Translations under genes and position numbers: made by a program
Source: a virus
Length of the DNA: 54,338 nt
Virus record (IMG/VR): IMGVR_UViG_3300017963_000063
Coordinates: 1-54,338 of that record
Reading direction: 5' to 3' (one strand)
In this document: positions 1-54,338 of the stretch, one piece after another
Position numbering within the stretch: position 1 is the first letter of the stretch
How the letters are laid out: every line of letters begins with the position of its first letter
The notes under the pieces: model-generated
Told to the model about the DNA's origin: nothing
Database searches by the model: none
Seen by the model: the letters and a program-made list of their open reading frames with translations, nothing else

Positions 1-110
1 CGGTCGAAGCCGGGACGCTCAAGAATCGCTCGGACCATTTTGACAGCCTTGGGCTGGCCGACGTAATCAGCCCAGCAACGCGGCCGAAACTCGCGGTAAA
101 GCTGCATCAT
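1..110 (-). CDS. Duplicate 5' fragment of the clamp-loader-like ATPase gene
   Basis: This is the repeated N-terminal end of the gene annotated at 53657-54325, present a second time only because of the terminal overlap. The start codons are ATG ATG at 110-105. The gene should be counted once after circularisation. Its upstream sequence in this copy contains AAGGGGG a few bases before the ATG, a good ribosome-binding site. Confidence 0.9.
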   Translation of the reverse strand, partial: MMQLYREFRPRCWADYVGQPKAVKMVRAILERPGFD

Positions 111-123
111 ACACCCCCTTCTC
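1..123. repeat. Left copy of 123-bp terminal direct repeat
   Basis: These bases are identical to 54216-54338. A phage with short physical direct terminal repeats would show this, but so would a circular assembly with a k-mer-sized overlap. The ATPase gene of the right end starts inside the repeat, and its operon continues from 136 leftward with a 25-bp gap and a normal ribosome-binding site. A real linear end would separate that gene from its upstream operon. I infer a circular or circularly permuted genome of about 54,215 bp. Confidence 0.95.
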
Positions 124-135
124 CATCGGCCTTGT

Positions 136-339
136 CTAGGTCTCAATGACGCTGGCCAGGGCGCAATCCGAACAGACTGAGTAGCGACTAGGGCGCTCAT
201 CCGGCACGAAATCGCAACCACATTCCCAGCACGCCACGGGATAAGGATCGCCAGTAGCCGGATGCTTCCAGCTATCAGAACACCCCGTTTCGTGACACGC
301 TACACCGTTGATCGACATCGCTTGGCATTGATCGCACAT
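136..339 (-). CDS. Small cysteine-rich zinc-finger-like protein
   Basis: 67 residues with paired cysteines: CDQC near the start, then CHETGC, CWECGC and CSDC, a pattern expected of one or two zinc-binding knuckles. The core 'SINGVACHETGC' is a string I recall from small phage and bacterial proteins of unknown role; this is memory, not a search. I start it at 339 because the sequence upstream in frame is not protein-like and the cysteine pattern begins at residue 2. It is immediately upstream of the clamp-loader-like gene across the contig join, so the two are probably co-transcribed. Function unknown; a nucleic-acid-binding adaptor is possible. Confidence 0.65.
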   Translation of the reverse strand: MCDQCQAMSINGVACHETGCSDSWKHPATGDPYPVACWECGCDFVPDERPSRYSVCSDCALASVIET

Positions 340-1093
340 CTTGACTATCCCAGTGGGGCGGGTATCGTGGCGTGTGTCCTGACCAGCACCAGCAGTCAGG
401 GCCACGGGCCAGGCGATCCACCGCGCTGGCCCACACTGTGCATATACCACACTATCGCCAGAAAAGCAAACGAAATACAGGGAAATGCACCACTATTAGA
501 AAACCCTAACCAACTCGCCAGGCAGCACCAGCAAGGTGCGAGAAATCACGCAGCCAACCGCAAGAGGTGCGGATTTTCACGCACCAACTGCGCGATATCA
601 CACACCACGATGAGTAACACGATGGGGATCAGGCGTGCCACGCGCTACAGGGTCGCATGGGATTTTAGCTATGGGTGAGCTGACGGAGCTCCGCCCCCAC
701 CTAGCGGCTGGCTGCCGATCGAGCCCAGAAGGGCGGGCCAAGCCATGCCGATGGCAGGATAGGCGGTTTGACGGGGGTTTGGGGCTCGTTTCACTGTGCA
801 TTCCAGCTATTATGCACGGGGTAGGACGCGCCAGAGCGGTCAAGAGGCCGGATCGGCGGGCCAGGCCGCATAATGCGCGGCTCCGAGGGGGTGGCCCGGC
901 CCTTGCGGCGGCCCGTTAATAGGGAAAATACCCCATCCCGCCTCGAATTAGCCGTTTAGGCGTGTTTTCTGGTGTTTGCAGCGCAGTTGCAGCGCGGATG
1001 CGCGCTACGTCGGTTGGTCGTCAGGGTGCGGTTTGGGCTTAATGCCGTCCAATGTCTGCGTGGATCGAGTGGTTGGTCGCGGGCGGGGGTGGT
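340..1093. other. Gene-poor stretch, probable control region
   Basis: No reading frame here has protein-like composition on either strand. The left part (about 440-620) is A-rich compared with the rest and holds three operator-like dyads at 537-604. The part from about 640 to 1000 is very GC-rich with short dyads and repeated GCAGCGC words near 978-999. It lies inside the leftward operon, between the gene at 1094-1282 and the gene at 136-339, so it may carry a regulated leftward promoter. Confidence 0.5.
537..604. promoter_or_regulatory. Three operator-like dyads TGCG-N8-CGCA
   Basis: Copies lie at 537-552 (TGCG AGAAATCA CGCA), 568-583 (TGCG GATTTTCA CGCA) and 589-604 (TGCG CGATATCA CACA). 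The spacers share the ending TCA. Start-to-start distances are 31 and 21 bp, close to three and two helical turns, so all three would face the same side of the DNA. That geometry is typical of cooperative repressor operators. A looser related dyad, TGTG-N7-CACA, is at 437-451. Candidate binders encoded here are the XRE protein (51662-51955) and the ribbon-helix-helix protein (34611-34829); the link is inference. Confidence 0.55.
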
Positions 1094-1282
1094 TCAGTCG
1101 TCTTTCCAGCAGGTGGCTTTGACTGCGATGAGGGTGGCGAGAGCGCCGATGCTGGCGAGTGCCAGTCCTTCGTGGATCATTCCTAGTCCGACGGTGCTGA
1201 CGAACCATCCGCCGTAGAACACAAACTGCCGCAGCCATGCTGGGGCCTTGTCGTTGTTTGCTGGTGGGGTATTGTCTGGCAT
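1094..1282 (-). CDS. Small integral membrane protein
   Basis: 62 residues. A polar N-terminus (about 15 residues) is followed by one long hydrophobic stretch from about residue 18 to 57 that could form two membrane helices, with a short polar tail ending CWKDD. The start is supported by AAAGGA about 9 bases upstream. It is the first gene of the leftward operon after the divergent region. The size and topology would suit a superinfection-exclusion or holin-type peptide, but nothing specific identifies it. Confidence 0.6.
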   Translation of the reverse strand: MPDNTPPANNDKAPAWLRQFVFYGGWFVSTVGLGMIHEGLALASIGALATLIAVKATCWKDD

Positions 1283-2177
1283 AAGCTGTTGTCCTTTCGC
1301 TGTTTGCGGTCATTCGGACCCTGGAGGTTGGTAGGCGCAGCGACCCCCGCCGAAGCGAGAGCCGCGTTGCCCTGGTGAGGAAGGAGATTCCTGCCCATTG
1401 GCCGGGGTATACGGCGGCCTCCGTATTGTTGACCCGGTTGAGGCCGCTTTCGCCCCTGCGCCGGGGGGGCTTTTGGCCTGCGCCCGGACGGTCGCACCAC
1501 CGACGCAGGGAACGCCCCGGCCCCAGCAGCCTTGGCTGCGGCCTTTGTCGCCGCGTCTGGGGCGGTTGCGGCCAGGCTCAGCGGCCGTGTTCCTAGCGCT
1601 GAACCTGACCGCAGTCGCCCGAGGTTGCCTGATCTGGGCCTGTGGGATGGATCCAGTGGCTGCGGCGTTCGCCCAACAAACAAGGCCGGTTGGGTCCGGC
1701 CGCTGGGGTGGGGCCTTCGGTGATTCGCCTCCAGCCACCCTGACCTCTCCCCAGTAAGAGGTTACTGTGGGTTGTCAAGGTGTCGGGCCGGATACTCACG
1801 CCGTTCTGGGCCAGCGTGGCACCGGCCCGACGCTCAGAGTATGGCACACGATTCCGGTTTGGGCAAGGAAAATCCGGTACTGGGTCGCGGCTGGTGGACA
1901 AGTCTGTCCGGGTGGTTGTGGAAGCGGCAGGCCGGCGCCCTGCCCGCTTCGTGCGAATCCAAGACGAATCTAGCCAAGGGGGTGACGCGCCAGAAGATCA
2001 ACAAAGTGAGGCCGCCCAGGTCGCAGCCTAGACGGCCTCGAATCTTGTGCTCCTAGCCTCAGTGTACAGCTCCTGCGGCTAGGCCAGGGGACGTGCCCCT
2101 GGATGCCCTTGTGCATCTAGTATGGCCGCTCCCTGAGAAAAAGCAAGGCTGAGCCGGGCCTTTTCTGGAGGTTTCAA
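1283..2177. promoter_or_regulatory. Non-coding region between divergent operons
   Basis: About 0.9 kb without a convincing gene; the open frames are proline/arginine/glycine-rich and conflict with each other. It separates the leftward operon (starting at 1282) from the rightward virion operon (starting at 2178), so promoters for both should lie here, though I see no convincing -35/-10 pair. A perfect dyad CAGTAA-GAGG-TTACTG is at 1752-1767; its 12-base core recurs at 47743-47754. Two abutting hairpins lie at 2052-2102. Confidence 0.5.
2052..2102 (+). ncRNA. Two abutting hairpins in leader of virion operon
   Basis: CCTAGCC (2052-2058) pairs perfectly with GGCTAGG (2077-2083). Directly next to it CCAGGGG (2084-2090) pairs with CCCCTGG (2096-2102) across a 5-base loop. 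The two stems have no spacer and could stack coaxially. No T-run follows, so these are not classical terminators. They may stabilise or control the long virion mRNA. Confidence 0.4.
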
Positions 2178-2402
2178 GTGAAACCGAAAGAAGCCAACGG
2201 GAAACGTGCGCGCCGCAAGGTGTTCTGCACGTGGTTCCGCCACTGGCGCACGGGCCGGATAATCCGGGCTAAGCCGGGGCGGGTCTTTGTGTTCTACAAT
2301 TTCTGCCGGGTCCACGCGACGATCAAGACCAGCCCCGCGGTGGCGTCCGGGCTGACCGATCACGTCTGGACCCTGGAGGAGCTGATTGGGCTCTTGGGTT
2401 GA
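2178..2402 (+). CDS. Transposase C-terminal-like fragment
   Basis: 74 residues with a GTG start preceded by GGAGG at a good distance. The centre reads 'FYNFCRVHATIKTSPAVASG' and the end '...TDHVWTLEELIGLL', which I recall as the C-terminal tail of a DDE-type (IS1-like) transposase; the catalytic part is absent. It therefore looks like either a decayed insertion-sequence remnant or a small domesticated gene, and the intact ribosome-binding site favours expression. It is the first gene of the rightward virion operon, an odd place for a transposase piece. Family call from memory only. Confidence 0.45.
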   Translation: MKPKEANGKRARRKVFCTWFRHWRTGRIIRAKPGRVFVFYNFCRVHATIKTSPAVASGLTDHVWTLEELIGLLG

Positions 2403-2493
2403 AACTTTACCAGTACCGAAAATCCGCTTGCCGCAGCAAAAAGCTGGTGGTAGTGTTTGTAGGGGTTGGAAAATGGGGCGTGGAGACCGTCTG

Positions 2494-2964
2494 ATGGCCA
2501 ACCAGCCTAAAAGCAAGACGACCGGGGCGTACACGCTGCACATCGACGAGGACGCTCTGCGTCGGATGTATGCGGGGGCGTCGGTCGAGCGAACGGACAT
2601 TGAGAGGCCGTCGCTGAAAACCGGGGGGGGCAATACGCGGACCACGCCCGAGCGGTCCTTCCGGTGGGCACTCCAGCAGTTTGACCCCTGCAAGCTGGCC
2701 AACTGGATGTGCGACAAGGGCATCACGCTGGAATGGTTCCTGACCAAGCTGCACGAGACGGCCAATTCGTCTGAGCACTCTCGCGAGCGGATGCAGGCGT
2801 TCAACGCCCTGTACTCGTTCTTCACTCAGTTGGCGATTTCGCACCCGAATGTGGACCGTGGCATGTCGACGACGACCTTGCAGGCTCGCGGGGGCGGGAC
2901 CGTGAAGTTCGACGCGGCCAGTCACGACCCGTTGCTCGACAAGATGCAACAGAAGGCAGGTTAG
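2494..2964 (+). CDS. Unknown helical protein, possible small terminase-like role
   Basis: 156 residues. The N-terminal part is polar and glycine-rich near residues 35-45. Residues about 55-110 form amphipathic helices (KLANWMCDKGITLEWFLTKL and neighbours), as seen in DNA-recognition or terminase-small-type subunits. The start at 2494 has GGAG 8 bases upstream; ATG 2473 with AGGGG upstream is an alternative. The product is followed by virion genes and lies 2.3 kb before the large terminase. No small terminase is otherwise visible, so this is a candidate by position only. Confidence 0.5.
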   Translation: MANQPKSKTTGAYTLHIDEDALRRMYAGASVERTDIERPSLKTGGGNTRTTPERSFRWALQQFDPCKLANWMCDKGITLEWFLTKLHETANSSEHSRERMQAFNALYSFFTQLAISHPNVDRGMSTTTLQARGGGTVKFDAASHDPLLDKMQQKAG

Positions 2965-2966
2965 CT

Positions 2967-3377
2967 ATGGCGATATCTCTGATGGAACTCGGAGGCGGAA
3001 ACGTCATTGTCCACGACACGGACTGCGACGTTGCCGCGGGGACCGTGGCCGAGAACGACGTGCTGGCCGGCCCCTGCGAGCTGCGAGCGGTCAAAATCGA
3101 CAACTCGGCGAATGCTGCGGCCGATGTCGTGATGTTCTACGACAGCCGCGAGCCGACGGTGAACACGACCGCAACTCGGCTGGTGTTGCAGGCTGAGGCT
3201 AGCGGCGGCGTCAGTGGCGGTGACGTGTTCGTTGATCTGGTTGACGAGGATGGCAACGGCGTCGAGTTTGCGACCGGCCTGTCGTTCGCCGGCTCGACCA
3301 GGGTAGGTTGGCGTGCGGGCACTGCCGCAGACCCGGCGAGCGCGATGCTGGTGTCACTCTACGCGAGGAGAATCTAA
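2967..3377 (+). CDS. Beta-rich probable virion protein
   Basis: 136 residues, short beta-prone segments rich in Ala, Val, Gly, Asp and Thr, no membrane segment or signal. This composition is typical of phage decoration or minor structural proteins. It starts 3 bases after the preceding stop and ends just before the next gene, which has similar size and composition (3379-3741). The pair may be head-decoration or fibre-associated components. Specific role unknown. Confidence 0.6.
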   Translation: MAISLMELGGGNVIVHDTDCDVAAGTVAENDVLAGPCELRAVKIDNSANAAADVVMFYDSREPTVNTTATRLVLQAEASGGVSGGDVFVDLVDEDGNGVEFATGLSFAGSTRVGWRAGTAADPASAMLVSLYARRI

Positions 3378-3378
3378 C

Positions 3379-3741
3379 ATGGCCCCTCCGAACTTCTCCA
3401 ACCTAGCGGCCAAAACGCACGAGATAGTGCAGTGCAACAACTCCCCGAAGGAAATCTCCTCGCCGACCACGTTCTACGGGGCGTATATCGACAACTCCGA
3501 GAACTCCGAGGTCGTCTGGGTGAGCCTGCTGGACGACTCGTCTTCCCCGACCGTCGGGACCGACGAGCCTGACGATTGCATTCCCGTTCGTGCCGGCGCT
3601 AAGCTGCCGTTCGTGGTCAACGGCGGCGTTGGCCGCACGATAGCCAACAACCTCTACGTGTGGTGTACGAAAACCGCGGGCGTGGCGGGCACGACCAGCC
3701 CGGCCAATGCCGTCAAGGTAACGGTCTACGCGGCGGCCTAG
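3379..3741 (+). CDS. Beta-rich probable virion protein
   Basis: 120 residues, starting at ATG 3379 behind AGGAG. Like its upstream neighbour it lacks signals or membrane segments and is composed of beta-prone stretches (e.g. FYGAYIDNSENSEVVWVSL). Both proteins contain an 'IDNS' segment near the middle followed by hydrophobic residues, so they may share a fold. Probably a minor structural protein; no specific identification. Confidence 0.55.
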   Translation: MAPPNFSNLAAKTHEIVQCNNSPKEISSPTTFYGAYIDNSENSEVVWVSLLDDSSSPTVGTDEPDDCIPVRAGAKLPFVVNGGVGRTIANNLYVWCTKTAGVAGTTSPANAVKVTVYAAA

Positions 3742-3743
3742 CT

Positions 3744-4448
3744 ATGGACGAAGCAGTAACAACCGTGTCGAGCGCCGAGTTTGTGGGCGTCGAGATCGAC
3801 AGAACCGACTTCCCTCCGCAGGCCAGGGGCGTGCTGAACAAAATCCGGGCGCGGACTTACGGCGACCTCTCCAAGTGGAGCGAACCCGGCCTGGCCAGGG
3901 TCAAGGGGGCGGGCCCGTTCGTCATCCACCTGTTCCGCGAGCACCTTACATCGCGGGGCCTGTCGTTCGCCGCTGACATGCCGGGCGACGTGTTGGTGGA
4001 CGCGGCTCACGCACAGGGCGTGGCGCCAGTCGGGGAAAGCGCGGAACAGCCGCCTACCACGCCCGACTTCCTGGAACCCGTCGCACATACCTGTCACCCC
4101 GAGATTGCCCGCCTAAGCGTCCAGCAGGCGCAGTATCTCGCCGGCACCATGCTGACCCTGCTGATCTTCGGCCGGGATTGCCGGCTGAACATCAACCCTC
4201 AGTTCCGCGAGATGCTTAACAGGACGGTCGCGGAGCATCACCCAAAGTACGTGCGGTCGTCGCTGAGCAAAGCCGTTCTCGGCGAGATCGGCGGCGTGTC
4301 CGCCGTGCGGCAATTGCCGCTTGGCGATCGGAGGCGGGCGCAAGAATTCTGTTGGGTGACCGACATACTTGAAACGATGCTGTCAAAGGCATGGAGCAAT
4401 GGCCGAGCAGCAGACAACGCTACCGACGACCACCGTCCCGCAAGTTAG
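3744..4448 (+). CDS. Protein with RNA-polymerase alpha-CTD-like HhH domain
   Basis: 234 residues. Residues about 18-75 closely follow the helix-hairpin-helix pattern of the bacterial RNA polymerase alpha C-terminal domain: a helix with ARGVLNKIRA, then 'TYGDLSKWSEPGL', a KGAG turn, and an end 'LTSRGLSF' that mirrors the alpha-CTD ending SRGLSL. The rest (about 110-230) is a helical domain I do not recognise. The alpha-CTD binds UP-element DNA and activators, so this domain may bind DNA or mimic alpha. It lies among structural genes, so a packaging or head-related DNA contact is the other option. The HhH reading is from pattern; the role is inference. Confidence 0.6.
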   Translation: MDEAVTTVSSAEFVGVEIDRTDFPPQARGVLNKIRARTYGDLSKWSEPGLARVKGAGPFVIHLFREHLTSRGLSFAADMPGDVLVDAAHAQGVAPVGESAEQPPTTPDFLEPVAHTCHPEIARLSVQQAQYLAGTMLTLLIFGRDCRLNINPQFREMLNRTVAEHHPKYVRSSLSKAVLGEIGGVSAVRQLPLGDRRRAQEFCWVTDILETMLSKAWSNGRAADNATDDHRPAS

Positions 4449-4902
4449 CACGGCCGTCACGTCTCGGGCCAGGGGCTTGGTGGGCCAGGCGTCTACTGCC
4501 CGATACAACCAGCAGCAACGCGGCGAGCAGGTCAAGGCGGACGAGACCACCCTGTGGATGGCGCAGATCGAGCAGTTGGCCGCGTTGACCGCCGCTGTGA
4601 GCGGGAACGTCAACTCTGTCAACGTGACTAGTAAGACCGCGGCCTACACGGCGGTCGCGCTGACCGACACGGTGATACTGTGCGATGCGACGACTGCGGC
4701 GTTCACCGTGACGCTGCCTACGGCCGTCGGGAATTCCGGCAAGCTGTTCTTCGTGAAGAAGACCGACGCGGGCGGCAACGCCGTGACGATCGATGGTAAC
4801 GGGGCCGAGACTATTGACGGCGCGGCCACCAAGGCGCTGGCCGCACAGTATGACTCCGTGACCATCGTGTCGGACGGGACGAACTGGATGATCCTGGATT
4901 AG
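4399..4902 (+). CDS. Fibre-type virion protein with C-terminal beta domain
   Basis: 167 residues; ATG 4399 has AAAGG 8 bases upstream and overlaps the preceding gene. The N-terminal ~75 residues are Thr/Gln/Ala-rich and probably helical. Residues about 85-167 match a domain common at the C-terminus of phage fibres and appendages: a 'VILCDATTAAFTVTLPTA' strand, then 'GKLFFVKKTDAGGNAVTID', a 'TIDG' turn and a final 'SVTIVSDGTNWMIL'. It is likely a small trimeric fibre or knob. Identification of the C-terminal module is from memory of many similar phage proteins. Confidence 0.65.
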   Translation: MAEQQTTLPTTTVPQVSTAVTSRARGLVGQASTARYNQQQRGEQVKADETTLWMAQIEQLAALTAAVSGNVNSVNVTSKTAAYTAVALTDTVILCDATTAAFTVTLPTAVGNSGKLFFVKKTDAGGNAVTIDGNGAETIDGAATKALAAQYDSVTIVSDGTNWMILD

Positions 4903-4917
4903 CCAGAAAGGTGCCCA

Positions 4918-5046
4918 GTGCCAAAGAAGGTGTGCGATCGGGCGAAGAAGATCAAGCGCAGCCTGCGCCGCCGGGGCAAAAGCGCGAAGGAGGCTGAGCG
5001 GATAGCGTGGGCGACGGCGTATAAGCAGTTAAAGAAGAAGCGATGA
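4918..5046 (+). CDS. Very small basic protein
   Basis: 42 residues from GTG 4918 with AAAGG 7 bases upstream; it ends in TGA overlapping the ATG of the next gene. About 40 percent of residues are Lys or Arg (MPKKVCDRAKKIKRSLRRRG at the start), followed by an amphipathic helix ending KQLKKKR. Similar short basic helical proteins are frequent in phage operons; DNA binding is plausible. Function unknown. Confidence 0.6.
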   Translation: MPKKVCDRAKKIKRSLRRRGKSAKEAERIAWATAYKQLKKKR

Positions 5047-5297
5047 GCGACGAACCCTGTCCAGCCAACGACGAGTACGTGCGGGAATACTGGCCCGTGC
5101 GCACGCCATTGGCCAGCGACCACGAATGTCCGGCGTGCCGCGAGCGCTGGTGGCTCATGCAGCGGCTGGAAACCCGCCCGGCAAGCCCGAACGAGCTGGC
5201 GGCATTCGTGCTGATCGCGTGGTGCCTGCACTGCGGGGAGGCCCGCGTGTCGCCGGCTGGAGCGAAGTTCAAAATCGGCGGCCTGGAGGCGGCGTGA
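5043..5297 (+). CDS. Small protein with two CxxC pairs
   Basis: 84 residues. CPAC (about residue 29-32) and CLHC (about 63-66) could form one zinc site. It overlaps the upstream stop by an ATGA and the downstream terminase start by a TGATG, so translation is coupled on both sides. Its position directly before the large terminase may mean a packaging accessory, but this is only positional. Confidence 0.6.
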   Translation: MSDEPCPANDEYVREYWPVRTPLASDHECPACRERWWLMQRLETRPASPNELAAFVLIAWCLHCGEARVSPAGAKFKIGGLEAA

Positions 5298-7249
5298 TGG
5301 ACTCGGCGATGGAGACCGAATACCGGGACTTCACGTTCGCCGATTACGGTCTGCCTGACAACTACGGCAAGCTGACGGCCAAAGCCCGGCGTGAGGCACG
5401 GATCGCGTCCCTGACCAGTTGGTTCGATCCCGACAAGCCCGCCGAACTGGTTGCCGATGTCGGGAAGTTCGTCAAAGCCTGTCGCCTGTGGCGCGACTTC
5501 TATTTGAAGGCCAGCCCCTGCAACGCCGGCAAGTACGACATGCGTGACCCACTGTTCAAGTGGGAGATGGTGCGGCAGTGCTTCCAACCGGCGAATCTGC
5601 CCGAGGAGCCGGCCAAAGCGGTCGTGAAGTCGTCGCGATACGCCACCAAGACCGTTACCCTCATCCATGAGGTCTGCTCGATGATCCTGGTGTGCCGACC
5701 GAACACCCGGATAGTCGTCAGCGAGGCCAACAAAGAGAGAACCCAGGACGAAGTAATCGAGACCCGCCGTCAGATCGAAGAGTGCGTGATGATCCACGCT
5801 GACTTCGGCGGCGAGGGCAGACTGTTTCGCGTTACCGGCAAGGGCAGCCGCTGGAACGACAACTTCTTCATACTGCAAAACGGCTCGCAACTGAAGGGCA
5901 TCTCGGCCAACGCCGCGCACCGTGGACGGCACCCGCACCTTATCATCGTGGACGATCCCGAGAAGGACGAGAAGAAGTCGTCAAACCCGCTGTGGCGCAA
6001 GCAATACTTCGACTGGCTGTTCCGCCAGATGCTCGGCATGTTGCGACGTGGCAACGTGATTATCTGGATCGGGACGGACGTGGGGCTGAATTCCTGTCTT
6101 GGCATCGCCATGAAGCAGCATCACACCGTGCCGGAGGATGAGGGCTTTGACCTTCGAGCCATTGACCAGCGGTTCAATGACTGGCATCGCGCGGCATTCG
6201 ACATCATCGGCTCCGACGACGACGGCAATCCTATCAGCCTGTTTCCTGATCTATTGAGCGCCCAAGGGTTCGAGGAGAAGTGCGGGGCTATCGGGCGGGA
6301 CGCGGCTATGGCGGAAATCCGGGGCGATCCGATCCGCTCTGGCGAACTTGTCTTGCGCCGGCACGAGTTTCGGCACGGATACATGCACTGCGAGCCCAAC
6401 AAACGGGTGTGCGGGGAACACGAGTATATGCTGGACCTCAAAACCGGCGAGACGATGGCGTGGCGTCCGTGGCTCGACTCGCTGGAAGCCTATCAGGCCA
6501 ACGACATCGCCGACAGCCTGGAGGCGTCCGCCTGCCCGTGCGCTTGTGTGACGACCGGAGTTGACGCGGACGGCAACTACTTCGTGCTGGATATCTGGCA
6601 GAAGCGTGCCCTGGTCGACGAGCATGTGCCGACCGCCTTCCAACTTGCCCGCCGATGGAAGGCTGTATGTATGGGCTGGGAAAAGGCCGGGCTTCAAGAC
6701 ATGGTTCGCCGCTGGGCGCTGCGGATAATGAACGCCCAGCGTGCCGCCGGAAATGTTGTGCCCAACCAAGTGCCGATTCCCAATCTGCCGGGCACAGTAC
6801 AGCGAAAAGAACTACGCATTATTGCCGCGATCAGCCATGTCCTTGACCACGACCTCATTAGGTTCCTACGGCTACAGCCGGTCGTCAGCGGCAGCATTAC
6901 GCATGTGCCCGTGCGGCAGGACCACCGCCTGTACCATCTTGATTTGCTCGATGCCGTCGACACCATGACCGAAAACGGGTGTCGGGGAGACATCGACGGC
7001 CTGGACGCACTCGAAATGTGCCTGCGGATAATCGGGGAGCGCAAGTCCCCGAACAAGCCCGTTGAAGAACACCCTACGGACAGTATACTGACGCGTTGGA
7101 AGGAGATCGGCCTGGACTTCGAGCCGGCGCTGATCCCGAGCGAGGCGTGGTCGCCGGCCATGCTGAAAGAGCATAATCGGCTGGAGCGAGAGGAACTTTC
7201 TGTGTCCTCGCCCGGCCCTGACCCGCTGTGGAACGACCTTTATGACTGA
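5297..7249 (+). CDS. terL: Terminase large subunit
   Basis: 650 residues. It would pump DNA into the prohead and cut it. An ATPase domain is visible: a divergent Walker A at residues about 110-119 (VKSSRYATKT, lacking the usual GxGK form, as in many terminases) and a Walker B 'LIIVDDPE' at about 215-222. The C-terminal nuclease domain begins around 'TTGVDADGNYFVLDIW', whose Asp would be the first RNase-H-fold metal ligand. The start at 5297 is preceded by GGAGG and overlaps the upstream stop. It is followed by a small membrane protein gene and the portal gene, the standard packaging order. Confident as to family; subtype not determined. Confidence 0.85.
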   Translation: MDSAMETEYRDFTFADYGLPDNYGKLTAKARREARIASLTSWFDPDKPAELVADVGKFVKACRLWRDFYLKASPCNAGKYDMRDPLFKWEMVRQCFQPANLPEEPAKAVVKSSRYATKTVTLIHEVCSMILVCRPNTRIVVSEANKERTQDEVIETRRQIEECVMIHADFGGEGRLFRVTGKGSRWNDNFFILQNGSQLKGISANAAHRGRHPHLIIVDDPEKDEKKSSNPLWRKQYFDWLFRQMLGMLRRGNVIIWIGTDVGLNSCLGIAMKQHHTVPEDEGFDLRAIDQRFNDWHRAAFDIIGSDDDGNPISLFPDLLSAQGFEEKCGAIGRDAAMAEIRGDPIRSGELVLRRHEFRHGYMHCEPNKRVCGEHEYMLDLKTGETMAWRPWLDSLEAYQANDIADSLEASACPCACVTTGVDADGNYFVLDIWQKRALVDEHVPTAFQLARRWKAVCMGWEKAGLQDMVRRWALRIMNAQRAAGNVVPNQVPIPNLPGTVQRKELRIIAAISHVLDHDLIRFLRLQPVVSGSITHVPVRQDHRLYHLDLLDAVDTMTENGCRGDIDGLDALEMCLRIIGERKSPNKPVEEHPTDSILTRWKEIGLDFEPALIPSEAWSPAMLKEHNRLEREELSVSSPGPDPLWNDLYD

Positions 7250-7598
7250 TATGATCGCCGCTCTCATCGTGTTGGCCGTCGGGTGCGTGTGCGTTACCAT
7301 CGTGCTGTGGCGGGCTTTTGCGGCCAGCGCGGTCGCGGCCACCGAGTCCCTGCGCGCCGCCCAGAAGGACCGCGAAGAGATGGTGGCATTTGTGGACCGC
7401 CTCATTGAAATCGGCCTGCTGGGATCGGAAAGCGTTGCCCACATGCACGCCCAGGAGCGGCTAGCGCGGGCTCAGACCGAGGCGTCTCGCCAAGTGCAGA
7501 CATCCGGCACCCGGCAGAGGATCGCGGGGGCGTTCAACAAACCAGAGCCGCAGTTCGAGGACACTAACCTGGCCACTGCGATGGAGGAAGATACATGA
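7242..7598 (+). CDS. Membrane-anchored coiled-coil protein
   Basis: 118 residues. Residues about 4-30 form one hydrophobic membrane helix (MIAALIVLAVGCVCVTIVLW), followed by a long charged helix likely to form a coiled coil, then a polar tail. It overlaps both terminase and portal genes by a few bases. N-anchored coiled-coil proteins of this type occur as holin-like or spanin-like proteins, but the location between terL and portal does not decide it. Confidence 0.55.
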   Translation: MTDMIAALIVLAVGCVCVTIVLWRAFAASAVAATESLRAAQKDREEMVAFVDRLIEIGLLGSESVAHMHAQERLARAQTEASRQVQTSGTRQRIAGAFNKPEPQFEDTNLATAMEEDT

Positions 7599-9667
7599 CC
7601 CGCATGGCCACAGAAACACCGCCGACCGCTGGGCCAATCCCTAACATGGAGGAGCCCGCGTCTCTACCGAAGAAAGAGCGCAAATCCGCCACCAAGATCG
7701 TCGAATGGGTCCAGAAGCAAATCGAGAAGGGCTTGGAACGCCGGCGCATGCACGCCCTTCAGTGGATTCGAGTCATTTCCATAATGCGTGGCATCCACTG
7801 GTTCACGACGACCGGCGGCGTCTGGCGTCCCATTCGACAGAAGAACAAGAGCGATAAGCAGATTTTGGCCAAGGTCAAACTGCTAAAGCCGTGGTACGCA
7901 CGCCAACTCGGCATGATGAACGAAAACGAGGTTGGCGTGGTGGCTACGCCACTGGTCGGCCAGAACCCCGAGAGCTTCTTTAATGCCGACCGCGCCCAGA
8001 CGGTCATGGGCACGTGGGCGGATGAGATCAAGCTATCCGATTACGACCGGCACGAGAACCAGTTGCTGTTGAAGTACGGGGGCGTGTTCCGCCGCAGATA
8101 CCCCTGCATGATGGATCAGCAAGTCAAGCTGCAAGCAATCCCGCAGTCCGAAGTGTTCCCTATCCCGTTTGACGCCGCCGACGCCGACAAGGCCGACGGG
8201 CTCATGTGGATCACTCACGTTTCCGAGCAGTGGCTGGAACAAGAGGACATGCTATTCAAGGCCCGCTACGGCCGCAAGCCCGACAAGCCGATGGCCAAGC
8301 AGGCCAGTATGGACACCGTGCTGCTAAGCGCAAAATCTACGACGCTCGGAACCGCCCTGCTGACCGGCGAAAAGACCGACGGCGCGGTGGCGATAACGGT
8401 GTGGATGAAGCCGACCCCGTTCAATCCGTTCGGTGAGTACATCTTCATCCTGAACGACATGCTGTACCGCTACTGGTCACGGCCGGAGGATGGCATCCAC
8501 GACCCGCTGCCTAACAAGAAAATACCGCTGGACCCAGTGTACTACCTCAAGGACCCCGATGACTTCTGGGGCGAGGGATTCTGCGAGGCGCTGGTCCCTG
8601 CGCAACGAGAAGCCGATCGGCAGCAGTCGGTCCTGCTGCGCTCGGCACTTATGAACCGCGACATCACCGTGTTCAACTCGCGGATCATCAACCCCGCGGA
8701 CATCCAGAGCGACGAGGCCGCGCTGGTCCCGGTCAACGACGACGGGCTACAGCAAAACCGCTTTGTCATCGAGCGGGTAGTTGGCAACTCCATCAACAAA
8801 GACACGGCCAGCGTCTTTAGCCTCACCATTGATAACGCCAAACGTGCGGTCGGCTACGAGTCCGGCATCATCTTCGGCCAATCGGAGGGACGTGTTGACT
8901 CGGGGCCGCCCAACACCATGCTGAACCGCAACGCCCTGGCACCGCTGCAAGCAGTTGTAGGCCACAAGTTCAAATCTTACGAACGAACACTGCCGGCCGT
9001 ACTCGACATGCTGCCACAGGTCTGGCCGGAAGACAAGCAACTGCGGACTCAGGGGGAGTATAACCTGGGCCGCTCGCTGATGCTCAAGCGCCAGCAGATA
9101 CCTAGCAGCAAGGACGTTATCCTGAAGCCGACGCCGATGGTGGCCGGCGGCAAAACCAGCATGATTAATATGTTGCTGCAACTGCGCAGTATGCCGGACG
9201 ACACGCGGCAAACGCCCATCGTCAGCGATGCCGAGTTCCGCCGGTCACTGCGCATGCTGGACGTGGCCCCGCCTGGTATCCGTATTATCGACGAGGAAGA
9301 GGAGCGCATTCGCTGGCGGATCGCCCGTTTGATCGGAGACACCCAGCAGCCGCAAGCCAAGCCGGCCGGGTGCGGCGACAAATTTGTGGACGCCCAGCAG
9401 GCAATGGAAAATCACGAGGAGGTCCTCAGTCAGATGCGCAAGGCTATCCTGGCGCCTCAATTTGACCTCTACAGTCCGCTGGTCAAGAAGGTACTGCTGG
9501 CTGAGATCAACTGGCACAATGACCGACTGCAAGGCATTGTGGCACCGCCCAACCGATTCGACGATGACATTGAGCGACTAGACTCACAACGACAAGAGCG
9601 TTATATGTTTGACGCTTACCAGAATCTGGATTCCGATGCCGGCCAATTCGTGCCGCTCGGCGCTTAG
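7595..9667 (+). CDS. Portal protein (podovirus size)
   Basis: 690 residues. Portal proteins form the dodecameric DNA gateway of the head. Supporting points are the position after terminase and before scaffold and capsid, the length within the range of podovirus-type portals, a helical N-terminus, the 'YYLKDPDDFWGEGFCEALVP' segment with the acidic/aromatic character of portal wing regions, and a long helical C-terminal part with KKVLLAEINWHNDRLQG-like stem helices. It starts at ATG 7595, overlapping the upstream gene. No competing function fits. Confidence 0.75.
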   Translation: MTRMATETPPTAGPIPNMEEPASLPKKERKSATKIVEWVQKQIEKGLERRRMHALQWIRVISIMRGIHWFTTTGGVWRPIRQKNKSDKQILAKVKLLKPWYARQLGMMNENEVGVVATPLVGQNPESFFNADRAQTVMGTWADEIKLSDYDRHENQLLLKYGGVFRRRYPCMMDQQVKLQAIPQSEVFPIPFDAADADKADGLMWITHVSEQWLEQEDMLFKARYGRKPDKPMAKQASMDTVLLSAKSTTLGTALLTGEKTDGAVAITVWMKPTPFNPFGEYIFILNDMLYRYWSRPEDGIHDPLPNKKIPLDPVYYLKDPDDFWGEGFCEALVPAQREADRQQSVLLRSALMNRDITVFNSRIINPADIQSDEAALVPVNDDGLQQNRFVIERVVGNSINKDTASVFSLTIDNAKRAVGYESGIIFGQSEGRVDSGPPNTMLNRNALAPLQAVVGHKFKSYERTLPAVLDMLPQVWPEDKQLRTQGEYNLGRSLMLKRQQIPSSKDVILKPTPMVAGGKTSMINMLLQLRSMPDDTRQTPIVSDAEFRRSLRMLDVAPPGIRIIDEEEERIRWRIARLIGDTQQPQAKPAGCGDKFVDAQQAMENHEEVLSQMRKAILAPQFDLYSPLVKKVLLAEINWHNDRLQGIVAPPNRFDDDIERLDSQRQERYMFDAYQNLDSDAGQFVPLGA

Positions 9668-9681
9668 TAAGGAGCCCTATC

Positions 9682-10725
9682 GTGTCAGACAACCCGGCCC
9701 AAGAGGGCCAGAAGAAACCGGACGCCAAGCAGGCCGAAGGGAAGCCGCCCAAGCCGGATGGCGAGCAGAAACAAACCATTGTCGAGGCCCTGGCGGCAAG
9801 CGACCCGCCGCCAACGGCAGCACTGGACCCCAGCAAGGTCGTCGAGTGGTCGGGAGCGGACGGTAAGAAACGGCGGCTGGCCATCCGCGAGCTTATGGAG
9901 AGCGCCGAGGTGGCGGAGGCCGCGCCGGTTTGGATAAGCGACAAGTCCGCGGTCGAGAAGTACACGCTGATGGACCAGGCCCTACAGGGTGATGCCGGGG
10001 CGGCCTCCAAACTGCTGGAGAAGTACCCCGAGGTCATGGGCGCCGGGAAGCAACCAGCCCAACCGACAGTCGAGCACGTCCCTGTGGATCAGTTCATGGC
10101 CCTGCAAGACAAGCTAAACGCGATGGAACAACAGCTTCAGCAGATGGCTGGCACTGTCGGAGACGTGGAATCCGCAAGGACGAAACAGTCCTACCAGTAC
10201 ATGATCCAGGCCCACAAGGACAAACTGCCGTACTTGGCGGCACACCCCAAGGCCGCCGACCTCGCCATCAACAAGCTGAACGAGCTGCGACAGCAAGGGG
10301 TGGACTTCTCCCAAGTGCAGCAACCCGGCGCTGCCATCGGCATGATCCTCCAGACTGTCGAGAATGAACTTGCCGCTACAGTCCAGCTTTATGGCGGGGC
10401 GGTGCCCCCGGGGCAGGCGCCGGCACCGGGCGGAACCCAGACCGTGGTTATGGACGACCAGCAAGCCGCTGGCCAGGGAAGAAAGCGGTCGGTGCTGGAC
10501 CTATCGGGCTTCGGGAAAACAACCGACGCGGCCGGCGTACCGCTCGCCCAGCCGCCACTACAGCCCGCTGGCACGATTCCGAACCAGCCCGTAGAGTCCG
10601 TGCCCGCCGGATCAGGGGCCGTGGGGGGCATTCAGCAGCAGCCAGCGGACCTGAAAACGCGGGAAGGCGGACTGGCCCGCATGCGCGAGCGGCTGGCACA
10701 ACTCCGGGCAGCAGAAGGAGTCTAG
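9682..10725 (+). CDS. Probable scaffolding / head assembly protein
   Basis: 347 residues, GTG start behind AAGGAG. The N-terminal ~50 residues are Lys/Pro/Gln-rich and disordered, the middle (about 80-240) is strongly helical with heptad-like stretches (QFMALQDKLNAMEQQLQQMA), and the C-terminus is low-complexity before a final charged helix with arginines. Disordered plus coiled-coil with a basic end is typical of scaffolding proteins, and the gene lies between portal and capsid genes. Assignment is by architecture and position. Confidence 0.6.
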   Translation: MSDNPAQEGQKKPDAKQAEGKPPKPDGEQKQTIVEALAASDPPPTAALDPSKVVEWSGADGKKRRLAIRELMESAEVAEAAPVWISDKSAVEKYTLMDQALQGDAGAASKLLEKYPEVMGAGKQPAQPTVEHVPVDQFMALQDKLNAMEQQLQQMAGTVGDVESARTKQSYQYMIQAHKDKLPYLAAHPKAADLAINKLNELRQQGVDFSQVQQPGAAIGMILQTVENELAATVQLYGGAVPPGQAPAPGGTQTVVMDDQQAAGQGRKRSVLDLSGFGKTTDAAGVPLAQPPLQPAGTIPNQPVESVPAGSGAVGGIQQQPADLKTREGGLARMRERLAQLRAAEGV

Positions 10726-10726
10726 G

Positions 10727-11065
10727 ATGTCAGGAAACAACAAGTCGCCGAAAACCATGGCATTCGACCCCATGAAGGCGGAGTTGGCGCCGAACACCGT
10801 TCTGGTCGAGAAGCTGCCCAAGGACCTTATGACAAAGGGCGGGCTTCACCTACCGGAAAACGTGGCCGAGGAACAATTTATCGGCAGGGTCTTGAAATGC
10901 AACGGGGATCGGGAGTATAAGCGGGGCGGGTACGTTCTGTTCCGCCAGGGCTCTGGGGTGGACATACAGGTCCAGGACCGAGACGACCTTGTGGCCCTGA
11001 ACTGGAAGGGCGATTTAGCCGACGAAGTGGTACTGTATTGGCCACCGGGTTCGGTTGACGTATAG
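10727..11065 (+). CDS. GroES-like co-chaperonin
   Basis: 112 residues, close to the ~97 of GroES. The pattern fits a GroES beta-barrel: 'NTVLVEKLP' as first strand, a putative mobile loop KDLMTKGGLHLPE with GGLHL in place of the GroES GGIVL, then 'FIGRVLKCNGD' matching the strand ending in VGNG, 'KRGGYVLFRQGSGVDIQ' matching the VGD-VIF-YG-x-E segment, and a final 'DLVAL' like the DILA end. Phage co-chaperonins (T4 gp31, RB49 CocO) cap host GroEL during capsid folding, and this gene sits directly before the capsid gene. The fold call is from pattern; GroEL use is inference. Confidence 0.65.
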   Translation: MSGNNKSPKTMAFDPMKAELAPNTVLVEKLPKDLMTKGGLHLPENVAEEQFIGRVLKCNGDREYKRGGYVLFRQGSGVDIQVQDRDDLVALNWKGDLADEVVLYWPPGSVDV

Positions 11066-11194
11066 AATTCCACGGCGGCCAAGCGGACGCCACGACATAA
11101 CGGCCAAGTGGCCGATCTGAGGATCGTTCCACGACAGCCTTGCAGGCCAAGGCGCTTACAGGCAGTCGCGTAAGCAACTTGTAAGGAGCCTGCA
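11066..11194 (+). promoter_or_regulatory. Leader of capsid gene with small hairpins
   Basis: This 129-bp gap is unusual in a module whose genes otherwise abut. It contains CGGCCA-AG-TGGCCG near 11100-11113 and GCTTAC-N10-GTAAGC near 11153-11174, both perfect dyads. The second stem is followed closely by the ribosome-binding site TAAGGAG of the capsid gene. It may be an mRNA-stability or translation element giving extra capsid protein; no clear promoter was found. Confidence 0.4.
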
Positions 11195-12679
11195 ATGGCT
11201 GATACTTTTGCGCAATTCGAGACGCTTTTGATCGAGAGCGTCGACGACATGGTCTACGACCGCGAACTGCGGGACGACGACATCTCCTGGCGCATACTCG
11301 ATACGATGGCCCCGATCCCTCGGGGTGGACGAGCCACCGACGGCGCAGGACAGTCAGATGCCAATACGCCTGAATTCGAGGCGTCCTGGCGTATGCGCGT
11401 CCAGCGTGCCGGCCTAATCACTGCTGGCCAGTTCGGTGAAGGCAACCTGACAATGATGGGCGCTGACGATCACCTGGCGATGGGCCAGGACGTTGGCCAA
11501 CTCTATCCCGACCCCACTAAGGCCGCGCTGCGATCGTGGATCACGGTCAAAACGCTGTTGAAAGTGGTCAAAGGCGTTTTGCCGATCAACGAGGACCAGA
11601 TCGACACGGACCTCATCGGCAACCCGATTGAAGAGGTGGCGATGGAGCATGTCGAAGACGTGCTCGGCCTGCTTCGCAAGTACATCTGCACGAACTTCTG
11701 GTCGGACGGCTCGGGGCTGGTCGCCCAGGTCAACAACTCGGCAGGCTACTCGGTTACGACCTCGCCGACCGAAGTGGCCATCGACGTGGGCACTCCGTTC
11801 CGCTTCGAGAAGGGCCAGCGGTACATTTTCGGCAGCAACGTGGCCCAAGCAAACTACGGCTCCTCGGCCAGGACGTATCGCACTGGTGCGACCTCCGGCA
11901 CGACTGGAATCGCTCGCTGCGTGGAGATCAACGAGAAAGACCGGACGGTCTACTTCGAGGCCGAGCCGGCTTCCGGCACGATCACGCTGACCGATAACGA
12001 TGCCATCGTGCAGCACGACACCGTGGTTACCACAGGGACTACGGTCACTGCCCAGTCACTGTGCCCTAACGGAGTTGAGTCGTTGCTGGTCGATTCGGGC
12101 GACTTCCCCGACACGAGCCACACGGTCACCGATTATGAGGCCCTGCGTGCCCAGATCGCCGGCGACGAGTCGGCGAAGGTTCCGCCGAACGCCGAGAACA
12201 TGGCGGTCCTGCTCGACCAGATGATGGCTGCCGGGATCACCCCGCCTCCGCTGTGGATTTCCGAGCAAAGCGTGCAGACCCTGTACGCTCAAGCCGAACG
12301 GCAGGGCGGCGCGGTCTACCCGGTCAACCAGGGCGCCCCCTACCAGGCTTCCGGCGGGATCAGTGGTGCGGTATTCCAGCACTACAACTACACCCCGGCG
12401 TGGCTGCTGTCTTCGTTGTGCCGTCCAGGCGCAATTCACGGTCTGGACCCGGCCGACTGGATGAAGTGGATGCCCATTGGCAAAGCGGTTCGCTGGAAGT
12501 TCAAGAGCGGGTCGATGGCCGGGGCGTCCAGCATCTTCCAGCCCGTCATGTCCGGTACGCAGGTCACCGGCTTGGCCCAGGCTCCGTTCAAGACCTTCGT
12601 GCAGTTTGGCGTCAAGACGCCGCGGGCTCAGTTCCGTCGTATCGGATTCCAGAACGCCCGCGACGTGGTTGGCACCTAG
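11195..12679 (+). CDS. Major capsid protein (probable)
   Basis: 494 residues, with a strong ribosome-binding site (TAAGGAG). It follows scaffold and co-chaperonin genes, the usual place of the capsid gene, and has the length and soluble mixed alpha/beta composition expected of an HK97-fold capsid subunit with an insertion. An N-terminal helix is followed by a domain with 'RSWITVKTLLKVVKGVLPIN' and a beta-rich middle. I see no sequence motif that proves the fold, so the call rests on position, length and the absence of a better candidate. Confidence 0.7.
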   Translation: MADTFAQFETLLIESVDDMVYDRELRDDDISWRILDTMAPIPRGGRATDGAGQSDANTPEFEASWRMRVQRAGLITAGQFGEGNLTMMGADDHLAMGQDVGQLYPDPTKAALRSWITVKTLLKVVKGVLPINEDQIDTDLIGNPIEEVAMEHVEDVLGLLRKYICTNFWSDGSGLVAQVNNSAGYSVTTSPTEVAIDVGTPFRFEKGQRYIFGSNVAQANYGSSARTYRTGATSGTTGIARCVEINEKDRTVYFEAEPASGTITLTDNDAIVQHDTVVTTGTTVTAQSLCPNGVESLLVDSGDFPDTSHTVTDYEALRAQIAGDESAKVPPNAENMAVLLDQMMAAGITPPPLWISEQSVQTLYAQAERQGGAVYPVNQGAPYQASGGISGAVFQHYNYTPAWLLSSLCRPGAIHGLDPADWMKWMPIGKAVRWKFKSGSMAGASSIFQPVMSGTQVTGLAQAPFKTFVQFGVKTPRAQFRRIGFQNARDVVGT

Positions 12680-12696
12680 AGAAGGAGTGACTGAAC

Positions 12697-13113
12697 ATGG
12701 CTGGAAATGCTAACGTACTGAAGTCCGCCTGGCCGCAAGGCGAAGATGGGATCATCCTGTTGGAGCTTGGTCCCTTTGAAGTCGAGGCGTCCAAGACAAA
12801 TTACGTTGTCGATGCGCTTCGTGTTCCGTATGCGTTCGAGCCGGTGTATGCGGAGGTGGCGTCCCATACGGTGACGGTCACCAACGGGATCACGTTGGAC
12901 GTGCTTGACAATGAATCGACTCCGCAGCAGATCGTGGAGGACCACACGCTGGCCGCCTCGACGGCTGGCTCAACGGCCAATGCGTCGATGACCATTGACG
13001 ACTTTGGCCCGGTCCTGGCGGACGCCGTGCTGTCGGTCAGATACACGTCAGGCGCCAGCGACACCTCCGTCAACACGAAGGTCCGGCTCTGGGTCCGCCC
13101 GGTGCATAAGTAA
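12697..13113 (+). CDS. Probable head decoration or minor virion protein
   Basis: 138 residues, beta-prone throughout with Thr/Val/Ala-rich strands and no signal or membrane helix. It starts behind AAGGAG 17 bases after the capsid gene. Small beta proteins immediately after the major capsid gene are often decoration or cement proteins. This is positional inference. Confidence 0.5.
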   Translation: MAGNANVLKSAWPQGEDGIILLELGPFEVEASKTNYVVDALRVPYAFEPVYAEVASHTVTVTNGITLDVLDNESTPQQIVEDHTLAASTAGSTANASMTIDDFGPVLADAVLSVRYTSGASDTSVNTKVRLWVRPVHK

Positions 13114-13123
13114 GGAGCGGCCG

Positions 13124-13510
13124 ATGAAAACCAAACTCGTAACAGGTATCGCAACGGTCGCCACTCCAGGCACCGCCGTACAGCTAACGTCCACCGCACA
13201 CCGGGCAATTTCCGTGCATCTGGAGGGCGACGGTAGCCACATTTCCGTTGTCGGAGACTCCAGCGTGGTGTACGGCACCGGGAACGCCTGGGCACAAGGG
13301 ACCTCTCGCGGCATCGCGGTCTCAGATGGTTCGGGCAACTCTGGAGAAGTGGCAGCAACGGATGTTACTGCTGCTGGGGCGCAGGATGTCGGGCGGCAAT
13401 TCTACGGCGGCACTCCGACGATGGACCTATCGGCGATTTACTTGGACGGCAACAACGGCTCTGGTTCGGGGACTTCAGTAACCTGGACCGCTTTGGTAAT
13501 GGAGGGCTAA
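13124..13510 (+). CDS. Small glycine/serine-rich virion protein
   Basis: 128 residues from ATG 13124, which has TAAGGAG at the right distance. It opens with a hydrophobic strand-rich segment (KLVTGIATVATPGTAVQL) and continues with Gly/Ser/Thr-rich beta segments, with no membrane helix. It is probably a minor head or fibre component of the local structural cluster. Role unknown. Confidence 0.5.
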   Translation: MKTKLVTGIATVATPGTAVQLTSTAHRAISVHLEGDGSHISVVGDSSVVYGTGNAWAQGTSRGIAVSDGSGNSGEVAATDVTAAGAQDVGRQFYGGTPTMDLSAIYLDGNNGSGSGTSVTWTALVMEG

Positions 13511-13511
13511 T

Positions 13512-14105
13512 ATGGCTGTCACGCCGGGAGTGAGTAAGTCCACCCCAGGCAGCCAGTCGGTTGCCGTCGATGTGGACACCATTGGAGACGTGCTGTACGG
13601 CACTACCGGGATCACGTCTTGGGCTGCCGGGGCCGCCCCTGCCAACGGAGTATCAATGTCGGAGGCGCTTCGGTATATCAGTGAGGATCAGAGCCTGCGT
13701 ATTGCCAACAAGGCGGCGGCCTCTTTGCCGCAATCCACGGCAGGAGCGCTGTTCACCATTGCCAGCGGTAACATCCTCGTGGTGTCGCTGGTCGGCGAGG
13801 TGACTACGGTGATCCAAACGCAGGCCAACGCAACCAAGCTCACATTCAACCCGACCGGAACTGGGGCGAGTACCGATCTGTGTACGTCGCTTGACATCAC
13901 CGCCGATGCAGTTGGCACGTTCTACTCGCTTACCGGAGTTGCGGCCGACGCACTGCAAGATGGCGTGTGGATGGTCCCCAAAATGGCCCAAGAGTTGATT
14001 CTGGGGCCGGGTACTATCGACCTTGATTGTGCCGCATCTAATACCGGCGCAGTCGAGTGGCATTTGCTGTACCGCAAAATCGACGCTTCGGCGGCGGTGA
14101 GCTAA
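13512..14105 (+). CDS. Virion protein, first of a tandem paralogous pair
   Basis: 197 residues. Its second half is clearly related to the next gene (14116-14673): both share 'QANATKLTFNPTG', 'GASTDLC', and 'GTIDLDCAASNTG' near the end, in the same order and spacing. The N-terminal thirds differ more. This indicates duplication of a beta-sandwich-like structural domain followed by divergence. Likely a decoration or fibre-type protein. It has no membrane segment and lies in the head/tail-joining region. Confidence 0.6.
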   Translation: MAVTPGVSKSTPGSQSVAVDVDTIGDVLYGTTGITSWAAGAAPANGVSMSEALRYISEDQSLRIANKAAASLPQSTAGALFTIASGNILVVSLVGEVTTVIQTQANATKLTFNPTGTGASTDLCTSLDITADAVGTFYSLTGVAADALQDGVWMVPKMAQELILGPGTIDLDCAASNTGAVEWHLLYRKIDASAAVS

Positions 14106-14115
14106 GGAGGCTGAC

Positions 14116-14673
14116 ATGGGAAGTTGGAACGACGTTGGTAGTCCTAACGCGACCACAACTGACAGCCTGCACGGCAAAATGGGCACCGATGCCGAGATGG
14201 GGGACACCAGCCTGTATGACATGCTCATCGCGGGCCTGCCGCAACAGGCGTCCAGGGCAACGGATACGCTGCCACAGACTACGGCAGAGGCGCTGTTCAC
14301 TATCACCGGCACCATCGAGTTGCTGGCCATCGTCGGAGAAGTGACCACTGCCATTCAGAATCAGGCGAACGCGACCAAGCTGACCTTCAATCCGACTGGA
14401 GCGGGGGCCAGTACCGACCTTTGCGCTGCGCTGGACATCGACAACGACGCCGCCGGAGTGCTATACACTATCAGCGGCGATTTCAGCGATGCAATGCTGG
14501 AAGGTGTCTGGTGTGCCGAGCGCACATCAACGGCCAACACGTCTAAAGGCGTCATACTTGGCGCCGGGACGATTGACCTTGATTGCGCGGCGAGCAACAC
14601 CGGCAACATTCAGTGGTTCGTGTTGTGGCGGCCGATTGAAAGCGGCTCAACTGTAACTGCGACCGCGGTGTAG
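14116..14673 (+). CDS. Virion protein, second of a tandem paralogous pair
   Basis: 185 residues, paralogue of the upstream gene (shared segments QNQANATKLTFNPTG, GASTDLC and ILGAGTIDLDCAASNTG). An AAGGAGG ribosome-binding site precedes ATG 14116. Residues about 40-50 have 'SLYDMLIAG', which reads as a short helix before the beta domain. The pair probably forms related surface proteins, allowing two receptor or decoration variants; this is inference. Confidence 0.6.
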   Translation: MGSWNDVGSPNATTTDSLHGKMGTDAEMGDTSLYDMLIAGLPQQASRATDTLPQTTAEALFTITGTIELLAIVGEVTTAIQNQANATKLTFNPTGAGASTDLCAALDIDNDAAGVLYTISGDFSDAMLEGVWCAERTSTANTSKGVILGAGTIDLDCAASNTGNIQWFVLWRPIESGSTVTATAV

Positions 14674-14674
14674 T

Positions 14675-15205
14675 GTGGCGAAAAGGCCGGTCAGAACGTC
14701 AATGCTCGGGCAGGCGGTCATGCCTGCTCGGGCAGATTGGAACAAGATGGGGCCGTCAATGCCCCTATGGTTCAGGGACGCCCTTCGGCAAGTCGATCCC
14801 AAGCTGGTTTTGCAGTTCATTCCTCCAGCTCACGAGATAGGGCCGGAAGGCGTCCATCCCTGGATGTTCCCGGCCGGCGTGTGGATGGTCTGCCGGAAGA
14901 TGCCGCGCACCGGCTGGCTACATGCCAGGGCAGTAATGATGCTGTACAATCAGACAACCGGGTTGCCCCGAAAGCCGACCGTGCAGGACGTGAACACCAT
15001 CCGACAGTATCGGGACGCATGGCGAAAGAACGGCCTCGACGACCTGGACGAGAAGTTTGACCGTACCTGCAAGGCTTTGATGCGGGCCAAGGATGCCAAA
15101 ACACGCGACCGGGCCTTGACAGGTATCGCGAACTGCATGCGCAAGCACAATATGACCCAGTATGGCGGAAGGAGGATTAGCGTTCCAGCCATGCCCGGCA
15201 AGTAG
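14675..15205 (+). CDS. Unknown basic helical protein of the tail module
   Basis: 176 residues, GTG start next to the preceding stop. Basic, with a Pro/Trp-rich segment (PPAHEIGPEGVHPWMFPAG) and a helical, Lys/Arg-rich C-terminal half. It lies between the paralogous virion pair and the adaptor-like gene. It could be a head-completion protein, but no family is recognised. Confidence 0.5.
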   Translation: MAKRPVRTSMLGQAVMPARADWNKMGPSMPLWFRDALRQVDPKLVLQFIPPAHEIGPEGVHPWMFPAGVWMVCRKMPRTGWLHARAVMMLYNQTTGLPRKPTVQDVNTIRQYRDAWRKNGLDDLDEKFDRTCKALMRAKDAKTRDRALTGIANCMRKHNMTQYGGRRISVPAMPGK

Positions 15206-15214
15206 GAGGCGGCC

Positions 15215-16288
15215 ATGGCCGAAATAGAAACCCCTAAGAAGTTCCCCGGCTGCGTAGCCGATATCGGCCAGATAGACCCAGGGGGCGGAAGTCCGCCAGT
15301 TCCGCCCCCTGGCGAGCGAGCAATACCGTCGCTGTCGCTGACGGTGTTTATTTCGTCAGCCCCGGACCCGGAGGACGGGCCTATGAAGTCGTTTTTGCAA
15401 TTGTTCTACGAGCAAATCGACGATTTCCTGGGCGACCCAAAGCTCGTTAAGCGTCTACCGCACGCCAAACGCTACGAGATGCTGCGTGTGGCCGAAACGC
15501 AAATCTGGGAAAAGCTGGTCCGCACCGTGGGGCACAACGGATCGCTCGGCCGGGCCGAGGCAACTATCACCCTTCAAGATGACGTGCGGTACTACCGACT
15601 TCCGGGCAACTTCCGCAAGTTCATTGAGTTCGTCCATCGCAACAACGGCGATCCCAACGAAATAATCAACCGGCTGCGCACCATCCCTATGAGCAGCCCC
15701 GGGCCAGGGATAGAGCTGCTGAACGCGAACCGCGGCATGGTCATTAGGCCGAACCCGGTCCTTCCCGGCGACGAAGACTGGACGCTGGTGTACGAAAAGG
15801 GGCCGGTGCTCACGCACTACGCGCAGGCCGAGGCAATCGGAGATCAGCACATCAAGTTCGGCACGCCTGGAGATGACGCCGGCGAACTGATCCTTAACGA
15901 CGACTACTACAATGGCTCGATGGTTGAGGTCTACGAAGCCGAAACCGGCAACCTCCAAACCATCGAAATCGAGGATTTCGTCTCCGACTCCAAGACGGCG
16001 TATTTGCGGTTCCCGTGGTCGCCAAAGCCGACTGGCGAAACGATCATGTACCAGATTCGCCCCGTGCTGCCCGAGAACTACTCCAACATCTACGCCCTTC
16101 GGGTCGCGGCATTGTACGCCCGGTCGCAAGGGTTCCCCATAAAGGCCCGGTCGCTGGACTCTGAGTTCAACGCCCAGTTTGCGGCCTGCGCGGCGTACTT
16201 CGCAAGCCAGACGTTCGACCGCGCGCCGAGCCGACACGAGCCTACGCCTTCGACGATGCAGGCAGTGGACATTTATGAGGACTGGTAG
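15215..16288 (+). CDS. Probable head-tail adaptor protein
   Basis: 357 residues. The N-terminal ~55 residues are Pro-rich and flexible; the remainder alternates helices and beta strands, with a helical start 'MKSFLQLFYEQIDDFLGDPK', a central beta domain and an Ala-rich C-terminal helix 'NIYALRVAALYARSQGFP'. Many podoviral adaptor and virion-assembly proteins have this order and precede the nozzle gene, as here. The assignment is architectural and positional. Confidence 0.5.
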   Translation: MAEIETPKKFPGCVADIGQIDPGGGSPPVPPPGERAIPSLSLTVFISSAPDPEDGPMKSFLQLFYEQIDDFLGDPKLVKRLPHAKRYEMLRVAETQIWEKLVRTVGHNGSLGRAEATITLQDDVRYYRLPGNFRKFIEFVHRNNGDPNEIINRLRTIPMSSPGPGIELLNANRGMVIRPNPVLPGDEDWTLVYEKGPVLTHYAQAEAIGDQHIKFGTPGDDAGELILNDDYYNGSMVEVYEAETGNLQTIEIEDFVSDSKTAYLRFPWSPKPTGETIMYQIRPVLPENYSNIYALRVAALYARSQGFPIKARSLDSEFNAQFAACAAYFASQTFDRAPSRHEPTPSTMQAVDIYEDW

Positions 16289-16293
16289 TCGCC

Positions 16294-19200
16294 ATGCCTG
16301 TTACCCGCAAACGCTCTGAAGGTGACGATGCGGTCGTAGACTACGACATTTCCGTCCACGACGCCGACCTGAACGTGACCCTAGAGCGATGGGCTCTGGC
16401 CGAGCCGCAGGCATCCGTAGTGTTGGGGCGCGATGTAACTGTGCTGGGAACCATGCGGCCCGATCGCGGCCGTCGGCCTATCGGCGTTGCGCCTGTCAGC
16501 GATGCCATCTGTTGGGCGGAGGAAAGCACCTTTAGCGGCCGGGCCTCGCGAGTGTTGATGGACCGCTGGCGCGATCCACGCCCGGACTGGGCTTCGGCCG
16601 ACGGGGAAGTGTCAAGCGCTGCGTATACCGTGGCCAACAACCGGATCACCAAAGTTGCGGGGTTTGGTCAATACAATTCAACCCGCGGGCGCAACGGTGA
16701 CAGATTCGTCGTGCATTTGCCCAAGGAGCGACGCGGGGCATACGCCATACAGACTGACGACATCGACCCGGACTACATCGTCGTAGATACCGGCTGGGAA
16801 GAGGACGTGTCAGGCATTAGCGGCTGGATCGAACGGCAGGCCGGTTATGCCAGCCCGACATGGGACCTAGCTGACGACGATTTGACTACGCGAGACGACA
16901 ACACGTTTTTGATGAAGTCGCCGATGGAGTACGAAGCTACTGGCCCCTGGCCGTCTAGCGCAGTTGGCGGCCTTCTGACGCTCAATGCGGACAACCGAGT
17001 GCAGGAGTCGTCGTGGGCACTAGTGGAAAGCCGCTATTCGACTGTCAATGCGAACGACACGTTGATTCTATCGGCAGCGCTGGTCTACGCCAACACCCTG
17101 ACCTCTGAAGACAAGTTTCAGCTGGCGTACACGCAGTTTTACGACAAGCGTGGAATCTGGATGGGGGACGGGCGGCGCTTTTGGCTGCTACAGAACGGGG
17201 TGTACTACCTTTACATAGACCTGGGCAGTGACGACCTTCTGGGGCTCAGGTGGTCTCACCACCAGATTTCTCCGAACCTCATCATGTTTGTGAATCCGTC
17301 CCAGCCTGGCCGGGTTCTGCGGCTTGACGCCTCGCCACTAGCGGATGGGGAAGTGAGCGGCGACGAGACTTTGTGCGGCATGATCCCGCCGGTCAAGCCG
17401 GGCACCAAGAACGACCCGCAGACGCAAGACCGCGAATGGTTGATGGCCATCGTGGCGGCCGGTGGGTCCGTGCCCGATGGCACGTACAGCGTGCAGGTCC
17501 GGGCGGTCAATTACACGGACTTCGGGGAATCGCAGTTTGTCAGCGTCTACAGAGATACTGACACAGAGAGAGAAGAAACCACTATTACTGCGACCGGCGG
17601 CGGTACGGATGCAATAGCCGTCTACAACTATCCGGCCGAGTCACTGTCCAACCAACCGCTTGCCGGACCGCCTCAACACAGGCGCTGGACTCACATGGAG
17701 GTCTGGCGGGCCGATGACGCCGACGGCGTGTACTACCTGGAGGCCGCCATTGATCTTCCGCGTGTCGGCCAGGGTTTAGGCTGCGAAGATGTGCTTGACT
17801 ACGCAGGCAATGGAGCAGGCGTAAATGCTACTGGCGGTTCGCATTTGGTTCAAAAGACGCCCACCAACACGACAAGCGGGTATCCGTGCATTCTGTCTGC
17901 CGAGGAGTTGCAAGGGCGCACGGCACGCACAGAGTCCGATGTGCTGGCTGGCGGGCTTCCGCCGGTGTGCCAGAAGGTGGCATCAATACAGGGCATCACC
18001 GTGTGCGCGGGGCGCGCCACCGAAGACGTGTCGCCCGGCATTGCCGAAAGTCGCCAGCACTTCATGTATACCAACAGTACACAGTACACTCCCAGCGCTA
18101 CCGAGAATTCGTCCTTGCTGGACTGGCTGACCGATGACGCTGGTGGCGTCGGCCAGGCTTATGCGTTCCAAAAGGGTGACATCGTTGAAATCGTCGAGGG
18201 CGGGCAGCTACCGGCAGGCAGTGGCCCCGGCGCGATCGCGCCGGGCTCTAGGGCGACAGTTCATGCCGAAATGGCGGGGAGTAACCAAGTCACATTAAAA
18301 GGGACATACCCGCTGGGCGAAGTGTCGTTTTCGCACGCTCGCTACTGCCTGGTTCGCCAATATGACATTAACTATTCGACGGTGCAGGCAGATCACGAGG
18401 TGTCCTATAGCCGAACGGACAAGTTTGCGCCGGAGTCGTTTCCGGCTCGCGTGCTTAGCATGGACGCCCGCGGCGACACGTTTAAGAACATGGTGCTGGT
18501 CGGCAACTACGCTGTCGTCATTATGGAGCAAGGCGTCTACCTGGTTTTTGTGAGCGGTTCCGCCCTTGACCACGAGGTCATTAGCGACGTGGGCGACGGC
18601 ACGCCGTGGGGCGATTCCGTAGCCACGCTTCCAAACTCTGTGGTGTGGGCTACCTCTCGCGGACCGCGCATTTTGACCGTCAACAAGGAGCCGAACGACG
18701 TTGGCCAGCGCGGCCAGCTGTCCTACCTGGACTCAGCCGGACGGATGGATGACTGGTTCCGCGAGGCTGCCGAGAATGGCTACGACATTGACACCGGGGT
18801 CGACACTGCGAACCACTGCGTGAGGTTCCGCCGCAAGATCAGCGACAACGAGTTTCAGGTGGCCCAGTACAGCTATCGGTATGATCGCTGGACGCTGCTC
18901 GACGACGACAATGGCGTGGCCTACGTCCGCAGCGTAAATGCAACCGGCGAGGAGGGCGGGCTGCCTCGGCTCTACAGCGTAACCAAGGAAGGAAGCGTGT
19001 TCCTGGTCAATGCCGATGGCGATGAGTGGCCGTACACGGCAGACCAGTGCAGTGGCCAACTCAGCAGTCTTGACAAATGCGGGCCTGGGTTCATGCAGTC
19101 GGCGGGACGGTTCACGCCGGACATGCTTGGTGACGTGATTCGCTTTTACGGCCCGGACGGCAGCGATGAGGCGCGGATAATTCGGTCGGCAACCGTAGAC

Positions 19201-19623
19201 CGGCTGGAGTTTGACGACGTTGACGGATTGTGCGAGTTGTCGATTTACACCGTCGGGGCTACGCGATTCAAGATCAGATTCGCTCCGTACATCGGCCCAT
19301 CCCGCAACGAGCTGAAGATACTAAGGGGTGTCTCGGCACGGATCGTCCCAGGGGACCGGGAGAACGCCGGGTATCCCACCATCGCAATCGGGGTTTACGA
19401 GGACTTCAACGACCCTGTAACCGAGGAGCCAGTGCAGGTATTCCGGGACGACCAGGAAGAGTTCACCACATCCGGCCGGATTGTGGACTTGGAGGCTGGC
19501 GGGCATGCGCTGGAATTAGGCATCGAAAACTTCGCCCCTCGGGTAGATTTTCGGGTACAATCGCTGGTAGCTACGATTATCGACCGTGGCACCGAGCAGA
19601 TAGACGCAGCGGAGGACGAGTGA
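16294..19623 (+). CDS. Large tail tubular / nozzle-like protein
   Basis: 1109 residues, mostly beta strands. The region about 720-880 reads like the propeller repeats of podoviral tail nozzle proteins (P22 gp10 / T7 gp12 type): 'FKNMVLVGNYAVVIMEQGVY', 'VSGSALDHEVISDVGDGTPW' and 'NSVVWATSRGPRILTVNK' form successive blades of the kind 'voyeur strand - turn - strand'. No membrane segments or signal. It follows the adaptor gene and overlaps the next gene by one base (TGATG). I regard the nozzle call as likely but not proven. Confidence 0.6.
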   Translation: MPVTRKRSEGDDAVVDYDISVHDADLNVTLERWALAEPQASVVLGRDVTVLGTMRPDRGRRPIGVAPVSDAICWAEESTFSGRASRVLMDRWRDPRPDWASADGEVSSAAYTVANNRITKVAGFGQYNSTRGRNGDRFVVHLPKERRGAYAIQTDDIDPDYIVVDTGWEEDVSGISGWIERQAGYASPTWDLADDDLTTRDDNTFLMKSPMEYEATGPWPSSAVGGLLTLNADNRVQESSWALVESRYSTVNANDTLILSAALVYANTLTSEDKFQLAYTQFYDKRGIWMGDGRRFWLLQNGVYYLYIDLGSDDLLGLRWSHHQISPNLIMFVNPSQPGRVLRLDASPLADGEVSGDETLCGMIPPVKPGTKNDPQTQDREWLMAIVAAGGSVPDGTYSVQVRAVNYTDFGESQFVSVYRDTDTEREETTITATGGGTDAIAVYNYPAESLSNQPLAGPPQHRRWTHMEVWRADDADGVYYLEAAIDLPRVGQGLGCEDVLDYAGNGAGVNATGGSHLVQKTPTNTTSGYPCILSAEELQGRTARTESDVLAGGLPPVCQKVASIQGITVCAGRATEDVSPGIAESRQHFMYTNSTQYTPSATENSSLLDWLTDDAGGVGQAYAFQKGDIVEIVEGGQLPAGSGPGAIAPGSRATVHAEMAGSNQVTLKGTYPLGEVSFSHARYCLVRQYDINYSTVQADHEVSYSRTDKFAPESFPARVLSMDARGDTFKNMVLVGNYAVVIMEQGVYLVFVSGSALDHEVISDVGDGTPWGDSVATLPNSVVWATSRGPRILTVNKEPNDVGQRGQLSYLDSAGRMDDWFREAAENGYDIDTGVDTANHCVRFRRKISDNEFQVAQYSYRYDRWTLLDDDNGVAYVRSVNATGEEGGLPRLYSVTKEGSVFLVNADGDEWPYTADQCSGQLSSLDKCGPGFMQSAGRFTPDMLGDVIRFYGPDGSDEARIIRSATVDRLEFDDVDGLCELSIYTVGATRFKIRFAPYIGPSRNELKILRGVSARIVPGDRENAGYPTIAIGVYEDFNDPVTEEPVQVFRDDQEEFTTSGRIVDLEAGGHALELGIENFAPRVDFRVQSLVATIIDRGTEQIDAAEDE

Positions 19624-21617
19624 TGGGCGCCGCACAGGCAATTCTAGGGCAGTCAGGAATCACGCTTCTCGGCGACCTCATTCGGGGCTTTCTCGGCTGG
19701 CAAGCCGTACAGCAGGGGCGTGAGGACTCTCGGTCCGCCCTGAACATCATCCGTCAGAATCGGGACATGCTGGAGGACTACATTGTCGGCCAGACCGGCG
19801 GGCTGTTCGGCGAAATCCCGCTGTTCTATGGCGACGTGCCCCTAAATCCGGCCGCGACCGCACTGGGGCCATCGCCGTTTGTCGAGCCGGACCTTACGCC
19901 CGGCGAGCGATTAAACCTGGCGCCCGGCCAGCAAGGCCAGCAATTCGATCCGAGCACGCCCACCTTGCTGACTCGGGATGGCGAGCCACTGCCTTCTCGC
20001 GACGACATCTTGGACTTGTCCAAGATTTTCAATGTTGAGGACATGCTCACGCCTGGAGAGGCGTTTTCGGACTTCGTGCCGGGCCCATTTGAGTTACCAG
20101 ACCTGAACCCATACTTGGGCGGCAACCAAGGCGCACGCTTGGGCATCTCGCCGACCGCCGGGAACGTGCCGGGCGTGGTCAATGTGGATGCAGAGGGCAA
20201 CCCCATTGACACTTCAAAGCCGATTGACCTTAACCAGTTCACCTACGACCCCAGCGATTTAGAGGAGATCGCCGGCAATGTCGGCGCGGCATTTGAGGGT
20301 ATCGCTGGCGGGTTGCAGGGGCGGCGCTTGGCGCCGGGCACCTTGTTCGGTCAGGTAGACTTTCCAGAGTACGAGGGCGAGGCGGAACTTGCGAAACTGC
20401 GAGGCGACATTGCCGTTGGCAATCGAGAGGCCACAGAGCTTGCCCGCCAGCAGGTTGCCGCCCGTGCGTTGGGAGCCGGCCAACCGCTTTTGGCCGCCCA
20501 GAGTTCGCAGGACCTAGCCTTGCGGGACATTCAGGATACCGGACGCACGTTGGCCCGCAACGCCGCCGCCGACGTGGAACAGAAGGTTCTTGAGAACGAG
20601 CGGGCGCGGGCATCGATGCAGTTCGCCGGCGCGGCTACCGAGGCCGACATCAACCGGGCGCTGGACCTTGCGGCGTCTAATCTGCGGGGCACGGGGGCGA
20701 GTACGGCAGCCCACCTTTTGAGTAGTGGCGAATCGTTGGAGGCGGCTAACCTTGGTTTGCTGTCGGGGCTAGAGCAGTTCAACCTACAGTACCCGATGGC
20801 GCTACAAGGTTTATTGGACGACCGGGAGCTACAGCAGTTTTTGGCGAACTTGAGCGCCGGGCAAGCGTCGGCCGGAACTGCCGCACAGGACATCGGAATC
20901 CAGCAGGGCTCGGCGGCCAACACGCTGGCCGCGCTCGGCAACTTCATGTTGCAGCCTAACCTGTCGTTGCTACAGGGTATAGCCGGCCTGGGCACTACCG
21001 CCGCCGGCATTCAGCAGAACTTCCCGGTGTTTATGCCGACCACGAACTTTGACAGTACGGCCATCGACGCTTGGAACGCGGCGCGGCTGGCCAATGCGGG
21101 ACAGCCCAAAGATTCGTTCGGTGTGTCCGTGTTGGGTACTGGGTTCAACACGGGTTGCATCGACGGCATGGGCTGGGTGCAATTGGCGGGCGGGAAGATC
21201 GTCATGCTGATGAACGTAGAGGTCGGCGATGAGGTGGTGACGCCCAGCGGCGAAACGAGGAAGGTACTTTACAAGGATTACGGGACCAGCCCGATTCGCG
21301 ATCAGCACGTTCAGATCATTACCAACCTCGGTCCCATCGTGTGTACCCGCGATCACCGTATCGGCGGGTTCCTGGCGGACGAATGGCTGCCGGGCGAAAA
21401 AATTGAGATGGCTGGGGGCATCCGGGCGGTGGTTCTGCTGCTACGTGAGCACCCTTACGTGGTGTCTGGCGACCTGTACGTTGAAGGCAACGCGGACTAC
21501 ATCGTCAATGGGTTTGTGGTTGCGTCGAATATCGGGCGCAACATAGAATCGGTGGGTGGCTTGAGTCGCTATCTTGAACTGAAGGCCGCTCACGAAGCCA
21601 GAATACCGGAGGATTGA
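19623..21617 (+). CDS. Internal/tail virion protein with C-terminal Hint domain
   Basis: 664 residues. Residues 1-510 form a helical, Gly/Ala/Gln-rich virion-type protein. Cys512 opens a Hint (hedgehog/intein) domain: block A-like 'CIDG...GD536EVVTPSGE', block B 'T575-R-D-H578' with the conserved TxxH, and a block-G-like end 'NGFVVASN636'. The penultimate His of inteins is missing (SN, not HN) and only ~28 residues follow. Cys512 and TxxH would permit an N-S acyl shift, so cleavage or ligation of the N-terminal part is possible; classical splicing is unlikely. The motif 'FDPSTPTLLTRDG' at residue ~108 recurs in 22079-22657. Domain call from motifs; function inferred. Confidence 0.65.
   Translation: MGAAQAILGQSGITLLGDLIRGFLGWQAVQQGREDSRSALNIIRQNRDMLEDYIVGQTGGLFGEIPLFYGDVPLNPAATALGPSPFVEPDLTPGERLNLAPGQQGQQFDPSTPTLLTRDGEPLPSRDDILDLSKIFNVEDMLTPGEAFSDFVPGPFELPDLNPYLGGNQGARLGISPTAGNVPGVVNVDAEGNPIDTSKPIDLNQFTYDPSDLEEIAGNVGAAFEGIAGGLQGRRLAPGTLFGQVDFPEYEGEAELAKLRGDIAVGNREATELARQQVAARALGAGQPLLAAQSSQDLALRDIQDTGRTLARNAAADVEQKVLENERARASMQFAGAATEADINRALDLAASNLRGTGASTAAHLLSSGESLEAANLGLLSGLEQFNLQYPMALQGLLDDRELQQFLANLSAGQASAGTAAQDIGIQQGSAANTLAALGNFMLQPNLSLLQGIAGLGTTAAGIQQNFPVFMPTTNFDSTAIDAWNAARLANAGQPKDSFGVSVLGTGFNTGCIDGMGWVQLAGGKIVMLMNVEVGDEVVTPSGETRKVLYKDYGTSPIRDQHVQIITNLGPIVCTRDHRIGGFLADEWLPGEKIEMAGGIRAVVLLLREHPYVVSGDLYVEGNADYIVNGFVVASNIGRNIESVGGLSRYLELKAAHEARIPED
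19941..19988 (+). repeat. 48-bp internal repeat, copy 1
   Basis: This stretch matches 22394-22441 at 45 of 48 bases, in frame in both genes, and encodes FDPSTPTLLTRDG followed by E or K and P. The three differences are scattered. In both proteins it starts near residue 106-107, suggesting that the two genes exchanged or share a functional peptide. Confidence 0.8.
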
Positions 21618-21618
21618 C

Positions 21619-22068
21619 ATGCCGGCTGGAATAGGAGTACCTACTGGAATGGTGGCCGGTACTGGCGGCGGCCTCGGGGGTTTCCTGGGCGGTGTCGGCG
21701 ATGCGATGGCTGGCCGGGGTACGATGGGGATGTTGCTGAACCAGCCCGCCTGGATGATGCGACAAATGGGGGCCGACCCGACCACGGCGCAGGCAATCAT
21801 GTTGGGGCTGGCGGCTAACCCGCTTCAAGTGCAGGCCGGAAACACCTCGTTCCAGGTTGGCGGTGGCGGCGGCGGGATTGGTCAAGCTATGCTCATGCGG
21901 CAGATGCTGAAGGGGCAAATGGACAAGGCCGCCGAGGAGGGCAAGGGGTCCATCCTCTCTGACGAGGGCGGGACTGGGTGGTCGCGAGGCAAGTGGAACA
22001 AGTTTATAGGCCAGGGGCCGATGCCTCGCATCCTTGGCGACGACGAGATGTTCCGGTTCAGCCTGTAG
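21619..22068 (+). CDS. Glycine-rich internal virion protein
   Basis: 149 residues. The N-terminal 35 residues are Gly-rich and weakly hydrophobic (GGGLGGFLGGVGDAMAG), followed by a helix with 'MLLNQPAWMMRQMGADPTTA' and a second Gly run near residue 80. Methionine-rich amphipathic helices and Gly-rich linkers are frequent in podoviral ejection proteins that cross the membrane. It sits between the Hint-containing protein and other candidate internal proteins. Role inferred from context. Confidence 0.55.
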   Translation: MPAGIGVPTGMVAGTGGGLGGFLGGVGDAMAGRGTMGMLLNQPAWMMRQMGADPTTAQAIMLGLAANPLQVQAGNTSFQVGGGGGGIGQAMLMRQMLKGQMDKAAEEGKGSILSDEGGTGWSRGKWNKFIGQGPMPRILGDDEMFRFSL

Positions 22069-22078
22069 GAGATCGGCC

Positions 22079-22657
22079 ATGCCATACGGACTACCAAATT
22101 ACGGCAGTTTCGGAGGAATATGGCGGGCGCCTATGCCATCCTTCGGTTTTGGTAAATCTGCCCCCAGAAGCCGGGGGGAAATGAACACCTTTGATCTAGA
22201 GGCCAATTGGCATCGCCCCGCCCCGTTGTGGACTTCATCGGAGCTGGGAACGGGGGGGCCTGATCCTGAGCCAACAGAAGGGCCGTATGGTGATTATTGG
22301 CGCGGCACCCTGGCGCTGGGCAACAGAATGTATGATATGGGCTTCGCCGACACGCCCTTCCTCTCTTCGCGCGAGCATGAGCCACCTGCCGAGCAATTCG
22401 ATCCGAGCACACCCACCCTGCTGACTCGGGATGGCAAGCCAGCGTCTTGGAGCGCACTCGACGTTATCAATGATGCCAGGGCGACGAACAATGATCCCGG
22501 TGAGGGCGTTCGCAGGTTGCCGATCTCTAGCTGGAACTTTGCGTTCAGCCCGTGGCAAGTACAGCAGAGGCTGTTAGAGTCGGCGCTAAATATGTATCCG
22601 CAGCCGAAGTATTTGAACAGGCCGCGGCACGACGTGTTTACGCCCACTTTCAGATAA
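22079..22657 (+). CDS. Unknown virion protein sharing a peptide with the Hint-domain protein
   Basis: 192 residues, starting at ATG 22079 after AGGAG. Rich in Pro, Trp and Tyr and probably extended. It carries 'FDPSTPTLLTRDGKP' near residue 107, almost identical in DNA to a segment of the protein at 19623-21617. The end is a short helical stretch (PWQVQQRLLESALNMYPQ). The shared peptide may be a docking or processing signal common to virion proteins. No family recognised. Confidence 0.55.
   Translation: MPYGLPNYGSFGGIWRAPMPSFGFGKSAPRSRGEMNTFDLEANWHRPAPLWTSSELGTGGPDPEPTEGPYGDYWRGTLALGNRMYDMGFADTPFLSSREHEPPAEQFDPSTPTLLTRDGKPASWSALDVINDARATNNDPGEGVRRLPISSWNFAFSPWQVQQRLLESALNMYPQPKYLNRPRHDVFTPTFR
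22394..22441 (+). repeat. 48-bp internal repeat, copy 2
   Basis: Matches 19941-19988 at 45 of 48 bases and in the same reading frame. The flanking sequences are unrelated, so the unit itself has been copied or conserved. Confidence 0.8.
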
Positions 22658-22669
22658 GAGAGTATAGTC

Positions 22670-23821
22670 ATGCCGTTCATCATGCAACAGCCGGGGCGGC
22701 CGCCGTCGATGCCGTTTACTGTGCCTCAGAGGCAGCAGCGCCAGCAGGGCATCTACGCCAATATGCTGAACCCGCAGAGCGACATGATGGCAGCCATCAT
22801 TCCGCTGCTGCTCGCTCAGCAGCAGGCGCAGTTGACGCGGGAACAGATGCGGGATGCGAGGCTGGCGCGCAAAGAAGACCTTGGCCTGATGCACGAACAG
22901 TTTGGGCTGACGCGGAGTATGAATCGAGCCCAGATTGAGGCGCTTAAGAGCGAAATGACAATGGGCCGCAGGCAGTCCGATGTGGGGCTGGCTTCGGCGC
23001 TGATCCCCTTCATAGATGCTACGGCCGCGGCAACCACGGCCAGAGGCACCTCGTTGGCGCCGGATGAGGTGCTGGAAGCCAAAAAACGCTCAGAGCTATA
23101 CACCCGCACCGCTGATGTTACCGCCACTACGGCAGAGCAGTACAACCAGAGCCTGATTGAAGGCTTGGCCGCCGCAAGCACCGGGGACATAAAGTCGGCG
23201 AACACGGCCCTGAAGGCGGCTTCTCGACGATTAAGTAACCTGAAACGACCGCTAAGGTCCGACAATGAGTACGCTCGTGTGGCGGCAGTCCGAGAGCTTC
23301 GCGATTTTGTGGATCGGGCGCGAAGCGAGTTTTCCGATGCTCTTGAAAGCCAATCGCCGTTTAGGGTCGGGGCCAAGCAGTATGTCGGCCTAGACGACCC
23401 AGACACCTACGCGAAGTTCCTGGCAGCCGACCTGAGCGGCGCTACGCTGGTCCGCGGCGTCGAAGGTGATCCTGCTGATGTGTACGAGTTTAGGCAAAAC
23501 CTGGATAACATCGGCCGGATTCTCGATGAAGTTGGGGTGGCGTTGTCTGACGCCGAACAAGAGGGCGGCGAATTGGACGTGCTTGGCGCAATAAGCCCAG
23601 ATTATCTGGTGGCTAAGCGAAAAAGCGAACTGGCCCGGGGGCTGGAGGGCTCTGCTATTGGAATGAGCGAGCTGGCCGCCGCCAAGCAACAGGCCATTCG
23701 TCACCTAATGGGTTTAATGGGCGGCGTCCCGGCGCCCACTGCACCAGCGACAGCCGCCCCGATGCCCAGCAGCCGCGCCCAGGCCACGACGCCGTTCAAC
23801 TACAGCTTTGGACTGAGGTAG
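22670..23821 (+). CDS. Helical internal virion / ejection-type protein
   Basis: 383 residues. After a Pro/Gln-rich start, residues about 40-120 are helical and Gln/Arg/Met-rich (LLLAQQQAQLTREQMRDARL), then mostly helical to residue ~350, ending in an Ala/Pro-rich flexible tail. No membrane segment. Genes of this composition between tail nozzle and beta-helix spike in podoviruses encode proteins ejected with the DNA. Assignment is by architecture and position. Confidence 0.5.
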   Translation: MPFIMQQPGRPPSMPFTVPQRQQRQQGIYANMLNPQSDMMAAIIPLLLAQQQAQLTREQMRDARLARKEDLGLMHEQFGLTRSMNRAQIEALKSEMTMGRRQSDVGLASALIPFIDATAAATTARGTSLAPDEVLEAKKRSELYTRTADVTATTAEQYNQSLIEGLAAASTGDIKSANTALKAASRRLSNLKRPLRSDNEYARVAAVRELRDFVDRARSEFSDALESQSPFRVGAKQYVGLDDPDTYAKFLAADLSGATLVRGVEGDPADVYEFRQNLDNIGRILDEVGVALSDAEQEGGELDVLGAISPDYLVAKRKSELARGLEGSAIGMSELAAAKQQAIRHLMGLMGGVPAPTAPATAAPMPSSRAQATTPFNYSFGLR

Positions 23822-23828
23822 ATGCGAT

Positions 23829-24302
23829 ATGCCGATTCTGCCCCTACTTGCTAGTTTGACCGGCGGTAGCCTGTCTTTGGCGGCACTGCGGGCATTGCTC
23901 GTGCGGCTGGCCAAGACGGGCGCGGGGCACGCCGTGAAGGCCGGCGCCAAGAGGCTGGGGACCGGAGTGGCACGGGCGGCGATGTCACAGACCGCACGCG
24001 GCGGCGTCGGCCGCTATCTAACGAAGGGCGCTCTCAGGCTTGGCAAGACCGTGCCGATGGATGTTGGTATTGGCCTCGGGTTTATGCCTGGCGTGTTCGC
24101 CGTTGACGCCCTGCTGGGCGCCCAACACGAAGGCGACGTAGACACAGCGCTAGCCAACTCGCACGCTGGCCACCCGGCCCAACTTAACGCGCCGATTATG
24201 GCCGGTATCGAGCGGGATGTGATGCTTCGCCGCGCGCTCGCCGACATGGGGATTGACTTTGATGACCTCATCGACCAGCAGACTCGCGGAGGGTTGATCT
24301 GA
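23829..24302 (+). CDS. Small amphipathic internal virion protein
   Basis: 157 residues. Hydrophobic N-terminal segment (LPLLASLTGGSLSLAALRAL), then a basic Gly/Ala/Lys-rich region, a second hydrophobic stretch around 'VGIGLGFMPGVFAVDALLG' and an acidic tail. The mix of basic and hydrophobic segments suits a membrane-active ejection protein. It overlaps the next gene by one base. Unknown family. Confidence 0.5.
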   Translation: MPILPLLASLTGGSLSLAALRALLVRLAKTGAGHAVKAGAKRLGTGVARAAMSQTARGGVGRYLTKGALRLGKTVPMDVGIGLGFMPGVFAVDALLGAQHEGDVDTALANSHAGHPAQLNAPIMAGIERDVMLRRALADMGIDFDDLIDQQTRGGLI

Positions 24303-25132
24303 TGTCTCAGTTCGCCGATCCGATGCAAGTAATTCGCGAGGCCCTAGATGTGGCGGGCACAGCGCCGGCATTTGAGCGGGGCCAGGCGTCCTCCGTAGAG
24401 GCGATGCGCAAGATTCTCTTGGCAAGTGCCAAGCAGGGCAATGTAGACGTAGCGATAGCTGGCTACCAGCAAGCCTTTGACAGCCTGAGAACCAAACGCC
24501 GCTGGTGGGATATGCTGACGCTGGCGGAAGACCTGAAAAACGAGTCCAATGACCGCATGAAGGCTATCGGGCGAACTGTGGCGGTGGAGGCAGAAGGTGA
24601 ACTGGCCAAGGTTGTAGAAACCACGAAGGCGCAGGTCCGCGCGCAAGCTGCGAACCTCCTGGGCAGGCCGGGCGGTGCGGCAGAAATCGAAGTTAGCGAT
24701 GACGCCATCCGCAACGGACTCAAAAGCCGACGACCGTCGATTACCCGAATGGCGGAGGAAGCGGCGTCCAGCAATAGGGCGCGGCTCGCATCGGCCGACG
24801 CGGCTCAGGCAGAGGTAAAAGCTGGCAAAAACACCTCGCTTGGTCGTGCGTCCCGACTACGCGGCGTCGGCGGCGTTGCGGGCGGCCTCGCCGCCGGCCT
24901 GTTGCTCAGCAAGATGTTCGGCGGCAAGGGTGACGGCGCGCCCTCGGACGGCGCTACCCAACTTCCGCCCATTTTGCAGGCTGAGCTGATGAAGGCGCAG
25001 ATCATGGCCGACGCCAGCCGACCAGATGAAAGCCAGACGCTAGTCAACCTTGCCCGACTGCTCACCATACAGAAGCGGATTGCCGACCTTGCGGGCATGG
25101 CTGGCCCCAGCCCCACAGTCGGCCTGATCTAA
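24302..25132 (+). CDS. Internal virion protein with one membrane-type segment
   Basis: 276 residues, mostly helical. A Gly/Ala hydrophobic segment around residue 180-200 (GVGGVAGGLAAGLLLSKMFG) could insert into a membrane. Flanking regions are charged helices. It precedes the ~1,000-residue protein, as in podoviral ejection cassettes. Role inferred. Confidence 0.5.
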   Translation: MSQFADPMQVIREALDVAGTAPAFERGQASSVEAMRKILLASAKQGNVDVAIAGYQQAFDSLRTKRRWWDMLTLAEDLKNESNDRMKAIGRTVAVEAEGELAKVVETTKAQVRAQAANLLGRPGGAAEIEVSDDAIRNGLKSRRPSITRMAEEAASSNRARLASADAAQAEVKAGKNTSLGRASRLRGVGGVAGGLAAGLLLSKMFGGKGDGAPSDGATQLPPILQAELMKAQIMADASRPDESQTLVNLARLLTIQKRIADLAGMAGPSPTVGLI

Positions 25133-25142
25133 GGACCGACCA

Positions 25143-28124
25143 GTGCCGAGCCTGCTGGAACAGTTAGAACTCGGGGCCAACTCGATTTCGCGGGCCGACC
25201 TGGACTCACTCACCCGGCTGATCCAAGACCCCGATTCCGTGTCGCTGGACGACCATCGCACTGTCGCCGAACGGCTTGGACTTCACGGTGGCTTTTTGGC
25301 GGCGGCGGTCAACGTGTTCGCCGACCCCAAAATCTGGATCGCCGCTTTGTATAGCCGCGTCTTCCCGACGGCGGCCTTCGTGACCGGGCGCATCCCAAAG
25401 CACTTCGTAGGGTATGCCAATGAGTTTACCGGCATCTCTGCGCTTTGGCGCCCGATTACGTCGATGTTCAACGGGACCAACATCCCCCGGATGGAGGCCC
25501 TCTATCTAGAGCGTATGCAGGCGGTCACCAAGATCGGTAACCGCATGTTCGATAAGACGCGGACCCGGCCCAATTGGGCAAACGAGAAGGAGGTGGTCTC
25601 GCACCTGATGGAAGGTCAGCCGCACCCAATGGCAACGGCCGAACTGCGCTCGTTAGCCGGGTCGCTACGCGAGGACATGAACCACCTCTACAAGTTTCTC
25701 TCGCAAGCCCACCGGGTTACTGGTGGATTCGACGAGGGTGAGGCTATCGTTGCTGCGTCATCCCGGCCGTATACGAAGGCCGAAGCCCCGCGGTATCTGC
25801 GAGACTACTTGCCGCACATCCCAATCACTCACACCGACAGCATCTTCGAGCCGGGCGGACGTGAGGCCCTGGCCCGAATGACCCGGAATTCCGAGATCGC
25901 GGCACTGGCCAAAGCGGGGGCCGACCCCAACAAGGTGTGGACTGCCCGACAGAGCAACCAACTACATAGTGACTTCAACCGCTACCAGCAGTTCTTGGAG
26001 GCCGGTGGTGCAAGGTTCTTCAGCCCGCACCTGCTTCGCCGCACCCGGAATATCCCACTGACCAGCCAGATGGGCGGGCAATACTTCGTCACCGATCTGG
26101 ACATCATTTTGCAGAAGTACGTCCACTCGGTGGCCCGCACCTATGCGCTGAACGCTCCGCTGTTCAATACGGAACGACTCAAGATCACCGTGCCGGGCAT
26201 CAAGTCTCCCACCAACGAGCCCTTGATGGTCCAGATAATGAACGAGGGCTTGGCCCACTCCGGGGCTAAGTTCGAGCGGTTTCAGGTAGCCGGTCAGTTC
26301 AATAGGGACGGCACCCCGGTTCTGCGTGAGCGGCTGGTCGATAAGGGCAGTATCTGGCGGATGATGGGCCTGAAAATCCTGTCTCGGAACCTCAAGGGCA
26401 TGTCCAGTATGGACGAGGTTCTGTTTGGCGATGGCTTCGGGACCATGTTCAACAAGGCCCACGACAAGATACGGGGGCTCGTTGGCCGCGGGCAGGAGGA
26501 GCAACTTGCCCATGCGTTGGACAACCTTCGGGCGAAGGGCACCTACCGAAGCGTAGCCAACGGCTTGACCAGCTACTTCTACGCCAATATCGCGGGGCTC
26601 AACCCCTGGTTTGCGTTGCAGAACACTTTGCAGCCTATCATCGGGACTATCCCCGGCCTCGGCATCGGCTCAACCATGCTGGGCGCCAGGGACTTGGGAG
26701 CCAGGATGCCGGCATTCGTCCGGGCCACGCAGCGGCATCTTAAAGCGTCACTGGGCACTCAGACGGACTTGGCACGTATTCCTGTCGCTGGCCGTCCGGT
26801 GGACGCCATGCGCAAAATGCGCGAATCGCTGGCCAAAGCCTACGAGGACGTGTTCCCAGAGGTGGCGCGTCAGGGCCTTCGGGTTGACCCGCGGTTGTAT
26901 GATGTGAATGAGAACATCCTGCTTAGCCGCGGCGCACGCACCTACGACGAATTAGTCAAGTTCTCATTGGCCCCGTTCACGACAACTGAGTCGGTTAACC
27001 AGTTGCTGACTTTCTTCGCCAGCAAGCGGGCACTGCGTAGGGCCATCAAGACAGGCGAGTACGAGTTGCCGAAAGACTTGCCTGAGTCGGCGATAGATGA
27101 CTACCTCAATATGGAGGCTGGCATCACGGTCAACAACCTTCAGTTCCGGCCGAGCCCAGGGTCCAAGACCATCCTGCAAAACTATCTGCCGGCCCCGTTT
27201 CGGATGTTCAGCACGTTCCCCATTCGCCTGCTGAACTCGTTTGCCGAAAGCACTGTCCGCGGGGCAATGACCCAGGAGCAACTCAGTAACGCTTCGGCCC
27301 TGCGAGCCGTCATGTCGCCGCTGTCGTCCACCCGCCAGGATTGGCAAAAGCTGCTGTCGTTGGGTACGGGGCGGAATTTGGGGACGTTGGCGCGAACCTA
27401 TATGTACTCTCAGGTTGCCATCAACGGTGCCCGCGAGGTGCTGGGCGTGGATGTAGGGGAGTCGCTGGGCTTGCTGGTCCCTTTCGAGAGCATCGCCGAT
27501 GGGCGGGCGTTCTTCGGCCTGGCCCCGATACCGCCGATTGCGTCTACGGCCGTTGACATCGTGAAAGCCACCACGACCAGAGACATTCGCCGCTTGCAGC
27601 CGATGTACCTGCCGGGGTACGGCCCGATTCCGATCCCGAAAACCTTGTTCCCCGGAGGGGTGGCCACGGCCAGGGCGATTCGGGCCTTCCAGCAGTACAA
27701 GCCGGATACCGGGGGGTTTGTGGATGCCGATGAGCGCCTGATGTACTACGGCAACGACACGGACCTAATCCTGGGCATGATGGGCATCCCGCTAGACAAA
27801 AACCGCCGATTGCGGGAACATCTCGACATAGTGGCATCGAACCGCCGCTCGATTCGGCAATATCGCCGGGAGTTTGCAATGGCGAGGCTGAATTACGACA
27901 CGGCCAAGATGCAGAAGGTTGCGGCGGCGTTTGGCAAGGCGTATCCAGACATGCCGCCCTTGACCCTCAGCGACCAGGACATGAGGCGGTATCGCGAGAG
28001 CGCGCAAGTGCCGGCTATCACAAGGATGCTGAGGACGATGGGCGAAACCGGCAGGTTTCTGGAATACGATATTTACGAAGTGGACCCTGCGCTTGTCTCA
28101 CCGCCAGCGCTTGGAGGGCTGTAA
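25143..28124 (+). CDS. Large ejection-type internal protein
   Basis: 993 residues, GTG start. Almost entirely helical with repeated hydrophobic patches (e.g. LHGGFLAAAVNVFADPKIWI near residue 50 and 'NPWFALQNTLQPIIGTIPG' near 500) but no clear signal sequence. Podoviruses encode a protein of about this size that is ejected to form a channel across the periplasm (T7 gp16-like role). No transglycosylase motif was visible to me. Position downstream of three smaller helical proteins supports this role, which remains inference. Confidence 0.55.
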   Translation: MPSLLEQLELGANSISRADLDSLTRLIQDPDSVSLDDHRTVAERLGLHGGFLAAAVNVFADPKIWIAALYSRVFPTAAFVTGRIPKHFVGYANEFTGISALWRPITSMFNGTNIPRMEALYLERMQAVTKIGNRMFDKTRTRPNWANEKEVVSHLMEGQPHPMATAELRSLAGSLREDMNHLYKFLSQAHRVTGGFDEGEAIVAASSRPYTKAEAPRYLRDYLPHIPITHTDSIFEPGGREALARMTRNSEIAALAKAGADPNKVWTARQSNQLHSDFNRYQQFLEAGGARFFSPHLLRRTRNIPLTSQMGGQYFVTDLDIILQKYVHSVARTYALNAPLFNTERLKITVPGIKSPTNEPLMVQIMNEGLAHSGAKFERFQVAGQFNRDGTPVLRERLVDKGSIWRMMGLKILSRNLKGMSSMDEVLFGDGFGTMFNKAHDKIRGLVGRGQEEQLAHALDNLRAKGTYRSVANGLTSYFYANIAGLNPWFALQNTLQPIIGTIPGLGIGSTMLGARDLGARMPAFVRATQRHLKASLGTQTDLARIPVAGRPVDAMRKMRESLAKAYEDVFPEVARQGLRVDPRLYDVNENILLSRGARTYDELVKFSLAPFTTTESVNQLLTFFASKRALRRAIKTGEYELPKDLPESAIDDYLNMEAGITVNNLQFRPSPGSKTILQNYLPAPFRMFSTFPIRLLNSFAESTVRGAMTQEQLSNASALRAVMSPLSSTRQDWQKLLSLGTGRNLGTLARTYMYSQVAINGAREVLGVDVGESLGLLVPFESIADGRAFFGLAPIPPIASTAVDIVKATTTRDIRRLQPMYLPGYGPIPIPKTLFPGGVATARAIRAFQQYKPDTGGFVDADERLMYYGNDTDLILGMMGIPLDKNRRLREHLDIVASNRRSIRQYRREFAMARLNYDTAKMQKVAAAFGKAYPDMPPLTLSDQDMRRYRESAQVPAITRMLRTMGETGRFLEYDIYEVDPALVSPPALGGL

Positions 28125-28411
28125 TGGCCAAGGCCAGCATCACGCTCCAGAAGGAAGTCCCGGCCGTTATAGAAACACCCGCCGGGCTGGTCACCGTGAC
28201 TTGTCATTCGGGAAAGCGTGTTACCGTTGAATACCCCGGCATGTTGTCCGTGGTGCGTAAGAGCAGTATGGATATTGACGGCAAGTTCCTGTCCGTCGTG
28301 GACGGCAAAGCGAAGCCCAAGTTTAAACTACTGACCCCGATTACTGACGGCGATGGCCTGCTGGTCGGGCTGGAAGAACCGGGTGTGTTTCAAGTGGGAG
28401 AAGTACAATGA
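28124..28411 (+). CDS. Small beta protein of the tail module
   Basis: 95 residues with beta-strand character (TPAGLVTVTCHSGKRVTVEY), overlapping the stop of the large ejection-type gene by one base and the next gene by four. Probably a structural protein of the spike or fibre complex. No family recognised. Confidence 0.5.
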   Translation: MAKASITLQKEVPAVIETPAGLVTVTCHSGKRVTVEYPGMLSVVRKSSMDIDGKFLSVVDGKAKPKFKLLTPITDGDGLLVGLEEPGVFQVGEVQ

Positions 28412-29250
28412 CAATACCGAGCGCAGATTTGGTGCCGCAGTGGCGCAAGGCCCGGCTCGCCACGACCAATGATACGGTTATCACGGACTACGACGCTGGG
28501 GACTTTGACGTAGACAAAGCCGTAAAGGTGCTGCCGTACCCGGCTATCGCGTTGCGTGTTCTCGGGACGGATGCTGACGGTGAGGCCGCTACCATTACGA
28601 TTTCTGGCTGGGGGTACGCACATTCGGGCGATGCCGCCAAGGTTCCGGGGCATCAGCTATGGAAGGGCACGGTAACGCTGGGCGGGAAGTCGTACACTGG
28701 CTGCGAGGCGCTGGCCGAAGATTCCACCGACACCACAACCTACTACGAAGCTGAATCGTGGAACGCCAGCGTATCTGGCGGACACAACGCCGCAGGCGTT
28801 CGCGTATACGGAGGCGCCAATCACTTCGAGCAGGCGATAATGCTTCTGCCTACGCTCGGGTACGCCTGGATCATGCTGGAAGTCTCGGGTATGTCGATGG
28901 CAACCACCGGCATCCTATGGCGCCCTCTTACCGCCGAGCAAGTTCCGCCCGACATCAACACCGATCGCGAGGCAACGCCGGTTGCCGCGACGATTGCGGT
29001 GGCCGCTGGGCCGACCGCAACCGCTTTGGTGGCCAGCCCGACGTGGGCGCAGTCAGTGACCATCCAGGCCCGCAACACTAATACCGCCACGCTTTGGGTC
29101 GGCGACAGTTCGGCCGCAGCCAATAAGGGTCATGGCCTGCAGCCGGGTGATAGTTTGACGATTACTCGCCGCACGAATCTCAATCTAATCTACATCAATG
29201 GCACGGCCGCAGAGGATGCCGACCTGTTCTACCTGAAGGAAGGTTCCTAA
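28408..29250 (+). CDS. Beta-rich tail or fibre protein
   Basis: 280 residues, Thr/Ala/Gly-rich with regular strands and no signal. The C-terminal 90 residues include 'TVAAGPTATAL'-like and 'SVTIQARNTNTATLWVGDS' segments, which resemble beta-sandwich capsid-decoration or fibre domains. It lies next to the beta-helix spike gene with a one-base overlap (TAATGG). Likely a tail appendage component. Confidence 0.5.
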   Translation: MTIPSADLVPQWRKARLATTNDTVITDYDAGDFDVDKAVKVLPYPAIALRVLGTDADGEAATITISGWGYAHSGDAAKVPGHQLWKGTVTLGGKSYTGCEALAEDSTDTTTYYEAESWNASVSGGHNAAGVRVYGGANHFEQAIMLLPTLGYAWIMLEVSGMSMATTGILWRPLTAEQVPPDINTDREATPVAATIAVAAGPTATALVASPTWAQSVTIQARNTNTATLWVGDSSAAANKGHGLQPGDSLTITRRTNLNLIYINGTAAEDADLFYLKEGS

Positions 29251-30014
29251 TGGCTACGCGGACGATTACCAAGGCCGAAGGCGTGGCGGACGTGAACAGT
29301 TGGGAATACGCCTTCAAGAACCAGGCGGACGGCGACGTGTTCAACGTCACAGCCGATCTAACATTTGTCACCGACAACCTTGCCAACGGCAAGGGCAGCA
29401 TCATGTGGGAGTTGAACACCAACACCACGATCCAAACCGATGGCCCCCTGCGTGTCGTCGACTTTGGTGGCATGTACTACTTACGCAGCAACGGCCAGGC
29501 TGCCGGCACGACCATTACCATCGACGACCTGCACCTCAAGAATGGCGAACCCGGCAAGGATTTGGTTGTCTGGATAACTAATAGCGGCGCGATCACGGCC
29601 ACTATGACGGATTGCATTGTCTCGGGCGCCGATCAGATCGGAATTCAGGTTACCCAGCAACTTTCCACAAACCACGCCTTGTCGGTTGCGTTGACGCGGG
29701 TGACGAGTTCTGGCAATGGGTACAACGGGCTGGCGGTTACTAACAGCGAATCAGTCAACGCCGTCGATGCCGTGGTAGCATGTACCGACTGCAACTTCAC
29801 GGGCAACGGATATAGCGGCATAATTGCCGCCCAGGAGCATGGGGTCTATATAAGCCACGATGGTTCTGCCGGCAAAATCATCTTTTCAGCATCCGGCGGG
29901 CGCATCGCAGGCAATAAGGGCGACCCGATTTATACTGACGCAGGTAGCGGAACGATTGAGATACCGACGTTCTCCGGCGTCAAGATCAACGATGTCCGTC
30001 AGGTCACTATGTGA
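29250..30014 (+). CDS. Right-handed beta-helix protein, probable tailspike
   Basis: 254 residues. From about residue 70 the sequence follows the short-repeat rhythm of a parallel beta-helix: 'TTITIDDLHLKNGEPGK', 'AITATMTDCIVSGADQIGIQ', 'LSVALTRVTSSGNGYNGLAV', 'VACTDCNFTGNGYSGIIA' and a final capped strand. Pectate-lyase-like helices of this kind form receptor-binding or polysaccharide-degrading tailspikes. The protein is short for a spike, so it could be a stub or a partner of the preceding gene. No catalytic residues can be assigned. It overlaps the following gene out of frame by 23 bases. Confidence 0.65.
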   Translation: MATRTITKAEGVADVNSWEYAFKNQADGDVFNVTADLTFVTDNLANGKGSIMWELNTNTTIQTDGPLRVVDFGGMYYLRSNGQAAGTTITIDDLHLKNGEPGKDLVVWITNSGAITATMTDCIVSGADQIGIQVTQQLSTNHALSVALTRVTSSGNGYNGLAVTNSESVNAVDAVVACTDCNFTGNGYSGIIAAQEHGVYISHDGSAGKIIFSASGGRIAGNKGDPIYTDAGSGTIEIPTFSGVKINDVRQVTM

Positions 30015-30273
30015 CGGGTGCGGAGCGTGCTGTCTGCATGCGGGCGACCCCCCTTTTGGGCACAATGATTGGCTGCGCGTGCCGCGGGCTGTGCAAAACG
30101 AATTGAACGCAATGAGGCGGGATGCCCCGCCAGGCCAGGTCAACAACCCCTGTCACTGGTTACAGCCGGATGGTGGATGCCAGCACCACGAGCACCGCCC
30201 TGATCTGTGCCGCGAGTTTGAGGTCGGGGGTGCTGCCTGCCTTAAATGCCGCTGGGAACACGGCAGCCACTAG
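29992..30273 (+). CDS. YkgJ-type CxxCxxCC zinc/iron-binding protein
   Basis: 93 residues. The signature 'CDGCGACC' near the start and a later 'CREF...CLKCR' agree with the Pfam CxxCxxCC (YkgJ) family of small metal-chelating proteins, usually ~85-120 residues. The role of the family is not established. The start overlaps the spike gene in another frame by 23 bases. It is the last gene before the promoter-containing gap at 30274-30364. Confidence 0.65.
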   Translation: MSVRSLCDGCGACCLHAGDPPFGHNDWLRVPRAVQNELNAMRRDAPPGQVNNPCHWLQPDGGCQHHEHRPDLCREFEVGGAACLKCRWEHGSH

Positions 30274-30313
30274 GCCCAGTTGTTGGTTTTCCCCAAAAAT
30301 CCCCAAAATCCGC

Positions 30314-30342
30314 TTGACCGCTCCCAGCCCGTGGTGTAGGTT
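30314..30342 (+). promoter_or_regulatory. Sigma70-type promoter before accessory genes
   Basis: TTGACC (30314-30319), a 17-base spacer and TAGGTT (30337-30342), with start expected near 30349. Two copies of TCCCCAAAA lie just upstream (about 30294-30312), giving an A-rich UP-element-like stretch. The -10 (TAGGTT) resembles that of the promoter at 35035-35063 (TAGGCT). It lies in the only gap between the virion module and the small accessory genes. Confidence 0.55.
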
Positions 30343-30364
30343 GTAGGGCGAAAGGCGGTGAAGC

Positions 30365-30559
30365 ATGTCAGAAGAACTACACGGCAAGACGCACACGGGG
30401 ACGGTGCTGGATCGGCTACAGGCCGACATTTTCGGCATTGCGCGGGCTCGGCAGAAGCTGGCCGATCTGGACCAGGCGATTGCCGGGACTGCTGCGATCC
30501 GCGATCAGCTCCGTGACGTGAATACCCGGCTTCAGGACGAGGAGCAGTCCGATGGCTAA
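30365..30559 (+). CDS. Small coiled-coil protein
   Basis: 64 residues; first gene after the promoter at 30314-30342. Residues about 15-60 form one helix with heptad spacing (LDRLQADIFGIARARQKLAD). It overlaps the next gene by 8 bases. Unknown function; a dimeric adaptor is plausible. Confidence 0.5.
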   Translation: MSEELHGKTHTGTVLDRLQADIFGIARARQKLADLDQAIAGTAAIRDQLRDVNTRLQDEEQSDG

Positions 30560-30851
30560 GTCTCAGCAAGTGACAGTGCCGATGGAATACCCGGCCTTTT
30601 GCGCTGGCGATCCGATCCTGGCCACGGCCACGGGGGACGCACGGCTAACGCCCACGCAGATCGTTGTGGAGAACGTGCACTCAATGGAGCGGCTCCACCG
30701 CAGCGCTCCTAGAAGCGAGCCGTCTTACAGCAAGCGTGTTCCGCTCCGTTTCAATCGGCAGACGGGAATGGAAATCCCACGTCGTCACCTGAACCGTGGC
30801 TGGCGACTCGCGGAAGGCTGGCGTAACGCTGTGGAGCTCCCCCATGCCTGA
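30552..30851 (+). CDS. Unknown small basic protein
   Basis: 99 residues overlapping its neighbours by 8 bases on each side, so probably translated in series. Basic, with 'PSYSKRVPLRFNRQTGMEIP' in the middle. No domain recognised and no membrane segment. Confidence 0.45.
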   Translation: MAKSQQVTVPMEYPAFCAGDPILATATGDARLTPTQIVVENVHSMERLHRSAPRSEPSYSKRVPLRFNRQTGMEIPRRHLNRGWRLAEGWRNAVELPHA

Positions 30852-31176
30852 TCTTCCAGACCTACCGCTAGACCCGCCGGAGGAGCGCCCCATCAAGTGG
30901 CCCGGAGAACGCGAGCAGCTGTGCGACCAGTGCGGGAACGGCGAAGCGCTGCGAGCCTGCTACAAGTGCGGCATGTTCTGCTGCCTGGAGTGCCTGAGCG
31001 AGGGCGAGCTTCATTTGTGCCGCGACTGCGAGGGGCTGACGGGGCATACGCTCATAGCATCGCTCCTGGCTGCACGGGACAGGGAGTTTCGGCAGGGTGG
31101 TGCGTTGACCGCGACCGTCGTGGATCGCGTGTTTGCTGGTTGGGAGAAGGACGATGCTGGCGAAGGCCGAGTATGA
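30844..31176 (+). CDS. B-box/treble-clef-like zinc protein
   Basis: 110 residues from ATG 30844. Eight cysteines in the arrangement C-x2-C-x9-C-x2-C-x4-C-x2-C-...-C-x2-C around residues 27-62 (CDQC, CYKC, CLEC, CRDC) suggest two zinc sites of a B-box or similar treble-clef finger. The C-terminal 45 residues are helical. It overlaps the following gene. Possible protein- or nucleic-acid-binding adaptor; role unknown. Confidence 0.55.
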   Translation: MPDLPDLPLDPPEERPIKWPGEREQLCDQCGNGEALRACYKCGMFCCLECLSEGELHLCRDCEGLTGHTLIASLLAARDREFRQGGALTATVVDRVFAGWEKDDAGEGRV

Positions 31177-31633
31177 CGCAATCGTAGACGCCGCCGAGCG
31201 TGCTGACGCGTGCAGCGAGGCTATTGCCTGGGCGCGTAAGCGGCAGCGCACCGTGGCGGAACTGTCGCCCGAGTGGGCGTACTGGCTGCGCCGCTTCTGT
31301 TCGGACCTGCCGGAAGAGGTTAAGCGCGCGGCCGAGGCCAAGGCGCTGACCGAGCCAGAGTGGGCGTACTGGCTGCGCTGCTTCTGTTCGGACCTGCCGG
31401 AAGGGGTCAAGCGCGCAGCCGAGGCTAAGGCGCTGACCGAGCCAGAGTGGGCCTGCTGGCTGCGCCGCTCCTGTTCGGACCTGCCGGAAGAGGTTAAGCG
31501 CGCAGCCGAGGCTAAGGCGCTGACCAAGCCGAAGTGGGCGTACTTGCTGCGCCGCTCCTGTTCGGGCCTGCCGGAAGAGGTCAAGCGCGCGGCCGAGGCC
31601 GAACACGCCGCCCTCGCGCCGGAGGCTGAGTGA
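31154..31633 (+). CDS. Protein of tandem 29-residue helical repeats
   Basis: 159 residues. After ~39 residues come three complete near-identical 29-residue units (E/K-WAYWLR..CSDLPEEVKRAAE pattern ending AKALTEP) and a partial fourth. Each unit predicts two short helices joined by SDLPEE, which would stack as an alpha-solenoid. Start chosen at ATG 31154, with GGAG upstream; 31133 is an alternative. The high identity between units points to recent expansion by slippage or recombination. Protein binding is the usual role of such folds; the partner is unknown. Confidence 0.6.
   Translation: MLAKAEYDAIVDAAERADACSEAIAWARKRQRTVAELSPEWAYWLRRFCSDLPEEVKRAAEAKALTEPEWAYWLRCFCSDLPEGVKRAAEAKALTEPEWACWLRRSCSDLPEEVKRAAEAKALTKPKWAYLLRRSCSGLPEEVKRAAEAEHAALAPEAE
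31271..31602 (+). repeat. 87-bp tandem repeats, 3.8 copies
   Basis: Units begin at 31271, 31358, 31445 and 31532. The first three are complete; the fourth diverges after about 70 bases. The unit length is a multiple of three and keeps the reading frame of the gene at 31154-31633. Copy number could vary between related phages. Confidence 0.85.
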
Positions 31634-31893
31634 TGGGGGCACAGTATCCACCCAACGTGAACTGCCCGCGGTGCAACGCCGCGCTGGATGCATACTGGCC
31701 ATACGCTAACGCCGCAGATCGGTTCGCACTGCTGATCGGTGCAACTGGTTTCCCCTTAGTCGATTGCGAAACGGTGCGCCGGCAACTGAAAGAGGCTGCG
31801 GATGAAACGGATTGGACTGTACGCCAAGCGTGTGCGCGCTTCGACGATCTTGTTGAACAGGACTTGCGGGCCGTGATAGCCAAGGCCCCATAA
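31633..31893 (+). CDS. Small protein with CxxC knuckle
   Basis: 86 residues. 'CPRC' near residue 11 may be half a zinc knuckle; the rest is helical with an acidic end. ATG 31633 overlaps the preceding TGA; GTG at 31630 is an alternative. It is the last gene before the regulatory element preceding the methyltransferase. Confidence 0.45.
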   Translation: MGAQYPPNVNCPRCNAALDAYWPYANAADRFALLIGATGFPLVDCETVRRQLKEAADETDWTVRQACARFDDLVEQDLRAVIAKAP

Positions 31894-31896
31894 GCG

Positions 31897-31926
31897 GACT
31901 TATGTGTCCTAAATTATTCGGACGCA
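31897..31926 (+). promoter_or_regulatory. Conserved intergenic element A, copy 1
   Basis: The sequence TTATGTGTCCTA with a following AT-rich part and GGACG closely matches the gap at 33733-33761 (TTATGTGTC-T-TA..., then TTATA and GGACG). Both lie immediately upstream of a gene start. It may be a phage-specific promoter or operator; no clear sigma70 boxes. Confidence 0.45.
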
Positions 31927-31927
31927 G

Positions 31928-32980
31928 ATGAATGAGTTGGCACTATTTACAGGCGTTGGTGGTGGACTTCTCGGAACCCGACTTCTCGGCTGGCGATGCG
32001 TCTGCGCCGTGGAAATCGAACCGTACTGCCGGGAAGTCCTCCTGCGGCGCCAGCGGGACGGTATGCTTGACCTGTTTCCGATCTGGGACGACATCCGAAC
32101 CTTCGACGGCAGACCCTGGCGTGGCCTCGTGGATATCGTCACTGGCGGCTTCCCGTGCCAGCCGTTCAGCGTTGCAGGCCAGCGACGTGGCGAAGATGAC
32201 GAACGCAATATGTGGCCCGAAACCATCCGAGTCATTCGCGAAGTGGGACCGCGATTCGCGCTGCTGGAGAACGTACCAGGGCTGCTTGTTCACCCGTACT
32301 TTGGAACCATACTCGGAGACCTGGCCGAGAGCGGGTATCGCGTTCGATGGGATTGTATCCCTGCGTCAGCCGTTGGCGCCCCGCACATCAGGGACCGTCT
32401 GTTCATACTCGCCCGATGGAGCGGAGGTGCCGCCAGCGCCGAGTTCGGAAGTGTACTGGCCAACCCCCGACGCGACGGGCAGCAACACGCTGGAGAACCG
32501 GCACTGCCACGACAGGATACGCCCGACGCTGGGGAAGGCTGCGAGGATGTGGCCAACGCCGCGAGCTCGGGATGCAGGAGGAGCGCTTGCCGGCAGCAAG
32601 GCCACGATAAACGAGGTGGGCCGAATGGTCCGTCCAAGCGGGCAGGACTTCAGCGTGCCGTTGTGCGAAGCGGTGAAGATGTGGCCGACCCCAACGAGCG
32701 GGGACGGGCTGGCAACGGCTGTCTCGCGCCTCCTCCCGACGATGACGGCGCGAGACAGCCGAACGATCAAGGGCAACGTGCCACCGCCGAACCATCAGGG
32801 CGGGGTATCGTTGACGCAGACAATCGCCTCTCCGCAGCAGAGTGGTGGCCTGAACCCGCCGTGGGTCGAGTGGCTGATGGGGTTCCCCATCGGGTGGACC
32901 GACTTAAGGGACTTGGCAATGCCCAGGTTCCAGCAGTGGTTAGAGCAGTTTGGGAACTGATGGGCAACGTCCGACAATAG
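31928..32980 (+). CDS. C5-cytosine DNA methyltransferase
   Basis: 350 residues with the ordered motifs of the Dcm family: motif I 'LALFTGVGGG' (residues ~4-13), motif IV with catalytic Cys77 in 'GGFPCQPFS', motif VI 'ENV' (114-116), motif VIII-like 'GAPHIRDRLFIL', and motif X 'GLGNAQVPAV' near the C-terminus. Between them (about 165-300) is a variable target-recognition region with three 'V-A-N/D-P/A' segments. It would methylate cytosine C5 in double-stranded DNA, probably protecting phage DNA. Its frame is open from end to end; a second frame is open over almost the same DNA (31932-32960). Confidence 0.9.
   Translation: MNELALFTGVGGGLLGTRLLGWRCVCAVEIEPYCREVLLRRQRDGMLDLFPIWDDIRTFDGRPWRGLVDIVTGGFPCQPFSVAGQRRGEDDERNMWPETIRVIREVGPRFALLENVPGLLVHPYFGTILGDLAESGYRVRWDCIPASAVGAPHIRDRLFILARWSGGAASAEFGSVLANPRRDGQQHAGEPALPRQDTPDAGEGCEDVANAASSGCRRSACRQQGHDKRGGPNGPSKRAGLQRAVVRSGEDVADPNERGRAGNGCLAPPPDDDGARQPNDQGQRATAEPSGRGIVDADNRLSAAEWWPEPAVGRVADGVPHRVDRLKGLGNAQVPAVVRAVWELMGNVRQ
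31932..32960 (+). CDS. Second, overlapping frame inside the methyltransferase gene
   Basis: 342 codons open in the +1 frame, starting at an ATG four bases after the methyltransferase ATG (ATGAATG) and ending 20 bases before its stop. It is not random in character: it begins MSWHYLQ, has 'YSETWPRAGI' then 'PLAPRTSGT', three spaced WPTP words (VYWPTPDATG, MWPTPRARDA, MWPTPTSGDG), and ends 'LNPPWVEWLMGFPIGWTDL'. I recall these strings as a recurrent phage protein, often labelled methyltransferase. That could mean real dual coding or repeated mis-annotation of the same +1 frame. Expression is unproven. Confidence 0.45.
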   Translation: MSWHYLQALVVDFSEPDFSAGDASAPWKSNRTAGKSSCGASGTVCLTCFRSGTTSEPSTADPGVASWISSLAASRASRSALQASDVAKMTNAICGPKPSESFAKWDRDSRCWRTYQGCLFTRTLEPYSETWPRAGIAFDGIVSLRQPLAPRTSGTVCSYSPDGAEVPPAPSSEVYWPTPDATGSNTLENRHCHDRIRPTLGKAARMWPTPRARDAGGALAGSKATINEVGRMVRPSGQDFSVPLCEAVKMWPTPTSGDGLATAVSRLLPTMTARDSRTIKGNVPPPNHQGGVSLTQTIASPQQSGGLNPPWVEWLMGFPIGWTDLRDLAMPRFQQWLEQFGN

Positions 32981-32992
32981 AGGCTAAGTTGC
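32966..32992 (+). promoter_or_regulatory. Conserved intergenic element B, copy 1
   Basis: 27 bases beginning AACGTCCGA and ending TAAGTTGC match 34199-34225 at 20 of 27 positions with the same spacing and no gap. The centre contains AGAGGCTA, a word that recurs in other gene-upstream gaps. It overlaps the very end of the methyltransferase gene and precedes the nucleotidyltransferase-like gene. Confidence 0.45.
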
Positions 32993-33022
32993 ATGAACTC
33001 ACACGCCGCAGGAGTAGCCACA

Positions 33023-33721
33023 ATGGACGCGACGATTGAGGAGCATCTGGCGCGGCGGGCCGGATTCGTGCTGCGTGAACTAGGCCCGGTGTTTGACGGG
33101 CTGCCCAACGACCGCGAGTTCTTCATTGCTGGCGGTGCCATCGCTGGGCACATCAGCGACATTGACATATTCCCGGTTGGCGACGACGACCTCAGCCAGT
33201 GGATGACCCTAGATGCCGCCAAGTACCCCATCATCAGCAGGACGAAGAACGCAACGACGTACCGCTGCGAGCCTTGGCCCGTTCAGCTTTGCCACTACGC
33301 GCATCCAACATTGCGGGGCTTGGTGGACTCGTTCGACTATGCCCACATTCAGGCAGGTGCCCGGTGCAACATCGCCTGCGCGCTTGAGGTGTACTGGACC
33401 GAAGCATTCGTAGACTCGCGGGCGCTCAGCCTGTCGTGGTTCACGGGGTCAGAGTATCCGCTGTCATCGCTGATCCGGGCCGGCAAGTATTACAAGCGGG
33501 GCGAGATGCCCCGCGGGTCATATCTTCGGGCGGTCTTGGACTGTGCCGGGGCTGTGGCCAAGCGCGGATTCAAAGACTACGCCGACTTCAAGGACCAGCT
33601 TGACGCTGTAGACCTGGGGCTTGTGCCCGAGGAGTTGGGCGACGTAGAGCGTGCTGGCCTGATTGAACTATTTGAATCGCTGCGGCGCGATGACGGTGCT
33701 GGCTGCCCGTTAAGCCCGTAG
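33023..33721 (+). CDS. Nucleotidyltransferase-like protein
   Basis: 232 residues. 'FFIAGGAIAGHISDIDIFPV' matches the core of Pol-beta-superfamily nucleotidyltransferases: a GG turn in a helix-strand unit followed by D-x-D (SDIDIF) that binds metal. The later part is helical. Family members transfer NMP to RNA, protein or small molecules, including toxin-type enzymes such as MenT/AbiEii; the substrate here is unknown. I start at ATG 33023 because AGGAG lies 8 bases upstream; ATG 32993 is an alternative adding 10 residues. It follows the conserved element at 32966-32992. Confidence 0.6.
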   Translation: MDATIEEHLARRAGFVLRELGPVFDGLPNDREFFIAGGAIAGHISDIDIFPVGDDDLSQWMTLDAAKYPIISRTKNATTYRCEPWPVQLCHYAHPTLRGLVDSFDYAHIQAGARCNIACALEVYWTEAFVDSRALSLSWFTGSEYPLSSLIRAGKYYKRGEMPRGSYLRAVLDCAGAVAKRGFKDYADFKDQLDAVDLGLVPEELGDVERAGLIELFESLRRDDGAGCPLSP

Positions 33722-33724
33722 TCC

Positions 33725-33762
33725 CATAACAGAGGTTATGTGTCTTAGCTTATAGGACGAAG
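33725..33762 (+). promoter_or_regulatory. Conserved intergenic element A, copy 2, with dyad
   Basis: A perfect dyad CATAAC-AGAG-GTTATG (33725-33740) leads into TTATGTGTC-T-TA and a GGACG end, which matches 31897-31926. The word AGAGGTTA is shared with 1759-1764 and 47748-47753. A five-codon frame (ATG 33766 to TGA) overlaps the start of the next gene and may couple its translation. Confidence 0.45.
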
Positions 33763-33782
33763 AAGATGGACCGAGAACCCTG

Positions 33783-33980
33783 ATGCATATGCTGGCGGAC
33801 TTCATTGCCAACCTAGACCCGAGGTCTGTAGGAGGGCGCGGCCGCGCTTCGCGGGCGGCAATGCGTGCGTATGCCGAAGAAATCGAAGCGACTTCGCCCG
33901 GGTTTGCCGCGGACCTGTTGGACTATGTGCGGAGAATCGACGAGGCGCAAGCCCTTAGAACGCTGGGAGTTACGGAATGA
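33783..33980 (+). CDS. Unknown small helical protein
   Basis: 65 residues, helical, basic N-terminal half and acidic C-terminal half. The ATG overlaps the stop of a five-codon upstream frame (33766-33785), a TGATG arrangement used for re-initiation. It overlaps the next gene by 4 bases. No family recognised. Confidence 0.45.
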   Translation: MHMLADFIANLDPRSVGGRGRASRAAMRAYAEEIEATSPGFAADLLDYVRRIDEAQALRTLGVTE

Positions 33981-34195
33981 CAAACAAAACGCTCTTGCAC
34001 GAACCGGCGATGGCCAAGGTGCGAAGTAGCAAAATGCCAACGCTGGCAGCCTCCTACGAGAAGTTAGCCAAGGCTGCTGATGAGTCTAACGCGGCCAGGG
34101 CATCCCTCACGCTGGACTGGATAACTGACGGCGAGGACGTACAGGCTGAATTTGTGCCACAACTGACGATTGCCGTCGTTCGGCCACCGGACTAG
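33977..34195 (+). CDS. Unknown small protein
   Basis: 72 residues overlapping the previous gene by 4 bases. A helical N-terminal half is followed by a strand-rich end (FVPQLTIAVVRPPD). No signal, membrane segment or motif. Confidence 0.4.
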   Translation: MTNKTLLHEPAMAKVRSSKMPTLAASYEKLAKAADESNAARASLTLDWITDGEDVQAEFVPQLTIAVVRPPD

Positions 34196-34198
34196 GCG

Positions 34199-34225
34199 AA
34201 CGTCCGATAGACTTGGTTAAGTTGC
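34199..34225 (+). promoter_or_regulatory. Conserved intergenic element B, copy 2
   Basis: Matches 32966-32992 at 20 of 27 positions (AACGTCCGA ... TAAGTTGC), same length, and likewise directly precedes a gene. Conservation at both ends with a variable middle resembles a two-box binding site. Confidence 0.45.
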
Positions 34226-34238
34226 GCAGGAGACGGCT

Positions 34239-34607
34239 TTGAGACCAGCAACGTGGACAGATCGGCGAGCATCCGCGCACGGCGACTTGTCGAGTCGGTA
34301 CATCGACGAGGCCATGAGCAGCCGCTGCTTTGCCGTCATGGCTGTCGCACTGCCTTGCTGCAAGCCGCACGAACTGCCGCGGAAGCCGGATTACGAATAT
34401 GAAGACTTTGGGTGCTGGTCACCCAAGAGAACGGTCAAGGTGTGGCTGCCGACGAAGCCCGAGCGCGTGACGTACAGGTGTCCGGTGTGCGGGTACATGC
34501 GCACGTTTAGTGCAGCCGAACTGACCACCTTGCGCGCGGCTGGACGTATACCCCGGTGTTCGCGCGCGGGACACAGGCGCGGCGTCGCGATGAAGCCGAT
34601 GGAGTAG
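34239..34607 (+). CDS. Small zinc-ribbon-like protein
   Basis: 122 residues from TTG 34239 with AGGAG six bases upstream. 'CPVCGYMRTFSAAELTTL' (residues ~81-98) plus a later Cys/His (CSRAGH) looks like a zinc ribbon; CC at about 40 may contribute. The rare start codon is chosen because no ATG fits the ribosome-binding site. Function unknown. Confidence 0.45.
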   Translation: MRPATWTDRRASAHGDLSSRYIDEAMSSRCFAVMAVALPCCKPHELPRKPDYEYEDFGCWSPKRTVKVWLPTKPERVTYRCPVCGYMRTFSAAELTTLRAAGRIPRCSRAGHRRGVAMKPME

Positions 34608-34610
34608 CCG

Positions 34611-34829
34611 ATGACAGCCAAGACCGCCGAACGAATGATGCACGTAACCATGCAGTTGCCGGCTGCCAAGGTGGCCGCCATTGACGAGTTTGGCGAGCTG
34701 CTTGTGCCGGGGTCCGACAGCCGCGCTGCGAGCATCCGCACGCTGATAGACATAGCGTTGGCGTCCAAGGCGAAGCAGATTGCGAAGGCTCGGGCCGCGA
34801 AACTGGGGTCGGGGAGCGCGAAGGGATGA
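34611..34829 (+). CDS. Ribbon-helix-helix DNA-binding protein
   Basis: 72 residues. A strand 'MHVTMQLP' is followed by two helices ('AAKVAAIDEFGELL' and 'SRAASIRTLIDIALASK'), the arrangement of CopG/MetJ-type ribbon-helix-helix regulators, with SR at the start of helix 2 and a basic tail. Such proteins bind operator DNA as dimers with the strand in the major groove. It lies just upstream of the strongest promoter in the window (35035), so it may regulate the recombination operon or itself. Fold from pattern; target inferred. Confidence 0.6.
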   Translation: MTAKTAERMMHVTMQLPAAKVAAIDEFGELLVPGSDSRAASIRTLIDIALASKAKQIAKARAAKLGSGSAKG

Positions 34830-34830
34830 C

Positions 34831-35052
34831 GTGGCTAGGTTCTGGTCCTCTATCGTTGACCTCCGCGTGGGCTGCAACAGGTGCGGCAACTGCGGGCAAC
34901 CTTTGGACCCGGACGGATGGGCACCAGTGAACCGTGGTCGTATAGAGTGCTGCCGTCGCCCACCAGATGTTGTGGCACCAGATGCAGTGCATCGAAGAGC
35001 GCACGACTGCCAGGGAGATTGGCTGAGAAAACACTTGACAGGTTCCGAATAA
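34831..35052 (+). CDS. Small cysteine-rich protein
   Basis: 73 residues from GTG 34831 with AGGGA six bases upstream, next to the regulator stop. CNRCGNCG (residues ~15-22) and 'RIECC' could form a zinc knuckle. The end of the gene (35035-35052) overlaps the -35 region of the next promoter. Weak composition evidence, so moderate confidence. Confidence 0.4.
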   Translation: MARFWSSIVDLRVGCNRCGNCGQPLDPDGWAPVNRGRIECCRRPPDVVAPDAVHRRAHDCQGDWLRKHLTGSE

Positions 35053-35063
35053 TGTGTTAGGCT
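35035..35063 (+). promoter_or_regulatory. Strong sigma70-type promoter of the recombination operon
   Basis: TTGACA (35035-35040), 17-base spacer, TAGGCT (35058-35063); transcription expected from about 35069-35071, exactly where the first arm of the structured leader begins. A consensus -35 with ideal spacing makes this the most convincing promoter seen in the window. It lies after the ribbon-helix-helix regulator gene. Confidence 0.75.
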
Positions 35064-35070
35064 GAACAGT

Positions 35071-35192
35071 GAAAGGCGATGAGGCTGTGAACCCCTCACT
35101 GACCAACCGATACGTGGCCCCCGGAGGCCCTTCGATGGATGCCTGTCCGCAATACCGGCTTCATCGCCTTTCAACCTCCGGGGGCCTGTTTT
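35071..35192 (+). ncRNA. Structured leader with interleaved 12-bp stems and U-tract
   Basis: Stem A: GAAAGGCGATGA (35071-35082) pairs perfectly with TCATCGCCTTTC (35161-35172). Stem B: GGCCCCCGGAGG (35116-35127) pairs perfectly with CCTCCGGGGGCC (35175-35186). The order A-B-A'-B' is that of an H-type pseudoknot, with 33-base loops on either side of B and 2 bases between A' and B'. B' is followed by TGTTTTTG, so B:B' is also a terminator hairpin. A tiny frame ATG AGG CTG TGA (35079-35090) begins inside arm A. It may be an attenuator, a small RNA or a DNA-level site. Stems are seen; function is inferred. Confidence 0.65.
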
Positions 35193-35207
35193 TGTTGGAG
35201 CGTGACA

Positions 35208-36449
35208 ATGCCAGATAGCACTACCGAACCACTACGGATCATCTACCTTGAAGCGGAGAACGTAAAGCGCCTGAAGGCTGTGCGGATCAAGCCGGACAAG
35301 ACGCTGGTGCGGATAGAGGGTCGCAATGCGCAGGGCAAAACCAGCGTCATCGACGCTATCTGCGCGTGCCTGGGCGGCGGGAAATGGCAGCCCGAGAAGC
35401 CCGTTCGTGAAGGCGAGAAGAAGGCCCGAGTATCGGTAGACCTTGGTGATCTTCAGGTCGAACGTCGCTGGACGGCCCGGGGTGGCACTACGTTAGAGGT
35501 AACGGCCAACGGGGACAGGCAGGCTACGCCGCAGGCTATCCTCGACAAGCTGGTAGGTGACCTGACATTCGATCCGCTGGCGTTCGTTCGCATGAAGTCC
35601 AAGGATCAGGCGGACATTCTACGTCGCCTTGCGGGGATAGATTTCGCCGACCTTGATGCCAAGAGGCAGGGGCTGTACGACGCTCGCACGGTGGCCAACC
35701 GCGAGGCAAAGTCCGCCGAAGCCCGTCGTGGACCGATGCCGGCGAAGCCCAAGTCCGATAAGCCGATTGACGTGAGGGAGTTGGCCCATAGGCAACAAGT
35801 CGCCATCACGCACAACCGCGAGGTGCAAAACGCGAGAGACGCGGCGGACCGCGCTGCTGGCGAATTGAAGGTCGCGCAAAAGACACTGGCGAACGCGCAG
35901 GCTCGCGTTGAAGAGGCCGCAGAACAAGCCAAGGTTGCACAGGAACACGCACAGAGCATGACTCCGCAGGACGTGGGCGATCTTGGTGCCGAGCTTGTAG
36001 CGGCTGAAGAACACAACAAGGCGATCGCCGAGTGGGCGGCATGGGAAAAGCGGGACGCTGAGGCTGTCGAGCTGGAGAAAATGGCCGAGAGTTACACGGA
36101 TCAGATAGAGGCCCTGGACGCCGAAAAGGCCAAGACTTTGCAGGAGGCGAGTTTTCCGCTTGCTGGCCTGAGCCTTGATGCTAACGGCGTGTGTTTGGGC
36201 GGCGTCCCGTTTGCACAAGCATCGTCCGCCGAGCAGTTACGGTGCGGAGTCGCTATCGGGCTAGCCCAGCGGAAGCGGGCGCGGCTTGGGTTTATCCGTG
36301 ACGGATCGTTGCTGGATGCCGACAACCTGCAACTTCTACACGATATTGCTGCGGAGTACGATGCCCAAATCTTTGTTGAGCGTGTAGCGGAGTCTCCTGA
36401 CGCCAGCGCAGTTTACATCGAAGATGGAGAAATCATCGATGCCGACTAA
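35208..36449 (+). CDS. SMC/Rad50-like ATPase
   Basis: 413 residues from ATG 35208, GGAG 7 bases upstream. An N-terminal half-site has 'IYLEAENVKRLKAVRI' followed by Walker A 'GRNAQGKTS' (38-46). A coiled-coil arm spans about 150-290 (Ala/Glu/Lys-rich). The C-terminal part has an ABC-signature-like 'SSAEQLRCGVAIGLAQ' and a Walker-B-like 'LGFIRDGSLLD'. This is the layout of RecF/Rad50/SMC ATPases acting on DNA ends, usually with a nuclease; small phage members lie next to ERF and exonuclease genes as here. It opens the recombination operon behind the structured leader. Confidence 0.7.
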   Translation: MPDSTTEPLRIIYLEAENVKRLKAVRIKPDKTLVRIEGRNAQGKTSVIDAICACLGGGKWQPEKPVREGEKKARVSVDLGDLQVERRWTARGGTTLEVTANGDRQATPQAILDKLVGDLTFDPLAFVRMKSKDQADILRRLAGIDFADLDAKRQGLYDARTVANREAKSAEARRGPMPAKPKSDKPIDVRELAHRQQVAITHNREVQNARDAADRAAGELKVAQKTLANAQARVEEAAEQAKVAQEHAQSMTPQDVGDLGAELVAAEEHNKAIAEWAAWEKRDAEAVELEKMAESYTDQIEALDAEKAKTLQEASFPLAGLSLDANGVCLGGVPFAQASSAEQLRCGVAIGLAQRKRARLGFIRDGSLLDADNLQLLHDIAAEYDAQIFVERVAESPDASAVYIEDGEIIDAD

Positions 36450-37227
36450 CCCCGAACCTGCGATAGTGAAGGCCGAACCCGGCACGCTGGCGGAAGCGTC
36501 GTCGCTGATGCACATGGCCGTAGAGCGTGGCTTAGACATGCAGGCGGCCTGGGAAGTCTACGAGAGGGCGTGTCGCTTCGACTCAGTGAAGCAGTATAAC
36601 GCAGCCATGACGGCGTTCCACCTGGAATGCCCATCCATGCCAAGAACTGGGCGCCATGCTGGCGTAAAGCGGCTAACTGCCCGCGGCGTCAAAGAGCCCG
36701 CTTCATACACCACCCTTGAGGACATCGACGAAACAATTGACCCGATTCTCAAGTCGCTCGGTCTCTCCTACGACTGGGAAGATACAAAAATACAGGAGAT
36801 CAGCGGCAAGCCGTGGTTTCAGGTGTCGCTTCGCATCAGGCACACAGGCGGGCATTCCGAGATAAAGACTGGGCAGTGGATACCAATGGGTACGCAGGAC
36901 CTTCAACCGGCCGACTTGGCTGGGGCCGCGCAAAGCCGAGCCAGAAGGATGGCCCTGATTCACGGGTTTGGGCTGAGCTCAGTGGCTGCCGACGAGGCGG
37001 ACATGCCCCCGCCCGGTGAGCCGATGACGGAGGAGAACGCCCGGCAGATCACCGAGTTGTTGGACGGCCTGGGGCACGTCACTGACGCTGCCAATCGATC
37101 CGCTTGGGAGCGGCGGATATTCGAGCGGTTCAGCGTGGAGTCCGTTGACCAGCTACCCGCCGACAAGTTCGACGAGATTGCGTCGAAGATTCAGGCGGGG
37201 ATCGACAAGGCGAAGGGCGGGCCATGA
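36439..37227 (+). CDS. erf: ERF-family single-strand annealing protein
   Basis: 262 residues. ERF motifs are visible: 'YNAAMTAFHLECPSMPRTG' near residue 55, 'YTTLEDIDETIDPILKSLGL' near 95, 'GHSEIKTG' and 'PADLAGAAQSRARRMAL...GFGL', which corresponds to the usual G-x-x-x-T/S-Y-x-R-R-Y-x-L segment. ERF proteins anneal complementary single strands during circularisation and recombination. The C-terminal ~60 residues are helical. The start at 36439 has GGAGA about 8 bases upstream and overlaps the preceding gene; ATG 36424 is an alternative. Partner exonuclease is encoded two genes downstream. Confidence 0.8.
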   Translation: MPTNPEPAIVKAEPGTLAEASSLMHMAVERGLDMQAAWEVYERACRFDSVKQYNAAMTAFHLECPSMPRTGRHAGVKRLTARGVKEPASYTTLEDIDETIDPILKSLGLSYDWEDTKIQEISGKPWFQVSLRIRHTGGHSEIKTGQWIPMGTQDLQPADLAGAAQSRARRMALIHGFGLSSVAADEADMPPPGEPMTEENARQITELLDGLGHVTDAANRSAWERRIFERFSVESVDQLPADKFDEIASKIQAGIDKAKGGP

Positions 37228-37634
37228 GTGCGCGGCGCGTATACAACTTGGTTGACTTCTTTGAGTTGCTGGGCGTCACGTTTGCCACGGATTGGGATGG
37301 TGAGGTAGAGGCGACGTATCCCGAGTCGGTGCCCATAGAACTGCTGCGTTCTCTTGTGGAGGACTACACTGACGAGATACGACGAAGGATGGAATTTCGT
37401 CGCCGGCGTGCCATGCAGGTGTGCGTAGGCGGTGGGACGCTGAATGGCCAAAGGCACAGCAAGTTCTGGCCGCAGCTAATTTGCAAGCATCTAGGCAGGG
37501 CGCGGTGGGAAGTGTACGCCATAGCGCGTGATGGCCGGGCTTTCTATTGCGGCGAAGCAAGCAGCCAGCAGAAAGCGCGTCGGCTCGCCGCTGCACGCAG
37601 GGCACACGAGGCAGCGGGGCAAACGAAGCCATGA
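37224..37634 (+). CDS. Unknown basic protein between ERF and exonuclease genes
   Basis: 136 residues, overlapping both neighbours by 4 bases. A helical, Arg-rich middle (EIRRRMEFRRRRAMQ) and a later 'WEVYAIARDGRAFYCGEASS' segment that looks like a small alpha/beta DNA-binding domain. Its place between annealing protein and nuclease suggests an accessory role in recombination. No family recognised. Confidence 0.5.
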   Translation: MSARRVYNLVDFFELLGVTFATDWDGEVEATYPESVPIELLRSLVEDYTDEIRRRMEFRRRRAMQVCVGGGTLNGQRHSKFWPQLICKHLGRARWEVYAIARDGRAFYCGEASSQQKARRLAAARRAHEAAGQTKP

Positions 37635-38419
37635 TCGTCCACGATTGCCAGCAGGGCTCAGACCAGTGGAAGGACTTCCACATCGGCACGATCAGCGCGT
37701 CGAGCGTGGACAAGATCGTGACGCCCAAGACGCGGAAGCCGTCCACGCAGGTACGGGGCCTCGTCAACCGGCTGGTGGCCGAATTGATGACCGGCGAGTG
37801 TCTGATCGACGATGGGACCACGCAGTTCATGGAGCGGGGGTTGAAACTGGAGGCTCAAGCCCGGGCCGATTACGCCTGGGACCACGACGTGGACGTGCAG
37901 GAGGTCGGTTTCGTCACTACCGACGATGGGCTGTGCGGCGGGAGTCCTGACGGGCTGATCGGGGATGACGGCGGCCTGGAGATCAAGGTCCCCGGTCCGA
38001 TTGTCCATGTCGGCTACATGCGAGACCCGCAGCGGCTCGCCAACGACTACCACTCGCAAGTCCAGTGCTACCTGTGGATTACGGAACGCCGCTGGTGGGA
38101 CATTCTGTCGTGGAACCGGCCGGGCGGGCTTCCTGACGTGATCTACACGGTGGAGCGTGACGAGCAGTACATTGATGCTTTAGCCGAGGCTGTTCGCATA
38201 GTGGCGGCTGAGGTGGAGTCGATTCTGGTGCGGTTCGGCTATCGGCCGCCAGGGGGCGTTTTTAAGCCGCTGGTGGATTCTGGCGGGTCCGAGGGCGTCG
38301 GGGCGGATTCATCGCCAGGCGCGGCGTCTGAGGCCCCTTCAGCGGCAAGCTGTGGCGGGCAGGCTGGCGGCGGGGACGAGCTAGGGAGTAGGACCAGCGT
38401 GCAGGGAGGCAGTGCGTAA
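37631..38419 (+). CDS. YqaJ/lambda-type exonuclease
   Basis: 262 residues. The PD-(D/E)xK core is visible: Asp107 in 'GGSPDGLIGD', Glu117-x-Lys119 in 'GGLEIKVP', then 'YHSQVQCYLWIT', the conserved Q-containing helix of YqaJ/lambda exonuclease. The N-terminal 'QGSDQWKDFHIGTISAS' is the usual opening. The enzyme resects 5' ends of double-stranded DNA, feeding the ERF annealing protein. The last ~50 residues are a low-complexity Gly/Ser/Ala tail not needed for catalysis. Confidence 0.8.
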   Translation: MIVHDCQQGSDQWKDFHIGTISASSVDKIVTPKTRKPSTQVRGLVNRLVAELMTGECLIDDGTTQFMERGLKLEAQARADYAWDHDVDVQEVGFVTTDDGLCGGSPDGLIGDDGGLEIKVPGPIVHVGYMRDPQRLANDYHSQVQCYLWITERRWWDILSWNRPGGLPDVIYTVERDEQYIDALAEAVRIVAAEVESILVRFGYRPPGGVFKPLVDSGGSEGVGADSSPGAASEAPSAASCGGQAGGGDELGSRTSVQGGSA

Positions 38420-39290
38420 GGCTAGGCTGGGGCGGTGGCTGCCGCGTGATGTGGCTGCCGCCCTGGCCGCCTGGCTAGCTAGACCGATGGCCCAGATCAG
38501 AGACGAGGCAACTTGGCCCGAACCCACCTGGCAGTGCCCCGGCGTGCGGCTGTACCTGGGCGACTGCCTGGAGGTGCTGCCGACCTTCCCTGACGCCAGC
38601 GTGCCCATGATCTGGACTGATCCTCCATTTGGACACGGCAACATGCAGGACGATCTCCAGGCGGCGCGGGTGCGTGACGGTGTACTGGGCGCACGGCGGG
38701 CTGACGTGCAGCCCATTGCAAACGATACCGGGGAGGGCTTTGAGCGAATACTGACAGGCTTCTTGGACGAGGCCACGCGGCTACTGACGCCCGACTGCTG
38801 CTGCTGCTGCTGCTGCGGCGGCGGCGGCGGCGGGCCGCAGCCCACCTTCGCGCGTGTGGCGAAGTGGATCGACGAGCGGCTTGAGTTCTTCCATGCCGTC
38901 GTGTGGGACAAGTCTGCGCGGGGCAATGGGATGGGCTGGCGCTACCGGCGGAACTATGAGTTCGTGATGGTGGCGCATCGGCGCGGCGGCACGCTGTTGT
39001 GGCAAGAGGGGGCGCCTGCGATTCCTAACGTGCTGCGCGACATGCCGGTTGCGGATCGCCAGCACCCTAACGAGAAGCCGCTGGCGCTGGTTAAGCGCTT
39101 CTTGGGTGTGCATGGGAACGGTGGCGGGCTCGTCCTCGACCCCTTCATGGGTTCCGGCACAACCGGCGTGGCCTGCGTCCAGCTCGGCCGCGAGTTCGTC
39201 GGCATCGAGATCGAGCCTAAGTATTTCGACATCGCGGTCACGAGAATCGACCAGGAGCGCCGGCAGGGGAGGCTGGAGTTCGGGCCATGA
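38412..39290 (+). CDS. Amino-methyltransferase (N4-cytosine or N6-adenine), beta class order
   Basis: 292 residues from GTG 38412; ATG 38487 (268 residues) is an alternative. Catalytic motif IV is 'TDPPF' (69-73), then near residue 240 'DPFMGSGTTGVACVQLGREF' gives motif I with GIEIEP following. IV before I is the order of class beta enzymes. It methylates an exocyclic amino group in DNA. A run of seven Cys and six Gly codons (38796-38834) lies in a loop between the motifs; I recall similar Cys/Gly runs in phage relatives. It lies with the recombination genes and may protect phage DNA. Confidence 0.8.
   Translation: MRKARLGRWLPRDVAAALAAWLARPMAQIRDEATWPEPTWQCPGVRLYLGDCLEVLPTFPDASVPMIWTDPPFGHGNMQDDLQAARVRDGVLGARRADVQPIANDTGEGFERILTGFLDEATRLLTPDCCCCCCCGGGGGGPQPTFARVAKWIDERLEFFHAVVWDKSARGNGMGWRYRRNYEFVMVAHRRGGTLLWQEGAPAIPNVLRDMPVADRQHPNEKPLALVKRFLGVHGNGGGLVLDPFMGSGTTGVACVQLGREFVGIEIEPKYFDIAVTRIDQERRQGRLEFGP
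38796..38834 (+). repeat. Trinucleotide tracts (TGC)7-(GGC)5
   Basis: Seven TGC codons (38796-38816) followed by five GGC and one GGG (38817-38834) encode seven Cys and six Gly in the methyltransferase. Triplet length keeps the frame, so slippage would change loop length, not switch the gene off. Confidence 0.9.
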
Positions 39291-39595
39291 AAGTGACCGA
39301 CGAGCCAACGCTGTTCGACGTGCCCCGGAGCCGTTCGACGGACCCGGAGACGAGCCGGGAGGCCGAGGACCGCCACGCCGGCAAAGCCTGGACGCACACC
39401 AAGTGGGTAGCCCAGCAGGTGCAACTCTACCCGGGGTCAACGGCGGTCGAGCTGTGGAAGGCGTGCGGCGGCCTTGACCGCCACGAGTGGTCCCGCCGGC
39501 TGCCCGACGCCGAGCGGATCGGGCTGATACGCAGAGGCGAGCCCCGCAAGTGCCGAGTCCGAGGCGTCAAGATGGTGACCTGGTGGCCGAAATGA
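39287..39595 (+). CDS. Small winged-helix-like phage protein
   Basis: 102 residues overlapping the methyltransferase stop. Opens with 'TDEPTLFDVPRSRSTDPETS', a string common in phage proteins of this size, then helices around 'STAVELWKACGG' and 'RRLPDAERIGLIRRGEPRKC' that resemble a winged-helix unit with wing 'RRGEPRKCRV'. Probably DNA-binding; the target is unknown. Confidence 0.55.
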   Translation: MKVTDEPTLFDVPRSRSTDPETSREAEDRHAGKAWTHTKWVAQQVQLYPGSTAVELWKACGGLDRHEWSRRLPDAERIGLIRRGEPRKCRVRGVKMVTWWPK

Positions 39596-39783
39596 GGATC
39601 TACTTAGGTTGCCGGAATGAATCCAGCCCGTTGACTGAGGCGTACTACGGACGCTACACGCTCGCACGCGAACTGATTGATGCTTTGCCTAAGAAGTTGT
39701 CTACGTGGTCTTTACCGCGAGACTGGGTGCAGAATCGCACATGGGCGGCATGGGAGGAGTGGCAGGCACGGACAGCGGAGTAA
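39592..39783 (+). CDS. Unknown small protein
   Basis: 63 residues from ATG 39592, 4-base overlap with the upstream gene. Trp/Tyr-rich (TWSLPRDWVQNRTWAAWEEW near the end). No motif. It precedes the replication gene. Confidence 0.4.
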   Translation: MRIYLGCRNESSPLTEAYYGRYTLARELIDALPKKLSTWSLPRDWVQNRTWAAWEEWQARTAE

Positions 39784-39787
39784 ACTG

Positions 39788-40660
39788 GTGGCAGATGAGT
39801 GGATTAAGGTCCGTGAGAATCTACCGGAGGACCCGGCCGTGGACGGAATAGCCACGCAACTCCAGATCAGCCAAGACGAGGCTATCGGCCTGCTGGTCCG
39901 ATTCTGGATTTGGGCTCCGAAATATACCACCACCGGCCGCATCGGTTGTGTGTCCGCAAAATGTCCGCAAAATGTCCGCACGGTGTCCGCAGATTGTCTG
40001 ATGGTGGACCGCATCGTAGGTGTTCCGGGCTTCGCCGAGGCCATGCTTCAGGTCGGTTGGCTGGAGAAGGACGGTGGGTTCCTGACCATACCACGGTTCG
40101 ACCGGCATATGTCCAAGTCCGCTAAGCGTAGGGCTTTAGACGCGGAACGCAAGCGAAACATCAGGGCTGGAGCCGACGAAAAAACATCCTCGAAACGTCC
40201 GCTTTCCAAGCGGACGAAACGCGGACCAGAGAAGAGAAGAGAAGAGAAGAAACAAACAACCCCCTGTAGTCCCCCGAAACCAAAGCCCGACGACTGGGCG
40301 CAGGTCCAGCCACTGGTGGCCGGGACCGACCTCGATTGCGAACGCTTCCGGGTCGTATGGGAGGGCTGGGCGAAGGACCGCCGGGACCGGGGCAGCAAGC
40401 TAACCAGCCAAGCCGTCAAGCGGCAGATCGGTCGACTACTGGGCTGGGGCCTGGACGGGGCCGTTGCCAGCATCGAGCAGAGCATTGAGGCCGGCTGGAA
40501 GGGGTTGTTCGAGCCCAAGGGGGACGCCAAGCCGCTGAAGAAGGACCGATTTCACGAGGGCTTCACGCGGCGGGCAGAGGAGCAAGCAGCAGAACGACAG
40601 GCAGACTACAAGGCGGCACTGGCAGAGGACGAACGCCGCAAGGCCGCCCGGCCGGGCTAG
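39788..40660 (+). CDS. Replication initiation (DnaD/O-like) protein
   Basis: 290 residues from GTG 39788 with GGAG 7 bases upstream. The N-terminal part, 'WIKVRENLPEDPAVDGIATQ' through 'GLLVRFWIWA' to 'GFAEAMLQVGWLEKDGGFLT' and 'FDRHMSKSAKRRALDAERKR', is the winged-helix region of phage replication proteins related to DnaD/lambda O; a basic linker (130-175) and a helical C-terminal domain follow (ASIEQSIEAGWKGLF). These proteins bind the origin and recruit helicase. The gene contains 11-bp-spaced repeats (39951-39994) and related sites (40196-40226) that look like iterons. Confidence 0.65.
   Translation: MADEWIKVRENLPEDPAVDGIATQLQISQDEAIGLLVRFWIWAPKYTTTGRIGCVSAKCPQNVRTVSADCLMVDRIVGVPGFAEAMLQVGWLEKDGGFLTIPRFDRHMSKSAKRRALDAERKRNIRAGADEKTSSKRPLSKRTKRGPEKRREEKKQTTPCSPPKPKPDDWAQVQPLVAGTDLDCERFRVVWEGWAKDRRDRGSKLTSQAVKRQIGRLLGWGLDGAVASIEQSIEAGWKGLFEPKGDAKPLKKDRFHEGFTRRAEEQAAERQADYKAALAEDERRKAARPG
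39951..40005 (+). promoter_or_regulatory. Iteron-like repeats TGTCCGCA, four copies at 11-bp spacing
   Basis: TGTCCGCA starts at 39951, 39962, 39973 and 39984, and a decayed fifth (TGTCTGAT) at 39995. The 11-bp period is about one helical turn and is not a multiple of three, so the copies occupy different reading frames and are not forced by the protein. Iterons inside the initiator gene are the arrangement of lambda ori within gene O. I infer an origin or initiator-binding site here. Confidence 0.65.
40196..40260 (+). promoter_or_regulatory. GTCCGC-type dyad and purine tract, origin candidate
   Basis: CGTCCGC (40196-40202) pairs with GCGGACG (40210-40216) across a 7-base spacer; a further GCGGAC starts at 40221, again 11 bases after the previous one. 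These hexamers are the core of the iterons upstream. An AG-only tract (GAGAAGAGAAGAGAAGAGAAG, split at 40230-40250) followed by AAACAAACAAC could be an easily unwound element. All lies within the replication gene. Confidence 0.55.
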
Positions 40661-40663
40661 GAG

Positions 40664-40726
40664 ATGGCGATGAGCGAGATGACCTCCCGCCCGATCATAT
40701 TCAGCGGCCCGATGGTGCGAGCGTGA
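40664..40726 (+). pseudogene. N-terminal remnant of an ASCH-type phage gene
   Basis: Twenty codons, MAMSEMTSRPIIFSGPMVRA then TGA. I recall 'RPILFSGPMVRA' as the opening of phage ASCH-domain proteins, where it continues ILEGRKTQTRR; here it stops and the rest is absent in all frames. AGGAG lies directly upstream, so a peptide may still be made. The TGA overlaps the GTG start of the next gene. Confidence 0.5.
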
Positions 40727-40938
40727 TAGCGAGTCCGCGACAAGGCGACGTAGTGCAACTGTGGTATGGCCCGCGTTGGCGACGGTTCTGCCCGTGGCAC
40801 GGACACTTCGCCGTTGTCACCGTTAGCGGTCGGGGGCGGCCGCGCAATCACGGGGTGCGGGTTGGCGGGATCGGGTTGATTGTGCCTTGCGGCAACTTGC
40901 GGCGGGTGCCGCCCTTGCTGCCCGACAGGAGCGAGTGA
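40723..40938 (+). CDS. Small Arg/Trp-rich phage protein
   Basis: 71 residues from GTG 40723, overlapping the end of the remnant above. 'QGDVVQLWYGPRWRRFCPWH' and 'GRGRPRNHGVRVGG' are basic and strand-like, resembling a small SH3-like barrel that phages often encode. It ends in the repeated GGAGCGAGTGA junction word at which the next gene begins. Confidence 0.5.
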   Translation: MIASPRQGDVVQLWYGPRWRRFCPWHGHFAVVTVSGRGRPRNHGVRVGGIGLIVPCGNLRRVPPLLPDRSE

Positions 40939-41210
40939 TGAAGGGCGTAGAACCTGCCAACACGAAGATTCGCCTGCCCGACGATCGCGTCGGCACGATC
41001 TGCTGGAACCACTTGGACGGCTGTGGTGGCGTGTGGGGCATACACGACTTCAGCAAGATCGAGGAAGCGTTCAGCGACAAGTACCCAGCGCCGGAGTTTA
41101 TGCTACGCGAGAAGGATGCGGAAACGGTGCTGCGGCGAACGCATGGCCCGCAATTGGAATGCGTCGGCGACGAGTACGAAGTGCTGGATGCCGGGCGGAG
41201 GAGCGAGTGA
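40938..41210 (+). CDS. Unknown small phage protein
   Basis: 90 residues from ATG 40938 with GGAG upstream. Mixed alpha/beta with 'CWNHLDGCGGVWGIHDFSKI' in the centre. No family recognised. Its last bases (41188-41210) are identical to those of the next gene (41457-41479) although the reading frames differ. Confidence 0.5.
   Translation: MKGVEPANTKIRLPDDRVGTICWNHLDGCGGVWGIHDFSKIEEAFSDKYPAPEFMLREKDAETVLRRTHGPQLECVGDEYEVLDAGRRSE
41188..41210 (+). repeat. 23-bp gene-end repeat, copy 1
   Basis: Exact match to 41457-41479. It contains GGAGG/GGAG and ends with the TGA region, so it supplies both the end of one gene and the ribosome-binding site of the next. A shorter version (GGAGCGAGTGA) is at 40928-40938. 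Confidence 0.85.
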
Positions 41211-41213
41211 GCC

Positions 41214-41489
41214 ATGAAGCACTACACGATTCGCATCCCGTGGCCCTATGACGCCGCCGAAGAGGAGGCAAGACAGTTGCTTGCCGCGGGGGCGGGGCTG
41301 ATCGAAAGCCACGCGGTGCTGGACGCGCTTCTAGAACAGATGCCGGACGGCGTCGGAGCAGAGTTCATACAAAAGACTGCACCCTGCAAGATTCGCACGC
41401 TTAGAGCAGCGGAGGTCCGCGATCTACGGTTTCGAATGGGCTACGGTTTCTGGTATATGCCGGGCGGAGGAGCGAGTGATGGCGACTAA
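41214..41489 (+). CDS. Unknown small phage protein
   Basis: 91 residues, starting with a strand 'HYTIRIPWPYD', then an Ala-rich helix and a basic strand 'CKIRTLRAAEVRDLRFRMG'. The end is encoded by the repeated gene-end sequence. It overlaps the following HNH-like gene by 11 bases. No family recognised. Confidence 0.45.
   Translation: MKHYTIRIPWPYDAAEEEARQLLAAGAGLIESHAVLDALLEQMPDGVGAEFIQKTAPCKIRTLRAAEVRDLRFRMGYGFWYMPGGGASDGD
41457..41479 (+). repeat. 23-bp gene-end repeat, copy 2
   Basis: Exact match to 41188-41210 but read in a different frame (…MPGGGASDGD here, …DAGRRSE there). Sequence conservation across frames shows that the DNA, not a shared peptide, was copied. Confidence 0.85.
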
Positions 41490-41844
41490 GAAACGCTTTG
41501 GTGGCGAGCGAGAGCAGAACTACAACTGGCGTGGTGGGCGCGTCGTGGCATCCAATGGCTACGTGCTGCTTCGTGTAGGACAAGGCCACCATCTTGCCGA
41601 TGTGCGTGGCTATGCCTATGAGCATCGGATCATTGCCGAGCAGATGCTGGGGAGGCGGCTGCATGCACAGGAGCAGGTGCACCATCGCAAGACCGGGGCA
41701 CAGTTACGTCTGCCAGGAGAGCCGAATCCCCTTGTGTCATGCGCTTGCGGCTGTGGCCAAACCTTTGCGCGGTATGATGCCAATGGCAGGCCCCGGCGAT
41801 TTGTCTCGGGCCACAACATGCACGGAGGGGGCGATGGGAACTAA
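41479..41844 (+). CDS. HNH-endonuclease-like protein, atypical C-terminus
   Basis: 121 residues. 'NYNWRGGRVVASNGYVLLRV', 'YAYEHRIIAEQMLGRRL' and 'EQVHHRKTG' are the HNH homing-type core, in which the first HH pair binds metal. The usual continuation 'N-x-N-I-E-N-L' is missing and is replaced by 'CACGCGQTFARYDANG', a module I recall at the end of other phage HNH proteins. It may have lost nuclease activity. It overlaps the next gene by 11 bases. Confidence 0.55.
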   Translation: MATKKRFGGEREQNYNWRGGRVVASNGYVLLRVGQGHHLADVRGYAYEHRIIAEQMLGRRLHAQEQVHHRKTGAQLRLPGEPNPLVSCACGCGQTFARYDANGRPRRFVSGHNMHGGGDGN

Positions 41845-42673
41845 AATAGAATGGTGCTCCGAAGTGTGGAATGTTGTCACGGGATGCACCCCGATATCCG
41901 AAGGCTGCGAACACTGTTGGGCTGAGCGCATGGCGAAGCGGCTGCGCGGTCGGCACGGGTATCCGGCGGACGAGCCGTTTCGGGTGACGCTGCATTCGGA
42001 TCGTCTTGACCAACCTTTGTGTTGGCGGAAGCTGCGGCGCGTCTTCGTCTGCTCAATGGGCGACTTGTTCCACGCAGATGTGCCGCTAGAGTTTATCGAC
42101 GACGTGTTTCGCATGATGATGCTTGCCCCGAAGCACCAGTACCTTATTCTGACAAAACGCCCGACACGCATGTATCAGTTCGTCGTAGATTGTGAGACCG
42201 AGGCGCTCGAACGCGCATGGCTTGGCACCACCGTCGAAAGCGCCAAGCACCTTGACCGCATTGACGTGCTCCGCGACTGCCCCGCCGCCATCCGCTGGCT
42301 GAGTTGCGAGCCGCTGCTGGGGCCGCTGGATAACTTGAACCTTCAGGGTATCCATTGGGTCGTTGTCGGCGGCGAGAGCGGGCCAGGTGCGCGGCCGATG
42401 CACCCGGACTGGGCGCGCGGGGTTCGGGACCAGTGCGTGGCGGCGGGCGTGCCGTTCTTTTTCAAGCAGTGGGGACAATGGCAGCCCTGGGCAGACACAT
42501 ACACGCGCCAGGCGGGTTGGCGGTATGTATCTTATCGCGATGGCCTGGCAAGAGTCGGACCACCAGAAGACAGGGATGCCGCCATGCAAACAGTCGGCAA
42601 GAAGGCCGCCGGTCGGATACTTGATGGTCGGACCTGGGATCAGTACCCCGCCGCCGGCGGCGAGGGGGCGTGA
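41834..42673 (+). CDS. DUF5131 (phage Gp37/Gp68-type) protein
   Basis: 279 residues from ATG 41834 (GGAGGGG upstream). 'WNVVTGCTPISEGCEHCWAE' near the start has the C-x6-C-x2-C pattern of the phage Gp37/Gp68 family, and 'LSCEPLLGPLD' and 'VVVGGESGPGARPM' are the other hallmark segments. The cysteine triad resembles an iron-sulfur ligand set. The family is widespread in phages and its biochemical role is not settled. It lies in the small-gene region with other nucleic-acid-related genes. Confidence 0.75.
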   Translation: MGTKIEWCSEVWNVVTGCTPISEGCEHCWAERMAKRLRGRHGYPADEPFRVTLHSDRLDQPLCWRKLRRVFVCSMGDLFHADVPLEFIDDVFRMMMLAPKHQYLILTKRPTRMYQFVVDCETEALERAWLGTTVESAKHLDRIDVLRDCPAAIRWLSCEPLLGPLDNLNLQGIHWVVVGGESGPGARPMHPDWARGVRDQCVAAGVPFFFKQWGQWQPWADTYTRQAGWRYVSYRDGLARVGPPEDRDAAMQTVGKKAAGRILDGRTWDQYPAAGGEGA

Positions 42674-42858
42674 TGAGCAAGCGGAAACAAAAGGACTGGA
42701 CGGATAAATGGGAACAGGGCCAATCAGTGTGGTGCTGGGACCGCTGGGGTCGCTATTGGTTCACCAAGGAGACACCGTGGACATTGGCGAAGCTATGCGA
42801 CTGTGGGAACAAGGCGAAGCGCAGCGCCCTCACCGGCGTCGTTACGTCTATCTCGTAA
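42673..42858 (+). CDS. Unknown small protein overlapping the next frame
   Basis: 61 residues, ATG overlapping the preceding TGA. Trp-rich start (DWTDKWEQGQSVWCWDRWGR). From 42708 a second frame with its own ATG runs through the same DNA. Either both are translated, or one is the result of a frameshift in a single older gene. Confidence 0.4.
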   Translation: MSKRKQKDWTDKWEQGQSVWCWDRWGRYWFTKETPWTLAKLCDCGNKAKRSALTGVVTSIS

Positions 42859-43166
42859 TTGCTGCCGGGATTGTTTGGGCTCTCGCGCAAGCTATGTTTA
42901 TTTGTTGGGGTAGTCTTAGTGCAGCGGCGATATCGTTGTCGGCGTGCGCATTGATGGCACTGGCCAGCGGGCTTGACTGGCGAGCGTCGCGTTACACCCG
43001 CCGCTTTTGGAAGTGGTACGAGATAGAGCTCCAGATACGCGGGGGGTACAGCCGCAAGGCGTTCGCTGGCTATGATCTGTATGGTTTTCCGATAGGGGTG
43101 TTAGCTGGCTGGGAGTGCGAGGACGCTCACCTGCCTGGTGAATGCCCGCTGTGCGGGGCAGATTAG
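42708..43166 (+). CDS. Membrane protein with two helices and Cys pair
   Basis: 152 residues. Two membrane helices near residues 46-90 ('YVYLVIAAGIVWALAQAMFI' and 'AAAISLSACALMALASGL') are followed by a soluble basic part and a final 'CPLC' knuckle. The start overlaps the previous gene out of frame by 151 bases; ATG 42792 is a shorter alternative. Function unknown. Confidence 0.45.
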   Translation: MGTGPISVVLGPLGSLLVHQGDTVDIGEAMRLWEQGEAQRPHRRRYVYLVIAAGIVWALAQAMFICWGSLSAAAISLSACALMALASGLDWRASRYTRRFWKWYEIELQIRGGYSRKAFAGYDLYGFPIGVLAGWECEDAHLPGECPLCGAD

Positions 43167-43689
43167 TCCGGTAAGGCGCGTTACGTTGCACGACCGCACA
43201 CGTCGCTATCTTACGGCTAGGGACTTCCCTGTGCGCCGCGATCCGGTGGATGGCATGACGCTATGCCGAATCTGCGGTGGGCGATGCAAGTACAAGCAGG
43301 CGCGGATATGCTCGGACAAGTGTCGGGAAACGTCGGATGTGCTGATGTCCGTATCATCGCAGCGGTGGCATGTCGAGCAACGAGATAAAGGCGTGTGCGC
43401 CAAATGCGGCTGGGACCTCGGGAAACTTGAGCGGGCGATTCGCTTACGCTGGTGGCTACGTCGATATCTACTCAAACGGTTCGGGCTGTATGGACACACA
43501 GCACTGTGGGAGATGGATCACATTGTGCCAGTGTCAGAGGGCGGCGGCGTTGCGCCGGATATGAGTTACGAGGAAGTTATGGCCAATCTGCGGACGCTGT
43601 GCGTACCGTGCCACAAGGCGGAAACCGCCGCACTCGCAGCAAGGCGAGGCAGGCCCGCCGCCCTCGACGCGCAGGAGCAGCAGCGATGA
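43138..43689 (+). CDS. HNH endonuclease
   Basis: 183 residues from GTG 43138; TTG 43183 is an alternative. CRICGGRC and CSDKCR form a zinc knuckle, then 'GVCAKCGWDL' and, after a helix, 'WEMDHIVPVSEGGG' with the HNH His and 'NLRTLCVPCHKAET' with the second half. This is the McrA/phage HNH type. Such enzymes nick or cut DNA in packaging, restriction or homing. It is complete, unlike the HNH-like gene at 41479. Confidence 0.7.
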   Translation: MNARCAGQISPVRRVTLHDRTRRYLTARDFPVRRDPVDGMTLCRICGGRCKYKQARICSDKCRETSDVLMSVSSQRWHVEQRDKGVCAKCGWDLGKLERAIRLRWWLRRYLLKRFGLYGHTALWEMDHIVPVSEGGGVAPDMSYEEVMANLRTLCVPCHKAETAALAARRGRPAALDAQEQQR

Positions 43690-43823
43690 AGCGCTATTGG
43701 CGTTGCGCAGCCACAACACAGTCGGGGAAAAGATGCCGCCGAAAACGACAGCGGAATGCCATGTTCTACTGCGCGCAGCACTGGAAAGCGTGGCAGCGAA
43801 AGAGAAAGGAGTTGCTTGGATGA
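43686..43823 (+). CDS. Small basic zinc protein
   Basis: 45 residues from ATG 43686, AGGAG upstream. C-A-x-T-x-S-G-K-R-C, then CAQHW, is a pattern common in small phage DNA-binding proteins. About 40 percent Lys/Arg. It overlaps the following gene by 4 bases. Confidence 0.55.
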   Translation: MKRYWRCAATTQSGKRCRRKRQRNAMFYCAQHWKAWQRKRKELLG

Positions 43824-44041
43824 AGCCAGGCGATGCAGTGTGGGTAGCAACTCAAAGCGGCGAGTGGGCTGAGGGGTTCTTGTTGGAGTTGGTGCAGCGA
43901 GAAGCACGCCGGGCGTGGTGGTTGGCGTATCGAACACCCCACATTAGCCGCAAGGGGGACTGGGTTGTTGGTATATCCCTAGAGGCCGGCATCCGCTCCC
44001 GCGACCGGTCGCAGCGCGGCGCGGACCGGCCGGAGGAGTAG
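43820..44041 (+). CDS. KPGDAVWV-family small protein, copy A
   Basis: 73 residues from ATG 43820, AAAGGAG upstream. MKPGDAVWVATQSGEWAEGF has the KOW/SH3-like form 'KPGD-V-V' followed by W-A-x-G. Related copies are at 45907-45978 (internally deleted) and 45997-46230. It ends with 'RDRSQRGADRPEE', whose DNA resembles the end of the other copies. Unknown function; small beta-barrel likely. Confidence 0.55.
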   Translation: MKPGDAVWVATQSGEWAEGFLLELVQREARRAWWLAYRTPHISRKGDWVVGISLEAGIRSRDRSQRGADRPEE

Positions 44042-44045
44042 CGAG

Positions 44046-44258
44046 ATGGCAAAGAAGAAGGCGCCTAAACCAGGACCCCAGAAGCGCGAGCGCTATATAA
44101 GCGTCCGCAGCCAGGGCCGCACCTTGTTTCTGTGGGACGGTACGCCGCTGGTGTTGTGCACAAAGCGCGAGATGCGCGCCGACCTGCGGGCCATCGGCTT
44201 GATGCACGACGAACGCATCTTCAAGCTCGTCCCCGTCAGCGAGAAGGAGTTGGGGTGA
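44046..44258 (+). CDS. Small basic protein
   Basis: 70 residues, ATG 44046 four bases after the previous stop. Lys-rich N-terminus, then strands 'RYISVRSQGRTLFLWDGTPL' and a helix. It overlaps RusA by one base. No family recognised. Confidence 0.45.
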   Translation: MAKKKAPKPGPQKRERYISVRSQGRTLFLWDGTPLVLCTKREMRADLRAIGLMHDERIFKLVPVSEKELG

Positions 44259-44698
44259 TGGGCATGCCAACGGAGCCGATAGCGTTTTTCGTGCCGGGCG
44301 TCCCGCAGCCGAAGGGGTCGGCCAAGTGGGTGCGCAGCAAGTCCACAGGGCGGCCCATCGCCAAGACGAACGAGGCACTACAAAGCTGGGCTGGTGCGAT
44401 AGCTGGGGCCGCGCAGTCTGCAATGGCTCGCCGAGATGAAGGGCCAGCGCTGCTAACGATTCCGCTACATGCAGAGTTGACCTTCAACTTCAACCGCCCC
44501 AAGAGCGTGTCTGCCAAGAAGCGCCCACGGCACTCGGTCACGCCGGACATCGACAAGCTAGTGCGCGCCGCGCTGGACGGAATGACGGGCGTGGTGTACC
44601 GGGACGACGCACAGATTGACTGCGTTAAGGCGCGGAAGGTTTACACGGAAGAACAAGCAGGGCTGGCCGTGGTGCTGGCCGAGCGGCTGGAACAATGA
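44258..44698 (+). CDS. rusA: RusA-type Holliday junction resolvase
   Basis: 146 residues, the usual RusA size. 'FFVPGVPQPKGSAKWV' at the start, then 'RPKSVSAKKRP' and 'TPDIDKLVRAALDGMTGVVY' followed by 'RDDAQIDCVKARKVY': the Asp residues of PDxDKL and RDDAQI coordinate the catalytic metal. It cuts four-way junctions, completing recombination begun by exonuclease and ERF. It ends with VLAERLE, encoded by a 21-bp sequence also found at the end of the radical SAM gene. Confidence 0.85.
   Translation: MGMPTEPIAFFVPGVPQPKGSAKWVRSKSTGRPIAKTNEALQSWAGAIAGAAQSAMARRDEGPALLTIPLHAELTFNFNRPKSVSAKKRPRHSVTPDIDKLVRAALDGMTGVVYRDDAQIDCVKARKVYTEEQAGLAVVLAERLEQ
44671..44691 (+). repeat. 21-bp gene-end repeat, copy 1
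   Basis: Exact match to 45486-45506, in the same reading frame; encodes VLAERLE at the end of RusA. Confidence 0.85.
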
Positions 44699-45525
44699 GG
44701 ATTCTTCGCGTGTTTCCACGGCGAACCAACGCAACGCCTCGCGACGACTTGGTGCGGATAGGCGAGCCGGGGCTATTTGATCCGCCTGACTGCGATGAGG
44801 TGCATGTTAGCGTGGCCTTCACTTGGGACCGGGATCGCGGCCAGCATCTAGCCGACTCCTGGGCCAAGCATCATCCGCGCGTTCGGATCGGCGGGCCAGC
44901 GATGGGATCGCCAGCGGAGGAGTTCGTGCCGGGGCGCTACCTAGGCGAAGGCCATGTCATCACTTCGCGCGGCTGCCCGAATCGCTGCTGGTTCTGCTGG
45001 GTGCCAGAACGCGAGGGCGGTGTCCGAGAGTTGCCGATCTGCGACGGCTGGAAGATCCACGATTCCAATCTGCTGGCGTGCAGTGAACAGCATATCCGCG
45101 CCGTGTTTGAAATGCTAGACCGCCAGGCGCATCGACCAGAGTTTCTCGGCGGGCTGGAGGCGGCGCTGCTGGAAGCATGGCATGTTGATCTGCTGGCGAA
45201 CGCTCGCCCGCGCCGCATTTTCTTCGCATACGACACGCCTAATGATCTTGGCCCGCTTCAGCAGGCAGGGGCCATGCTGACTGAGCGGGCTATGCGAGAA
45301 TGCTATTGTTTCGTTCTGGTCGGCTATAGTGGTGACGATTTTGACAAGGCAGAGAAAAGGTGCCGCGAGGCCCACAATGCGGGCTTCATGCCGGTAGCAA
45401 TGTTGTATCGTGACGAGCAGGGCCAGGTAGATCGCGCATGGCGGCGATGGCAGAGAGTATGGTGCAGGCCGGCTCTGACGCGGGCGGTGCTGGCCGAGCG
45501 GCTGGAGGCGGGCGATGGCATATAG
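44695..45525 (+). CDS. Radical SAM enzyme
   Basis: 276 residues. Cys94, Cys98 and Cys101 in 'SRGCPNRCWFCWVP' are the CxxxCxxC ligands of a 4Fe-4S cluster that cleaves S-adenosylmethionine. The remaining barrel is shown by 'FLGGLEAALLEAWHVDLLA', 'RRIFFAYDTPNDLG' and 'YCFVLVGYSGDDFDKAEKRC'. I recall similar phage genes; the substrate is not known to me. It overlaps RusA by four bases and ends in the same 21-bp sequence as RusA. DNA or RNA modification is plausible. Confidence 0.75.
   Translation: MRILRVFPRRTNATPRDDLVRIGEPGLFDPPDCDEVHVSVAFTWDRDRGQHLADSWAKHHPRVRIGGPAMGSPAEEFVPGRYLGEGHVITSRGCPNRCWFCWVPEREGGVRELPICDGWKIHDSNLLACSEQHIRAVFEMLDRQAHRPEFLGGLEAALLEAWHVDLLANARPRRIFFAYDTPNDLGPLQQAGAMLTERAMRECYCFVLVGYSGDDFDKAEKRCREAHNAGFMPVAMLYRDEQGQVDRAWRRWQRVWCRPALTRAVLAERLEAGDGI
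45486..45506 (+). repeat. 21-bp gene-end repeat, copy 2
   Basis: Exact match to 44671-44691 near the end of the radical SAM gene; the sequence after it differs (AGDGI here, Q at RusA). Confidence 0.85.
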
Positions 45526-45784
45526 CCCCGATGAACAACGAGTGCTGGAGCTACAGTACCGAACCATCGAACGCGACAATGCCCTGCGCAATTGTGCAGT
45601 GTTGCGGGCAGAGCATAAGAAACTGCAATCCGGCCTCGCCGCCGCCCGCGCGCTGCGCGACGAGCTGGCGGAAGCGCTGCATGAGTCGCTAGAGTTTGAA
45701 CCGTTCTTGACAGAACGAGTTGCAGGTATTGAAGCCCTCCTCGCGCGGCACGCCGAGGCGAAGGAAAAGGAGAAGGCGGGATGA
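45515..45784 (+). CDS. Coiled-coil protein
   Basis: 89 residues, one long helix with heptads (RTIERDNALRNCAVLRAEHK, then LAAARALRDELAEALHE) and a Lys/Glu-rich tail. It overlaps both neighbours (11 and 4 bases). No family recognised. Confidence 0.5.
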   Translation: MAYSPDEQRVLELQYRTIERDNALRNCAVLRAEHKKLQSGLAAARALRDELAEALHESLEFEPFLTERVAGIEALLARHAEAKEKEKAG

Positions 45785-46230
45785 CGCGATATGTCTGCGA
45801 AGAATGTGGAGAGGTAGACGGCGAGTGCAAATGTCGTCCTAGGCCGCCGCTCCGGCTAAGTGGCGGACCATCGCTGTGCGAGCGCGTCACAGAAGGAGTC
45901 CCGCCCATGAAACCCGGCGACGTAGACATCCGCCGCCGCGACCCCGCCGCGCACGGCGCGGACAAGCCGACTGATAAAGGAAAAGGAGTCCCGCCCATGA
46001 GACCCGGCGATGCGGTGTGGGTGCTGCTCAAGCCCCGCCTTCCCCCTCTACAGGCGTGGGCAGACGGCTTTGCGCTAGGGGCAGTCTTGGGCGACTCGTA
46101 TGGCGACTGGTGGTGTGCATACAGCGATGGCGCGGGCCAGTGGTTTATTGCGCGGTTCGCGCCAGCGGGCATCCACCCCCGCGCCCCCGCAGCGCACGGC
46201 GCCGACCGGCCCGACGCGGAGGTGGGGTGA
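45781..46230 (+). CDS. Zinc knuckle fused to KPGDAVWV repeats, with nested starts
   Basis: 149 residues. The N-terminal 42 residues carry 'CEECGEVDGECKC', a zinc knuckle. Then two in-frame copies of the KPGDAVWV unit follow: a shortened one (MKPGDV joined directly to DIRRRDPAAHGADKPTD) and a full one (MRPGDAVWVLLKP... GIHPRAPAAHGADRP). Each internal ATG (45907, 45997) has AAGGAG and the same eight bases before it, so the 77-residue full copy is probably also made alone. The fusion appears to have formed by duplication and deletion. Confidence 0.5.
   Translation: MTRYVCEECGEVDGECKCRPRPPLRLSGGPSLCERVTEGVPPMKPGDVDIRRRDPAAHGADKPTDKGKGVPPMRPGDAVWVLLKPRLPPLQAWADGFALGAVLGDSYGDWWCAYSDGAGQWFIARFAPAGIHPRAPAAHGADRPDAEVG
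45893..45920 (+). repeat. 28-bp start-site repeat, copy 1
   Basis: Matches 45983-46010 with one mismatch, exactly 90 bp apart. It contains the ribosome-binding site AAGGAG, spacer and ATG of the KPGD unit. Copy 1 leads to the shortened unit. Confidence 0.85.
45983..46010 (+). repeat. 28-bp start-site repeat, copy 2
   Basis: Second copy, leading into the full-length KPGDAVWV unit (ATG 45997). The exact 90-bp distance preserves the frame of the gene beginning at 45781. Confidence 0.85.
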
Positions 46231-46430
46231 TGGAACATCTGCCGGACCAACTTGAAGCGATGGAAGCAGCAGCCGAGGCGCGACTGGAGACGCGCGGTGA
46301 CGAGTACAAGTGTGAAGGGTGCGGCCAATGGCGACACTTTGACGACGCCCATCCGACGAGCGCGAACCCTTACTGTGTCCACATCTGCACCGAGTGTGCC
46401 GTGCGTGAGGGCGTATTACCCAAGGACTGA
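46230..46430 (+). CDS. Small zinc-finger-like protein
   Basis: 66 residues; ATG overlaps the preceding TGA. C-x2-C (CEGC, residues ~28-31) and CVHICTEC (~49-56) make a plausible single zinc site. Acidic helical start. Function unknown. Confidence 0.5.
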   Translation: MEHLPDQLEAMEAAAEARLETRGDEYKCEGCGQWRHFDDAHPTSANPYCVHICTECAVREGVLPKD

Positions 46431-46463
46431 TAATGGTGGTTACGACGCGGAGGTTATAGGGCG

Positions 46464-46754
46464 ATGAAGATTGTCAAAACGGAACGTGGCTTCCAGCAGG
46501 TGCTGTGTCCTGTGTATCCACCCGATGGAACAAGCAAGCCTATCGTCTTGCAATCGTCTGTCATTCTCGACTACGCGGAGGCGATGGACCGCCCTGGATC
46601 GTCAGCCCTGTGGGTTGGCGAGCACCATCATCTCTGCCGCGAAGAAGTGGCGGAACTGATAAGTCGCCTTCAGCACTGGCTGGAGCACGGCCGACTAGAC
46701 TTAGTAGTCCCCGCCCCGCCCCCCGGCCCGGCGAGCGACGAGGTGAACGGATGA
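46464..46754 (+). CDS. Unknown small phage protein
   Basis: 96 residues. Strand-rich start, helix 'REEVAELISRLQHWLEHGRL' and Pro-rich tail. The end is encoded by a 17-bp sequence (46730-46746) repeated at the end of the next gene. The C-terminal helix suggests protein contact. No family recognised. Confidence 0.45.
   Translation: MKIVKTERGFQQVLCPVYPPDGTSKPIVLQSSVILDYAEAMDRPGSSALWVGEHHHLCREEVAELISRLQHWLEHGRLDLVVPAPPPGPASDEVNG
46730..46746 (+). repeat. 17-bp gene-end repeat, copy 1
   Basis: GGCGAGCGACGAGGTGA, identical to 46897-46913, lies near the 3' end of this gene just before the next start. Confidence 0.75.
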
Positions 46755-46948
46755 TAACGGCCAACACAATACCCGACGACGCAACGTGTAGCGGTTGCGG
46801 TGGAACTGCCGAGGTCCGACTCTTCTTTGCAGTGCTGGATGACGACTTGGACTTGTGCCGTCCATGTTGCGGCGAGCTGGCAGGCGTTGCCCAGCAGGCG
46901 AGCGACGAGGTGACGAATGAACGGACGAGACCCACAGGAACGGCATGA
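46751..46948 (+). CDS. Small zinc-knuckle protein
   Basis: 65 residues from ATG 46751. CSGC and CRPCC (residues ~13-16 and ~36-40) suggest a zinc site around a beta hairpin 'AEVRLFFAVLDDDLDL'. The gene ends in a polar tail encoded across the repeated 17-bp sequence. It overlaps the next gene by 32 bases. Confidence 0.5.
   Translation: MITANTIPDDATCSGCGGTAEVRLFFAVLDDDLDLCRPCCGELAGVAQQASDEVTNERTRPTGTA
46897..46913 (+). repeat. 17-bp gene-end repeat, copy 2
   Basis: Identical to 46730-46746; it sits just before the start of the next gene (46917) and provides its AGG ribosome-binding word. Confidence 0.75.
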
Positions 46949-47402
46949 CATGGCGGCAGAACGCTATGCCGACCTTGAAGCCGCCAACGCCGCGCTCCGA
47001 GCTAAGGTGGACCGGCTGACCGCCGAGGCGGCGGCGACAGTGGAGGTGCTGGAGAGGTTATTGTGCGGACTGCCCGCTGAATCCATTGTTGACGAGCATG
47101 CGCGTGAGCGCGTGGATGAAGCGGAGCGTCTGCTAGAATGCGGCGCCCCCTCCCGCGCCGCCGCCCTGCTGGACGCGCTGGAGAAGGGGCGTGCGAGAAA
47201 GAAGGCTGCCGCAGAACTGAAGGCGCATAAAGCGGAAATGCGTCTCGTCAGGGGCGCGTGTGGCGTGTGCGCAAGGCTAGAGCGTCAACACCAGAAGACG
47301 ATAGACGACGAGGACGCCGCCCTCGACAAGTACGACGGACATCAAGGCGTAGCGGCCCACGGTCCAGGCCAAAGCGCCGTGGATTCGGAGTCGGACCGTT
47401 AG
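46917..47402 (+). CDS. Helical protein with CxxC
   Basis: 161 residues, mainly coiled-coil-like helices (DLEAANAALRAKVDRLTAEA) with 'CGVCARLERQHQKTID' near residue 118. ATG 46917 is used; ATG 46950 is an alternative. Similar coiled-coil genes occur just upstream. Function unknown. Confidence 0.45.
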   Translation: MNGRDPQERHDMAAERYADLEAANAALRAKVDRLTAEAAATVEVLERLLCGLPAESIVDEHARERVDEAERLLECGAPSRAAALLDALEKGRARKKAAAELKAHKAEMRLVRGACGVCARLERQHQKTIDDEDAALDKYDGHQGVAAHGPGQSAVDSESDR

Positions 47403-47427
47403 GAAGATGCCAAGGGATGTTGGCCGC

Positions 47428-47482
47428 GGCGTCCCTGGGTCGGTGTGCCACTCACCCTGTCCGTGGTCGGCTCAGGGACGCC
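47428..47482 (+). terminator. 10-bp inverted repeat, terminator or structured RNA
   Basis: GGCGTCCCTG (47428-47437) pairs perfectly with CAGGGACGCC (47473-47482) across 35 bases. No T-run follows, so intrinsic termination is doubtful. It occupies most of the gap between two genes, so a leader RNA for the gene at 47514 is equally possible. Confidence 0.4.
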
Positions 47483-47513
47483 CGGGTATAACTGAAACCG
47501 AAAGGAGACGAGC

Positions 47514-47711
47514 ATGGCGGAAGTCACTATCAAACAGTGCGACGTGTACGGGAGCCCAAAGGCCGACAGCTACCGAGTGACCGTCACCACACGCCAAGGA
47601 GACGGCGAGCCGGACACAGACATCATCAAAAAGGAGGTCGATCTCAGCCCGCGGGCTCTGGCGCGGCTGGAGAAGTTCATCGAGAAAGGCGTAACACCGC
47701 CGCGGTCTTAG
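47514..47711 (+). CDS. Small beta-rich protein
   Basis: 65 residues, AAAGGAG upstream. Strand-rich 'VTIKQCDVYGSPKADSYRVT' followed by a short helix; ends with basic residues. It is the last gene before the tRNA. No family recognised. Confidence 0.5.
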   Translation: MAEVTIKQCDVYGSPKADSYRVTVTTRQGDGEPDTDIIKKEVDLSPRALARLEKFIEKGVTPPRS

Positions 47712-47742
47712 GAGGGCGAGCAGCGACACAACTGCTTGCCGC

Positions 47743-47754
47743 GTAAGAGGTTAC
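47743..47754 (+). promoter_or_regulatory. Dyad GTAA-GAGG-TTAC upstream of tRNA
   Basis: Same 12 bases as in 1754-1765. It lies ~50 bp upstream of the tRNA. A possible -10 (TATACT, 47787-47792) lies between the two but no good -35 is seen. Confidence 0.4.
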
Positions 47755-47804
47755 AGAAATCGTAGCCCGGCGGACTCGATATGGTGTATACTGTCCTCGA
47801 ACAA

Positions 47805-47876
47805 AGCGGGGTGGAGCAGCGGCAGCTCGCCGGCCCCATAAGCCGGAGATCGCGGGTTCAAATCCCGCCCCCGCCA
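47805..47876 (+). tRNA. tRNA-Met (CAT), initiator-like
   Basis: The cloverleaf is complete: acceptor GCGGGG (47806-47811) with CCCCGC (47869-47874), D arm GAGC/GCTC, anticodon stem CCGGC/GCCGG with loop CCCATAA (anticodon CAT at 47837-47839), T arm GCGGG-TTCAAAT-CCCGC. The first pair would be A1 with C72, a mismatch of the kind that marks bacterial initiator tRNAs (C1xA72). However only two of the three G:C pairs expected at the base of an initiator anticodon stem are in order, and position 33 is C in place of U. CCA is not encoded. A phage initiator-type tRNA is unusual. Confidence 0.8.
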
Positions 47877-47905
47877 GTCGGTCAATTGGTCACGGAGGCT
47901 CCAGC

Positions 47906-48112
47906 GTGAGCCGCTTTGAGTATCACATCTGCGTGGCGGTGGTATGGCTGGGCGTTTTCGCCGCTGTGTGGACTTTGGCGGGCTGCCACGTACACCTGCA
48001 CTACCACCCGCCTGCACGGCAAGCCTCCCAGTCCAGCGACAAGCCGCACGACCCCGACACCATGCTGGACTGGGCGATAGGAGATTTGATGGATGAACCT
48101 GATCCGAACTAA
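47906..48112 (+). CDS. Small lipoprotein
   Basis: 68 residues from GTG 47906 with GGAGG 7 bases upstream. A hydrophobic signal (VAVVWLGVFAAVWT) ends in lipobox L-A-G-Cys27, so the mature protein would be a ~41-residue acylated peptide, polar with an acidic end. Short lipoproteins near holin-like genes can be outer-membrane spanin subunits (Rz1-like), but without a partner gene this is a guess. Confidence 0.55.
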   Translation: MSRFEYHICVAVVWLGVFAAVWTLAGCHVHLHYHPPARQASQSSDKPHDPDTMLDWAIGDLMDEPDPN

Positions 48113-48263
48113 GACGTTCTGGGTTGGTCTAGTCATCATCGCTACCGGCGTCATTGAAGGCGTATTCGACGGCGACTGGAGCGCGGCGATGGAGAAGATT
48201 CTGGCCGGGCTGTTGGTTATCACCGGCCGGGATGCAATCTCGAAGATAGGAGCAAACGGATGA
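48093..48263 (+). CDS. Holin-size membrane peptide 1
   Basis: 56 residues. Two hydrophobic stretches: 'TFWVGLVIIATGVIEGVF' and 'KILAGLLVITGRDAIS'. The pattern 'K-T-F-W-x-G-L' with a final 'I-x-G-R-D-A-I' is one I recall in small phage membrane proteins. It overlaps the lipoprotein gene and the next peptide gene, forming a tight cassette of four short genes. Holin activity is plausible, not shown. Confidence 0.6.
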   Translation: MNLIRTKTFWVGLVIIATGVIEGVFDGDWSAAMEKILAGLLVITGRDAISKIGANG

Positions 48264-48346
48264 GTGCATGGTTAATCGGACTGTTTTCTGTGCTACTGGC
48301 AGCCTTCGGCGGCTTTCTAACCGACAACCCGTTTCCGTGGGGGTAG
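48260..48346 (+). CDS. Holin-size membrane peptide 2
   Basis: 28 residues (MSAWLIGLFSVLLAAFGGFL then TDNPFPWG), one membrane helix. ATG overlaps the preceding TGA and the stop is one base before the next ATG. So short that it is easily missed; co-translation with its neighbours supports it being real. Confidence 0.5.
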   Translation: MSAWLIGLFSVLLAAFGGFLTDNPFPWG

Positions 48347-48347
48347 G

Positions 48348-48446
48348 ATGTTCGACTTCATCCCAGGTTCGGGCGAACTGATCGGGCCGTGGGTGGGAGC
48401 ACTGCTCGCGGCCGTGGCCGTCATCTTCGGGCGGCTGTTTCGGTAA
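48348..48446 (+). CDS. Holin-size membrane peptide 3
   Basis: 32 residues (MFDFIPGSGELIGPWVGALL then AAVAVIFGRLFR), one membrane helix with a basic end; GGGGTAGG supplies a weak ribosome-binding site. It is followed by a lipoprotein gene behind AAAGGAG. Confidence 0.5.
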   Translation: MFDFIPGSGELIGPWVGALLAAVAVIFGRLFR

Positions 48447-48458
48447 AGGAGTGTTCTG

Positions 48459-48893
48459 ATGCGCAAGCGGATTGCATCAGTGGCGTGCCTGTTGGCGATC
48501 CCGAGCTGCCTCGCGTCGGGGTGTGGAGTGCTCCATGCCAGGACCTCAATGGGGGCCGGTGTCTTCGGCTGGCATTTCACCGACACGAAGGACAACGACA
48601 TCTCGTTCGACGAGGCCAGCTACGACCCAGCGACCAAGCAGTTCTCGATCAAGGGTCTGGTCATCCGCAACAACGCCAGCGACCCGATGATAGCCAACGT
48701 CCAGCAAATAATGGCCATCGTCGAACAGCAGAAAGCCGCGAACGAGGGCCTCAAAGTCTTCATGGATGGCATTCAGCCCGCGCTGTCGCTGCTGGGAGGC
48801 TTGCAGGGCATCGCCGCGAGCGAACCGTCCTGCCCTATTGGCGAGGCGTTGGCCCGGCTGACGCAGCCCACTACCGATAGCGGGGGTGGCTAA
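48459..48893 (+). CDS. Probable lipoprotein of the lysis-type cassette
   Basis: 144 residues, AAAGGAG upstream. Signal segment 'IASVACLLAIPSCLASGC' with a lipobox-like A-S-G-Cys22. The mature part has a strand-rich 'FGWHFTDTKDNDISFDEASY' region and helices to the end. Attached to the outer or inner membrane face, it could be an envelope-acting protein. Unknown family. Confidence 0.5.
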   Translation: MRKRIASVACLLAIPSCLASGCGVLHARTSMGAGVFGWHFTDTKDNDISFDEASYDPATKQFSIKGLVIRNNASDPMIANVQQIMAIVEQQKAANEGLKVFMDGIQPALSLLGGLQGIAASEPSCPIGEALARLTQPTTDSGGG

Positions 48894-48895
48894 GA

Positions 48896-49102
48896 ATGAC
48901 CGGCGACCAGGCCCACGCGCTACTCGTGGCCGCAATAGCGGCTGGCCTTCAGCAGCCGGAGCGGTCCCGCCTGCTTGCACCCACAGTAGACGGTCACGGC
49001 CGGTCGCAGTACACGCGTGAGAAGGTCCTGGCCGACGTTGTGGCGGACGCTTTTGACGTGCTGCAACTTGTAAAGGAGCGGGCCGATGCGATTCCCGCCT
49101 GA
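48896..49102 (+). CDS. Unknown small helical protein
   Basis: 68 residues, two helices (ALLVAAIAAGLQQPERSRLL and 'VLADVVADAFDVLQLVKERA'). It overlaps the protease gene by 17 bases in another frame. No family recognised. Confidence 0.45.
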   Translation: MTGDQAHALLVAAIAAGLQQPERSRLLAPTVDGHGRSQYTREKVLADVVADAFDVLQLVKERADAIPA

Positions 49103-50141
49103 CGCACGACAGCAGTTCGGAGGAGTCCGCGACAAGCACGAGCGAGCCCTGCGCCGGCTGCATGGAGTTGGCAGGTTCGCGGCCATCGGCTACGGCGAGA
49201 AACTTCGCAATGGCAAACAGACCGGGATGCGGGCCATCGTCGTTGGCGTCCCCGTCAAGAAACCTCCCTCCGCGATGGCAACCGGCGACCTCATTCCCAA
49301 GGAGTTAGACGGCCTAAAGGTCGATGTTATCCAGTCCGGCGAGCCGACGGCAATCTTGACGGCACCCAAGGGCCAAGCATCAACCGTGCTCACGCCGGGC
49401 GACTCCATCGGCCACTACAACATAACCGCCGGCACGCTCGGCGGGTTCGTCGCCGACACGTTGGAAGGCGATACGGTCATCCTGTCCAACAACCACGTCC
49501 TGGCGGACCAGAACCACGGCGAGCCGGGCGATCCGATCTACAGCCCCGGCAAGGCTGATGGCGGCACGGCCGCCGACACTGTTGCATACCTGCGGCGGTT
49601 CGTGCCGATGAACCTGACGAGCGGTGGCGGCGGTGGAGGAGGTGGCAACGGCTGCCGCGGCTCGCGGGCATTGGCTGCAATCCACAACGCCCTGTATCGC
49701 CTGTTCGGCAGGACGACACGGCTCACCGTCGAGGCCCAGGCCCTGCCGAACTACGTCGACGCCGCCGTAGCTGAGGTGTTCCCAGATATTGAATGCGTCA
49801 CGGCCATCCCCGAAATCGGCGAGCCCGGCAGCTTCGCCACCGAGGATGATGAGGTGGTGGGAATCGGCAACGCCACCTACGGCAGGACCGAGCCCCGCCA
49901 CAATACGGGCGTGTTCCGAATCATGGGGGCCAGCGTGACGGTCAACTACGGCAGCGACGGGACGGGGTACTTCAGGGACCAGCTAATCAGCACGCCGATC
50001 AGCGAGCCGGGCGACTCGGGCTCACTGGTGATCTTGCAGGATGGGCAGAACACCATAGGGGGCCTGCTGTTCGCCGGGTCCGACGACTCCACGATAGTCA
50101 ACCCGGCGTGGCTCGTGAAGCAGCACATGGGGGTGGCGTGA
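49086..50141 (+). CDS. Trypsin-fold serine protease (Nal1-like)
   Basis: 351 residues with a chymotrypsin-type triad: His137 in 'ILSNNHVLAD', Asp225 in 'NYVDAAVAEV' and Ser311 in 'SEPGDSGSLV'. Strands before His (GTLGGFVAD) and after Ser (GGLLFAGSDD) fit the double barrel. A run of nine glycines and a Cys (around 180-190) interrupts the linker between barrels. No signal peptide is evident. It follows holin-size and lipoprotein genes, where an endolysin is normally found, and none is seen elsewhere. It may act on the virion or on the host envelope; the latter is speculation. Confidence 0.75.
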   Translation: MRFPPDARQQFGGVRDKHERALRRLHGVGRFAAIGYGEKLRNGKQTGMRAIVVGVPVKKPPSAMATGDLIPKELDGLKVDVIQSGEPTAILTAPKGQASTVLTPGDSIGHYNITAGTLGGFVADTLEGDTVILSNNHVLADQNHGEPGDPIYSPGKADGGTAADTVAYLRRFVPMNLTSGGGGGGGGNGCRGSRALAAIHNALYRLFGRTTRLTVEAQALPNYVDAAVAEVFPDIECVTAIPEIGEPGSFATEDDEVVGIGNATYGRTEPRHNTGVFRIMGASVTVNYGSDGTGYFRDQLISTPISEPGDSGSLVILQDGQNTIGGLLFAGSDDSTIVNPAWLVKQHMGVA

Positions 50142-50216
50142 TGACGCATGGCGAGAACGCGGTGAAGTGGCAGTCCGGTAAAGCAACGCCCGTTTCCAAT
50201 ATAGAACCGATGCACA

Positions 50217-50254
50217 CCCGGGGCGGGGTTCCCCCCCCTCCGCCTCGCCCCGGG
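50217..50254 (+). terminator. GC-rich inverted repeat after protease gene
   Basis: CCCGGGGCG (50217-50225) pairs perfectly with CGCCCCGGG (50246-50254), with a loop of 20 mostly C/T bases. The following bases are not a T-run, so it may be a pause or mRNA-stability structure. It lies in the 134-bp gap (50142-50275) that separates the protease gene from the next ribosome-binding site. Confidence 0.4.
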
Positions 50255-50275
50255 CACCGCTTTGGAGGTCACAAG

Positions 50276-50464
50276 ATGAGCGAAACGCAGCATGTGTGCG
50301 AGACCCGCAACGACGTGCATGGCCGGCAGCCAGTCTGCCTGGTGACGTGCTCGTGCGGGGTGCAAAGCGAGTGGATGCCGTATCCAGAGGGCCACTGCAT
50401 CGACGACGATGGACCGGCCAATCGGTGGATCGAGCGACACCTCCGCAACGTGGGAGCCGCCTGA
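50276..50464 (+). CDS. Small cysteine-containing protein
   Basis: 62 residues from ATG 50276 with GGAGG 7 bases upstream; an in-frame ATG at 50141 would extend it through the hairpin, which is less likely. 'CSCGVQSEWMPYPEGHC' in the middle could be a zinc site. Unknown function. Confidence 0.5.
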   Translation: MSETQHVCETRNDVHGRQPVCLVTCSCGVQSEWMPYPEGHCIDDDGPANRWIERHLRNVGAA

Positions 50465-50466
50465 CA

Positions 50467-50721
50467 ATGGCCGAGATAGGCAACAGCACTGGGTTGTGGG
50501 GCCTGGAGATCATCGATAAGGGCGGGGACGTCATCAAGATAGTAGAAGCCGAGGGCGTACACCGCGAGGCTATCGAAGCGTGGGAGTCAGCGATGGCGAG
50601 CGGCCAGAATTCCAAGATCATTACCGCCACGGGCATGTTCGATGGGGCAGACCGGGCGAGGCGAGAAGTGCGGATTCCAGCCGAGCAGATACGATCTATG
50701 CTCCTGACGGAGTACACCTGA
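50467..50721 (+). CDS. Unknown small protein
   Basis: 84 residues, ATG three bases after the previous stop. Alternating strands and helices (GLEIIDKGGDVIKIVEAEG). Small acidic domain with no family recognised. It is one base upstream of a membrane protein gene. Confidence 0.45.
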   Translation: MAEIGNSTGLWGLEIIDKGGDVIKIVEAEGVHREAIEAWESAMASGQNSKIITATGMFDGADRARREVRIPAEQIRSMLLTEYT

Positions 50722-50722
50722 C

Positions 50723-51094
50723 ATGGCCAAGCCCATCATCTGCACAGCCCTGCTTGCGACGGGCGCCGGTGTGGCGGGCTGGCAGGTGAGCGATGCGGCA
50801 GCGGCCGTAGCCGTGCTGTCTGCCGTGGTGGCCAGCGTGCTGTGGTTCGGCAGAAACCGCTGGCAGGCCGGAGGCAAAAGCCACGCTATGGCCACGCAAA
50901 TGCAGGTCATGGTCGGCCAGCTCGAAGGGATCGAGAACGCCCAGAAGGACCACGGCGAGAAGTTGACCGAAATCCGGGTCGACGTGGCTGAGATCAAGCG
51001 TGAGTGCTCGACACGAGCGAAGATATGCCCGGCGCTGCAGCCGCGTGGTGGACGGCGCATTGCCGAGGACTTGGCGCCAGGGACGCGAACATGA
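50723..51094 (+). CDS. Membrane protein with coiled-coil tail
   Basis: 123 residues. Two hydrophobic helices ('ICTALLATGAGVAGWQVS' and 'AVAVLSAVVASVLWFG'), then a charged helix with heptads ('QMQVMVGQLEGIENAQKDHG'). N-terminal anchors followed by a coiled coil are seen in phage spanin- and holin-associated proteins. It lies between small genes of unknown role. Confidence 0.5.
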   Translation: MAKPIICTALLATGAGVAGWQVSDAAAAVAVLSAVVASVLWFGRNRWQAGGKSHAMATQMQVMVGQLEGIENAQKDHGEKLTEIRVDVAEIKRECSTRAKICPALQPRGGRRIAEDLAPGTRT

Positions 51095-51291
51095 TCGTGC
51101 CGCTGGCAGACCGACGCCAGGGCAAGAAGCACAAGCCCGTGCTCCGCGAGAAGGACTGCCTACCGCCGGTCAAGCCGAAGTCGGCCCTGAGCCCGCCGGG
51201 GTTCTCGGCACTCCTTTGGTCGCCAGCGGTCGAGGCCGCCGTCGAACGGATGCTGGGCTGGAAGGCGGCATTTGAGGAGATCGAAACATGA
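51091..51291 (+). CDS. Unknown small protein
   Basis: 66 residues, overlapping neighbours by 4 bases on each side. Basic, Pro/Lys-rich N-terminal half (RRQGKKHKPVLREKDCLPPV) and a helical end. No family recognised. Confidence 0.4.
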   Translation: MIVPLADRRQGKKHKPVLREKDCLPPVKPKSALSPPGFSALLWSPAVEAAVERMLGWKAAFEEIET

Positions 51292-51482
51292 TGCTGGCGG
51301 GCGGTCTAGGCGTCTGGGTAGTGGGTCAGTTTCGCTGTCCAGCGGGGCTTGAAAGATGGATGGAAAGGAAGGGACCATGGAACCACGGCTACTTCGGTGC
51401 CGGATTTCTAATGGTATGTTCAGTGACGAATACGTGGTGGAGTTTGCATTACCGGATGGCAGGGAGCGGGCCTTTGTTGTAG
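51288..51482 (+). CDS. Doubtful small hydrophobic reading frame
   Basis: 64 codons, ATG overlapping the preceding TGA. Contains two hydrophobic stretches (MMLAGGLGVWVVGQ and 'FGAGFLMVCSVTNTWW') but it overlaps the better-supported gene at 51377 by 106 bases in another frame. Listed because translational coupling is possible. Confidence 0.25.
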   Translation: MMLAGGLGVWVVGQFRCPAGLERWMERKGPWNHGYFGAGFLMVCSVTNTWWSLHYRMAGSGPLL

Positions 51483-51631
51483 ACGCCTCAAGCGTGGAGC
51501 AAACGGCTGATGGGTTCGTACTCAGGGTCATGGTGCCGATTCCGATGCAGGCCGATCACCCGGTAGCAGTTCTGCCAACAACTAGACGCGATCTTGTGCC
51601 TGTTGACGAAGATGATTTAATAATGGCATGA
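51377..51631 (+). CDS. Small beta-rich protein
   Basis: 84 residues from ATG 51377, GGAAGGG upstream. Strands 'EYVVEFALPDGRERAFVVDA' and 'GFVLRVMVPIPM' suggest a small beta-barrel. It precedes the XRE regulator. Unknown function. Confidence 0.5.
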   Translation: MEPRLLRCRISNGMFSDEYVVEFALPDGRERAFVVDASSVEQTADGFVLRVMVPIPMQADHPVAVLPTTRRDLVPVDEDDLIMA

Positions 51632-51661
51632 TCCTATGGCCCAGTAGAGGCGAAGTACACT

Positions 51662-51955
51662 GTGAAAACGGTGGAGCTGAACTTGCAGCCTCACGAATAC
51701 GAGGCTGATGACGTGCGGCAAGTGCGCCGCTCGCTGAACGTCAGCCAAGCCGTATTCGCGCAGATCCTGGCCGCGTCGATTGAGACGGTCGAGAGCTGGG
51801 AGCAGGGGCAGCGAAAGCCGAGCCCTATGGCCTGTCGTCTACTGGACCTCATCCAGCGGCATCGGGGGCACTGGGTCAAGGTGCTCTACGATTCTGCGGA
51901 GAAGAAGCAAGAGGAAGAAGCAGCCAACCAGGGGAGGGAGCTAGCGTCCGCGTAG
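51662..51955 (+). CDS. XRE-family helix-turn-helix protein
   Basis: 97 residues, GTG start. Residues about 18-62 form a classic XRE helix-turn-helix: 'VRQVRRSLNVSQAVFAQILA', turn, recognition helix 'SIETVESWEQGQRKPSPMAC', then 'RLLDLIQRHRG'. Members act as phage repressors or as HigA/MqsA-like antitoxins; no toxin gene is adjacent. The upstream gap holds AGAGGCGAAG, related to the words before other genes. It is a candidate binder of the operators at 537-604. Confidence 0.7.
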   Translation: MKTVELNLQPHEYEADDVRQVRRSLNVSQAVFAQILAASIETVESWEQGQRKPSPMACRLLDLIQRHRGHWVKVLYDSAEKKQEEEAANQGRELASA

Positions 51956-51981
51956 AGACAGACTAGCGCACGGTAGGGAAT

Positions 51982-52012
51982 GCCCCGGCAGAGGCTTTGC
52001 CAACGCCGGGGC
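51982..52012. terminator. Hairpin between convergent operons
   Basis: GCCCCGGC (51982-51989) pairs perfectly with GCCGGGGC (52005-52012), with an inner GGC-TTT-GCC extension. It lies in the 57-bp gap between the rightward XRE gene and the leftward recombinase gene and can serve both. No T-run on either strand, so efficiency is uncertain. It might instead belong to an attachment site next to the recombinase gene. Confidence 0.5.
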
Positions 52013-52630
52013 CTAAAACGCAAACAAGTCCCCAATCTCACCATCATCCCTCAAAACGTGAATGTAAAGCGAGGTTGTACTCAGGTTGGCGTGACCAGCA
52101 GCGTCCCGGACCTCGGCCAGCGTCCGCCCGCCGGCCAGCGCGTGGCTGCAAAACGAGTGCCGGCCCGTGTGGCACGTCACCTCAGATTGGCGGTCAGCCC
52201 CTAGGCACTTGCAGGCCGTGATGAATTTCATCCGGGCCTCATTCCGGTGTAGGCGACCGGCCGTAGCGCCGACCAACGTACAGACAAAGGGATCGTTCCC
52301 ATCCGCCCCCATCCCCGCCCGGTACTCCAGCCACTGACGCAGACATTCCAGCGTCCCGCGGTCCCACCAGAGCGGCACACGGCGGCTCCTCCCGTTCTTG
52401 CCCCGGCGGACCTCCAGGTACGGCCGCTCAAGCCCGAGGTGCGCATCCCGCAGGTCCAGCCCGCAGATTTCGCTCGCCCGGAGGCCGCAGCAGCACGATA
52501 GCCGGAACACCACCTCGCGGACCCAAGCATGGTGCGAGGCGCGACTCTTGACCGAGCAGTCGGCCAGGATGGCTGCGATCTCCTGAGCCTGGAGTATCTG
52601 CGTGGGGCTTATCGGTCGGTTGGGAGACAT
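52013..52630 (-). CDS. Tyrosine recombinase, catalytic domain only
   Basis: 205 residues, with all catalytic residues of the family: Arg51 in 'CGLRASEI', Lys78 in 'RRGKNG', His154-x-x-Arg157 in 'CHTGRH', His180 in 'AAGHANL' and Tyr189 in 'TSLYIHV'. The usual N-terminal SAM-like core-binding domain (~100 residues) is missing, as in short integrases and XerH-like variants. It could integrate the phage, or resolve dimers. It is the last gene of the leftward operon, facing the XRE gene. Confidence 0.8.
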   Translation of the reverse strand: MSPNRPISPTQILQAQEIAAILADCSVKSRASHHAWVREVVFRLSCCCGLRASEICGLDLRDAHLGLERPYLEVRRGKNGRSRRVPLWWDRGTLECLRQWLEYRAGMGADGNDPFVCTLVGATAGRLHRNEARMKFITACKCLGADRQSEVTCHTGRHSFCSHALAGGRTLAEVRDAAGHANLSTTSLYIHVLRDDGEIGDLFAF

Positions 52631-52996
52631 CTACACCTCCCGGCGCCCGGCCTTGGCGATGGCGGCGCGAAGTACGCTGTCCACCTCGTTGAAGTCAGCA
52701 CCGTGTTCGGTGCGCTTCCACTTGTCTGTGAGGTCTTGCGCTACCCTGCACGCCGCCAGGAGGTCGTCGTGCGAGTTGACGGCGCGGACGATAAATTCGG
52801 CGTTGGCTGTATTCTCGGCGATGGTGGCCTTGCTTTCTGGTCGATGCGGCCGGGTGTAGTAGCCGCCAGTCATCTTGGCGATAGAACGACTTGCTGCGTC
52901 AACGCCAATATACATCTCCCCGTACAGAATCTCACGGGCGCCAATCTTCCACGGCACTGGCGTATGCCCCGCCTCGCCTTGCGTCGGCTCGCTCAT
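52631..52996 (-). CDS. HTPxPW-type small phage protein
   Basis: 121 residues. Begins 'GHTPVPWKIGAREI', followed by 'ARSIAKMTGG' and 'NTANAEFIVRAVNSHDDLLA', the pattern of a common phage/prophage protein of unknown function (I recall it as HTPGPW...ANARLIAAAPELLEAL). Alpha/beta fold. It is directly upstream of the recombinase gene in the operon. Confidence 0.65.
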   Translation of the reverse strand: MSEPTQGEAGHTPVPWKIGAREILYGEMYIGVDAASRSIAKMTGGYYTRPHRPESKATIAENTANAEFIVRAVNSHDDLLAACRVAQDLTDKWKRTEHGADFNEVDSVLRAAIAKAGRREV

Positions 52997-53008
52997 GGTT
53001 CCACCCCT

Positions 53009-53164
53009 TCAATGCCGCAGCGCCCGGAGCGGCTCGCACGGTTCCGCCCGGCGCTCGCGGTACACCTCGAAGTGCTCATCCTGCACGGACTGGAGCAACG
53101 CCCCAGCCACTCCGCAGGCCAGCATCAGCAGGCCCATCAGGATTAGTTCGGCCCAGTCCATCAT
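53009..53164 (-). CDS. Short membrane protein
   Basis: 51 residues. One membrane helix 'ELILMGLLMLACGVAGALLQ', followed by a polar, charged tail. Start ATG ATG overlaps the stop of the upstream gene (ATGA). No clear ribosome-binding site, so coupled translation is probable. Too short for usual gene callers. Confidence 0.5.
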   Translation of the reverse strand: MMDWAELILMGLLMLACGVAGALLQSVQDEHFEVYRERRAEPCEPLRALRH

Positions 53165-53580
53165 TGTTTGGGTCGGTCGACCACGGCGTTAGAGGTCAGT
53201 CGCGGATCGTCGTCGGTGAATCCCTCGGCTTCCAGGCACCGGCGTAGGATGCCGTCCAGAGTGCCCGCGTCTAGGCGTCCGCATTCCCCGTTCAAGAGCC
53301 CGAGAATCCCCTCGGCGATTGCCTGCCAGTGGTCGCCTAACACACCATCATCGCCAACCCGCCCCGAGTACCGCTCCCTATAGTCGGTCGCCCACTTGGC
53401 AAGGCCCACAACCAGGAGAGTAAGACCGTCTTCAGCCGTACAACGGTGCCGGCTGTCTGAGGTGGCAAACAGCAACGCATCGGCCCAAGCCTTTACGTGG
53501 CGTTCGCCCCACCGATTCTCGCGGAATGCCTTTCTGGCCGCTTTCGCCGTTTCCGCTTCAACGATCTGTAATGCGTTCAT
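53161..53580 (-). CDS. Helical protein of the leftward operon
   Basis: 139 residues from ATG 53580, with AAGGAAGG upstream; ATG 53664 is an alternative adding 28 residues and overlapping the ATPase gene. The body is helical (ETAKAARKAFRENRWGERHV, then 'WADALLFATSDSRHRCTAED'). No family recognised; between the ATPase and a membrane peptide. Confidence 0.5.
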   Translation of the reverse strand: MNALQIVEAETAKAARKAFRENRWGERHVKAWADALLFATSDSRHRCTAEDGLTLLVVGLAKWATDYRERYSGRVGDDGVLGDHWQAIAEGILGLLNGECGRLDAGTLDGILRRCLEAEGFTDDDPRLTSNAVVDRPKQ

Positions 53581-53656
53581 CGTCTCACCTTCCTTTCCAC
53601 CCGGCACAAGCGCCGGCCACGGGGCACGCCGAAACATGCCCGCAGGCCGGGGCTCG

Positions 53657-54325
53657 CTAGTCATCAGCCCGCCGCATCGCCCCGGCTTCGATCTGCTGGA
53701 GCGCTGCCCTCAGATTGTTCTTGCACGATTGCAGCAGCTTGACGTAGGCTTCGATTGGCTGCCCATCTAGGCCGGCCTGCTCTGCAACCGACTTCGCCCG
53801 CTCGGCAAACGGCTTGGAGAGCCCCTGATTCGTCAAGGTGATCTTGAAGCATCGGGACGCGAACGGCCCGCTATCGTGGTCGCCAAACAGGTCAGCATCC
53901 ACCCGGCGCGTCGTGGTGAAGATAACCGCCGTGTGCTTGGGTAGGTCCTCCAGCCACGTCAAGAACAGGTCCACCGCCCCAGCCGTGATTGCATGGGCTT
54001 CGTTGATAATCCACACGCGGAACGGCTTGTCCGGGCACGACGTGGTCAGCCAGGCCGCGCTCATCATCTTGTCAACGTAGGCTTTCGTGACCCGCGCGCC
54101 GTCAACCTCATCGACGAAAAACGGATCGGCCAACTGCTCGGCGATCAGCCACGCCAGCGCGGTCTTGCCTACCCCGGAGTTATTCGCGCCGGCCGCTTCA
54201 ATCCAGAATGCACCACGGTCGAAGCCGGGACGCTCAAGAATCGCTCGGACCATTTTGACAGCCTTGGGCTGGCCGACGTAATCAGCCCAGCAACGCGGCC
54301 GAAACTCGCGGTAAAGCTGCATCAT
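53657..54325 (-). CDS. Clamp-loader-like AAA+ ATPase
   Basis: 222 residues; begins 'LYREFRPRCWADYVGQPKAV', the typical opening of clamp-loader subunits (DnaX/RFC type). Walker A 'GANNSGVGKTALA' (46-58) and Walker B 'VWIINEAH' (104-111), in which the usual Asp of DEAH is Asn. Sensor-1-like 'TTTRRVD' follows. The C-terminal collar domain of full clamp loaders is mostly absent. It may load a sliding clamp or act as a modified ATP sensor; no clamp gene was recognised. Start behind AAGGGGG, within the terminal repeat. Confidence 0.7.
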   Translation of the reverse strand: MMQLYREFRPRCWADYVGQPKAVKMVRAILERPGFDRGAFWIEAAGANNSGVGKTALAWLIAEQLADPFFVDEVDGARVTKAYVDKMMSAAWLTTSCPDKPFRVWIINEAHAITAGAVDLFLTWLEDLPKHTAVIFTTTRRVDADLFGDHDSGPFASRCFKITLTNQGLSKPFAERAKSVAEQAGLDGQPIEAYVKLLQSCKNNLRAALQQIEAGAMRRADD

Positions 54326-54338
54326 ACACCCCCTTCTC
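54216..54338. repeat. Right copy of 123-bp terminal direct repeat
   Basis: Identical to 1-123. It includes the start codon and ribosome-binding site of the clamp-loader-like gene, whose operon continues upstream only in the left copy (from 124 on). Confidence 0.95.

Follow-up and report, generated by a model that had tools for sequence, protein, structure and literature searches.

Long same-strand overlaps with selection acting on both products are considered rare among bacteria and DNA phages. In the methyltransferase M.EcoHK31I, the gene of the beta polypeptide is said to lie within the gene of the alpha polypeptide, in a different frame, and both polypeptides are reportedly needed in vitro. 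M.EcoHK31I (YGGCCR) is a C5 methyltransferase made of two polypeptides (Lee, Kam and Shaw 1995, cited in PMC3404938). Its larger subunit carries motifs I–VIII and X, motif IX is found on the smaller polypeptide, and the TRD has been assigned to the larger subunit, not to beta (PMC3404938). Another two-chain C5 methyltransferase, M.AquI (CYCGRG), is split in the variable region, and its small subunit holds motifs IX and X. Phage methylase genes can also conceal a further protein in a different frame, as described for ShiLan, where it is an out-of-frame HNH endonuclease (PMC11855218). Our search of a literature collection found no description of a phage two-frame arrangement of the kind reported below.

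The window, by which we mean the whole stretch of 54,338 nucleotides that was analysed, is a virus contig of 54 kb that carries terminase and portal genes. It contains a 1-kb gene which very probably encodes, in overlapping frames, two proteins that make up a single C5-cytosine DNA methyltransferase. Selection acts on both frames, and each is kept open from end to end. In the enzyme that we propose, alpha would provide SAM binding and catalysis (motifs I–VIII) and a closing helix with motif X, with a long unconserved linker between the two; beta, started 4 nt downstream, would supply the WPTP region and motif IX. The tandem starts, served by one ribosome-binding region, would allow both chains to be translated; the chains would bind each other, and the complex would methylate phage DNA, presumably protecting it against host restriction. 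The WPTP region of beta is probably responsible for target recognition, as suggested by the pattern of selection and the hypervariable middle of the gene, and this differs from the assignment in PMC3404938.

The two reading frames and their parts

The tandem start opens two long frames over the same DNA, as a first, sequence-only reading had pointed out (Table 1). The strings it listed are all present in the translations: PCQ, ENV and GLGNAQVPAV in frame 1, and MSWHYLQ, SETWPRAGI, three WPTP words and WVEWLMGFPIGWTDL in frame 2. The WPTP words had also been described as evenly spaced; their starts at beta residues 176, 207 and 251 are irregular. The proposed alignment of WPTP in frame 2 with VADP in frame 1 holds for the third word, which does lie over VADP, but not for the other two, which lie over LANP and VANA.

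Table 1. Features of the double-coded methyltransferase gene, in window coordinates
Feature	Position	Strand	Description
Tandem start ATGAATG	31928..31934	+	Alpha ATG at 31928, beta ATG at 31932; read from the sequence
Alpha ORF (frame 1), 350 aa	31928..32980	+	C5-cytosine DNA methyltransferase with motifs I–VIII and X, without motif IX
Beta ORF (frame 2, the +1 frame), 342 aa	31932..32960	+	WPTP-repeat region and motif IX; inside the alpha ORF
Alpha catalytic domain, codons 1-165	31928..32422	+	Frame-1 selection predominates; AlphaFold pLDDT mostly 87-97 (blocks of ten)
Beta conserved segment, SWxT...FSxTWPRSGMMRNG type	32253..32369	+	Over alpha motifs V–VIII; invariant columns in alignment A2
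Alpha linker, codons 170-320	32435..32887	+	Predicted disordered, AlphaFold pLDDT mostly <50; DNA shared with the beta WPTP region
Beta WPTP word 1, residues 176-179	32457..32468	+	From the translation; T and P nearly invariant
Beta WPTP word 2, residues 207-210	32550..32561	+	From the translation; nearly invariant
Beta WPTP word 3, residues 251-254	32682..32693	+	From the translation; nearly invariant
Motif IX, beta frame (LNPPWVEWLMGFPIGWT)	32850..32900	+	P309, V312, E313, W314 and M316 invariant
Motif X, alpha frame (GLGNAQVPAV)	32909..32938	+	G330 and V334 invariant; N331 and P335 nearly so

Alpha matched PF00145 with an E of 2.5e-35, over residues 4-162 only, and the match ends at position 160 of the 324 in the profile. 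The catalytic features of that family (motifs I–VIII, with PCQ and ENV) are all found in alpha. Motifs IX and X do not occur together on this chain, which has X and lacks IX. The AlphaFold model of alpha matches M.HhaI/M.HaeIII with an E of about 1e-13 over about 168 columns. Beta matched no family in Pfam or NCBIfam, and the search for a solved relative by sequence and by fold returned none; its structure model is of low confidence. Alpha falls into phrog_363 and beta into phrog_1008 (E 8.6e-34, residues 70-327). Both are labelled DNA methyltransferase, and the entries as returned are silent on being two frames of one gene.

Two stretches of the overlap may be singled out. Under the conserved segment of beta both frames are likely constrained: third-position change is lowered in alpha codons 113-140, and the low-confidence model of beta has strands at residues 103-144. 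In the DNA of the alpha linker, the changes seen in homologues hit position 1 of the alpha codons, not position 3.

Other features of the window were recorded in passing. Just upstream of the methyltransferase, at 31267-31600, an 87-bp tandem unit is repeated 3.8 times with 91% matches inside the ORF at 31133-31633, and it encodes a 29-residue repeat. A small Cys-rich ORF at 29860-30273 (CDGCGACC...CHWLQPDGGCQHHEHRPDLC...CLKC) has a metal-chelating look. The ORFs at 16294-19623 and 19230-21617, on the same strand, overlap by about 390 bases, possibly with a start set too far upstream.

Motif IX and the probable sharing of one enzyme

A motif IX was recognised in 284 loci. It was found in beta in 268 of these, was scored in alpha in 16, and occurred in both frames in none. 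Two of the 16 were set aside, one (L248) as a pattern error on inspection and the other (L208) as a one-base frame swap. The remaining 14 form one well-supported actinophage clade that is nested inside the beta type, and in this clade, where beta stops before motif IX, the motif has moved from beta into alpha. The middle region of these actinophage genes shows no frame-2-dominated change. Where a motif X was found, it belongs to alpha in nearly every locus, and beta is without it.

Single-frame methyltransferases were sought with a composite query built from the N-terminal part of alpha, the middle and motif IX of beta, and motif X. Most of its translated matches were again overlapping pairs. 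CheeseTouch was the one single-frame case that we looked at; it has motif IX in alpha, and its alpha matches PF00145 at positions 1-316 of 324, nearly full length. The composite sequence did not lengthen the Pfam match.

Because motif IX is in frame 2 and absent from frame 1, the two products resemble subunits of a single enzyme; such an enzyme, shared by two chains, would need one motif IX for each pair. It could be argued instead that beta is a real but independent protein, for example one that binds DNA or counters restriction, and that it occupies the gene together with alpha without being a subunit, and it is true that its N-terminal half and the WPTP region resemble no solved structure. 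However, beta has the very motif IX that alpha lacks, the motif is never in both frames, and alpha went undetected in only two of the 62 loci found in a survey with beta as the query. We consider an independent beta improbable, and the two-subunit methyltransferase remains the preferred reading.

Selection and open frames along the gene

The selected frame changes along the gene: it is frame 1 over motifs I–VIII, frame 2 over the middle and motif IX, and frame 1 again over motif X. This pattern is seen clearly in 35 Rhodobacterales orthologues with a mean identity of 0.895. Between 20 and 40% of the gene, change at alpha positions 1/2/3 is 0.017/0.010/0.157, a frame-1 pattern; between 60 and 80% it is 0.234/0.018/0.011, a frame-2 pattern, and the last fifth of the gene is constrained in both frames. 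The first reading had associated double coding with suppressed synonymous substitution in frame 1, and such suppression is indeed found: SN/SS is 0.04 and NN/NS 0.05 at 60-80% of the gene in these Rhodobacterales, where frame 1 is itself unconstrained (NS/SS 1.15), and SN/SS is 0.03 for motif IX in the window's own viral group.

The rates at alpha positions 1/2/3 in 25 close viral pairs, which are descriptive counts since the pairs share branches and are not independent trials, are 0.146/0.071/0.277 over motifs I–VIII, 0.439/0.282/0.293 in the middle region, 0.267/0.152/0.155 in motif IX, and 0.223/0.175/0.392 in motif X, where the third position is dominant again. In one such comparison, ABMM1 (L089) with L181, the middle region has 23/5/0 changes at the three positions. 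The middle is hypervariable and, across the whole viral set, could not be aligned between distant members for a site-wise frame test, which is usable there in close pairs only. The middle region of the window is without a close homologue, so selection on it is inferred from relatives.

Interruption of frame 2 in homologues is another matter that the first reading had raised. Many of the earlier loci had come to us via frame 2, and for this reason the survey was redone on loci picked by the alpha N-terminal domain alone. Chosen in this frame-2-blind manner, 148 of 156 loci keep beta (75/79 from bacterial genomes and 73/77 viral), and frame 2 is thus open in nearly all. A start codon at +4 is present in 64/77 viral and 59/79 genome loci of this survey; among the loci that have it, beta has no stop up to and including codon 61 in 63/64 and 59/59, respectively. 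Of 63 viral loci with the +4 start, 49 are preceded by an SD-like site, compared with 25% inside genes; the site is mostly 3-7 nt from the alpha start and hence 7-11 from the beta start. The window's own SD is weak. Other members of the family instead have ATGs in frame 2 that lie inside alpha, about 145-205 nt along it, and are led by an SD-like site. Over beta codons 2-165 the viral loci with a +4 start contain 2 stops, compared with 184 expected from synonymous shuffles; this part of beta is little conserved, yet it is kept free of stops. The middle of alpha has 0 stops where 148-217 are expected, a result that is partly built in, as alpha was defined as an open frame.

These observations bear on how many chains are made. 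The fact that both frames are fully open argues for two proteins over a frameshift fusion. A single polypeptide could in principle be produced by programmed frameshifting, reading motifs I–VIII in frame 1, the middle and motif IX in frame 2, and motif X in frame 1. Along the DNA the parts follow the order usual for a methyltransferase, and the selected frame does switch twice, as such a mechanism would have it. Two shifts would be needed, however, and the mechanism leaves unexplained why the hardly conserved beta codons 2-165 are stop-free, why alpha is open through the middle, and why there are a conserved +4 start and internal frame-2 ATGs led by SD-like sites. Programmed frameshifting as the sole route is disfavoured; we give it an even smaller chance than an independent beta, and continue with two separately translated subunits.

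Frame 2 was also compared with chance, using a null in which the codons of frame 1 are shuffled among synonyms, so that the alpha protein and its codon use are preserved. The sequence-only reading had held that frame 2 is not noise, and the comparison bears this out: in the window, frame 2 stays open for 342 codons, whereas the shuffles have a mean of 198 (p=0.007), and its frame 2 scores 285.8 bits with an HMM made from other loci, whereas the maximum in 300 shuffles was 128.2. Among 89 loci, the longest frame-2 run is beyond the shuffles at p<0.05 in 90%, compared with only 7% for frame 3. A frame-2 HMM trained on half of the loci gave 256.7 bits for the held-out half and 91.6 for alpha-preserving shuffles; in the reverse test, the C-terminal part of alpha gave 107.9 against 48.2 for beta-preserving shuffles. 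In both directions the scores lie above those of the shuffles, so that the conservation of either frame exceeds what its partner would enforce.

The view that the +1 frame is open merely from base composition and has been annotated by mistake has practically nothing left to recommend it: the window has 62% GC and a GC-rich locus (L010) is not unusual against its own shuffles, but loci at 45-50% GC have frame 2 open and frame 3 full of stops, selection on frame 2 is strong, its conservation is far above what frame 1 imposes, and the suppression of changes that are synonymous in frame 1 and nonsynonymous in frame 2 (SN/SS 0.03-0.04) refutes it. Of the two readings originally offered, true double coding or an open frame kept by composition, it is double coding that is supported.

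Distribution and comparison with known systems

The arrangement is kept in hundreds of phages and bacterial chromosomes, and most records list one of the two proteins. Both nested ORFs are annotated in Paenibacillus phage Bloom and Escherichia phage K1ind2. Alpha only is annotated in E. coli PT62, Salmonella phage S9-5 and Vibrio phage 1.003.O. Beta only, as a hypothetical protein with the methyltransferase frame left unannotated, is listed for Pseudomonas phage phPA-G (L270, 1442-2170) and virus Rctr197k (L268, 1026-1706).

Some members of the family have features of their own. In many Rhodobacterales chromosomes (L108-L168) the pair is closely conserved, reaches up to 393 codons and has both frames open over the whole length. 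In several mycobacteriophages (records H179-H186; L271) the methylase is annotated as two ORFs. In one of them, Mycobacterium phage Llama (L271, 920-1679), a one-base shift in mid-gene displaces both products at once, alpha passing from frame 1 into frame 2 and beta from frame 2 into frame 3, which may reflect decay, a shared indel or a frameshift site. In L208, a one-base shift near codon 195 joins the alpha catalytic domain to the WPTP/motif IX part of beta; the fused chain is without motif X, and the shift may be an assembly error.

Taken more broadly, we favour, though with less confidence than the reading of the gene as one two-subunit enzyme, an ancient and very common double-coded enzyme with two full-length subunits (about 240-390 codons) on the same strand, in which beta would recognise the target in trans and motif IX would be able to change frame, and which would be wide in phages and bacterial chromosomes with databases usually holding half of it. 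The overlap recurs across many lineages, is statistically testable and has a plausible enzyme function, and it offers a ready test bed for methods of overlapping-gene detection. There is a practical side to it as well. Many phage and bacterial methyltransferases are half annotated, and codon-optimised synthesis of the annotated frame alone would ruin the coding sequence of its partner subunit, a possible reason why some clones are inactive.

What is new here is the breadth, the length of the overlap and the missing annotation; the kind itself is known but obscure. The likeness to ShiLan goes no further than the presence of an additional, out-of-frame protein in a phage methylase gene: the HNH endonuclease, a homing insertion, sits in the third frame and is patchily distributed, whereas beta overlies the methylase itself in the +1 frame. 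M.AquI is likewise a two-chain enzyme, but motif X, which is on its small subunit together with motif IX, stays in alpha here, and the present two ORFs overlap over almost their whole length. The likeness to M.EcoHK31I goes further. The window alpha has motifs I–VIII and X without IX, motif IX is on the second chain, where it is strongly constrained, and beta is inside alpha, as is said of M.EcoHK31I. There are differences even so: the window beta comes close to alpha in length and has its start 4 nt further on, so the whole gene is read twice; motif IX has shifted into alpha in one phage clade of the present family; and selection puts the conserved middle in beta, whereas the TRD was given to the larger subunit in M.EcoHK31I (PMC3404938). 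The window pair is best read as an alpha/beta methyltransferase of the M.EcoHK31I type, a likeness drawn from motif layout.

Follow-up and report, generated by a model that had tools for sequence, protein, structure and literature searches.

The virus record IMGVR_UViG_3300017963_000063 was analysed over its whole length of 54,338 bases (the window; G+C 61.5%). Directly ahead of a run of recombination genes on the + strand, it carries two interleaved inverted repeats, which give stems of 18 and 12 bp between a promoter-like and a terminator-like sequence. The interleaved stems are real and well beyond chance. The best explanation, at somewhat less than even chances, is that the segment would act in cis as a terminated leader, an attenuator of the phage's recombination genes. 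The sequence is best read as specifying either such an attenuator or an independent phage small RNA; of the two, cis attenuation is somewhat more likely. The original prediction had named an attenuator, a small RNA or an operon switch, with a three-codon frame as a means of control; the attenuator and the small RNA are still the leading readings, and the control by that frame was dropped (see below). The features of the leader were as follows.

35035-35063, + strand: sigma70-type promoter, TTGACA-N17-TAGGCT with an extended -10 (TGT), predicted start about 35070
35070-35087, + strand: arm A, at the predicted RNA 5' end, 18 contiguous RNA pairs with 35156-35173, two of them G.U
35088-35115, + strand: linker L1, 28 nt, folding alone to 0.0 kcal/mol and hence predicted to be unstructured
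35116-35127, + strand: arm B, 5' arm of the putative terminator stem, 12 perfect pairs with 35175-35186, GGAGG at 35123-35127
35128-35155, + strand: linker L2, 28 nt, with an inner arm (about 35132-35143) that is the alternative partner of A' in the nested MFE structure
35156-35173, + strand: arm A', pairing with arm A
35175-35186, + strand: arm B', 3' arm of the putative terminator stem, containing CCTCC and pairing with arm B
35187-35196, + strand: T-run TGTTTTTGTT, predicted RNA 3' end, adjoining the 12-bp G+C-rich stem
35135-35218, + strand: possible 27-codon leader frame with GGAGG-N7-ATG, its GGAGG within arm B

The DNA itself shows the arms in their order, sequences resembling a promoter and a terminator, and how the genes are arranged. 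The A:A' helix has 13 pairs that are perfect in DNA and 18 pairs as RNA, including G35083.U35160 and U35086.G35157. The B:B' stem consists of 12 Watson-Crick pairs, and a single base, A35174, separates A' from B'. The two stems lie in A-B-A'-B' order within one transcript, which is the order of an H-type pseudoknot. Both 12-bp inverted repeats reported earlier were found at their coordinates. For arm A, the RNA helix is longer than the 12 bp reported, with 18 pairs. The loops, described as symmetric with 33 bases each, measure 33 and 33 with 12-bp arms and 28 and 28 nt with the 18-pair A stem.

The window has four perfect repeats with arms of 12 bp or more lying within 150 nt, where about 0.6-1.0 would be expected by chance. 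Stems of 12 bp or more were interleaved once in a first set of 60 first-order shuffled windows and in none of a second set of 600. With the threshold lowered to 10 bp, A/B was the sole interleaved pair in the window. Stems of at least 9 bp in this order, with no more than 3 nt between A' and B' and a T-run behind B', were found only here in about 1.45 Mb, comprising the window and related loci on both strands.

The promoter motif was also unique. An exact TTGACA-N17-TANNNT occurred once in the window (35035-35063) versus 0.08 expected. The -10 box matched three of the six consensus bases, though these are the most conserved ones; a general promoter scanner missed the site because only three positions match. 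Transcription is predicted to start at the first or second base of arm A, in agreement with the promoter and RNA start proposed before. The U-tract that had been placed after B' and ahead of the SMC-like gene was likewise found, at 35187-35196, with the gene starting at 35208. As in intrinsic terminators, the G+C-rich stem is followed immediately by the U-run (B' ends at 35186). The hairpin loop is not short: 47 nt separate the arms, and an inner 10-bp hairpin can fill this space. With a terminator no more than 125 nt past the promoter and a gene after both, the arrangement points to a short RNA or an attenuated leader rather than a plain operon boundary. The arms, promoter and T-run bear out the earlier description of a promoter-proximal, structured, pseudoknot-capable RNA with a terminator-like 3' end before the recombination operon.

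The window contains TerL and portal genes. Behind the leader, the + strand holds a run of recombination genes, after which come genes for a methylase and a replication initiator. The recombination genes were the following.

35208-36449, + strand: SMC/RecF/SbcC-like ATPase gene, the first after the leader (PF13476, E 3.4e-8; phrog_1499, E 8.5e-79; alignment A1)
36424-37227, + strand: ERF single-strand annealing protein (PF04404, E 1.9e-8)
37547-38419, + strand: YqaJ/RecE-like exonuclease (PF09588, E 1.9e-16; phrog_149)

The start of the SMC-like gene at 35208 was backed by alignment with relatives. A start at 35139 was ruled out by the alignment and by a low coding score. The true start of the YqaJ/RecE-like exonuclease is probably 37631. 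On the 5' side of the leader, a small gene starts at 34611 and ends at 34829 with a good coding score, and an open frame at 34867-35052 scored as non-coding. Shortly ahead of where the small gene starts, positions 34587-34598 form a 12-nt exact complement of 35156-35167 in the A' region.

The two strands differ in the A helix. Where the DNA arms of A first fail to match, the + strand has a G.U pair and the - strand a C.A; the second wobble lengthens the + strand helix from 13 to 18 pairs. By our rough calculation, such an extension past 13 perfect pairs arises by chance in less than 1% of cases. As the wobble pairs exist on the + strand alone, they favour a + strand RNA over a DNA-level role, and they point to selection on that RNA. 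The minus strand has a similar nested energy, as inverted repeats predict; it lacks the T-run, and its A helix is without the two wobble pairs.

The 127-nt RNA had a pseudoknot-free fold of -51.8 kcal/mol (z -3.96), and none of 200 shuffles was as stable. The 205 nt upstream of the promoter folded in an ordinary way (z +0.58). In the nested fold, B:B' encloses an inner hairpin in which A' is paired with about 35132-35143; over the bases of the pseudoknot, this fold has -50.3 kcal/mol. The inner hairpin is only weakly above chance, with 73 of 1000 shuffled linkers folding as well. The stacking of both long helices together in the pseudoknot gave -68.0 kcal/mol. With a closing penalty of 10-16 kcal/mol, which is our estimate from usual values, the pseudoknot would have -52 to -58 kcal/mol and would be at least competitive with the nested fold. 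Pseudoknot and nested terminator are thus predicted to be of similar energy. In stepwise folding, the probability of A:A' was about 1 while the RNA end lay at 35173-35184; in the pseudoknot-free model, B:B' and the inner hairpin replaced A:A' at 35186.

With the folding order and the similar energies of the alternatives as computed here, we infer termination, regulation and the direction of a switch in the following way. Transcription would start near 35070, and the 18-bp A:A' helix would be the first to form on the emerging RNA. B', one base past A', would then pair back with B to give a 12-bp G+C-rich intrinsic terminator stem, and RNA polymerase would be released at 35188-35196, ahead of the SMC-like gene. 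Arm A and the inner arm (about 35132-35143) would compete for A'. If the inner arm is paired with A', the result would be a simple nested hairpin terminator, which should work well. If A is paired with A', B could reach B' solely through a pseudoknot beside the polymerase, and termination would be slowed or weakened. Through this competition, a ligand of arm A, B or L1 (a protein, a ribosome or another RNA) would set the transcription of SMC-ERF-YqaJ. In a narrower form of the mechanism, a "knotted terminator", the stem of the intrinsic terminator would double as stem two of a long pseudoknot, and closure of the knot beside RNA polymerase would gate the operon. This form is drawn from structure prediction on one sequence, and we consider it unlikely.

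The attenuator is favoured by the interleaved stems, the unique promoter with its start at arm A, the T-run, the stable fold, the predicted folding order and the wobble pairs, and also by a promoter standing before the terminator and a gene after it, which is unexpected at a plain operon boundary. Against it count the modest score of the inner hairpin among shuffled linkers and the searches for relatives, which gave no homologous leader and SMC genes that usually have none. Classical attenuators also have an alternative structure that takes up one arm of the terminator; the leader does not, since A' forms no part of the B:B' stem, and A can compete with the terminator only through the inner hairpin or through geometry. 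The same promoter and terminator exactly bracket the structured segment. This would also suit an independent phage small RNA of about 125 nt, made from that promoter, ended by that intrinsic terminator and acting in trans on targets of the host or the phage, or on proteins. The pseudoknot would then lock both ends and the open 28-nt linkers would act; transcripts of the operon would arise by readthrough or start elsewhere. The prediction for L1 is an open strand, and sealed 5' and 3' ends would make the RNA stable. However, complementary sites in the phage were not beyond chance (the best had 12 nt, at 34587-34598, and the longest expected by chance about 11.4), the terminator adjoins the ribosome-binding site of the SMC-like gene rather than another promoter, and no second promoter for the operon was seen. 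We regard the small RNA as rather unlikely, although it is the strongest rival of the attenuator. The leader might also be nothing more than a common terminator close to its promoter, formed by a long hairpin with bulges, the A:A' pairing being chance or a relic without a role. The nested hairpin alone is stable, with -42 kcal/mol without arm A, and the searches gave no homologous leader in which arm A is conserved. What makes this very improbable is a helix of 13 perfect pairs, or 18 as RNA, at the predicted 5' end, with no comparable interleaved pair in 600 shuffles.

Ribosomes or DNA-binding proteins could act on the leader instead of RNA folding alone. The three-codon frame ATG AGG CTG TGA, which had been suggested to let a ribosome disturb stem A, was located at 35079-35090. 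Counted from the RNA 5' end, its start codon would come at about 9 nt; AAAGG, only 2 nt from ATG 35079, leaves it without a normally spaced Shine-Dalgarno sequence. It was rejected as a control element, having no usable, spaced ribosome site. The 27-codon frame from 35135 is the better candidate for a leader frame. If it were translated, a ribosome there would keep B from B' in a coupling of the pyrBI type, and otherwise B:B' would both hide GGAGG and end transcription. The GGAGG-N7-ATG is well spaced. GGAGG-N5-9-ATG motifs occur 20 times on the + strand and twice on the - strand of the window, a bias toward the coding strand which suggests that they are usually real starts here. The frame spans A', B' and the T-run, thus crossing the terminator, and ends 8 nt beyond the SMC start codon, with an 11-nt overlap. 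Its coding score is low, however: with -0.09 it ranks among the bottom 3% of true coding stretches. Work in E. coli has shown that a terminator less than 100 nt into a reading frame remains largely efficient since the ribosome cannot catch up, and that translation hardly represses such terminators unless the polymerase pauses (PMC4824070). RNA polymerase would therefore need to pause in the leader, and control linked to translation seems a poor prospect, on a par with the ordinary terminator. At the DNA level, A and A' could be inverted sites of a repressor or a recombination protein at the promoter, and B:B' with the T-run would be an ordinary terminator. Arm A does cover the predicted start site, and the two arms are inverted. 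Neither arm is a dyad by itself, though, and the two G.U pairs that extend A:A' would be meaningless to a DNA-binding protein. We judged this the least probable of the explanations.

The attenuator reading was compared with known systems. Fluoride and ZTP riboswitches have a short pseudoknot that competes with the terminator. These transcriptional riboswitches are described as having pseudoknot pairs and an overlapping intrinsic terminator, with the outcome decided during transcription (PMC11077080; PMC10085676). The leader could likewise form pseudoknot pairs overlapping a putative intrinsic terminator; unlike these riboswitches, it would use the second pseudoknot stem as the terminator stem, and it has no Rfam match and no known ligand pocket. 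The HK022 put RNA, of about 70 nt with two stem-loops, is an antiterminator at distant terminators (PMC9378689). It resembles the leader as a structured phage RNA directly 3' of an early-type promoter, but the stems of the leader are interleaved and end in a T-run. Neither the nested nor the interleaved fold of the leader gives two adjacent stem-loops of about 70 nt. The leader shares with pyrBI and amino-acid leader attenuators the order of promoter, short leader frame (here a candidate), terminator and operon. In those attenuators, arms pair 1:2, 2:3 and 3:4, whereas the leader arms pair 1:3 and 2:4 (A-B-A'-B'). The leader also differs in having no regulatory codon run and in that its candidate frame begins just past the 5' arm of the terminator stem. 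Phage-encoded intergenic small RNAs have their own promoter, a length of about 100-130 nt and a 3' terminator hairpin. The leader would be similar, with its own promoter, about 125 nt and a 3' terminator, except that its terminator stem spans a 47-nt loop, which would join a second long helix with the 5' end. In known leader switches, a pseudoknot is set against a terminator; here, the terminator stem would be half of the pseudoknot, and the other half would seal the RNA 5' end. If this is true, the leader would be a compact gate for a phage recombination operon and would offer a test of the effect of RNA topology on intrinsic termination. Should it be a small RNA, it would exemplify a kind of highly structured phage RNA overlooked by annotation.

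Searches of phage and plasmid records gave no homologous leader, nor did exact junction or stem patterns in IMG/VR, in collections from which records very near the window may be missing. Rfam covariance models gave no match to the leader even at E up to 5, so it was not assigned to a known riboswitch or RNA family. Single-sequence searches with SMC, ERF, capsid and TerL yielded no close phage relatives in IMG/VR, TerL had no match among phage records, and no close SMC relative was found in genome contigs. A profile search with the SMC protein gave 160 relatives, 31-45% identical. None of these profile-found relatives had an interleaved pair just upstream of the SMC gene or a leader-like sequence. 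Their median gap to the preceding gene was 2 nt (140 loci in which the start could be placed; the abutment was checked in L009). As the relatives mostly lack a leader, it is no general companion of the SMC gene. In a Phycisphaeraceae contig, a cluster of overlapping palindromic repeats (TGACCGGTCA, GGTCACCCATGACC) lies downstream of an SMC-like gene (L107:5820-5986). It resembles a set of operator or origin sites in array.

Other features were observed elsewhere in the window. The phage carries a tRNA-Met (CAT) gene at 47805-47876 and a gene for a DUF5131 (phage Gp37/Gp68-like) protein at 41813-42673 (E 2e-98). The N6_N4 methylase gene at 38412-39290 encodes a Cys run followed by a Gly run (CCCCCCCCGGGGGG), from triplet repeats in mid-protein at about 38790-38850. 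A short protein with about four near-identical repeats (EWAYWLRRFCSDLPEEVKRAAEAKALT...) is encoded at 31133-31633. Two + strand frames, 31928-32980 (350 codons) and 31932-32960 (342 codons), overlap by about 1 kb. Both matched DNA methyltransferase PHROGs (phrog_363, E 3.5e-68; phrog_1008, E 8.6e-34), and Pfam DNA_methylase was matched by the frame 31928-32980 alone. The overlapping frames may reflect dual coding or a family name derived from overlapping genes.
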